From positions 1 to 35,197 of the forward strand of contig QCUI01000017.1 of NCBI GenBank assembly GCA_003210775.1: a stretch of DNA of 35,197 nucleotides. The letters are read 5' to 3'. Both the position numbers and the translations under genes were made by a program. The notes under the pieces were generated by a model, which saw only the letters and a program-made list of their open reading frames with translations, was not told the origin of the DNA and searched no databases. Origin of the DNA: Synechococcus sp. AG-679-A04. GTDB lineage: Bacteria; Cyanobacteriota; Cyanobacteriia; PCC-6307; Cyanobiaceae. Shown here piece after piece: positions 1 to 35,197 of this stretch. Within the stretch, counting starts at the first letter, position 1; each line of letters begins with the position of its first letter.

Positions 1-71
1 TGCTCATTGCCTTCACAGGCAAAAAGTCCAATAGTGCAAAAAGCGTGCCCAAGCTCAGACGAGGGGCAGCA

Positions 72-472
72 ATGACGACGCTTCAATCCGCTGCGAACAG
101 CTCGCTAGCCCTGCTGTTGCTGCATGCCCGGCGCTGCCTGCTGCAGCACTGGAGACCGTTACCATCCGCAGCTGCTACGACGGCGACACCTGCCGGACCA
201 CTGACGGAGAAAGGGTCAGGCTTGCTTGCATCGACACTCCTGAGCTGAAAGGGAAGCGGGCTCAGCAACAACGGGCCAGTGCTGCCAGGGATCACCTGCG
301 GGCAATGTTGGTCGGAAGGTCCGTCGGCCTTCGCCGGATCACCGTCGATCGCTATGGCCGAACCGTCGGAGAGTTGTTCGTCGACGGGATGAACGTGCAG
401 CTGGCCATGGTCGCCAGTCGCCATGCCGAAATCTATTGGAAGTACGCCAGCCAGTGTCCATGGACTCGGTAA
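72..472 (+). pseudogene. Staphylococcal-nuclease-like protein, frameshifted and C-terminally short
   Basis: The downstream reading frame (about 122-472) encodes a thermonuclease (SNase) domain: a YDGDTC segment, then a V-R-L-x-C-IDTPE motif carrying the usual catalytic Arg and Glu, and a DRYGR motif carrying the second catalytic Arg. No ATG lies in that frame after its stop at 32-34. The ATG at 72 opens a different frame whose first residues are a typical signal-peptide core (many Leu around 105-120), and a one-base deletion near 115-123 would account for the switch into a secretory cleavage-like stretch (ACPALPAAA) leading to the nuclease. The protein also stops at 470, about 30 residues earlier than usual for the family. 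I read it as a decayed secreted nuclease; a sequencing error at the frame switch cannot be excluded. Confidence 0.6.
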
Positions 473-715
473 ATACCTGAAAGGGGATAGCTGAAGCGAG
501 AACAATCACCCTTTCGGATGATCTGATTCCAATTAATTCCGGAGATGGCGAAGAGGTCAAGGAGGGATGACATCCACAGGGAATTGAAACCGGTGAATTT
601 GCTCCCGCAGAACCCGTCCGAAAAGGTCCTGAAACCGAACCTCGAAGGACGGTTGCCCCACTTCCATGCGTAATCCAGCGGGAATAGAACGAGCAGGTCC
701 CACTCGGAGACACCC

Positions 716-970
716 ATGACTCAAGAACAACTCAATGCAATTCTCGTAAAACTTGAAGGTGACAGAAGCCTTCAGGAGAAACTAAAAGCAGCGGTATCGC
801 CTGAAGATGTTATGGGCATTGCCAAAGAATACGGCCATGAATTCACCGTTGACAAGATCAGTCAGCTCAGCGAAGGGGAGCTAGAAGACGTCGCTGGGGG
901 ACATAATACCTGCGGTGGGGGAGGCCACTGTCATAATACCTGCGGCGATCCGTCAAGGCCAACGTGGTAG
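716..970 (+). CDS. Nif11-leader ribosomal peptide precursor (prochlorosin-like), copy 1
   Basis: This is an 84-residue precursor with a Nif11-type leader (residues 1-62) ending in the double-glycine site VAGG, as in prochlorosin precursors of marine picocyanobacteria. The 22-residue core (63-84) is rich in Gly and His and has Cys66, Cys72 and Cys76 plus Thr65, Thr75, Ser80 and Thr83, which are the residue types a class II lanthipeptide synthetase would dehydrate and cyclise. A good ribosome site (GGAGA at 706-710) precedes the ATG, and an intrinsic terminator follows at 1041-1069, so it is likely a monocistronic unit. No modifying enzyme or transporter is present in the window, so modification would have to be in trans. 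The lanthipeptide assignment is inferred, since Nif11 leaders also serve other RiPP types. Confidence 0.8.
   Translation: MTQEQLNAILVKLEGDRSLQEKLKAAVSPEDVMGIAKEYGHEFTVDKISQLSEGELEDVAGGHNTCGGGGHCHNTCGDPSRPTW
902..945 (+). repeat. 14-bp direct repeat duplicating the core motif of precursor 1
   Basis: The 14 bases CATAATACCTGCGG occur exactly at 902-915 and 932-945, 30 bases apart and in frame. Both copies encode His-Asn-Thr-Cys-Gly, so the core peptide consists of two HNTCG blocks separated by a Gly/His/Cys linker. This looks like an internal in-frame duplication inside the core. Confidence 0.85.
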
Positions 971-1040
971 CGAATCCGATAAACCCAATCCAATGATGTA
1001 GCAAAAATTGCTGTGGGTTCCAACTACTATTACCTACTCC

Positions 1041-1069
1041 AAGCCTCTGTAATTGCAGGGGCTTTTTAT
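1041..1069 (+). terminator. Intrinsic terminator after precursor 1
   Basis: A 9-bp stem (AAGCCTCTG at 1041-1049 with CAGGGGCTT at 1056-1064, one G-T pair) closes a 6-nt loop and is followed by a T-rich tail. It separates the two precursor genes, which therefore probably have separate transcripts. Confidence 0.8.
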
Positions 1070-1193
1070 TTCTTCAGTAAACCAAACAAGCCCGCGATCA
1101 GCCATCAATACCTGGCACGATTGAGCGCAGTAAGTATTAGCCAAAGACACTTCAAGACATAATTGCTATAACCGTTAAAGACTCCTGATAACA

Positions 1194-1475
1194 ATGCCGG
1201 AAGAGCAACTCAATGGCTTCATGGAGAAGGCTTTGGCTGACGAAGGTCTCCAGTCAAGGCTTAAAGCTGCAACAAGTCCGCAGGCTGTCGCTGAAATAGC
1301 CAAGGAACATGGTTACACAGTCCCCTTGGAGGATTTACATGAAGGTGATTCCCTATCAGATCAGGAGCTTGAGGCGATTACCGGAGGTGGAGGTGGCCAG
1401 GGCGGGAAAAGCTGTTCTGTTGGATGCGTTTGCAAGCAGTCCTTCTGTATTGAAGTCGGTTACCCTAAAGAATGA
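1194..1475 (+). CDS. Nif11-leader ribosomal peptide precursor (prochlorosin-like), copy 2
   Basis: This is a 93-residue precursor with a Nif11-type leader (residues 1-65) whose end (LSDQELEAITGG) closely follows the prochlorosin leader pattern. The core (66-93) starts with a Gly-rich spacer and carries Cys74, Cys78, Cys80 and Cys85 with Ser73, Ser75 and Ser83, so up to three thioether rings are possible. The core shares nothing with copy 1 while the leaders are clearly related; conserved leader with hypervariable core is the hallmark of the prochlorosin family. The ribosome site is weak. A hairpin at 1493-1516 follows. No synthetase gene is in the window, so the product chemistry is inferred. 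Confidence 0.8.
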   Translation: MPEEQLNGFMEKALADEGLQSRLKAATSPQAVAEIAKEHGYTVPLEDLHEGDSLSDQELEAITGGGGGQGGKSCSVGCVCKQSFCIEVGYPKE

Positions 1476-1492
1476 GGTCGTAGATATTAGCA

Positions 1493-1516
1493 AATTGCCC
1501 TTTTTTGAGGGCAATT
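1493..1516 (+). terminator. Hairpin after precursor 2
   Basis: A perfect 8-bp stem (AATTGCCC at 1493-1500 with GGGCAATT at 1509-1516) has a T-rich loop and is followed by a short T-poor tail. It is probably a terminator, although the missing T-run makes it weaker than the one at 1041. Confidence 0.5.
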
Positions 1517-1762
1517 ATTGTTTCGGGAGAAGAAATACTCATCTCTTCAATGCTCAGTCTTGTCATTGAAGTGCAGTTATGACATCAGTCTAGGCATCTT
1601 TATGACAATCATAAGAATGGTTGTAATTTGTCCATTAAAGTATTTCTTATCGGGATGCTTTCACGGTTCTAATTCACTTGACATAACTTAATTCAAAGCA
1701 TTTTTTTAAGACATCAAGGCCAATGCTAAGCCCCGTAAGAAGCACGCAAAGTTTGGACTTCG

Positions 1763-1916
1763 CTGAGAACTGTCGGGAAGCCTGATGCCATCAAAGCGAG
1801 GCTGAGAGCTATACAAGACCCGAAAGGGAAAGGCAGGGCGGTCTAGTTGTGCTGATCGATCTCCCGACAAAACACCTCCCACCAATCACGCCCCGCCAAG
1901 TGCGGGGCTTTTTATT
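1763..1916 (+). ncRNA. Putative small RNA gene, element A copy 1
   Basis: This non-coding stretch resembles 32101-32265 along its whole length. Shared blocks include GGGAAGCCTGATGCC, ATACAAGAC, ATCGATCTCC, GACAAAACACC and ACCAATCAC, and both copies end in an intrinsic terminator. In this copy GTCGGGA (1772-1778) can pair with TCCCGAC (1862-1868), closing a domain of about 97 nt that contains a CCC-GAAA-GGG tetraloop hairpin. In the other copy the same pairing would rely on two wobble pairs. A transcript of about 150 nt ending at the terminator at 1891-1913 is inferred. I do not recognise it as tmRNA, 6S or another named RNA. Confidence 0.5.
1891..1914 (+). terminator. Intrinsic terminator of element A copy 1
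   Basis: CCCCGC and GCGGGG form a strong short stem around CAAGT, followed by C and a T-run. The same terminator with its 3' flank is repeated at 3203. Confidence 0.85.
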
Positions 1917-1929
1917 GGCCTGGAGCCTT
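1891..1929 (+). repeat. Terminator-plus-flank direct repeat, copy 1
   Basis: About 39 bases, comprising the terminator and the following GCCTGGAGCC-like flank, recur at 3203-3241 with about four differences. The two copies bracket the gene at 2116-3174 in direct orientation. Confidence 0.75.
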
Positions 1930-1981
1930 GGCGTCACTGGCTTCCGTGTGAGCTAAGCCCATTCAGGCACTCACTTCTGAG

Positions 1982-2108
1982 CCATTCACCAGAAGCTCAC
2001 CAGAACTTCGCGGGGTCTACACCAAAGCTGTGTAGTGGGGTTCACCAGAAGGGCTGTGATCTTGAAGGAGTCGAGGGGGCAACACCCCCAAACATTCACT
2101 CCTTGGAG
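1982..2108 (+). promoter_or_regulatory. Structured mRNA leader, element B copy 1, with possible ribosome-site switch
   Basis: The 121 bases 1982-2102 align without gaps to 31132-31252, with about 13 differences. Hairpin 1 pairs CTACAC (2017-2022) with GTGTAG (2030-2035); the other copy has CTGCAC/GTGCAG at the same place, a compensatory change. Hairpin 2 nests GGGGG/CCCCC (2075-2079 with 2085-2089) inside GGAGT/ACTCC (2067-2071 with 2098-2102). Immediately after it GGAG (2105-2108) is the ribosome site for the ATG at 2116. The CTCC of hairpin 2 could pair either with the upstream GGAG or with this ribosome site, two exclusive folds. The motif TCACCAGAA occurs repeatedly in the 5' part. The switch function is inferred. 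A distant relation to the Yfr2 sRNA family is possible because copy 2 carries GGAAACA in its loop. Confidence 0.6.
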
Positions 2109-2115
2109 CATATCA

Positions 2116-3174
2116 ATGCCTGTACTGCCACTTCTTTTCGCATTTACGGATCCTCGGGTGCATGAAAAGCTGTATCAATCTAAAAACTTTGGTGACGCTG
2201 TTAACAAGCTCCTAATTGAAAAAACGGATCCTGAATGGGAAAACATTATTTTCGAACCAGGCCAGAAAAGCTGGAGTCAGGCTCTCAACCCTAAGCCAAT
2301 TCTAGTGCGTGCAATGGACCCACTCGATAGGGTTGAATACCTTCAAAATCAATTAGAGAAAGAAGCAGCTAAGCCAATCACTAAAGCAATATTCAATACA
2401 CACTCTGACGAGGAGGGATCAGGGGATTCGTTTGATATGATCACGAACCAGCCTACGAGTCATAAAGAGCAAATTAAATTTCAAGTTGATAATCCATCAG
2501 TAATTTCAACCATCCAAGGCCAGTATCAAGAAGATTCAATTGTTAGTTTTGAACGTAGTACTGCAACTGATTTCCAGTTTGAATCTGGAAAGATTCCGCA
2601 AGTCATGGACGCCCAGCAATTAAACCTTGGAACATATGTATCGCTTGAAAATGACACAGACGACCATTCTGTTGGTGGTTGGTGGACTCCCTTCAAGTCA
2701 GTCGGAAAACAAGTTGGAAAACAAGTTGTCAAAGAAGTAGCCAAGAATATCTCTAGAAAAAGCTTTCAAGAAGGGACCAAGCAAGTCGTGAGGGAGGGCG
2801 TGAAAGAAGGAGTAAAAGAAGCATCAAAGCAAGGAGGAAAAGAAGCTCTTAAAAATGGTATTAAAACTGGGGTAGGCGTCAACATCGTTTGGGAAGGAGT
2901 GAAATGGGTTGCTAACAAGGTGACCGGATCTCGCCTGGATGAACAGGCTTCCGAAGTTGCATCAATTGACTCGTTCTCAGGAACAGCAGTAGATGGAGGC
3001 TTCACTTTGAATCCTGTAACTCTCAGCCCTTTCGATGGATTTGAATCGGGTCGCATCATTGCCGCGCAAGCATCGGTAGATTCTTCTTCTCAATCCACAT
3101 TGCATACAGCCAATCCAACTCAACAGACTCATCAAGATCAATTCTTCCAACAGCACAACGATGTACTCGCATGA
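2116..3174 (+). CDS. Unknown protein with lysine-rich repetitive amphipathic region
   Basis: The ATG at 2116 is preferred over in-frame starts further up because GGAG lies 7 bases before it and the upstream part overlaps the structured leader. The product is 352 residues. I recognise no family. Residues about 195-255 are a run of short Lys/Gly/Val units (for example GKQVGKQVVKEVAK, VREGVKEGVKEASKQGGKEA) that would form a cationic amphipathic helix, followed by a hydrophobic Val/Trp segment (VNIVWEGVKWVANKV). The C-terminal 90 residues are Ser/Thr/Gln-rich. There is no clear signal peptide. Membrane-active or pore-forming behaviour is one reading of the composition, but it is speculation. The gene is bracketed by the terminator-flank repeats at 1891 and 3203. 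Confidence 0.7.
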   Translation: MPVLPLLFAFTDPRVHEKLYQSKNFGDAVNKLLIEKTDPEWENIIFEPGQKSWSQALNPKPILVRAMDPLDRVEYLQNQLEKEAAKPITKAIFNTHSDEEGSGDSFDMITNQPTSHKEQIKFQVDNPSVISTIQGQYQEDSIVSFERSTATDFQFESGKIPQVMDAQQLNLGTYVSLENDTDDHSVGGWWTPFKSVGKQVGKQVVKEVAKNISRKSFQEGTKQVVREGVKEGVKEASKQGGKEALKNGIKTGVGVNIVWEGVKWVANKVTGSRLDEQASEVASIDSFSGTAVDGGFTLNPVTLSPFDGFESGRIIAAQASVDSSSQSTLHTANPTQQTHQDQFFQQHNDVLA

Positions 3175-3202
3175 ATCCAGTTCATTCAGCAGAAGGAGAG
3201 TC

Positions 3203-3241
3203 CCCCGCCGAGTGCGGGGTTTTTTATTGCCCTGGAGCCCT
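3203..3241 (+). repeat. Terminator-plus-flank direct repeat, copy 2 (also a terminator)
   Basis: CCCCGC and GCGGGG form a stem around CGAGT followed by a run of six T, terminating the gene at 2116-3174. Together with its CCTGGAGCC flank it repeats 1891-1929. The T-run also contains the stop codon of the minus-strand DUF3104 fragment. Confidence 0.8.
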
Positions 3242-3352
3242 CGGAAGGATGTGGGTCACCAGATCAGCATTGACCCAGCGGATCACGCCTGAATCCACAT
3301 CGGCGATCTGGAAGAGGTTATGGATGCTTGGTTCCCTTGCTGCTCCTCCGGA
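3224..3352 (-). pseudogene. DUF3104 C-terminal fragment
   Basis: Read on the minus strand, 42 codons encode a piece with the block IHNLFQIADVDSGVIRWVNA followed by DLVTHIL. This matches the C-terminal half of the small cyanobacterial DUF3104 proteins and the copy at 3756-3959. A stop (TTA on the plus strand at 3353-3355) directly precedes it and the N-terminal half is absent, so it is a remnant. Confidence 0.65.
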
Positions 3353-3404
3353 TTAGTTCACCTTGAATCAGTCAGGTTCCGAACATGCTGAAAACTCTCT
3401 CCCT

Positions 3405-3425
3405 GTTCACCAGCTGCTCACCAGG
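3405..3425 (+). repeat. Decayed fragment of leader element B
   Basis: TTCACCAGCTGCTCACCAGG differs from the 5' end of element B (1985-2004) at three positions. Only this opening part is present; the hairpins are missing. Confidence 0.4.
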
Positions 3426-3462
3426 AAGGAGGTCATTGTGTATTCAGCGGTGATCAACAGTG

Positions 3463-3842
3463 ATGAAACGCAAGCCCAACGTCAGCTATCGCTACCACCA
3501 CATGGGTGTTCCCACTTCGGAGCAACGCCATGGTGAGCACTACAGCTCAACCTTTCGGATGTACACATCTGGTGGTGAGGAACCCGGAGGATTCCGGATT
3601 CAATTTCATCGCTTCTAACCCGGCAGCTGCTTCTAGGGCCCTATGAACCTTTCAGTGGTTTCAAGGTGGCCATCATCGAAGAGGAAGGTGTTCCGATTGA
3701 GCTGATCGAGACGGAGCTCACTGAAGATGAAATATGGGGAGAGCCCAAGGCCAATTCAGTGATCTACCCGGAGGAGACGGTGCCGCTGACCGCCCAGGAT
3801 GTGGGTCACGAGATCAGCGTTGACCCACCTGATCACACCTGA
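3463..3842 (+). pseudogene. VOC-family (glyoxalase-like) gene with central deletion and frameshift
   Basis: The ATG at 3463 opens 51 codons beginning MKRKPNVSYRYHHMGVPT, typical of the first strand and metal-binding His of VOC domain proteins of about 135 residues, and stops at 3616. The C-terminal part continues in a different frame from 3624 (QLLLGPYEPFSGFKVAI, then IELIET and the EDEIWGEP tail) to the stop at 3840. The central 30-40 residues that should link the two are missing. The 3' end overlaps the minus-strand DUF3104 remnant. The enzyme is certainly not functional as a VOC fold. Confidence 0.7.
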
Positions 3843-3959
3843 ATCCACATCAGCGATCTGGAAGAGGTTGTGCATGGAGCGGTGGTGAGGAACCGCTGCA
3901 ACATGCACTGCCTGCCAGAGGTGGGCTTCTTCAAGATCCCCCAAAAGCCCCGTGACCAC
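3756..3959 (-). pseudogene. DUF3104-like small protein, N-terminus degraded
   Basis: The frame starts at a GTG at 3959 and runs 67 codons. Its C-terminal half (MHNLFQIADVDSGVIRWVNA then DLVTHIL) is the conserved DUF3104 core, nearly identical to the fragment at 3224-3352. The N-terminal part lacks the usual aromatic WW-x-G/A-x-V-I-H segment in intact form (it reads LWQAVHVAAV) and the FLDVQPG start seen at 30964. Function of the family is unknown. It could still be expressed as a shortened protein, but I call it degraded. Confidence 0.5.
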
Positions 3960-4055
3960 ATCACCCGATCGGGTGATTCCGAAATCTTTTCCGAACTCGC
4001 TTGACCACCCCTCCCTTCCTGACTTAGTACAGCTGTACTACTGCAAAGACGGGTG

Positions 4056-4238
4056 ATGGAGGAGTGGGATTTTGTGGACGAGAAGGAGCTTCAGAACTGG
4101 AAAGGAGCCCGGATCTGCCTGACTTGCCAGCACTTCGCCTATGGCGTGGATGCGCACTGCCGAACGATGGACTGGCCGGGTGTCACCAAGCTCCATCGAT
4201 TGCGGCCGGTCGATGGAGCTTGCTCTGCAGCTGAGTGA
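4056..4238 (+). CDS. Small Cys-containing protein, possibly truncated
   Basis: A 60-residue frame starts at ATG 4056 (GTG 4053 is in frame just before). It contains a CLTCQHFAYGVDAHC segment, so three Cys and one His in a pattern that could bind zinc, after an acidic N-terminus. I recognise it only as the kind of small protein common in marine Synechococcus accessory regions. The sequence after the Cys cluster looks short and it may be a remnant, in keeping with the pseudogenes upstream. Confidence 0.45.
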   Translation: MEEWDFVDEKELQNWKGARICLTCQHFAYGVDAHCRTMDWPGVTKLHRLRPVDGACSAAE

Positions 4239-4407
4239 TGCCTACTGACTGGCCATGGGCGCCCCGCCTCAGCGTTACCCCTCTGTGTAACGGCCAAGGG
4301 ATTGCCTCTAAGTGACACCATCTGAGCACATATGACGCAAGAGCTGAGACCCACTGCTGCAGCTGGTTTCGGCCAGATCCCCGTCAGGCTCTACTATGCG
4401 GAGGTAA

Positions 4408-4481
4408 CGGGGCGTGGCGCAGCTTGGTAGCGCGGGTGCTTTGGGAGCACTAGGTCGCAGGTTCGAATCCTGTCGCCCCGA
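4408..4481 (+). tRNA. tRNA-Pro (UGG)
   Basis: The acceptor arms CGGGGCG (4408-4414) and CGCCCCG (4474-4480) pair perfectly with discriminator A4481. The anticodon loop is TTTGGGA with anticodon TGG, and the T-loop has GGTTCGAATCC. CCA is not encoded. The pseudogene-rich accessory zone ends just upstream of this tRNA; I saw no second copy of its 3' end that would mark an attachment site. Confidence 0.95.
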
Positions 4482-4543
4482 TTGATTGATGGGACTCAAG
4501 AGCTAAACGCATAGCAACAGTGTGCTGTACGCCGGGGGAGGTC

Positions 4544-4762
4544 ATGACAAAATTTTTGAAAGTAATTGCCGTGCTTTGTGCACTATCAGTGTCCTTGATT
4601 ACAGGATCTTTGTATGTTCGAAGCATCAGAGATGACATGCGAGAACAGAAACAACTAAATCAGCGACTCAAAGTAATTTGCGATCAAGCACGACAATCAG
4701 ATTGGACAGAACGTCAGCGTTCTGCATTTCTCAACAGGCACTGTGCCGATCAATCGTCCTAG
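4544..4762 (+). CDS. Small single-pass membrane or secreted protein
   Basis: The ATG at 4544 follows a strong ribosome site (GGGGGAGG), so it is preferred over the ATG at 4520. The 72-residue product has one hydrophobic segment (residues about 5-22) and then a charged, Arg/Gln-rich tail with two Cys. I do not recognise a family. Confidence 0.55.
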   Translation: MTKFLKVIAVLCALSVSLITGSLYVRSIRDDMREQKQLNQRLKVICDQARQSDWTERQRSAFLNRHCADQSS

Positions 4763-5077
4763 AAACCTGCGACCTGGTGAAGCTGAACCACTAAAACATA
4801 CGATCAACATACTTGCCCATTCAACGAATCTCTTCCAGAACATCAATCGTCAGCAATTTTTAACAAAGACTGTCCCTTTTTCAATAAGCTCGCAAAAGCA
4901 AACCAACCATCTGCAAATCAATGGCTTGGGCCTTGCAATCGACGAACTTACCAATAATGTATTCGCATCATCTATTTCATTAGAGCCTTGATTTACATCA
5001 CGAATTATCGACAGAAATTAGCACCGTTGAAAAGCTGAGTGTTTAGGCATAGAATGTTGTTAATAGAAAGGCTAAGA
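4763..5077. other. Intergenic, no feature seen
   Basis: AT-rich spacer before the ROK kinase. An 82-codon frame from GTG 4743 crosses it, but it lacks a ribosome site, has no recognisable motif and overlaps the end of the previous gene. Confidence 0.5.
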
Positions 5078-5782
5078 ATGGAGTCATTACCCAACACTCT
5101 CTGCATCGACATTGGAGGAACTGGAGTCAAGCTTATTGTCCTTGACTCCAAGGGAACGGAGATCTGTGATCGACAGCGCCAAGAAACTCCTCATCCAGCG
5201 ACACCAGAATCGATTCTCGAGGTGATTGAAGGGTTGACCAGCAAAGTGCCCGAATTTGAGCGTGTTGCCGTTGGATTTCCTGGTGTTGTGCGCAGTGGAA
5301 TTATTGAAACTGCCGCTAACTTAGACGCCGATTGGCCAGGCATCAATCTTGCTGCTCAGCTGGAACAACGCTTGAACAAGCCAACTCGCGTGGCCAATGA
5401 TGCAGATGTTCAGGGGTATGGATGTGTTTCTGGTGAGGGCGTTGAAATGGTGTTGACCCTTGGTACAGGCATGGGTTCAGCACTGTTTGTTGATGGATGC
5501 CTGGTGCCAAACCTGGAACTCGCTCATCATCTGTTTAAAAAAAGCAAAACTTATGAAGACTATGTCGGCAGAGCAGCCCTTGAAACTATTGGGAAAGAAA
5601 AATGGATTAAGCGTGTTGAAAGGGTGATTTCAACAACCAAGCACATCTGGAACTGGGATCTTCTGCACTTAGGTGGTGGCAACAGCAAGCTCTTGAAAGA
5701 CTTGGAATTGCCTCATGATGTAATTTTACACTCAAATAAAGCTGGTGTCCTAGGTGGCTACTTTCTTTGGGAAAGCAACTAA
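5078..5782 (+). CDS. ppgK: ROK-family kinase, probable polyphosphate glucokinase
   Basis: The 234-residue product from ATG 5078 (AAAGG ribosome site; the frame is open from 5039) has the ROK layout: phosphate-binding DIGGTGVK at residues 8-15, GFPGVV, the catalytic-base motif NDADVQGYG and the adenosine/phosphate motif LTLGTGMGSALFVDG. The segment HHLFKKSKTYEDYVG matches the signature of polyphosphate glucokinases rather than ATP-only ROK glucokinases, which also tend to be longer and carry a Cys-rich zinc motif that is missing here. The expected reaction is glucose plus polyphosphate (or ATP) to glucose-6-phosphate in the cytoplasm. It stands alone, with AT-rich spacers either side. Confidence 0.8.
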   Translation: MESLPNTLCIDIGGTGVKLIVLDSKGTEICDRQRQETPHPATPESILEVIEGLTSKVPEFERVAVGFPGVVRSGIIETAANLDADWPGINLAAQLEQRLNKPTRVANDADVQGYGCVSGEGVEMVLTLGTGMGSALFVDGCLVPNLELAHHLFKKSKTYEDYVGRAALETIGKEKWIKRVERVISTTKHIWNWDLLHLGGGNSKLLKDLELPHDVILHSNKAGVLGGYFLWESN

Positions 5783-6184
5783 TTTCCGCAAAAAAAATAA
5801 AACGCTTGGTTTGTTTTTCAAGCGACGTACAAATATACAATCAAATGCCTGAATTGAAACCAAGTTTATGTTGCCAACACATTTGCATACCAAGGGTTCG
5901 CATCGAAAATGATTATATTGCCGCGATTCATTGTTCACGAGAGATTCTCGTTCTGTAGATGATGTTGAAGTTATCTTCATCGAGACAAAACTGTCTGGGT
6001 CGAAACATCGATCAAAGGAACAGTATCTATTGTCTGTCATATGTCGATAACCTTTAAAACCACAGCTGAGCTTTACATCGCGCAAACATCAAATTTTTTC
6101 AATATCGCTGTTGAACTAAACGACAACCACTGCAGTTACGCCCTTTCTGAGCGATCTAGTCGTTAGAGCAAGAGAAGCAGAGCA
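5783..6184. other. Intergenic, no feature seen
   Basis: About 400 AT-rich bases. Short frames on both strands have no motif, ribosome site or plausible composition. Confidence 0.5.
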
Positions 6185-6616
6185 GTGTCAACGCTGAAGC
6201 GTGGCATCAGAAACAGATCCATGGCTATGCCTGATGAAACGGGCTCGGTTATGCGCTGGCTGCTGGTTTTATCCGGACTTGTCATGTCCGGTATGTGGGT
6301 TGATCTGAAATCGGAGCAACGGCCACCTGATCTGCAGGCAGGTCAATCGATTCTCGTTGTCGATCAGACACTGACATCGACAGGATGGAATCCTGCGCCT
6401 GTGGGGCGGGAACGCAGCTTTGAACAACAGCAGGCGGGCAATCAGCTTTTGTCACTTGCGTCCTGCTCAGGAACAGGTGTCGGTTACTGCCGATATGACT
6501 ACCAGCGGAGCGATAAGCGGCTGGTGGTCGTGACGGTGCCAGCCAGTCAACCCGACCAGGCTGGACGCGTTGCCCGGTGGTGGTTGGAATCGTTGACGTT
6601 CAACCCAGCACATTGA
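6185..6616 (+). CDS. Membrane-anchored or exported unknown protein
   Basis: The frame starts at GTG 6185 (ATG at 6221, 6227 and 6251 are alternatives) and gives up to 143 residues. A hydrophobic segment around residues 22-40 (RWLLVLSGLVMSGMWV) fits a signal anchor. The rest is a soluble domain with two Cys (SCSGTGVGYC) and a terminal RWWLESLTF. No family was recognised. It converges with and overlaps the 3' end of the minus-strand gene at 6600-6854 by 17 bases. Confidence 0.6.
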   Translation: MSTLKRGIRNRSMAMPDETGSVMRWLLVLSGLVMSGMWVDLKSEQRPPDLQAGQSILVVDQTLTSTGWNPAPVGRERSFEQQQAGNQLLSLASCSGTGVGYCRYDYQRSDKRLVVVTVPASQPDQAGRVARWWLESLTFNPAH

Positions 6617-6854
6617 TCAGTCTCAGGGTTCCCCACAGGTCAAACACACAAAAAATCAGACCAATCACGATCAGGTCCCAGGCACGATGGCGCAGTGCCC
6701 ACGGAGCCAGAAAAACTTCGGCAACGCCGTGAAGTGCGGTTCCCAGCGCAATGTGCTCAAGCACCAGCAGGCCGTGAGCAAGCAGGAAAAGGCCGCTCGC
6801 AAAGAAGCGCATTAGCACCGTCCAGGAGACCGACACTCTTTTCAACGAACCCAA
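6600..6854 (-). CDS. Small membrane protein of unknown function
   Basis: An 84-residue product has two predicted membrane helices (residues about 12-33 and 60-80), with a His-containing connecting loop. There is no recognisable family. The convergent overlap with the previous gene suggests both are real and share a termination region. Confidence 0.55.
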   Translation of the reverse strand: MGSLKRVSVSWTVLMRFFASGLFLLAHGLLVLEHIALGTALHGVAEVFLAPWALRHRAWDLIVIGLIFCVFDLWGTLRLINVLG

Positions 6855-7042
6855 AACAGCCTATCGGGTATGCCTGTCAGATCCTTGGCAAGCGGTTGAG
6901 GGTTGTTAAGGCCGATGTCAGATCAATGTTGCTGAATAGCTGCAGAGAAGGATGCAAAACACCCCCAATCTCCATTGATGTCCCAGCTGGACTGGATCTT
7001 CGTATCAGAGGTCACGATCAGGACCAGCTAAAGGAGAATACA

Positions 7043-7069
7043 ACTCGTCAACGATCACTGGTGACGAGT
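7043..7069 (+). promoter_or_regulatory. Inverted repeat upstream of the Fur-family gene
   Basis: Perfect 8-base arms ACTCGTCA (7043-7050) and TGACGAGT (7062-7069) with an 11-base spacer lie next to the palindrome at 7069-7092. It could be a second operator half or an RNA hairpin; there is no T-run for a terminator. Confidence 0.45.
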
Positions 7070-7092
7070 CTCAATAGTGCGTACTATTGAGA
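7069..7092 (+). promoter_or_regulatory. Probable operator palindrome of the Fur-family gene
   Basis: Perfect 10-base arms TCTCAATAGT (7069-7078) and ACTATTGAGA (7083-7092) flank GCGT. It ends 19 bases before the ATG at 7112, where an autoregulatory site would lie. It does not match the classic Fur box or PerR box. Confidence 0.55.
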
Positions 7093-7111
7093 AACACTGC
7101 ATTCCGTTTGC

Positions 7112-7564
7112 ATGTCGCCTGCAACCACTTCTGCTGAAGCGACCGGAACTCTGAAGAAGGGGCTGCACCAGGATGGGCGTCGTATGACGCCGCAGAGGCG
7201 CATGGTGCTGGACCTGTTCGAACAGATTGGCAGCGGAAGTCACCTCAGTGCAGAAGAGGTCCATCGTCAGCTTGTGGACAATCAGTCCAAGGTCTCGCTG
7301 GCAACCATCTACCGCACCCTGCGTTTGTTAGTGGAGATGGACTTTCTCCAGGAGCTGGAGCTTAGAGATGGTGGCAGTCGGTTCGAGCTGGCAGATGCCG
7401 AACATATCCACCACCATCACCTTGTCTGCGTGCGCTGTGGGCGAACCGAGGAATTTGAAAATGAGCCGGTTCTCCAGGCAGGCCGAGATGCCTGCAAGCA
7501 ATTCGAATTTGAACTGATCGACTCCAGCCTGAACGTGCGTGGAATCTGTCCCGAGTGCCGCTGA
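7112..7564 (+). CDS. Fur-family metal-dependent transcriptional regulator
   Basis: A 150-residue Fur-family repressor. The N-terminal winged helix contains the conserved VSLATIYRTL recognition helix (residues 61-70). The dimerisation/metal domain has HIHHHH (98-103), CVRC (Cys106, Cys109) and a second structural-zinc pair CPEC (Cys146, Cys149). Length is normal for the family. The choice between Fur, Zur and PerR cannot be made from the sequence. A perfect palindrome sits just upstream, consistent with autoregulation, and a histidine-rich protein gene converges on it from downstream, which hints at a metal other than or besides iron (inference). Confidence 0.9.
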   Translation: MSPATTSAEATGTLKKGLHQDGRRMTPQRRMVLDLFEQIGSGSHLSAEEVHRQLVDNQSKVSLATIYRTLRLLVEMDFLQELELRDGGSRFELADAEHIHHHHLVCVRCGRTEEFENEPVLQAGRDACKQFEFELIDSSLNVRGICPECR

Positions 7565-7574
7565 CTAGGCCTTT

Positions 7575-8078
7575 CTAGTGATGGCCCGTTGAATGCTCGG
7601 CACAAGCCATCCAGTGACTTCCCATCTGATGAACTCCCTCACAGCCGATCAGCCTGGCCTGTGCTTCAGCTTCAGCCTTGGTTGGAAAGGCCAGAAAGCG
7701 TGGCTCGTCTTTTGACTCAGCTTGGCTGTTTTGCTGATGGCTGTTTTGCTGATGGTTGTTGTGGTTATGGCTGTTGTGGTCATGACTACCGCTACCACCG
7801 ATTTTGACCAAACCCATGCTCATCGGTCCAACGGTCCAGACCCCCATGGTGTTAGCTCCGATCGCCAACAGCCCCATCCCCACAATCGAAAGGTTGATGA
7901 CTCCCATGGCGACGACACCGATGGACACCACACCCATCGGAACAATGCCGATACAGATCACCCCCATCGGGACGATCCCGATTGACACGGTGCCGAGGGG
8001 AGCGATTCCAATAGCCAAACGTTTGGGCTTACTGCCGCAGTGCGCTGGCGCCGAATCGGGTGAGGAGGATTTGGTCAT
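7575..8078 (-). CDS. Repeat protein with His-rich linker and DUF3721 metal-binding-like tail
   Basis: The 167-residue product has three parts. Residues about 20-92 are a run of roughly 10-residue units of the type S-I-G-I-V-P-M-G-V, likely a membrane-embedded or stacked-turn structure. Residues about 93-118 are a His/Asn/Gln-rich linker (HDHNSHNHNNHQQNSHQQN). The C-terminus (ARLIGCEGVHQMGSHWMACAEH) matches DUF3721 with its conserved Cys, His, Trp-Met-x-Cys pattern. It converges on the Fur-family gene with only 10 bases between them. Binding of a transition metal is inferred from the His and Cys content. Confidence 0.75.
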   Translation of the reverse strand: MTKSSSPDSAPAHCGSKPKRLAIGIAPLGTVSIGIVPMGVICIGIVPMGVVSIGVVAMGVINLSIVGMGLLAIGANTMGVWTVGPMSMGLVKIGGSGSHDHNSHNHNNHQQNSHQQNSQAESKDEPRFLAFPTKAEAEAQARLIGCEGVHQMGSHWMACAEHSTGHH

Positions 8079-8133
8079 TTCTGCATCGTGACGGTTACTG
8101 CGACTTTCCTCCAGCCTCGCCAGGCTAGGAGTA

Positions 8134-8394
8134 ATGAATCAATTCACTCGAGAGCTACCACAAGAGCTGTTTGTGATCCGTGCGCGAGATGTCACAGAAG
8201 GGATCGCAGCCGTTTTGGCTGTACGTAGTCACAAAACAGTGGTGCTCGATCTCACATCCATGGACAACGTCCAGGCGCAACGCACCGCTGATTTCGTCTC
8301 CGGTGGAGTGCAGGCCGTCGACGGTAAGGAACATCGCATTGGGGAACACGTGTTCTTGTTCACACCCGCTGGTGTTCAGGTGACCCTCAACTGA
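8134..8394 (+). CDS. SepF-domain-only protein
   Basis: The 86-residue product is essentially only the SepF (DUF552) domain: VVLDLTSMDNVQAQRTADFV, then SGGVQAVDGKEHRIGEHVFLF in two pieces. Full SepF, the FtsZ membrane tether, has in addition an N-terminal amphipathic helix and a long linker and is about twice as long. This version therefore lacks the membrane anchor. A ribosome site (TAGGAG) precedes the ATG. It overlaps the end of the convergent arsS gene by 8 bases. It may be a paralog that modulates division, but that is inferred. Confidence 0.7.
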   Translation: MNQFTRELPQELFVIRARDVTEGIAAVLAVRSHKTVVLDLTSMDNVQAQRTADFVSGGVQAVDGKEHRIGEHVFLFTPAGVQVTLN

Positions 8395-9430
8395 GCGAAC
8401 CACCACAGCTAGACCCATTGCCAGCAGTACACCCAAAACAATGGTCAGCGACAGCAATCGGTTGATCCATTAGTCCATCCGCTGCGCTGAGTAGGTCAGC
8501 GAGCTGTCGAGGTCCATTGTTGGTTGCAAGATTGAGCTGCTGGTTGAAATCGCAGTCGTAGAGAGCTCCGGTCCAGCTCACACTGATCAGACTTCGGCAC
8601 ATGACCGCATTGATGTTTTCCGGTCGATGGGCCTCTCGCAGTGTCTGCTGGTAGGGATCGAGCTGACCTTGATGCTGCAAATCTCTCGCAAAGCGCTGGA
8701 TCGGCATGTTGGTGATCGTTAGCAGGTGGGAGAAGGAAATTCCGTGGCTTGACGACAAGGCCTGCCGATACTGAGCTTCAAGGGGCTCCTGAGCCGGGGG
8801 CAGAGAAGGGCCTGATGGGTTGAACACCAGATCAAGTTGCAACGGCGATCCATGTTGGGCATACCCCAGCTGATTCAGCTGCTTCAGACCTGCAATGCTT
8901 CGTTCGTAGACGCCCTGGCCTCGCTGCAAATCCACCGTCTCCTGCTGGTAACAGGGCAGAGATGCAACCACCCTGACACCCATTGCCGCCAGGAATTCAG
9001 CCAGATCCTCATGTCCGGGTTCGCTAAGAATCGTGAGGTTGCAGCGATCGATCACCTCAACGCCAAGAGTCCTGGCCGCCGAAACAAGCTCACGAAACTG
9101 AGGGTGCAGTTCGGGTGCACCGCCAGTGAGATCCAGACAGCGAAGATCAAGGCGGGCGAGCACCTCTGGGATCAGATCAATCAGCTCCCTGGCCATCATT
9201 TCCTTTCTCCAGGGGCCGGCATTCACATGACAGTGGCTGCAGGTCTGATTGCAGCGATAGCCAAGATTGACCTGCAGAGTGGTCAATTTGCCTCGGCGAA
9301 CTGGGGGGAACCTCAGCGTTTCGGGAATGGTTGATGTCAACGTCTGGAAGCGATCTGAAGCGGTGACCTGTTGGAATTCTGGCGAAACAGCCACAGAGTT
9401 AGGGAAAGGACTGTTCAACCAACAGCCCAC
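8387..9430 (-). CDS. arsS: Radical SAM enzyme ArsS (arsenosugar biosynthesis family)
   Basis: The 347-residue product has the radical SAM cluster motif C-x3-C-x2-C (Cys60, Cys64, Cys67), the LTGGAPELHP segment that contacts SAM, and the Cys-rich C-terminal DUF3641 region with CRSLIS, DCDFNQQL and the terminal CFGCTAGNGSSCGG. This arrangement is that of ArsS, which adds the deoxyadenosyl group from SAM to dimethylated arsenic. It lies 28 bases after stpA on the same strand, so the two may be cotranscribed, without an obvious shared pathway. No arsM methyltransferase is nearby in the window. Confidence 0.85.
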   Translation of the reverse strand: MGCWLNSPFPNSVAVSPEFQQVTASDRFQTLTSTIPETLRFPPVRRGKLTTLQVNLGYRCNQTCSHCHVNAGPWRKEMMARELIDLIPEVLARLDLRCLDLTGGAPELHPQFRELVSAARTLGVEVIDRCNLTILSEPGHEDLAEFLAAMGVRVVASLPCYQQETVDLQRGQGVYERSIAGLKQLNQLGYAQHGSPLQLDLVFNPSGPSLPPAQEPLEAQYRQALSSSHGISFSHLLTITNMPIQRFARDLQHQGQLDPYQQTLREAHRPENINAVMCRSLISVSWTGALYDCDFNQQLNLATNNGPRQLADLLSAADGLMDQPIAVADHCFGCTAGNGSSCGGSLS

Positions 9431-9458
9431 ACACCGTTTTCAATCTGGCAAAGGCGTT

Positions 9459-10673
9459 TCAGGGTGTGAGCTTGGTCCGAGCTTCCGACAAACCGGTGAA
9501 CCAGTCCACATAGGCCTCAGGACCGCCAGGAATGCAGACATCGAAATGCAGAGGGTCTTCAGGGTCACTGATACCAGCGAGAGAGCCATCTGCCAACGAC
9601 GGTCGGTCAACCTCTCCACCACTGCTGTCGACCACTACAACCCGATTTGGACGTCCAAAGCTGGATCCGAGTTCCTGAAGGAGAGTGAGAAAGCCTCGAT
9701 CACTGCCTCCTCTCAACCAGCCATCGCCAGACGCGTTGATTGTTGAAGTGACAGTGTCACCAACGCCAACAAGATGAGGCATCTGTTCAGGCGGTATCCG
9801 TTGCTTGCAGAGAGCCAGCAGGGATTCGTTGTCTTGGGGTGCGGTTCTGACGTTGAAGTCTTCACCAAGAGGTGCGGTGCCTGTGCGTGAAGCGATGTGG
9901 CGATTGATCAACACCAGCAGACCCGCTTCCTTGATGGCTCCTCGCAACATGAACTGGATATCGGTGCTGCCGACGTCTCCCTTCACGGCTGGTTTGAGCA
10001 GTTCACAGCCATGAGGGTCACGCCCGAGATTCGGCGCAACATGCAGAAAGAAAGAGTCGAGAAGCCCTTCGGCCTGGGCCATCGCCATGAGTTGCTGCAT
10101 CAGCGACTCCAGCATCAACTGCAATTGACGCTGACGGTCGACATCATCGGGGATTCGACTGAACAGGTGGTTGAGATTGATGGTTGGTGAGAGCTGAGTG
10201 TCGAGAACGGCCCGCTCGACCTCAACGGATAGCTCCTGATCGCTCAATTCCGGCATCAAGGCAGGGAGCATGGAACACATCAGTGCCTTCATCCGCCCGG
10301 GAACCGATGCCAGGAAGCTGATTTCAGCCTCACTGACTCCTGGATGCGTGACGTTGCCGAATTCATCCTGCAGCTGCACACCACCGGCAGCCAGCCCGGG
10401 GAGATAAAGCCCTTGTTTTCGGGCCCTTGCGTTGTCACCGAGTGCTTTCTCAACGAGGCGATTCACGCCACGATGACCTTCGTGTTCACCATTGGTCAGA
10501 ACCAAGAAACTGCCACGTAATCGAGCAGCGGCGTGCACATATCCTGCAGAAAGGCTCCGGGTGAGTGGATCTTTCACCAGAGGAATGCAGACCCCGTCAA
10601 GGTCCTGCACGATCAGCAGATCAGGGCTAGCGACCAGTTCCTGATGCAGTGAATCAAGGTCCATCCGAACCAT
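9459..10673 (-). CDS. stpA: Glucosylglycerol-3-phosphate phosphatase
   Basis: The ATG at 10673 gives about 404 residues starting MVRMDLDSLHQEL; the frame is open 17 codons further to 10724. The product has the DLDGVC nucleophile motif of a HAD-type phosphatase near its N-terminus and matches the cyanobacterial StpA family along its length (PDLLIVQDLDGVCIPLV, INRHIASRTGTAPLGEDFNV). StpA removes phosphate from glucosylglycerol-3-phosphate to give the compatible solute glucosylglycerol. The synthase and transporter genes usually close by are not in the window, but a GpsA-like dehydrogenase lies 3 kb away. Confidence 0.85.
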   Translation of the reverse strand: MVRMDLDSLHQELVASPDLLIVQDLDGVCIPLVKDPLTRSLSAGYVHAAARLRGSFLVLTNGEHEGHRGVNRLVEKALGDNARARKQGLYLPGLAAGGVQLQDEFGNVTHPGVSEAEISFLASVPGRMKALMCSMLPALMPELSDQELSVEVERAVLDTQLSPTINLNHLFSRIPDDVDRQRQLQLMLESLMQQLMAMAQAEGLLDSFFLHVAPNLGRDPHGCELLKPAVKGDVGSTDIQFMLRGAIKEAGLLVLINRHIASRTGTAPLGEDFNVRTAPQDNESLLALCKQRIPPEQMPHLVGVGDTVTSTINASGDGWLRGGSDRGFLTLLQELGSSFGRPNRVVVVDSSGGEVDRPSLADGSLAGISDPEDPLHFDVCIPGGPEAYVDWFTGLSEARTKLTP

Positions 10674-10724
10674 GGTTGTCGCGTTCTTGGTTCTCACCCT
10701 CCCATGCAGCGTCTCAATCGCCAA

Positions 10725-11302
10725 TCATCGCAAAGCAGAACGATCAGCAGCCTTCAGGCAAAACCCATGACCAATCTGAAAGCAGGCCAGAGGCTGGTGT
10801 GCTCAATCACAGCCTGAATCAACAGAGGGGCTCGGATCGAGATCTGGAAGAAATAGTGGCAGGTCAGTGAAATAGGCCTAATAGCGCAATCAGCAACATC
10901 CAAGCAACTAGCCAAAATCTGGGGATTCAAGATCCCTTGAGGATTAAGAGCGTCCACGGGTCGAGAAAATCACGATTGCAACTGCAGGGAAGTAACACTG
11001 CAATGGAAATGGCTGCATTAGCGATTAAGATCTACTAGCCCATCAACGTAAGTTAAAAGACGCTTGATGGAATCGGTGAAAATTTCAATCATCAAGACTC
11101 TCGACAGACATCAGATCAATTTTTGCTAATCAGCAGTTACAATAGATGCTTTGATTGACCTGTTTTCAACCAATCAATCCAATAGATGATATTGAGAGAG
11201 CTGATCAAAAAGGTTTACACCCCAAAGCCTTTAGCTTCGCCAGATTGCAAACTATCCGTTGCACCTGGCCCGAGCGTTCCTGGACTACTTGGGTCTGTAT
11301 CA
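10725..11302. other. Intergenic, no confident feature
   Basis: A spacer upstream of stpA and downstream of the 11303-12565 gene. A second minus-strand frame (11215-11505) extends past the stop of that gene with a Ser/Gly/Pro/Thr-rich tail and might be a frameshifted C-terminus, but I cannot support it further. Confidence 0.4.
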
Positions 11303-12565
11303 CTACCCTGGTTGCCAAGTAGAAACGGCTCCTGATCCCCACAATACATCAACCAGCGCCCAGTTCTCATCAGCAAGACTTTTATGAAATGCAGACCAAT
11401 AAGCAGGTCCAAAACTAACACCCAAACCAGTAACTCCTGCATCAGCAGACAAAGTAAAATCATATTGACCATCTGATCCAAAAGATAATTTATTGGCAAA
11501 ATCAAGACTTAAATCAAGAGAGCCGATATTTACTCCATCACCAATTTCTTTGAGGATAAGACCCAATTGAACCATAATAGATGGGGTTAATTCAAAAAAT
11601 CCATCTAATCCAGTTAGAGAGTCTGGCTGCGTAATAGTTTGACCTTCTAGAAATAACCAGGCAGGAGACTCGTTTAAAATACCTGCATTCGCATCAAATT
11701 CGTTACCACTTTTAATTAGATCACGTTCAGCTGAAGCACTAGTACTAGGATCAGACATAAATTGTTTAGCGGCATTCCATATCGAACCAGCGTTAACACT
11801 CTCAGACAACTTCAGATAAACATCTTCAATTACATTGATTCTAATGGGTTGAGAAAATGAAAAATCAAATGTTTGATTTGCAGCTGGTTCGCCAACAGTG
11901 AGACCGCCCTTCAAACCAAGCCCTGCTGAAAGTGAGAACACGCCCTCTGATTCTTGAAATTTTCCCAATGTCTTCGATCCTGTTGATTTCAAGTTATTAC
12001 CTCCTAAAGATATCGGTAATACAAAGTCACCCTTGTCAAAGGTAGTAATCTCAAGCTGAACACCAAAAGTCATATCTATATTTGCACTTAGCCATAAATT
12101 AAGATCCTGAGAGTCGGTAAATTCTAAATTATTGTAATCAAATTGCGGAGATCCAATGATTGAACTATCTTGTTGGAGAAAGCTTACATTTTTGATGATT
12201 AGCGATGGAGTGATCTTCAGAGTCGGAGCTTCTGCCCCCCTCAATAGATCTATACCATAATCTTGAACTTTGTTGATAAGGTTGATTTCAATAGAGTCGA
12301 TAGACCAAAAGTTCTTGCCAGCTGCATCTACAGCCCATTCAACATCCTTCAAATCATTCCCCTGTTTAAGGGTATTGATATAGTTAAGAACATCTTGACC
12401 TAAACGATTAGAGGCCAAGCCGTCAATAATTTTAAGAGCATCTGTATTTAAATCATTCTTTAAAGCATCTTCGATCTCGTCCTTTATTTTATTTTCTCCG
12501 ATCCTAACCGGATTTGGCGGAGCGGGAATAGGGGGAATAGGCCAAATTTTGTTCCAGATTGACAC
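11303..12565 (-). CDS. Large unknown protein, beta-rich composition, AT-rich gene
   Basis: The 420-residue product begins MSIWNKIWPIPPIPAPPNP and has no signal peptide or recognised domain. Residues 60 onwards alternate polar and hydrophobic positions with many Asn, Ser, Gly and Leu, suggesting beta structure. The pattern of DFANKLSFGSDGQYDFTLSA and SAGLGLKGGLTVGEP recalls repeated strands of outer-surface or self-assembling proteins, without a firm match. Codon use is much more AT-rich than in the stpA and 13.7 kb genes either side, which points to transfer. The C-terminus (STWQPG) could be affected by a frameshift near 11340. Confidence 0.6.
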   Translation of the reverse strand: MSIWNKIWPIPPIPAPPNPVRIGENKIKDEIEDALKNDLNTDALKIIDGLASNRLGQDVLNYINTLKQGNDLKDVEWAVDAAGKNFWSIDSIEINLINKVQDYGIDLLRGAEAPTLKITPSLIIKNVSFLQQDSSIIGSPQFDYNNLEFTDSQDLNLWLSANIDMTFGVQLEITTFDKGDFVLPISLGGNNLKSTGSKTLGKFQESEGVFSLSAGLGLKGGLTVGEPAANQTFDFSFSQPIRINVIEDVYLKLSESVNAGSIWNAAKQFMSDPSTSASAERDLIKSGNEFDANAGILNESPAWLFLEGQTITQPDSLTGLDGFFELTPSIMVQLGLILKEIGDGVNIGSLDLSLDFANKLSFGSDGQYDFTLSADAGVTGLGVSFGPAYWSAFHKSLADENWALVDVLWGSGAVSTWQPG

Positions 12566-12767
12566 TTATGGCCACAGTTAATCTATAATAAGCATTTAAA
12601 ATCAAGCGGCTTGGAAGTTTACATTTTCTTCTTCTTCTGCCTGGCAAATGAATGACCTAGCAAGATCATTCACTTTTCATTCGACCTACACCCAGCCTCA
12701 GAATTCCGTTACTCAAGAAGATCGACTAGCATTTACTTGCAATACCTGAATGATTGGGACTATTCAC

Positions 12768-13064
12768 ATGTCATTTGAAATAAATTCATCCGAAATATTC
12801 GGCGTTTCTGCAGCAACTCTCTCTACAATCGCATTCTTGCCACAAGTACTCAAAACATGGCGTACAAGATCAGCAAATGATGTTTCCTATGCTTTATTAC
12901 TAACTTTTAGCGCTGGGTGTTTTTGCTGGGTGATCTATGGCTTTAAGGTTGAAGCCCAACCGGTGATAATTGCAAATGCTTTAACGCTAACATTGAATTT
13001 AGCAATTTTGGCGATGAAGTTCACCTTCGAAAACGAGCCAAAAGTCATCGCAGCAGAAGATTAA
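12768..13064 (+). CDS. SemiSWEET-like PQ-loop sugar transporter
   Basis: From ATG 12768 (an upstream ATG at 12750 is in frame) the product is 98 residues with three hydrophobic helices and the PQ-loop motif in FLPQVLKTWRTRSANDVS, followed by a second helix with a conserved Trp/Tyr and a third helix with Asn residues. This is the one-unit, three-helix SemiSWEET layout, which works as a dimer to move sugars across the inner membrane. The gene is AT-rich like its neighbour upstream. Its 3' end overlaps the next minus-strand gene by 4 bases. Confidence 0.85.
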   Translation: MSFEINSSEIFGVSAATLSTIAFLPQVLKTWRTRSANDVSYALLLTFSAGCFCWVIYGFKVEAQPVIIANALTLTLNLAILAMKFTFENEPKVIAAED

Positions 13065-13324
13065 TAGTAACTTTTTAAAATCTGAAGAATGTCCCTAAGC
13101 TCATCAATCTGAACAGAGTTTCGATTTTGATCATCAAGCAAGATCATTTCAAAGCCATCCCAATTTTTAATCAGGTCAACTTCTACAAAATGATCATTCA
13201 ATGTCATTCTGATATTCACGCCCCAATCAGCTGAGTCCACTAAAAGACCTTCCAACGCACCGATATCGGCACTTTCATCAAGCAGGGCGCGAATCTCATT
13301 CTCCATTTCCAGGCTATTCATCAC
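13061..13324 (-). CDS. Small acidic unknown protein
   Basis: The 87-residue acidic product (ATG 13324, or 13321) has no recognised domain and no membrane segment. It is AT-rich in codon use, like the two genes before it. The 4-base convergent overlap with the SemiSWEET gene supports a compact arrangement. Confidence 0.55.
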   Translation of the reverse strand: MMNSLEMENEIRALLDESADIGALEGLLVDSADWGVNIRMTLNDHFVEVDLIKNWDGFEMILLDDQNRNSVQIDELRDILQILKSYY

Positions 13325-13738
13325 TCAGAATTTAAATAATAGCAATAGGTCTCAAAGCAAGGGTAAACTATCAGCAACATGATCTATTGAACAAAAGCAA
13401 CACTCTCTGGAACTCTCTGACGCACAGCGACCAATTGTCGACACAGCTGCAGTCTTCAATGATGAACATCTTAACCAATCGATTCATCCATTTATCTTCA
13501 GGCAAAACATTCTCAAACTTGGCCCATGAGATTGTCTGCTGGGGCTTTCAGTCCATCGTCCCTCAAGCATCGGTAAAGCCCCCGCGGAGCTGAGAGAAGA
13601 TAATGGATCAATGCTGAGGTTCAACAGGTTGATCCAACGGTTTGCCCAGAACTCTTGAACCTGCCAAAAACAGCGTTTTAACTCGGGTATCACCCGAAAC
13701 CCCAAGCTTTTGTTCACCTAGTTTTCTCAGTCATTGCA
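13325..13738. other. Intergenic, no feature seen
   Basis: About 410 bases upstream of the dehydrogenase-like gene, presumably holding its promoter. No terminator or reliable coding frame was seen. Confidence 0.45.
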
Positions 13739-15280
13739 ATGAGTCTCAGCACTGCAGCATTGTTGAACTCAAACGGATTCTTTCCTCCCAGCCTCGACAA
13801 AGATCAGGTTCGTCAGCGGATCTGGGAGTTGGAGACCGGGAAGGTCGGCTTCTACAGCGTGGGGCTTTATCCCGCGTCCCTTGCCTACAACTGCGCCATG
13901 CAGCAGAAGGACGAGGAGAATCTGCTGCTGGCACCCCGAGCCGAACGCAAGCTTCTCGGTGCGTTCACGCAGTCAGCCCTCGATGGCATGGACCCGAAGC
14001 ATGTAGCCGTCATGGAACGGATGGGCAGCCATCCAGTTGACGGTGGTCGTCAGCCCAACACCCTGGCTGACCTGCTCAGACGCTGTGAGCTGGTGGTACT
14101 CAGTGCCAACAGCAATCATGTTGAGGAAGACCTGATCGAAGCGATTGAACTCCGGGAGCACTTGGGTCGGCAACATGTTGTTCTGGCCTGTCTGGCCGGA
14201 TCATTCAGCCATGACAATCTGGTTAACGAGTCGTATGTGCTGTGCGAGAAAGTCCCAAGCCTGGGCTTTTTCTCCGGTTTTCATCGCCATGGCGCCCTGC
14301 GCAATCCACTCGACAGTTTCACGGCTAACTTTTGCCATCCCAATGCACTGACTGCGCTCCTGGGAGCGCGAATGCTGGATCGACTGTCTCCGAACATCCA
14401 GGTCTCAGCAGGTGTTCACAACATCGAGGGGCAGTACATCAAGGCAGCGAAAAACATGTCGTCGGTCTTCGCTGGCTTCGGATACACCTATCACCAGGAC
14501 AACCCTGGAGTGCTTCCGACCCTGCTGACGCTTTTGTTGGACCAGTGCCTGGACCAAGCAGCAACGGTTTCCATGGCACGACGAAATCGTCAAAGGCTTT
14601 ACAACCGTCAGCCCTTTGCATTGACGGAGCTCGGCTATGGCGTTCAGAGGATCGAAGCGGCTCTAGTCCGCGGCGGAGATATGGAGAAAGTGCGCGATCA
14701 CACCTTTGCGCAACTCACAGCCATGGTGGCTGATGTACGCGGCAGCATGATGTTGCCGGTTTCTGGGACACCCACCCGTAATTTTCAGGTCGGACAGGTG
14801 TTGGCAGAGCACATGAGGGCTGAAAAGCGCTGCCCACAATCGATGGAAGAGCTGGAGAACTGGTGCGAACAAGCAGGCCTGCGCAAGGGAGGACTGGAAG
14901 GTCTCAAGTCATTGCGCTACTGGCCACAGATTGTGCGCAAGTACGCCATTCCCGTGCATGACGCATCAATGGTGAACTTGCTTTACATGGCCATCTATGG
15001 AAACGCAACCACCAAGGATGTGGCGTTTTCGGTGATGACCGAAAGCCGAGAGTTGTCGAATTACTGCCAGGAATCGGTGCGACCCACCCACAGCCGACGG
15101 TACGCAGAAGCACTCCAGAACCTTGATCAGCCTGAAGCGATGGACTTATTGGTGAATGCTGTGATTGCCGATAACGCCCGCCGCTTGATTCGGGATGACA
15201 ATGGAATCGAGGAACCGGAGACCAGCGATGAACCACCGGCTTATCTCAAAGCCATGAACGTGATTGAAAACGCACTCTGA
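13739..15280 (+). CDS. Divergent glycerol-3-phosphate dehydrogenase-like protein
   Basis: The 513-residue product is longer than typical GpsA (about 330). Residues about 85-130 (RCELVVLSANSNHVEEDLIEA, then HVVLACLAGSF) resemble the second half of a GpsA Rossmann domain. Residues about 225-300 resemble the all-helical catalytic domain (VHNIEGQYIKAAKNMSSVF) and a later GTPTRNFQVGQ resembles the GpsA SRNxxxG loop. The N-terminal dinucleotide motif is not a clean GxGxxG. A role in supplying glycerol-3-phosphate for glucosylglycerol, given stpA 3 kb away, is inferred. It could instead be an unrelated cyanobacterial dehydrogenase. Confidence 0.55.
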   Translation: MSLSTAALLNSNGFFPPSLDKDQVRQRIWELETGKVGFYSVGLYPASLAYNCAMQQKDEENLLLAPRAERKLLGAFTQSALDGMDPKHVAVMERMGSHPVDGGRQPNTLADLLRRCELVVLSANSNHVEEDLIEAIELREHLGRQHVVLACLAGSFSHDNLVNESYVLCEKVPSLGFFSGFHRHGALRNPLDSFTANFCHPNALTALLGARMLDRLSPNIQVSAGVHNIEGQYIKAAKNMSSVFAGFGYTYHQDNPGVLPTLLTLLLDQCLDQAATVSMARRNRQRLYNRQPFALTELGYGVQRIEAALVRGGDMEKVRDHTFAQLTAMVADVRGSMMLPVSGTPTRNFQVGQVLAEHMRAEKRCPQSMEELENWCEQAGLRKGGLEGLKSLRYWPQIVRKYAIPVHDASMVNLLYMAIYGNATTKDVAFSVMTESRELSNYCQESVRPTHSRRYAEALQNLDQPEAMDLLVNAVIADNARRLIRDDNGIEEPETSDEPPAYLKAMNVIENAL

Positions 15281-15304
15281 GACTGGCCAACTGAATTCGG
15301 ATGA

Positions 15305-17968
15305 TCAGTGATGGTCAAGATTGATCACTGAATCAGCAATCTCTCGGTAGGGATCTGGGTCACAACTCAGAACAACGACTTGAAGGCCCAAATCAACGGC
15401 CTGCCGAAGCATGCTCCCAACAGCTTCAAGTCGCGAGGGATCGCTGTTGGTAAAGGCGTCATCGAACAACAAAGGCAGACAGCCGTCATGGCCATCGCGC
15501 AAAGCCTCGGCGATCGCCAAACGAACAGCTGCATTCAACTGTTCCTTTAGTCCTCCACTGAGTTGCGAGAACTCGAGACTCTGACCAGAGCGCTGAAGCC
15601 GCAGATCCTTCAAGCCGTCGCTGGCGTCAAAGCGAAGCTCGGAGCTGTCGCCGGGTTGCTGCAGAAACGGAGCAATGAAACGGTTGATGCTGGACCTCAG
15701 TGGTGATGAGTAGCGACGTGAAAGGTCGGCACGGGCTTCCTGGAATCGCTTGAGAAGCAACACCCGTGACTCAACCAGCTGTGTTTCCTGTTCTTCTGCA
15801 TGCTGAGCAACCTCAAGGCGATTCGATGCTTCCTCCAGTTCTGCATGCAGTTCTCGACCTCCGAGACGTTCGCAGCGTTCCAGCAATGAACCCCGTTCAC
15901 GATTCAGATCCGTGCGCTGACGATTGAACTTCAGCTCACGATCATCCAGCTCGGCCAGTGATCTTTCAACATCGGCACCAGCGGCGAGACCACAATCGCC
16001 ACTTAGCTCGAGCAGTTGATTCTGCAACAGCTCACATTGATGCGACACCTTCTTGAATTCAGCGTCGATTGTTTTCGCTGTGCCGTGGCGTGACTCGATC
16101 TCGTGTTGTTGTTGAAGCTGCTGGGCATGCCGAGCCACATGGCTCTCCAGTCGAATCCGGAGTTCCTGAAGCTTCCTGGACAGATCGGTCTGTTGAGCTT
16201 TGGCACGCTCATAGTCGGCACGCAGTGAGCGGAGCTTTTCCTGGACCGATTGATAGGTCTGGCGGCAGTCGTTCAACGCCTGCGCGAGATCGTCTTGAGC
16301 GGCAATCTCCGGATCAACTGGATGTTGTCGCAGCTCAGCGAGCTGCTGATCGAGTTGTTCGAGGTCTTGATCACCCTTCAGGTTGCTCTGCTGCTGTTCG
16401 ATGAGCTGGCGAAGACCTGCATCAAGAACAGCAAGCTGCTGTTGAAGCTCCGTGCGCGTCTGCAACTGAGCGTCTGCAGCTTCAAGGCTGCTGACACCCC
16501 AAAGCTTGAGGTGTTGCTCAAACAAGGACTGACACTGTGTCCTTTCGGCCATCAGTGCTGAAAGGCCGGTCCCTTCTCCAGGACTGACCAACAGGGTGAC
16601 GTCATCACCCACTTCAAGCTGAAAAGCACCAGTCCTTTGAGCAACGTCACCAATCCGGAGCTGTTCACCATCCAGGCGCACCGTCATGTCGGAGGACTGC
16701 AATTCGACTCGGGATGCCATGCTTTGGAGACGGATCTCCAGCTCACGGAGTTGTAATTGCTGAGCTTTCAGGGCCGTCAGATCGCTTGCGTCGCGACTCG
16801 GCAGTGCCACCAGCTGTTGCTTGAGCAAGGATTGCTTCTGTTCGAATTTGTCGCGTTGTTCCTTATGCCGACGCCTGTCCTGGATGCGTTGTTCAAGCCG
16901 TTCCTGGTCCTGACGACGTCGAAGGGCATGGCCGCGCTCTTCAAGCGCCTGACGCTTTCGATCGAGTTGTTCACACGCACGTCGTTGATCAACGAGTGTG
17001 CTGGACATCGTCTCGGCGGACTCGTTCATGACCCCGAGCTCCTGTCGCAACACCTTCATCGCCGTTTCAGCAGCCTGCATCTCCTTGATCAGGCGGCTCA
17101 AAGCACTGAGTTGTTGTTGCCATTGGGTCTGCTGAAGACGAAGAGGAGCCAGCCGTTGTTGCAGATCCTTGAGTGCTAAGAGCTGTCGACGGCGCTTCTG
17201 CACTTCCGGTGCGCGGCACTCCAACAGATCAAGAGCCTGCTCGTTGGCGTCAAGCTCGATGCAGGCCGCTTCATAACTGAGCAGTCGCTCCTGTGCCTCA
17301 GCTTGTTGCTCTGAAGCTTGTTGAACATCCTGGCGACGTTTCCAGAGTTCACTGTTCTGTTTCACGCCCCGACTGGTGAGACTGGAGGCCACAAGTTGCT
17401 CAAGCTGGTTGTAGACCTGCTGATCCATCGGCGACTGAAGTGATTGCTCAGCCTGTCCCTCTAGAGCGGTGATTAATCCCTTGAGGTCGTAGTGCTCGCC
17501 GCTGAGATCCAGAAGGTTGCGACCAGCCAGTCCTTGCATTACCCAGAGGTGAGCCCAACGGGTAGGTAGAACACGGTTCACCTGACGGCTACCAATGATC
17601 TCCTCGACTCCCAAAAGAACAGCCAGCTGATCCTCGGCATCGCCACCGAGCAAAGCCTCTTGACCGGCTCGGCTCAGGCGGCTGGTTCCCCCGGCACCGC
17701 TAAAGCATTTCAACAGTGACCAACGATGCCCAGCAGCATCGAAGTCGATCTCGACCTGGGGGTGACCTGCATGTGTGGCAGAGCGCAGATCACGAATTGC
17801 GGCTCCCGTGGCAGAGGCACGCAAAAACAATGAGCGGTGCATCGCCTCCACGAGCGAACTTTTACCGGATTCATTGGCACCACCAATCAAGGTCAGCCCA
17901 GGAGCAAAGGACACCTCAAGAGCTCGATGCCGGCGAATGCTTTCCAGTCGGCAACGAATCAGGCGCAT
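15305..17968 (-). CDS. sbcC: SbcC/Rad50-like SMC-type ATPase
   Basis: The 887-residue product has Walker A (GANESGKSS, residues 30-38) at the N-terminus, an ABC signature (QLSGGLKEQL) and Walker B (LPLLFDDAFTNSD) at the C-terminus, and between them some 600 residues of Gln/Leu/Arg/Glu-rich coiled coil. This is the Rad50/SbcC plan, closest in feel to the YhaN/AAA_27 subgroup. With the SbcD-like partner it would form a DNA end-processing nuclease that cuts hairpins and blocked ends. No clear CxxC zinc hook was seen in the middle of the coil. The start overlaps the sbcD stop by 10 bases, so the two are translationally coupled. Confidence 0.85.
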   Translation of the reverse strand: MRLIRCRLESIRRHRALEVSFAPGLTLIGGANESGKSSLVEAMHRSLFLRASATGAAIRDLRSATHAGHPQVEIDFDAAGHRWSLLKCFSGAGGTSRLSRAGQEALLGGDAEDQLAVLLGVEEIIGSRQVNRVLPTRWAHLWVMQGLAGRNLLDLSGEHYDLKGLITALEGQAEQSLQSPMDQQVYNQLEQLVASSLTSRGVKQNSELWKRRQDVQQASEQQAEAQERLLSYEAACIELDANEQALDLLECRAPEVQKRRRQLLALKDLQQRLAPLRLQQTQWQQQLSALSRLIKEMQAAETAMKVLRQELGVMNESAETMSSTLVDQRRACEQLDRKRQALEERGHALRRRQDQERLEQRIQDRRRHKEQRDKFEQKQSLLKQQLVALPSRDASDLTALKAQQLQLRELEIRLQSMASRVELQSSDMTVRLDGEQLRIGDVAQRTGAFQLEVGDDVTLLVSPGEGTGLSALMAERTQCQSLFEQHLKLWGVSSLEAADAQLQTRTELQQQLAVLDAGLRQLIEQQQSNLKGDQDLEQLDQQLAELRQHPVDPEIAAQDDLAQALNDCRQTYQSVQEKLRSLRADYERAKAQQTDLSRKLQELRIRLESHVARHAQQLQQQHEIESRHGTAKTIDAEFKKVSHQCELLQNQLLELSGDCGLAAGADVERSLAELDDRELKFNRQRTDLNRERGSLLERCERLGGRELHAELEEASNRLEVAQHAEEQETQLVESRVLLLKRFQEARADLSRRYSSPLRSSINRFIAPFLQQPGDSSELRFDASDGLKDLRLQRSGQSLEFSQLSGGLKEQLNAAVRLAIAEALRDGHDGCLPLLFDDAFTNSDPSRLEAVGSMLRQAVDLGLQVVVLSCDPDPYREIADSVINLDHH

Positions 17969-19134
17969 GAATCCGTTGCGTATGAATCAGTTGCGAATGA
18001 ATCCGTTGCGCAAAGACGGTGTAACTCGATCAAGGCCTGCTCAACCAGAGGATCAGCATTGCTTTGAAGCTCGTCCTGAAGACCTACCGCGATGCTGCTG
18101 ACCAGGGGACTATCCATCCGAAGCAGCAGCTCATCCCTCTCCTTAGCTGTTGGTTGACGGTGCAGCTTGCCTCGCAGGCGCAGGTGAAGAAGCTGTTCCC
18201 CGAGCAGCGCCAAACGTTCCTCCAGGTGAAGATGTCCCTGGAGACCTAGTTGTCCGTTGAGTTCAAGCCGCATCAGATCGCGCCCCACGCGACTGCCGAC
18301 AGCCTCAACAAGTTGTTGCTCGAGACGGGCCAGATCGGCATCGCCGTTGAGAGTCATGGTGATCCGATGCCACTGCAGACGACCCGTGGGTTTCACCATG
18401 ACCGTTGGCGGCTGGGCTCTTTCCACATCAATCACAAGAACCTGCGACCTCAAGCCATCGGTCCCGGTAGGGAAGCGATCGGGTTCCGGTGTGCCGCTGT
18501 ACCAGGTTCTGCGATCAACCTCCATCAGCGCATGCCAGTCGCCAAGGGCGATGTAATCGATTTGATCGCGGGGAAGGGGATCAAGGCAAAGCTGATTGAC
18601 CTGGCCATCACCACCGAAACCCTGCACCGAGCCATGAGCCAGGACAACTCGCGGGTTCACCGGATCAAGGTCCGTCCAGTTGAGCTGATCAAGCCAGCGA
18701 GACGGACTCTGGCTGTCCCGCTGTCGCTGCAAGGGGCATGGCAGCAGTGTGATCCCAGCAACATCGACCGGTTCCGGCTTGAGCACCAATTGAAGATTGT
18801 CAGCACGCTGCTGCATCTGCCGGCGAAGATCCTCTCTCCTCCAAATGCCACCCGCACCACCGTGATCATGGTTACCCGGGATCACCACGACAGGTGATTG
18901 GATCGATCCGATCGCTTCCAGCACCTCCATGACCATGGCGGCAGCCACCGTGCTCGAGTCGAACAGGTCACCAGCCACCAACACAACATCCACCTGTTCC
19001 TGGCTAGCCACCTCAGCAATCCTCAGAACAGCATCCACACGCTCCTGCTGCAAACGAGCCTGTTTCTGAGGATTTTCAATCCAGCGATAAGGCTTGCCAA
19101 TCTGCCAGTCAGCGGTGTGAAGGATTCGTGGCAC
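17959..19134 (-). CDS. sbcD: SbcD/Mre11-like metallophosphoesterase (DNA exonuclease)
   Basis: The 391-residue product has calcineurin-like phosphoesterase motifs: LHTADWQ (Asp9; the usual His is Gln), VAGDLFD (Asp56), PGNHDHGG (Asn88, His89), LAHGSVQG and ALGDWHA. It is the nuclease partner of the SbcC-like ATPase encoded directly after it. The C-terminus ends in repeated ATDSF/ATDSY/ATDSC units encoded by a 15-bp tandem repeat that runs into the start codon of sbcC. Confidence 0.85.
   Translation of the reverse strand: MPRILHTADWQIGKPYRWIENPQKQARLQQERVDAVLRIAEVASQEQVDVVLVAGDLFDSSTVAAAMVMEVLEAIGSIQSPVVVIPGNHDHGGAGGIWRREDLRRQMQQRADNLQLVLKPEPVDVAGITLLPCPLQRQRDSQSPSRWLDQLNWTDLDPVNPRVVLAHGSVQGFGGDGQVNQLCLDPLPRDQIDYIALGDWHALMEVDRRTWYSGTPEPDRFPTGTDGLRSQVLVIDVERAQPPTVMVKPTGRLQWHRITMTLNGDADLARLEQQLVEAVGSRVGRDLMRLELNGQLGLQGHLHLEERLALLGEQLLHLRLRGKLHRQPTAKERDELLLRMDSPLVSSIAVGLQDELQSNADPLVEQALIELHRLCATDSFATDSYATDSCA
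17967..18011 (+). repeat. Three tandem 15-bp units at the sbcD-sbcC junction
   Basis: Units at 17967-17981, 17982-17996 and 17997-18011 follow ATGAATCCGTTGCGT with one or two differences each. Read on the minus strand they encode the pentapeptide ATDS(F/Y/C) at the SbcD C-terminus. The last unit overlaps the sbcC start codon. A change of whole units would stay in frame. Confidence 0.9.
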
Positions 19135-19230
19135 CCGTGACGTTCAGACAACGATCACCATGCTGCCGCCTTCCCGCCTGATTTTCCGCACACTCATTGC
19201 TGGCAAAGGGCAACAAAGACGGCATGTTTC

Positions 19231-20385
19231 GTGATGAGACCCATGCGATTCGCCGTGTCCTCCTCGATCTCCAGCTCCAATTCGATCCTGGAGACCATCG
19301 CAGCCCTGTTCCATCCCCCTGAACAGATCGATGGAATCAGCCAGCTCGGGTCTGGAAATGTCAACGACACATTTCTGGTGACACTCAATCCCGGTGCTTC
19401 ACGCTCAGCCTTCGTGATGCAGCGTCTGAACACTGAGGTGTTCGAACAACCTGAGCTGGTGATGCGCAACCTGCTGAAACTGGGCAGCCACGTTGAGCAG
19501 CGCCTTGCACAACAACCGCCAGAACTGTTGGGTCGTCGCTGGGAGGTTCCCAAAGTTCTGCCAACCCTGGATGCCGATGGCCACTGGGTGGAGCATCAGG
19601 GTGAGTTCTGGAGGTCCATCACCCACATCGGTGCAGCCACCACAACGGATGTCATCCATGACGACCTGCATGCCCGTGAACTGGGCTACGGCTTGGGCAT
19701 GTTTCATCACCTAATTAGTGATCTGGCCACTGACGAACTGGCAGACACTCTCGAGAATTTCCACATCGCGCCGGCCTACCTGGCTGAATTCGACCTAGTG
19801 TTCTCCAGATCGAATCGTCAGAACAGCCACCGGATAACGGAGGCCGTCTCCTTCATTGAGGAGCGAAGACAAGGAATTGATGTTCTTGAACAGGCCTCTG
19901 CACGAGGTGAACTGAAAAGAAGGCCGATCCACGGAGATCCAAAGATCAATAACGTGATGATCGACAACGCCTCCGGACAGGCCGTAGGCCTGATTGATCT
20001 TGACACTGTGAAACCTGGACTGGTTCATTACGACATCGGCGACTGTCTGCGTTCCTGCTGCAACAGATTGGGCGAAGAGACTCTCGATGCCGAAACTGTC
20101 AGCTTTGATCTGGACCTTTGCCGAGCAATCCTTGAGGGATATCTTTCCATCGGCAGATCGTTCCTCACTCCAGAGGATTTCCGCTACCTGCCAGATTGCA
20201 TTCGCCTGATTCCACTTGAGCTCGGCATCCGATTCCTCACCGACCATCTTTCCGGAGATCACTACTTCCGCACAACAAGACCGCAACACAATCTCGATCG
20301 CGCAGAAGTTCAGTTTGCGCTCACCCGCTCGATCGAAAATCAGTGGACAGACTTAAAAGACCTTGTACAAGAACTGTCGTCATAA
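19231..20385 (+). CDS. Aminoglycoside-phosphotransferase-fold sugar kinase, NahK-like
   Basis: The frame opens at GTG 19231 with ATG at 19234 and 19243; about 380-384 residues. The APH/choline-kinase fold is clear: LGSGNVNDTFLV glycine loop, catalytic loop IHGDPKINNVMID, and metal-binding GLIDLDTVKPGLVHYDIGD. The K-I-N-N-V and DLDTVKPG details match N-acetylhexosamine-1-kinase (NahK) rather than drug kinases. The expected reaction is ATP-dependent phosphorylation of an amino sugar at the anomeric position. It is transcribed divergently from sbcD; no sugar operon surrounds it. Confidence 0.75.
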   Translation: MMRPMRFAVSSSISSSNSILETIAALFHPPEQIDGISQLGSGNVNDTFLVTLNPGASRSAFVMQRLNTEVFEQPELVMRNLLKLGSHVEQRLAQQPPELLGRRWEVPKVLPTLDADGHWVEHQGEFWRSITHIGAATTTDVIHDDLHARELGYGLGMFHHLISDLATDELADTLENFHIAPAYLAEFDLVFSRSNRQNSHRITEAVSFIEERRQGIDVLEQASARGELKRRPIHGDPKINNVMIDNASGQAVGLIDLDTVKPGLVHYDIGDCLRSCCNRLGEETLDAETVSFDLDLCRAILEGYLSIGRSFLTPEDFRYLPDCIRLIPLELGIRFLTDHLSGDHYFRTTRPQHNLDRAEVQFALTRSIENQWTDLKDLVQELSS

Positions 20386-20952
20386 CGCTAAGCATCAAGC
20401 TCTCTAACTCAGTTCTCTGAAAATCATGAATACAAACATCTTAATGAAAGAATAGAACGTTGACGCATGTTCCAAAGCTCTTGAGACGGTTCCTTTGAGA
20501 CCCCCTCTGATGAATAGTATTCGTCCTATCAAGAAGCAAAAAGACGAGAGAGGCAGTTCTGCCAACCAGACAGAAGGGGTCATTAAGATCTACAGCACAT
20601 AAATGATCATGGCCAACAACGTTTGCTCAACAATGCTCTAAAGCATCGATTTAAGGCAAGAACATTGAGCGATCTAGACGTTGCCGCCGAGGAATCAATA
20701 TCTGCAGAGGTAAAAAACGGTACTTGGCAACTCTGGCGATGGAGCCAATCAGGAACAAACAAGGAATCGGAAATTACCTACTTAGCACAACATGGGGCTT
20801 TCTTGGATTACTCGCTCGCCTAAACGTTTCCACTCCATTGGCGGCTTTTACTGAGCTATCCAAAGACTGTTTCAAAGCCTTTGTTGGAGTGCTGGTGAGT
20901 CTCGGTGTGGTCTCAATACGTCGCTTACTGATTAAATTAGCAGCCTAAAACG
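20386..20952. other. Intergenic with a possible structured RNA; no confident gene
   Basis: The stretch holds the candidate RNA at 20499-20581 (listed separately). Two overlapping short plus-strand frames (from TTG 20623 and TTG 20724) have non-standard starts and no motif; the second is hydrophobic near its end. I do not call either. Confidence 0.4.
20499..20581 (+). ncRNA. Candidate branched structured RNA
   Basis: An outer stem pairs GACCCC-TCTG (20499-20509) with CAGA-GGGGTC (20571-20581), with one internal mismatch. Inside, TCGTC (20521-20525) pairs with GACGA (20543-20547) and GGCAG (20552-20556) with CTGCC (20559-20563), giving a closed three-way arrangement. No second copy was found in the window. 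It could be a small RNA or a leader for a gene further down. Confidence 0.35.
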
Positions 20953-21372
20953 TCAGGCGTCCAGCTTCAAAATACTGATGTTGTATTCCTTGCAAATCAG
21001 CATAGAGATCGTAGCGATCGCCTGCTGAACAACGAGATCAGTATATTGGTTGGCTTCATCATTGAATTCAGGGATGAGCACTTCATAATCCTGAGAAGCT
21101 GAAGTTGGCATCAGCTTTAGCCGCTCACGATCTTCCTCTGAACAATGATTAAGCACAGTCTCTACAGCTGCTGAAATTAGCCACTCCCTAGCCTGCCTAT
21201 AGCCAGGCAAGCGGTCATTCTGTCCAACGTCGTTTGGCATCTTGTGATCCTTGATTATCTTTAGTTTGACAGCTCCAAAACACAGGTAGGCAGTGGAGAT
21301 AAGCGAAATACCGAAGAACTTTATAAGCTCAAAAACACGCTCTGATCCAAACAAGCGCCCAGACCCCTCCAA
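20953..21372 (-). CDS. Unknown protein with one N-terminal membrane segment
   Basis: The 139-residue product has one hydrophobic helix at residues about 16-37 (LIKFFGISLISTAYLCFGAV) and a soluble, charged C-terminal part. No family was recognised. It is a separate unit from the membrane gene that follows on the same strand (about 140 bases between them). Confidence 0.5.
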   Translation of the reverse strand: MEGSGRLFGSERVFELIKFFGISLISTAYLCFGAVKLKIIKDHKMPNDVGQNDRLPGYRQAREWLISAAVETVLNHCSEEDRERLKLMPTSASQDYEVLIPEFNDEANQYTDLVVQQAIATISMLICKEYNISILKLDA

Positions 21373-21516
21373 AGCGTGCGTACCGATCCAGCCCCACTAG
21401 CTTGCTGGCTCGATCACTTGAGCTGTCCCAGGCCTACCACTGACCGGCTTGCGACCCACTCGATGGTCACCTTGACAGGCGAATGGAGCACTACCCTCTC
21501 ACTATTTTTCATCCAT

Positions 21517-22140
21517 TCATTTGGATAGCCTTTGTTTCCATTCAGCGCGATTTAGAAGTATCCAAATTGTAATTAGACTGATGGATCCAACTGGACCTAT
21601 AAATACATGCCATATCTGTTCTCCGCTGGCGCTGAGCATGCCTCCAAAAACTGTCGTAAGCACCACTCCGCAGATCGGGTAGGCCCAAAGAAGTGGGTCG
21701 TGAAAATGCTTCCACCATTGAGCTAGAAATATGATTGTGATGATTGATTGAAGGGAAATTGTGATCTCTTTCCCAAAAAGCGGATACGCCACAATCCCAG
21801 CAGCCACAATTACGGAAAGCAATACTCGGAGCAGCTTGCTTGTGGTTACAGATGCGGCCAAGCTCGCCAGACCTCCTGCAAGACCAGCATAAAAAAGTCC
21901 GTTCCATCCACTTATGCGGTTGACATAGACCCAGCTCGTTTCTGTGTGATCCAACATTTCTGCAAAAGCAGCAACACTAAAAAAAGCAAAGCCAAGCAAA
22001 AGCAATGGAATGCCGCCATTCGACAAAACAGAGTGCAGTCTCGACTTTCTGATGTTTATTCGATAAGCAATCCAAGCAGGAACAAAAACTGCCTGAACGT
22101 GCGCCAACAGTAAAACAACAAAAAACAATGTGCCCCTCAC
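21517..22140 (-). CDS. Polytopic membrane protein of unknown function
   Basis: From GTG 22140 (TTG 22143 is in frame) the product is about 207 residues with six or seven hydrophobic helices, short loops and a charged C-terminus (NRAEWKQRLSK). No family was recognised. The GTG start overlaps the TGA stop of the upstream secreted gene in a 4-base GTGA junction, indicating translational coupling. Confidence 0.65.
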   Translation of the reverse strand: MRGTLFFVVLLLAHVQAVFVPAWIAYRINIRKSRLHSVLSNGGIPLLLLGFAFFSVAAFAEMLDHTETSWVYVNRISGWNGLFYAGLAGGLASLAASVTTSKLLRVLLSVIVAAGIVAYPLFGKEITISLQSIITIIFLAQWWKHFHDPLLWAYPICGVVLTTVFGGMLSASGEQIWHVFIGPVGSISLITIWILLNRAEWKQRLSK

Positions 22141-22556
22141 CAATGTGAATGCTTGAATAATTGCTTATGGGATTGGCAGAATAGATTTGATTGGTAATTC
22201 ATCGTCTCCCACGCCCATTCTTCCACGTTTTCACTGGGCTGTTCTTGCATTAAATTAAAGTTTCCACGGACGTCTGAGCAGTCAATAATCAATGATGATG
22301 GCACCTCCAGACCATTTTCAGACATGTTCTGAGTTGGAGTGTTGATTGCGACTCCGAAGACTGTTTTGCTTTCAATAGCTCTCGCATAGCTAAATACGTA
22401 GTCCTTGGGTGAATCAATATAAAAATAACCAAATTTTTCAGATGCATCGCCTAATTCAATTTTATTTGCAAAGGCTTTGTGGTGTTGGCCAAAAGCTGCA
22501 ATCAAAAAAGATGCTGATAGCAATAATTTCAACAGTCTTCGGGTCATGCCAAACAT
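22137..22556 (-). CDS. Secreted protein of unknown function
   Basis: The ATG at 22556 has GGAAG five bases upstream. The 139-residue product begins with a signal peptide (RRLLKLLLSASFLIAAFGQHH) and cleavage near AFA-NK (residue about 30). The mature part has two or three Cys (IIDCSD, LFCQSH) and no recognised domain. It is coupled to the membrane protein gene downstream through a GTGA overlap, so the two likely work together at the membrane or in the periplasm. Confidence 0.6.
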   Translation of the reverse strand: MFGMTRRLLKLLLSASFLIAAFGQHHKAFANKIELGDASEKFGYFYIDSPKDYVFSYARAIESKTVFGVAINTPTQNMSENGLEVPSSLIIDCSDVRGNFNLMQEQPSENVEEWAWETMNYQSNLFCQSHKQLFKHSHW

Positions 22557-22673
22557 CCATGCTTCCTTTTTTCTAGCAGTTCTATCTTGCTTGTCATCAC
22601 CCTGCGGTCAAATTGCACAGATCTTGGACAACTTTTCTATCTGAGAGATTGATTTGAAAGCTGAGTCTGCAGA

Positions 22674-23315
22674 TCAAACTTGATGGTTTGGTTCTTGTTC
22701 ATCATTGTGTTCTTGTTCATCATTGGGTTCTTGTTCATCGTCTTCGTCCTGAGGGTTGGCCAGTTCCAACTGATGGCGCGTGAGCTCAACGGAACAGGAT
22801 TCGATCAGATCTGCAGCAAGGTCTTGCTCTTCTCCCTCAAGCCGCAGGTCCTGAGAGATCGGCGCCTCTGGGCAACTGATGGCGGCAACCTGCTGCAGAG
22901 CGTTGGTGATGGCGGATAGATCGTTCTGCCAGGTGACGGCCAACCCTTCGATCTCCGCGAGCACTTCAGGGCTGGCAGCTTTGATGCCAGAAGCAGCATT
23001 AATCCGCGCAGCAATTCGCCGCTCATCCCAGACGGAAGCACCAACAAGATGAGCGGCATGAAGCGTGGCCAGGGAGCTGATGGCTTCGGCCTTGAGGGTT
23101 TTGACCGAACGGCTGATCACACGTTGATCGAGCGATAGCGGTTCAACCGAAGGCAGATCAGCAGCATCCGCCGAAGCCGCAACGGTGAGGGGTTCGCCGT
23201 CCTCCAAAGGTTTCAAAAGCTCTGGCAAATCCTCGAATTCATCGGGATTCAAAGGTGGCGCGATGCGGCAGGCAGCTCGAATCAGCAGATCGGCAAAACG
23301 TTCTCTCAGGCTCAT
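22674..23315 (-). CDS. Unknown acidic helical protein with C-terminal repeat
   Basis: The 213-residue product is Ala/Leu/Glu-rich, probably helical and soluble, with a short amphipathic N-terminus (MSLRERFADLLIRAACRIAP). The last 20-odd residues are imperfect repeats of NDEQEP encoded by three 18-bp units (22690-22743). No family was recognised. Confidence 0.65.
   Translation of the reverse strand: MSLRERFADLLIRAACRIAPPLNPDEFEDLPELLKPLEDGEPLTVAASADAADLPSVEPLSLDQRVISRSVKTLKAEAISSLATLHAAHLVGASVWDERRIAARINAASGIKAASPEVLAEIEGLAVTWQNDLSAITNALQQVAAISCPEAPISQDLRLEGEEQDLAADLIESCSVELTRHQLELANPQDEDDEQEPNDEQEHNDEQEPNHQV
22690..22743 (+). repeat. Three tandem 18-bp units in the 3' end of the 22674-23315 gene
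   Basis: Units 22690-22707, 22708-22725 and 22726-22743 share TTCTTGTTCATC and differ in a few bases at their edges. They encode the acidic Asn-Asp-Glu-Gln-Glu-Pro repeats on the minus strand. Confidence 0.85.
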
Positions 23316-23462
23316 GTCTTGTCAGCTCCACATGGTTCCATTCTGAGTCTGCTCCTAGTCTGCAAATCTCAACAGGCCGGACTTCACCACTCAACAGTGA
23401 CGACGAGGCAAGCCATCAGGCACAGAGCTCAGGGCAGAACAGCCTGGACTGGGATTTAAGCA

Positions 23463-24050
23463 ATGGGACGACACCCTGTGATGGTGAGGCAAGTCTGCCC
23501 ACTGATTCCTTTTGACGATGATCAGTGCCCAGCGGTGCTCGCCATGGCGGAGTTTGTCTGGAAAGAGGACGCCCCCTTTGAACTGAGTTTCAGTCTTTGC
23601 CCACAACTGTCCGAAAGCTCTGTCGAAAGCCCGATTGATTGCCTCAAGTTCAACAGTGGAAAGCCAAAAAACTCAGCGCAGAGACTGGACAACCTCTGGA
23701 GGCATACCTGCTTCGAAGCCTTTCTTGCCTGTCCTGGTGCAGAAAAGTACTGGGAGCTGAATGTTGCGCCAAACGGAGACTGGAATCTCTATCAATTCAG
23801 CGGTTACCGCACGGGTGGCATGGCAGAGCCGCTGGCGGAGCCCCCTGAAGTGAACTTCAGCATCGATCGTGTTGGTTGCCGCTGCACCATTCAGATTCCA
23901 CTCAAGCCTTGGTGGCAGCACACGGAGCTTCCTGAAATTGCACTGACAATGGTTCTGGAAGACCAAAGTGGTTGCCTGAGTTATTGGGCTATGACCCATC
24001 CGCGAGACAAGCCAGACTTCCATGACCGAAAAGGTTTTGTGCAGTGGTGA
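23463..24050 (+). CDS. DOMON-like domain protein
   Basis: The 195-residue product has the layout of cyanobacterial and bacterial DOMON-like (type 9) proteins: LWRHTCFEAFLACPG, a YWELNVAPNGDWNLYQFSGY stretch, and a C-terminal LSYWAMTHPRDKPDFHDRKGF. The role of the family is not established; a ligand-binding beta sandwich is expected. No signal peptide is visible. Its end overlaps or abuts the next gene, depending on that start. Confidence 0.7.
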   Translation: MGRHPVMVRQVCPLIPFDDDQCPAVLAMAEFVWKEDAPFELSFSLCPQLSESSVESPIDCLKFNSGKPKNSAQRLDNLWRHTCFEAFLACPGAEKYWELNVAPNGDWNLYQFSGYRTGGMAEPLAEPPEVNFSIDRVGCRCTIQIPLKPWWQHTELPEIALTMVLEDQSGCLSYWAMTHPRDKPDFHDRKGFVQW

Positions 24051-24079
24051 CCGATTGTCTGCCTGACTCCAGGGTTTGG

Positions 24080-25036
24080 ATGCGGTGTGTCTTGAGCATC
24101 CCTGTCCTGCTCAGTCCGATCACGGTGGCCTGCAAGACGGTGGAAACCATCGAGACAGCTGGAGATCAAATACAGGGCAGCACAACAATCCCGGAGCTGC
24201 CAAACCAGACAGGCCTGCCCGTTGCTCCGAATGGTCGGAGCTACCCGTTGGTGCCGAAAGAGCCCAGTGACATCGCCGCGCTGATTGACAGCATCGAGGC
24301 TGCTTTGGTTACTCCGCAGTTGGCTGAACAAGACCTTGCAGCGCTGGCCCATCAGCAGCAAGTGACCTACAGGTATCTCTCCAAACGCCCACTACTGAGT
24401 CAGGACGTTCGCTCCCAATTGGATCCCCGCTGGCGCTGGGTCTTTGATCAACACATCGCAGCCCGCAGAGAATTCCTGGCGATGCACCGAGGGCCTGCTT
24501 CGTCCAGATTGCCTGCCTGGAGAATCATCTCTCCGGCACCGGCAGATCAATTACTCGAGGCATATCGCAGTGCTTCGGCAGCGACAGGGATCGACTGGAC
24601 CGTTTTAGCCGCAGTGAATCTGGTGGAAACGGGGATGGGGAGGATCGATGGCGTCTCTGTTGCCAATGCGCAAGGGCCGATGCAATTTCTACCCACCACC
24701 TGGAACGAGCCTGGTATCGGGAATGGCGGCAATATCCGTGACCCATGGGATTCGATCCATGCAGCTGCTCGCTATCTGGTGAGACGAGGAGGTCTCAAAG
24801 ACATCCGCAGTGGCTTGTGGGGCTACAACAACAGCGACCACTACGGCAAAGCCGTGCTTCATTACGCGGCATTGCTGAAGGAAGAACCGCTGACCTATCG
24901 GGCTCTTCACCAATGGCAGATTCATTACGCCTCCTCCGCTGGTGACCTCTGGTTGCATGAGGGTTATGAGCAACAACAACCCATTGCGGTCAATGGTTAT
25001 TTGAGACAAAACCGCCACAGCGCTCCGCCGAAGTGA
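24080..25036 (+). CDS. Lytic transglycosylase (SLT domain), probable lipoprotein
   Basis: The ATG at 24080 is chosen because it starts a lipoprotein signal peptide (MRCVLSIPVLLSPITVAC, lipobox ITVAC, Cys18). GTG at 24044/24047, overlapping the upstream stop, is the alternative. The SLT domain runs from about residue 150 with catalytic Glu183 in NLVETGMG, then NAQGPMQFLPTTW and the AARYLVRRGG helix. Expected action is cleavage of peptidoglycan glycan strands with formation of 1,6-anhydro ends, at the outer membrane or in the periplasm. Confidence 0.8.
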   Translation: MRCVLSIPVLLSPITVACKTVETIETAGDQIQGSTTIPELPNQTGLPVAPNGRSYPLVPKEPSDIAALIDSIEAALVTPQLAEQDLAALAHQQQVTYRYLSKRPLLSQDVRSQLDPRWRWVFDQHIAARREFLAMHRGPASSRLPAWRIISPAPADQLLEAYRSASAATGIDWTVLAAVNLVETGMGRIDGVSVANAQGPMQFLPTTWNEPGIGNGGNIRDPWDSIHAAARYLVRRGGLKDIRSGLWGYNNSDHYGKAVLHYAALLKEEPLTYRALHQWQIHYASSAGDLWLHEGYEQQQPIAVNGYLRQNRHSAPPK

Positions 25037-25155
25037 GAACGTCAGCCGTGAAGCAGAACACAGAACTGGATTGAAGAGGCTCCAGCAGTGGCCATCACCC
25101 CTGGTCTTTCGGCGTCCGGCATCTACGCTTCAATAATCAGGACTTAACAAGCTGC

Positions 25156-25833
25156 GTGGCAAAAGAACTCACCCATCGCGCCGATGAACTGGCTGGTCTC
25201 GGCTGGTCCGCTGACGACGTGAATCGCTACGCCGAACTCTGGGAGTATCGGCAGCGCTGGGGAGCGATGAACCTGGAGCGGGAAGATCGACTTTTTCTGC
25301 GCAAAGCCGAAGCTGCACTGCCTGTGCTGGCAACCGGCAAAGCAACAGTCAAAAAGAACACACAAGACAAGTCTTACTACCGCTGGTTGCGCTTTCACTT
25401 GGATGACATGAACACGGCCCAGGCCCAGATGCAACTCGCTGAAGGATCCCAGGGAGCGTGGGCGATTCTTCTGGAAGAAGAGCTGCGTCTTTTGGATCAT
25501 TATCAGCCGGTTTTGGGTCTTCCAGACACGATCAAAGCCAAGAGGTTTGATGCCTTCCGAGAGCAGATGGCTGAACAAGCAGCATCACTGGCGAGCGAAG
25601 ACATGCAGCTCCGCAGCCATGATTTTCAGGCCGCACTAGCGGAACTGAAAGAGAAGGAGAACAGCAAATGGCGTCATCTGCGCGAACTCAATGGTGAACA
25701 GCCCTATCCGGTGTTGCTTAGCGGAACGGTCGACAGCTTTCGCAGCGAGGTTCGCAGCAGTTTCACACCACTGCTTCGTCAGACCCTTCCCTCGCTTGCG
25801 GAGACCGACAAACCTGATCCAGACGCTGTCTGA
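25156..25833 (+). CDS. Conserved-looking cyanobacterial protein of unknown function
   Basis: The frame starts at GTG 25156 and encodes 225 residues, strongly helical and charged, with several Trp/Tyr (ELWEYRQRWGAMNLE, YYRWLRFHLDD). There is no membrane segment or known motif. The gene has the base composition of its backbone neighbours. It ends 52 bases before metY, so cotranscription is possible. Confidence 0.6.
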   Translation: MAKELTHRADELAGLGWSADDVNRYAELWEYRQRWGAMNLEREDRLFLRKAEAALPVLATGKATVKKNTQDKSYYRWLRFHLDDMNTAQAQMQLAEGSQGAWAILLEEELRLLDHYQPVLGLPDTIKAKRFDAFREQMAEQAASLASEDMQLRSHDFQAALAELKEKENSKWRHLRELNGEQPYPVLLSGTVDSFRSEVRSSFTPLLRQTLPSLAETDKPDPDAV

Positions 25834-25864
25834 AGTCGCTCGATCGCTTCACCGCTAGAAATGA

Positions 25865-27214
<1,350 letters not shown>

Positions 27215-27229
27215 TCGGAGAGTTGTGAC

Positions 27230-28123
27230 ATGGCTCTGATCCTCCCGGCCAACTATCACAAGATCACAGCCGTTGAGCGCAATCGAATTTCCTGGATCAA
27301 ACCAGAACAGGCAGAACGTCAAGATATCCGGCCCTTGAGGATCGGGATTCTGAACATCATGCCGCTGGGTAAACAGTACGAATTCAACCTGTTGCATCCT
27401 CTGGGACTTTCAGTGCTCCAGATCGAACCAATCTGGATTCGACTGAAAACACATGCCTACAAAAGCTGGGACCAATCTCATCTCGATGGCCTATACAAGA
27501 GCTGGGAGGAGGCGAATGCCAAGGGACCCCTGGATGGACTGATCATCACCGGCGCACCTGTTGAACATCTCGATTTTGAGGAGGTCACTTATTGGTTAGA
27601 ATTCGTGAAACTGGTTGATGAAGCTCGCATCAGCTGTGCCAGCACCCTTGGCTTGTGTTGGGCCGGATTTGCATTGGCATATTTGGCTGGAGTGAAGAAA
27701 GTGGCACTACAGCAAAAACTGTTCGGTGTCTTTCCGATGCGCAGCCTCGTACCAGGCCATTCGTTGATGGGAACACAGAACGATCAGTTTCTCTGTCCAC
27801 AGAGTCGCTACGCAACTCTTACGGACACATCCATGGAGGCAGCTCAAAGACAGGGGCGCCTGCGATTACTGGCGCATGGAGTGTCGGTCGGCTACACAAT
27901 TTTCGAAACACCAGATCAACGACAGCTGATGCATCTCGGTCACCCCGAGTACAACGTGGACAGAATTCTGGCGGAAATGGAACGAGATAAAGCCAGGGGA
28001 GATGTTCCCCCACCACAAAACTTTGATGCCGACCATCCCCAAACCCTCTGGAGATCACATAGAAATCTTCTCTTTCAACAATGGCTGTGGTTCTGTTATC
28101 AGCGCGTGAGTTTTCAGGCGTGA
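27230..28123 (+). CDS. metA: Homoserine O-acyltransferase of the MetA family, predicted acetyl-specific
   Basis: The 297-residue product is a MetA-type (class I amidotransferase-like) enzyme with nucleophile Cys143 (STLGLCWAG) and the His238/Glu240 pair in HLGHPEY. It ends with the family's SHRNLLFQQWL motif. At the site that sets acyl specificity in MetA enzymes (Gly for succinyl, Glu for acetyl) it has Glu112 (GAPVEHLDFEEV), so acetyl-CoA is the likely donor, in agreement with the upstream metY. A GGAG ribosome site precedes the ATG. Confidence 0.9.
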   Translation: MALILPANYHKITAVERNRISWIKPEQAERQDIRPLRIGILNIMPLGKQYEFNLLHPLGLSVLQIEPIWIRLKTHAYKSWDQSHLDGLYKSWEEANAKGPLDGLIITGAPVEHLDFEEVTYWLEFVKLVDEARISCASTLGLCWAGFALAYLAGVKKVALQQKLFGVFPMRSLVPGHSLMGTQNDQFLCPQSRYATLTDTSMEAAQRQGRLRLLAHGVSVGYTIFETPDQRQLMHLGHPEYNVDRILAEMERDKARGDVPPPQNFDADHPQTLWRSHRNLLFQQWLWFCYQRVSFQA

Positions 28124-28667
28124 TCAAAGCAGAAAAACCTGCATGCATGCTCTCGAAACATTTGGTAAATGGCGATGACGTTGGTTCGGATGGCTTCCGA
28201 TCCAAAAGCGAAGGGAGCGTTCAGCTAAGGATGTAGCACCTCAGCAAGGAGCGAGCCATCCTTCAATACCAAAAAATGCGATTACATATGCGTGGACAGG
28301 GTGAGCGAGGTTTCTGATGAAATCAGAAAAAACCTAGGACGTATCGTTCGTCAGATCAACAAACTTTTTGGATCGCAAGATACAAGCCAATAACAGATTA
28401 ATTCATCAGCACAGAAAAGTTATTCAACATCATTTAAAATCTTTTGAACGAAATAGAGTTGAAAGTTGCAGAAACAGACAAAAGCAGCTCTTGCGTCTCA
28501 GAATGAGGCTGTGGTCGATTGCTTTGATACATCAATAAGCTCAAGATCAAACACAAAGCAAAATTTTACACAGGTATTAGGCACATGGTGGATCAGGATA
28601 AATAAGGGCTCCCAACCAACCAGACCAACAACTCACATCAACGGGACTGGGTCGCCATAATCAGTTG
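28124..28667. other. Intergenic, no confident feature
   Basis: About 540 bases. A short palindrome TTCTGAT-ATCAGAA lies near 28310-28328 but without a T-run on the plus strand. The 3' half is AT-rich and probably holds the promoter of the next gene. No coding frame looks real. Confidence 0.4.
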
Positions 28668-29210
28668 ATGAAAAATTTGCTGCTCAAATTCCTTGGTCCT
28701 CTGCTCGCGATCACAGGCGTACTTGGACTAACGGGCTCTTCCATTCTCTGGAATTTTCAGGGACGCGCTCTTGGACTCCCTGCCACAGTAATTTCCTTAC
28801 TGATCCTTACGGTGAGTGTTGTACTGCTTCGTCCCCTACAGCCAACGGCAACAGCTGAAGCAACCGAGATCTTAGAAACCAAAAGCTCGAAAGCTCAGAG
28901 GAAGGGTACGAATGGAAACAGCTCTGAAAATGAAGAGCTTCTGAATAAGGAGTCAGCGGAACTTGAAGCAAAAGGTATCGAAGCTGAACTGTTTGCTTCA
29001 ATTGAAACCAAAAAGCCATCATTGACCACAGCTGAATTGATCGCTGCAGAACTTGCTGCTGCAGAAGAGGAGAAGCCAGAACTGGTCCTTATCAATTTTG
29101 CTCCAGATGCGCTTCGCCCGGGAAATTCAATCCGCTTCAACAAGCGTGCACCTGGTCGGAATATTGGCGGCTTTCGGGATATGGCATCAGATCTGTTTAA
29201 AGCAAACTAA
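28668..29210 (+). CDS. Membrane protein with acidic low-complexity region
   Basis: From ATG 28668 (TTG 28665 precedes it) the product is 180 residues. Two hydrophobic helices (residues about 4-27 and 36-56) are followed by a Glu/Ala/Lys/Ser-rich stretch of about 85 residues and a more conserved-looking C-terminus (LVLINFAPDALRPGNSIRF, RDMASDLF). No family was recognised. The tail is presumably cytoplasmic. Confidence 0.6.
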   Translation: MKNLLLKFLGPLLAITGVLGLTGSSILWNFQGRALGLPATVISLLILTVSVVLLRPLQPTATAEATEILETKSSKAQRKGTNGNSSENEELLNKESAELEAKGIEAELFASIETKKPSLTTAELIAAELAAAEEEKPELVLINFAPDALRPGNSIRFNKRAPGRNIGGFRDMASDLFKAN

Positions 29211-29336
29211 CCAGATATTCCAAACAACAAGTTCAGACATCTGTTGAATTTAGCAAGGTCATAACATTGACCATTTTCAATGGATATTTCATTCAGAGAC
29301 AGCACTTACTTAAAAAATCAATATTCCAACTAGCTT

Positions 29337-29852
29337 TTATTGACAATACTTTCTCGAAAAAGCAAGTGATTGAAGATTCCCAAGCTCAATGGCTTTATCC
29401 CAGTCCAAACAAGCCTGTTGAATATCATTAGACATTTCCATTGCCATTCCATGGTTGAAAAAAGCTATACCGTCATCAGGATTCATCTGGATAGCAACAT
29501 CAAAATCAAGGATCGCGCCAGCTAGATCGCCTGACCTAGCCTTGGCTATGCCGCGACTCCCGTAGGATTCGACGCTGGTTGAATCAAGCTCAATAGACTT
29601 ACTGTAATCTAAGATTGAACCTTCAAAATCACCATATTTTGCTTTAGCAACACCTCGATACTGATAGGCAGCCGCATTGGTTGGATCAAGTTCAATTGCC
29701 TTATTAAATTGAATCAATGCACCACGAAGATCACCAGCTTCGGTTTTATTTGAACCAGCCGTGAGATAAGAATCCACATTGATAGCTAAACCTGGAGAGG
29801 CGAAGGTGAACAGACAAAACATTAACGACAACACAAGACTTCGTAAGGACAT
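29337..29852 (-). CDS. Secreted TPR-repeat protein
   Basis: From ATG 29852 (the frame opens at 29873) the product begins with a signal peptide (MSLRSLVLSLMFCLFTFASP, cleavage after LA near residue 23) and has four tetratricopeptide units, three of them good: ALIQFNKAIELDPTNAAAY, SILDYSKSIELDSTSVESY and AILDFDVAIQMNPDDGIAF, and a more divergent last one (ACLDWDKAIELG). TPR arrays mediate protein-protein contacts. The partner is unknown. Confidence 0.8.
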   Translation of the reverse strand: MSLRSLVLSLMFCLFTFASPGLAINVDSYLTAGSNKTEAGDLRGALIQFNKAIELDPTNAAAYQYRGVAKAKYGDFEGSILDYSKSIELDSTSVESYGSRGIAKARSGDLAGAILDFDVAIQMNPDDGIAFFNHGMAMEMSNDIQQACLDWDKAIELGNLQSLAFSRKYCQ

Positions 29853-30062
29853 TTGCTGACATAACATGCTCATTACCAGCGTAGGCTAAAGACTCCAAGG
29901 AGTAAACCCGCAGCACTGTGCAGGCGATTGACTAACAAATGACCCATTTTGGCAATTCATGCTGACTTGATCAAAGTGGCGATGAAACACAGGGTGGAAG
30001 CAATGGCTGCTTGAAGCCTCAGCAAAGACTCATAACATGAGACAAGGATGACAAGCATCTCT

Positions 30063-30494
30063 TCATCCTTGAGTAATCGGTTCTTGGTCAATCAACACTA
30101 ACTTCCAATTGTTCGGATCATACTCACCATAGCTAAACATGATGTTAGATGCTTCATCAAGGCTAGATGCTTCGACTTCAACGGTTTGTTCGAGTTTCTG
30201 ATTTAAGAATGAATAGATATGACCTTCCTCGTAATAAGCAAATGGCTTGGATGGCATCATTGAGTCAGGGAGCCAGTCGTCACGCTCAATAATATACTTT
30301 GTGATCTCTTTAATCATTTTCAAAGTATCAAGATCACCGTCCTCGAGAAAGCCTTGCCAATCCATCTCTGCCCATTTACCGTTATCCTCCATATAAAGAA
30401 CATAAGACTTGTCATGGATTGACTCTCTCATCAAACAAAAACTATCCCCGCAGTATTCAAATTCGGCCGACTGAAGCATACTGTTCGTAGACAT
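30063..30494 (-). CDS. Unknown soluble protein
   Basis: The 143-residue acidic product is rich in Trp, Tyr and Met, with no signal peptide or membrane segment. The stretch QTVEVEASSLDEASNIMFS reads like a modular strand-helix unit, but I recognise no family. The gene is AT-rich, like its surroundings. Confidence 0.55.
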   Translation of the reverse strand: MSTNSMLQSAEFEYCGDSFCLMRESIHDKSYVLYMEDNGKWAEMDWQGFLEDGDLDTLKMIKEITKYIIERDDWLPDSMMPSKPFAYYEEGHIYSFLNQKLEQTVEVEASSLDEASNIMFSYGEYDPNNWKLVLIDQEPITQG

Positions 30495-30963
30495 GAAAGG
30501 TGATTGGGCTAGTTTACAAATGAATTCAAAATATTAGCTGATCATGAAAACAAAAAACAGATTGATTAGATGACTTTGAGCTTCTAGCCATTGGAAGCCA
30601 TTTGGGAGCATACAGCTGTAGAGCTTACTGATAAATAAACCATATTGAGAGTAGTGAGCTTGACTGCCATCAAACGACAGGTGTTGATCGCTATAGAAAG
30701 GCGCATTGCAGCAATTTTTCAAGGCAACGTTTACATCGAATAGTCTGAAAACTCATTGATATTCTGGACAATCATAGTTTTAGTTGTAGCAACGAGGGGG
30801 CATGTGTTTCCTCTATCAATTGGCGAAAACCCATGAGGGTCAATCAGCGCAGCTCATCAGAACCTAAAGGACTGGACAAAGGGGAATATCAAGGGTGAAT
30901 TGATCGAATCAAACCAAGCTCTGGGGTTCATTCCTGAGAACATCACCTGTTGAAGAGAAACCC
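30495..30963. other. Intergenic, no confident feature
   Basis: About 470 AT-rich bases upstream of the DUF3104 gene. A 21-codon frame from ATG 30802 is too short to judge. Confidence 0.4.
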
Positions 30964-31209
30964 ATGTTCCTGGATGTGCAACCTGGAATGACGGTCACCG
31001 TGAGGTGTGACTGCTTGACTGCTGAGAGACAAGGCAAGGACTGGTGGATGGGTCAGGTCGTCCATTGCGGTGGTGCAGCAAGAGACACAAGTATCCACAA
31101 CCTGTTCAAGGTGGCTGATATGGGTTCAGAACCATTCACCAGAAGCTCACCAGAACCTCGCTGTCTCTGCACCAGAGCTGTGCAGGGGGTGTCACCAGAA
31201 GGGCTGTGA
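30964..31209 (+). CDS. DUF3104 small protein with replaced C-terminus
   Basis: The 81-residue product has the intact DUF3104 start (MFLDVQPGMTVTV) and core (DWWMGQVVHCGGAARD, SIHNLFKVADMG). From residue about 56 it runs into leader element B (31132 onward), so the usual end (VIRWVNADLVTHIL, as in the remnants at 3.2 and 3.8 kb) is replaced by an unrelated tail. It is likely a truncated gene whose 3' part was displaced by the element. The family function is unknown. Confidence 0.55.
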   Translation: MFLDVQPGMTVTVRCDCLTAERQGKDWWMGQVVHCGGAARDTSIHNLFKVADMGSEPFTRSSPEPRCLCTRAVQGVSPEGL

Positions 31210-31252
31210 TCTTAAAGGAGTCGAGGGGGAAACACCCCCAACCATTCACTCC
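31132..31252 (+). promoter_or_regulatory. Structured mRNA leader, element B copy 2
   Basis: This aligns without gaps to 1982-2102. Hairpin 1 pairs CTGCAC (31167-31172) with GTGCAG (31180-31185), a compensated version of copy 1. Hairpin 2 pairs GGGGG (31225-31229) with CCCCC (31235-31239) within GGAGT (31217-31221) and ACTCC (31248-31252); its loop is AAACA, so GGAAACA is present. Here no GGAG follows, so the ribosome-site switch proposed for copy 1 would not operate in the same way. It precedes the small gene at 31260. Confidence 0.6.
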
Positions 31253-31259
31253 AAAAACC

Positions 31260-31517
31260 ATGACGACTTCTGTAACTCACGTCGACCGCTTGCCTTCGGT
31301 CCACAAAATATCAATGAAGTCAACACTATCAATCATCAGCGCTATGGCAACTATCGTCGCCTGCAATGGTTTGGCAGTCTATTCAGTATATTCAACTTGG
31401 CGATTTGCCCCAGCAACAGAGCTTGCAAATAAGCAACCGGAAATTGGGCTTCAATCAGCTGGACATTGCTTCTATAACTCGAACAAGCCTATTGTATGCC
31501 CGTGGATTATGAAATGA
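31260..31517 (+). CDS. Small hydrophobic protein downstream of element B
   Basis: From ATG 31260, eight bases after element B, the product is 85 residues; ATG 31314 is the next start and would place a hydrophobic segment (MKSTLSIISAMATIVACNGL) at the N-terminus as a signal peptide or anchor. The mature part has two Cys (HCFYNSNKPIVC) spaced for a disulfide. Frames that begin further up read through the element and look spurious. No family was recognised. Confidence 0.45.
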   Translation: MTTSVTHVDRLPSVHKISMKSTLSIISAMATIVACNGLAVYSVYSTWRFAPATELANKQPEIGLQSAGHCFYNSNKPIVCPWIMK

Positions 31518-31744
31518 GAAACCTTACCTTGAACTCAAATCAACAACTCAAACCTAACACCATCAGAAATGGCGGTCACAGATTCCTTCACCTCTCAAGA
31601 GCAGAGTTCAACTAGACATACTCTGCATCCAATTAAATATGGGTTTCGCTAGTACTTAGGTTGCAGCAAGGATAATAATGAAATTGAACAGTTTATGCTG
31701 CCAACCGTTCCTGATGAAGGGAATCTTGAGTATTGAAGTTGTCC

Positions 31745-31969
31745 CTACTTGCCACTCATATTGACCTTCAAGAATGAAGAGCCTGTAATACCTCCTTCGT
31801 GGAAGATGAAGAAGTCGTTCTCGCGCCTCCTCGTACCTTCCCTGCCTCCAAACCAGTCTCTCCACTCGTCGTCTTCGTGTTCAAACGGCTTAGTTCTCGA
31901 AGCTTCCGAGAGGTGAAAGTCACCAAACCAAAAAGCACTTTGCTCAGCACTGCTTGACTTGCGGTTCAC
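31745..31969 (-). CDS. Possible small charged protein
   Basis: A 74-residue frame from GTG 31969 encodes an acidic, aromatic-rich peptide (FWFGDFHLSEASRTKPFEHE, FFIFHEGGITGSSFLKV). The composition is protein-like, but there is no homology I recognise and the start is weak. It lies in a stretch otherwise without genes (31518-32424). Confidence 0.25.
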   Translation of the reverse strand: MNRKSSSAEQSAFWFGDFHLSEASRTKPFEHEDDEWRDWFGGREGTRRRENDFFIFHEGGITGSSFLKVNMSGK

Positions 31970-32100
31970 CTAGAATTCTCAAACCATTTTATGCCTAGAT
32001 TCCGAGACTAGACTCTGAATCTAATTAAACGCCTAAGATTGCTGCCTGGTGTCCAGAGGGGATAGCAGCAACTATGCGCAAAATCAAATGTAGACAGAAG

Positions 32101-32265
32101 GCTGAGAATTGCTTGACGATTTATTGGGAAGCCTGATGCCTATTGGTTCAATAACGATACAAGACGTGAATGGGAGAAGCAGAGGGCGTTGAGTGGTCGC
32201 TATCGATCTCCTGACAAAACACCCTCAAACCAATCACTCCCCGACACGTGTTGGGGCTTTCATTA
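32101..32265 (+). ncRNA. Putative small RNA gene, element A copy 2
   Basis: This is the second copy of the element at 1763-1916, with shared blocks GGGAAGCCTGATGCC, ATACAAGAC, ATCGATCTCC, GACAAAACACC and ACCAATCAC. It ends in the terminator CCCCGACACGTGTTGGGG plus a T-rich tail. The conserved order, the terminator and the absence of an open frame shared by both copies favour an RNA gene. It lies about 160 bases upstream of the cyAbrB gene. Confidence 0.5.
32239..32262 (+). terminator. Terminator of element A copy 2
   Basis: CCCCGACAC pairs with GTGTTGGGG (with one G-T pair), followed by CTTTCATT. It occupies the same position as the terminator at 1891-1914 but has a different stem sequence. 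Confidence 0.65.
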
Positions 32266-32424
32266 CCTACGGAAGAGCAGCAAAGCTGAAACTGCCTACT
32301 GCAGCTTGCACCAACTGTTCCATTTTCCACTATTTAGAAACCCTTATCCAGCCTTCTAAACCAAAAGGATTGTTAAAATGAGAAAGTTCTGATAACTTCT
32401 GGCTATCAACTTCTTCTAAAAACA

Positions 32425-32793
32425 ATGCTCACTGGTGCCGAACTGCTGGCCAAGGTCAAAGACTTGGGAGATGTCTCCAAAACTTACCTTGCTACAGCCT
32501 GTGGGTATGTCTCCAAGAAGAAGGATGGTTCTGATCGTGTGAACTTCACGGCCTTCTATGAGGCACTGCTGAATGCAAAGGGAATTGATCTTGGTGGTGG
32601 TTCAGCAGGTGTTGGCAAAGGAGGCAGGAAGCTTTCTTACACAGCCAAAGTTCAGGGAAATGGCAATCTCCTCGTAGGCAATGCCTACACAGCAATGTTG
32701 GACCTTCAAGTAGGCGATGAATTCGAGATTAAACTTGGCAAGAAAGCGATTCGTCTGATTCCTGTCGGTGGTGAGGAAGAAGGAGAGGAGTGA
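32425..32793 (+). CDS. cyAbrB-family transcriptional regulator
   Basis: The 122-residue product matches the cyanobacterial AbrB-like regulators (cyAbrB): an N-terminal helical part (LTGAELLAKVKDLGDVSKT, LATACGYVSKKKDG) and a C-terminal AbrB-like DNA-binding part (VGNAYTAMLDLQVGDEFEI, then KLGKKAIRLIPV). cyAbrB proteins are global regulators of carbon and nitrogen balance in cyanobacteria. It ends in a Glu-rich tail. A terminator follows at 32826. Placement in an accessory region suggests a paralog rather than the only copy, which cannot be checked here. Confidence 0.85.
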   Translation: MLTGAELLAKVKDLGDVSKTYLATACGYVSKKKDGSDRVNFTAFYEALLNAKGIDLGGGSAGVGKGGRKLSYTAKVQGNGNLLVGNAYTAMLDLQVGDEFEIKLGKKAIRLIPVGGEEEGEE

Positions 32794-32825
32794 GTGAGTC
32801 TCTTCTCCAATCAGTAAGTCCATAG

Positions 32826-32859
32826 GAGGCAGGGTTGTTCGTCAGCGCTGCCTCTTTTT
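32826..32859 (+). terminator. Intrinsic terminator after the cyAbrB gene
   Basis: GAGGCAG (32826-32832) pairs with CTGCCTC (32848-32854), followed by five T. Confidence 0.8.
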
Positions 32860-32975
32860 CATGGGTGGTCACCCGATGGAGCCATTGAGCGAAGGCCACC
32901 TTTGCCCCTCATGGGGGATTACAAATAAGAATCCAGAACCGATGCTGGTGTGGCATGAGGCTGTTGTTTGCTTAG

Positions 32976-33074
32976 CGACTGGCATTGGTACAAAGGTCTT
33001 ACACGAATAGGGATCAGAACCCCCAGCAACTCAGAGAGTGGTTTACGGCCTTAGCTGAAGCAGAGGAAGACTAA
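32976..33074 (+). pseudogene. Possible C-terminal gene fragment
   Basis: An open frame without a good start (TTG near 32985 is possible) ends in NPQQLREWFTALAEAEED. This reads like a genuine protein C-terminus, but nothing upstream in frame continues it. It could be a remnant or a very small protein. Confidence 0.2.
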
Positions 33075-33461
33075 TCATTCTTCTGGGATAACTCCGTTGC
33101 ATCCGTACTCGAAGTACTCACCAACATCTTTGTTGTAACCACGAGTCTTGTGGGCATTTATAGCGAAGGATGTTGACCACCATCGCTTTCGATCTGAAAA
33201 CCAGGTGTTCCGTATCCCATCTTTGTAAGTCGCGATCATTTTGCGCTTAGGGCAGTTAATCGTCCAAGTTGAACTCGACGGATCTGGATTACCCAAATAC
33301 AGTTCTTCCTGGACCACGACCACATCACCACGGCGGGACTTGATTTCGAAGGTCTTCTTAAGTCCATAACCCATGTCTATTGTTACAAAGTCAGCAATGG
33401 CAGGAGTCGCTGAGAGGAGCAGACCGCCAAGGAGCGGGAGATATCTCATATCAACAGGCAC
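33075..33461 (-). CDS. Small secreted protein of unknown function
   Basis: The 128-residue product has a signal peptide (MRYLPLLGGLLLSATPAIAD, starting at Met5, cleavage after AIA) and a mature domain with two Cys (INCPKR, YGCNG), Trp-rich (DRKRWWSTSF). The pattern of a basal two-Cys secreted domain fits small periplasmic proteins of marine Synechococcus. No named family was recognised. Confidence 0.6.
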   Translation of the reverse strand: MPVDMRYLPLLGGLLLSATPAIADFVTIDMGYGLKKTFEIKSRRGDVVVVQEELYLGNPDPSSSTWTINCPKRKMIATYKDGIRNTWFSDRKRWWSTSFAINAHKTRGYNKDVGEYFEYGCNGVIPEE

Positions 33462-33929
33462 CTAACAAACCGAGAACCCTAATGTTTAATAATCAACCAA
33501 AAAACCAGCCACTCTTGTGAATACCAGTTAAACCTTGTGCTCTGGGACGCTGGTCAAAACCTGATCAATACTAATTCAGAAGGTTATTTTGACGCAATTC
33601 TTCGCCGAAACCAACCTTATCCAGGGATTCGAGACTCAGCAACCATCTATTTCAGGACATTTAAAACCCCACTTCTGGCACGAATTAGAACGCCAGAAAT
33701 GGGGACACAGGCTCAAGTGATGAATCACTCGAATGAATGGTTGGCGAAGACAATTTCTCATCTTCTATAGAATAAGTTCCATCAAAGTATGCCACAGAGA
33801 TGGAATGTACCAATCCGGTACAAATGATCAGGAATGTCGATGGAATGGATATAACCTGATGAGTACAGATTTAGTGGTTTGGCACCACTCATCCTGCACA
33901 AAGATATTTAACTCACCAATAGATGATCT
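33462..33929. other. Intergenic, no confident feature
   Basis: About 470 AT-rich bases. Two overlapping plus-strand frames (33537-33770 and 33733-34152) have no ribosome site or motif, and the second runs antisense to the gene at 33930-34259. Confidence 0.4.
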
Positions 33930-34259
33930 CTATGCTTGCTTATTACTGTGCATTTTTAGAAGATGCCCGATCATTGAGATATCGACATACCTTTGGTCGT
34001 CAATACTCATCTTGGTATTACTCTCTGAGTGCCACTCTTTATCCCATTTCCTCTTCTCCACCTTCTCTATCTCTTTAAGCCCATCAATTATCTCTTGTTC
34101 ATTGCTTGCCATAGAAAGGGCAGTGACAAACCATCTCTCTGCCCCTCTATAGTTCTTTATTGCTCTCTCCTTCGCTTCACCCGCTTTGTTCGAGGCATCT
34201 CTCTCATTCAAGAGGAGCACTGCCAACACAAAAGAACTGACAACGAAGACAGCAGTCAA
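33930..34259 (-). CDS. Small membrane-anchored protein of unknown function
   Basis: The 109-residue product has an N-terminal hydrophobic anchor (AVFVVSSFVLAVLLLNE) followed by a charged helical region (KAGEAKERAIKNYRGAERWF, IIDGLKEIEKVEKRKWDKEW), which could be a coiled coil or TPR-like pair. No family was recognised, and the start codon is not well defined. Confidence 0.5.
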   Translation of the reverse strand: MTAVFVVSSFVLAVLLLNERDASNKAGEAKERAIKNYRGAERWFVTALSMASNEQEIIDGLKEIEKVEKRKWDKEWHSESNTKMSIDDQRYVDISMIGHLLKMHSNKQA

Positions 34260-34658
34260 ACCTTCTCAATCGATGTAGAGGCACTTTAGGTGCCTTTCAG
34301 TCCCAGAGCTCACATCCATTTATCGAAGGTCTTTAGGCATCAGCTTCAATAAAGCTCCTTCTGGGACTTCGGGGCCGACATTCATTTACGCCCCAGCAAA
34401 CGGGTGTTGTCCCTTTGGCTTCACCTCTGCCTCTTGCCCTTCCTGCACGCTCAATACCCCGGAAAGTCCTGACAACTCTTCGTCCGTCAGCTCTTCCTTG
34501 AGCTCCGGTGACTCTTTGTCTATCTTGTCGTACTGGGGTTTTCCATGGCTCTGCCAAGAGAGTTACCCGGACACTCGCCACGGTTGAGCTGCTGAGATCG
34601 CCGACGAGTAGACGCCACTCTCTGTCTGGCTAACATATTAATTATTATTTTTGAGTAA
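34260..34658. other. Region without an intact gene; possible minus-strand leader-peptide remnant
   Basis: On the minus strand 34386-34562 is open but lacks a normal start. It encodes an acidic stretch with LKEELTDEELSGLSG, which resembles the end of a double-glycine leader, followed by a Glu/Gln/Gly tail with no Cys. Another minus frame (34333-34581) is Arg-rich and looks like a shadow. Confidence 0.25.
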
Positions 34659-35060
34659 ATGCTGTCCAAGGTCCTTGGCTTCTCGCTGTTTCTTTTAGCT
34701 CTTGCCATTCCTGTGAATGCACAGTTGTCGGAACAAGATATAACTGATACTTGACACCGAGGTGCATTCCAATGGGACGATAAAAAACAATTCGCCTCTT
34801 ACCAGTTTCTAGGAAAAGAATCTGAATTTGCAGTTGGTTTTATCTATCCTGATAGTGCTGTTCAATGGGATCCGCATATGCCTTCGCTTAGTATTATTGA
34901 TTGCAAGGCTGGAACGACTATCGGCGGGTGGGTTGCGACTGAAGGAACCAAAGAGGAGCTTCTTAAAGACTCTGATAAGCTTGCTAAGCAAGTGAATCAA
35001 TTCGCAGCTGATTTCTGCACTACACACAAAACTCTTTTTCCACAAGCCGCTATCTATTAG
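34659..35060 (+). pseudogene. Secreted protein gene interrupted by an in-frame TGA
   Basis: The ATG at 34659 starts a clear signal peptide (MLSKVLGFSLFLLALAIPVN, cleavage after NA). The frame meets TGA at 34752-34754 after 31 codons and continues open in the same frame to TAG at 35058, with a plausible mature domain (GAFQWDDKKQFASYQFLG, SLSIIDCKAGTTIGGW, KLAKQVNQFAADFC). Read through, the product would be 133 codons including the interrupting TGA. A single base change (for example from TGG or CGA) explains it. No function was recognised. Confidence 0.65.
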
Positions 35061-35197
35061 GGCTTAGAGATGTATGCTGATTCAAAGAAACCTCTCGGCA
35101 GGTAGCTGGAAGATTTCTTATGTCTGGGTACTTACTCAATGACTTGGAACTAACAAATCAGATCTATAAGTATCTCTTCGGTAACGGTTGAACTATT

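Follow-up and report, generated by a model that had tools for sequence, protein, structure and literature searches.

Results

Two precursor genes at the start of contig C17

The stretch of DNA analysed here, called the window, is contig C17 (35,197 nt) of the draft genome of Synechococcus sp. AG-679-A04, an assembly of 2.28 Mb in 107 contigs that is 73.9% complete. Two small genes, P1 and P2, lie near its start with the following features:

587..715, + strand: P1 5' region, alignable with the 5' region of C34:698, by eye resembling that of C53:2777, without the TGCTATNAC motif
716..970, + strand: P1, 84 aa, prochlorosin-type precursor (open reading frame, Nif11 PF07862, leader_Nif11)
716-901, + strand: P1 leader, 62 aa, C-terminal VAGG
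902-967, + strand: P1 core, HNTCGGGGHCHNTCGDPSRPTW, with 3 Cys and two HNTCG blocks
902..945, + strand: core stretch with two occurrences of CATAATACCTGCGG (902-915 and 932-945), containing 33 nt inserted in frame when compared with the C34 relatives
1041..1064, + strand: terminator-like hairpin 3' of P1, clear T run
1106..1132, + strand: junction CAATACCTGGCACGATTGAGCGCAGTA, end of the P1 3' block and start of the P2 upstream region
1144..1172, + strand: predicted P2 promoter, AAGACA, 17 nt, TATAAC, with TGC preceding the second hexamer (TGCTATAAC, 1164-1172)
1194..1475, + strand: P2, 93 aa, prochlorosin-type precursor (open reading frame, Nif11, leader_Nif11)
1194-1388, + strand: P2 leader, 65 aa, C-terminal ITGG
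1389-1472, + strand: P2 core, GGGQGGKSCSVGCVCKQSFCIEVGYPKE, with 4 Cys and 3 Ser
1493..1516, + strand: terminator-like hairpin 3' of P2, weaker

The first-pass annotation, made from the letters of the window, had read these genes as two prochlorosin-like precursors; both open reading frames are found there, with a Nif11 leader and a double-glycine site, and score above the cut-offs of the two leader profiles. P1 reaches 47.4 bits with Pfam PF07862 (cut-off 23.8 bits) and 59.8 bits with NCBIfam leader_Nif11 TIGR03798 (cut-off 32.3 bits), and P2 reaches 53.0 and 58.6 bits, so that their resemblance is more than chance. P1 gave a single weak match to solved structures, in the Nif11 domain (E 0.011), and P2 a weak match to Bacteriocin_IIc that stays under the cut-off. 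The leaders end in GELEDVAGG (P1) and QELEAITGG (P2); in each the ELExxxGG signature is present and preceded by a residue other than D or E, the form given for prochlorosins and synechococsins in the accessible part of PMC10783134 being D/EELExxxGG.

The leaders are 45% identical and the cores of P1 and P2 are dissimilar. The relatedness of the leaders, as first proposed, is borne out by their identity and their common Nif11 domain, with the refinement that they fall in different subgroups of a tree of 27 leaders, all from this genome. P1 belongs to a group of 18 rows (support 98/98), where it adjoins the genes of contig C34 (93/94), and P2 is a long branch outside this group which joins C53:2777 and one neighbour of a YcaO gene weakly (81/74), a join flagged as a possible long-branch artefact.

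The 1.7-kb region contains five terminator-like hairpin sites against a mean of 2.3 in shuffled sequence, and hairpins like that of P1 also follow several paralogues in the genome. Further along the window, an 81-nt repeat is present in two copies, 90% identical (3246-3326 and 3796-3876), the second being covered by a minus-strand open reading frame (3756-3959) that matches DUF3104 (E 7e-12). Rfam, searched over the whole window at gathering thresholds, returned nothing beyond a tRNA.

A single LanM and a dispersed Nif11 family

The window holds no LanM, in agreement with the earlier statement that a local synthetase is absent, and a profile search of the draft genome gave a single LanM match, to DUF4135, on contig C24 (19715-20884, E 1.7e-95). 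The corresponding open reading frame, of 1129 aa, combines DUF4135 and LANC_like domains; its dehydratase motifs align with those of LicM2 and CylM, and it carries LCCG where LicM2 has LCHG, the CCG type being that of the ProcM-like enzymes according to the accessible parts of PMC10783134 and PMC12328550. Upstream of it lie a C39-peptidase ABC exporter, which is the only C39 match of the genome, a second ABC open reading frame, and TolC-like and HlyD-like open reading frames named by reading. Downstream, on the opposite strand, is an 822-aa subtilase-family open reading frame (L060:11766-14234, minus strand, E 5e-24), a possible candidate for a processing protease near the LanM cluster.

The nearest named LanM, among 10 loci found with short exact peptides, is that of Prochlorococcus sp. 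MIT 0701, 50% identical to the C24 enzyme. The LanM of the alphaproteobacterium Roseovarius lutimaris (L122) is 49% identical to it, a likeness that suggests a transfer between phyla.

The genome contains 42 Nif11 matches over the Pfam cut-off, distributed on many contigs. When 43 of the 44 listed matches were read and split by eye (the one omitted, on C61, has an E of 0.24), 32 were classed as prochlorosin-type (3 of them partial, in the other 29 the match starts with an ATG) and 11 as other Nif11 proteins, ten of which have no double-glycine site followed by a core; the eleventh, C41:9300, has a GG site. The search of the rest of the genome that the annotation had called for has thus yielded a LanM, a C39 exporter in the LanM cluster and a large set of Nif11 genes. 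The genome does possess a RiPP-modifying enzyme, and the claim of a remote LanM acting on prochlorosin-like precursors is supported by the presence of one such enzyme, with its CCG motif, beside many dispersed Nif11 genes. A second LanM could be missing, since the assembly is incomplete.

Of 251 genomes of the family, 15 have LanM. Nine contain P1-like genes (E 1e-10), all nine LanM-positive (hypergeometric p 5e-13, kinship ignored), and 25 contain P2-like genes (E 1e-6), 13 of them LanM-positive and 12 LanM-negative (p 3e-13, kinship again ignored). At the same thresholds, six of the 15 LanM genomes are without a P1-like match and two without a P2-like match.

The 5' regions of P1 and P2

The -10-like motif TGCTATNAC, which P2 carries, begins exactly 30 nt before the ATG in 13 of the 29 prochlorosin-type genes, against none of the 9 other Nif11 genes whose match starts with an ATG and a mean of 0.014 genes in shuffled upstream pieces. 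These counts, like those given below for the 3' junction, overstate the evidence, for both motifs were picked after inspection, the shuffles were of single bases and related copies are not independent; the fixed position at -30 is itself partly due to the descent of the copies. By eye, a similar -10-like motif also precedes several of the relatives' genes. The common motif points to a promoter shared across the dispersed prochlorosin-type genes.

P1 is without TGCTATNAC and has a different, rarer 5' region. Its best upstream partner is C34:698, to which it aligns over 317 nt in one piece (78.5%), from 129 nt before the ATG into the leader; between -120 and -1, each 30-nt piece has 19 to 24 identical positions with C34:698 and 9 to 21 with C34:1176. 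P1 and P2 probably each have their own promoter, that of P2 being the one common in the family. A generic sigma-70 scan of positions 500-2200 gave no site on the + strand, which counts against a promoter before either gene. As for the independent regulation that had been deduced from the individual terminators, it does not follow from them; P1 and P2 may nevertheless differ in their control, because P1 lacks the motif of P2 and has another 5' region.

Core change between P1 and the C34 copies

The cores of P1 and P2 had been described as unrelated, which is correct for the pair itself, but the core of P1 does have relatives, in two genes of contig C34. In the raw-sequence alignment, P1 and C34:1-330 share the end of the leader, the core tail (DPSRPT), the 3' region, the terminator and the junction. 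Both contigs, C17 and C34, have ends near these repeats. Relative to both C34 copies, P1 contains the 33-nt in-frame insertion, and the CATAATACCTGCGG copies in this region, 30 nt apart, give rise to its two HNTCG blocks. After DPSRPT, a net difference of 1 nt puts P1 out of frame and leads to an early stop: P1 ends at PTW, whereas the core of C34:2 runs on with CGADPRNPTM. In C34:1176, a TGA in place of the TGC of C34:2 creates a stop in the core. Core insertions and deletions are named as a source of diversity in the accessible part of PMC10783134, and P1 with its C34 copies is, as read from these alignments, an explicit case of it.

The conserved 3' block

The terminator of P1 stands within a 3' block that ends in CAATACCTGGCAC and recurs in three genera. 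The junction as a whole, CAATACCTGGCACGATTGAGCGCAGTA, was never matched when the window was shuffled 100 times. In the first 400 nt beyond the stop codon, and with at most 2 mismatches allowed, CAATACCTGGCAC[CG]AT follows 10 of the 32 prochlorosin-type genes of the genome (two of the genes counted have less than 300 nt of downstream sequence) and none of the 11 other Nif11 genes. In relatives it follows 10 genes of 27, from three genera, where shuffles gave 0.01; the 27 were drawn from 33 loci after removal of L101 and L154 (internal stop), L105 and L107 (match not starting with ATG), L164 (GG site lacking) and L165 (the same gene as L120). Within these 400 nt the motif is absent from the remaining 22 genes of the genome, P2 among them, and from 17 relatives' genes. 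The other Nif11 proteins, which have no prochlorosin-type core, resemble P1 and P2 in the Nif11 domain; neither the -10 motif nor the 3' junction was found with the genes counted.

In most of the junction-bearing genes, the terminator and spacer before CAATACCTGGCAC are similar. After it the sequences diverge, either into the promoter of the next precursor or into a continuation common to C15, C34 and C39. C28:14225 and C2:119944 have a common upstream flank, and a precursor gene comes next only at C28:14225.

A 121-nt element elsewhere in the window

A further repeated element, of 121 nt, is present in the window at 1982-2102 and 31132-31252 (+ strand; copies 89% identical). It carries a GGGGG/CCCCC hairpin together with repeats of the CACCA type spaced by 11, 22 and 23 nt, and ends 7-13 nt before an ATG. 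Ten copies are counted in the genome, from 13 matches of which one was a piece of another copy and two were short, and the element is matched in 7 of the 251 family genomes, this one included (no more than 3 candidates were scored in each; one match is of only 23 nt). Judged by eye, the open reading frame that follows codes, in 6 of 12 loci read in relatives, for a short peptide that has a double-glycine site and lacks Nif11; at others the product is a small protein that looks as if it had a signal peptide, or a member of a family ending in YEVLA / YAVLA.

Four of the ten copies lie less than 3 kb from a prochlorosin-type gene, a zone that makes up about 4.2% of the genome (binomial p 5e-4, an optimistic value as one of the four prompted the test), and in genome G169 2 of the 3 copies found are within 2 kb of such genes. 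The element may be a promoter or 5'UTR of a secreted-peptide regulon. Of the 25 base pairs predicted for its RNA, one has changes on both sides, which gives no real covariation support. The element was not found in phage records, nor its 25-base core in viral_contigs.

Discussion

The reading we favour, and which the sequences make highly probable, is that P1 and P2 are members of a dispersed family of class II lanthipeptides, the prochlorosins, acted on by the remote LanM of contig C24. P1 and P2 would probably each be transcribed as a short unit of their own. Guided by its Nif11 leader, the peptide would reach the one ProcM-like LanM, which would dehydrate Ser and Thr residues of the core and couple them to Cys as thioether rings. 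The core would then be cut off after the double glycine and exported by the C39-peptidase ABC exporter encoded in the LanM cluster, possibly to act as a secreted signal or as a peptide used in competition.

This system is of a type already known, and P1 and P2 appear to be ordinary, though new, prochlorosin precursors. The prochlorosins of Prochlorococcus MIT9313 (ProcA/ProcM) and the synechococsins of Synechococcus MIT9509 (SyncA/SyncM) have the same Nif11 leader with its ELxxxxGG end, unrelated cores of Cys, Ser and Thr, dispersed precursor genes, one CCG-type LanM encoded elsewhere and a C39 exporter near the LanM; the architecture of ProcA/SyncA with solitary ProcM-like enzymes, as set out in the accessible part of PMC10783134, is the same as here. 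What differs is the pair itself, with its own cores, and the C24 LanM, which stands at only half identity to the nearest named one found.

The genome encodes a second RiPP cluster, however, and P2, or both peptides, could be substrates of its enzymes, which would install azol(in)es instead of, or besides, lanthionine rings. On contig C57 (locus L188 of this genome, G000), the genome's one YcaO match (4562-5578, E 9.9e-95; open reading frame of 756 aa) adjoins a ThcOx-like open reading frame and two Nif11 double-glycine precursors, so that Nif11/YcaO (LAP) clusters of marine Synechococcus, which share such leaders with P1 and P2, have a representative in the same genome. YcaO occurs in 12 of the 251 family genomes; its long form, as on C57, occurs in 6, all six LanM-positive, and mixed YcaO/LanM clusters are already in print (PMC10783134, accessible part). 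The presence of this cluster and the weak grouping of the P2 leader with one of its neighbours make the enzyme of P2 less certain. Yet that grouping may be the artefact mentioned above; the P2 leader shares 43% and 37% identity with those of the two YcaO neighbours and up to 50% with other prochlorosin leaders; no YcaO gene lies beside P1 and P2, which are on C17 and not on C57; and of the 12 genomes that have P2-like leaders and no LanM, 11 are without a YcaO match, the exception being G204. We consider this route improbable.

It is more doubtful still, and to our mind very improbable, that P1 or P2 or both are decaying copies or double-glycine peptides secreted without modification. The family does contain broken copies (among the 29, a stop codon interrupts the leader of C73:6344, C2:2959 lacks the GG and C34:1176 stops right after it), the frameshift shortens P1 relative to its C34 relatives, P2 has its sub-cut-off Bacteriocin_IIc match, and double-glycine peptides without Nif11 exist in relatives. 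Against this, both reading frames are open, with a Nif11 leader, a GG site and a core with Cys and Ser/Thr, a LanM is present in the genome, and P1-like leaders (E 1e-10) were seen in LanM-positive genomes only (9 of 9). A phage origin is rejected, as P1 found no match in 50,697 phage records and no relative of P1 or P2 was confirmed in viral_contigs, where one contig with an 18-base match to the junction, having no Nif11 leader, is taken as chance.

The 3' block lends itself to a more tentative proposal, in which the prochlorosin genes would be exchangeable cassettes, with a variable core between a conserved leader and a 3' block ending at CAATACCTGGCAC. We regard it as possible and rather less likely than not to hold. 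The alternative is that CAATACCTGGCAC is the conserved site of a regulator, kept by selection; the switch of neighbouring sequences at the sharp end of the block looks like an exchange boundary and can also be read with such a site. Literature searches by full-text strings and on prochlorosin promoters, core duplication and recombination found no earlier description of the junction or of the 121-nt element in the accessible sources, a PNAS article of 2017 on how prochlorosins evolved lying outside them.

In conclusion, a guess that had only the sequence to go on held up in a search of the remaining genome, and one more pair is added to the prochlorosins. The core change, the shared -10 motif and the 3' block would be modest additions to this picture. 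P1 and its C34 copies show core change in progress, by an in-frame insertion with a repeated block, a frameshift and a stop. The shared -10 motif offers a handle on the question of joint expression among the dispersed precursors, and the 3' block a handle on how new cores arise. If the proposal of exchangeable cassettes is true, recombination through the leader and the 3' block, together with local duplications and frameshifts such as those of P1, would be a source of new cores, both inside a species and from one species to another.
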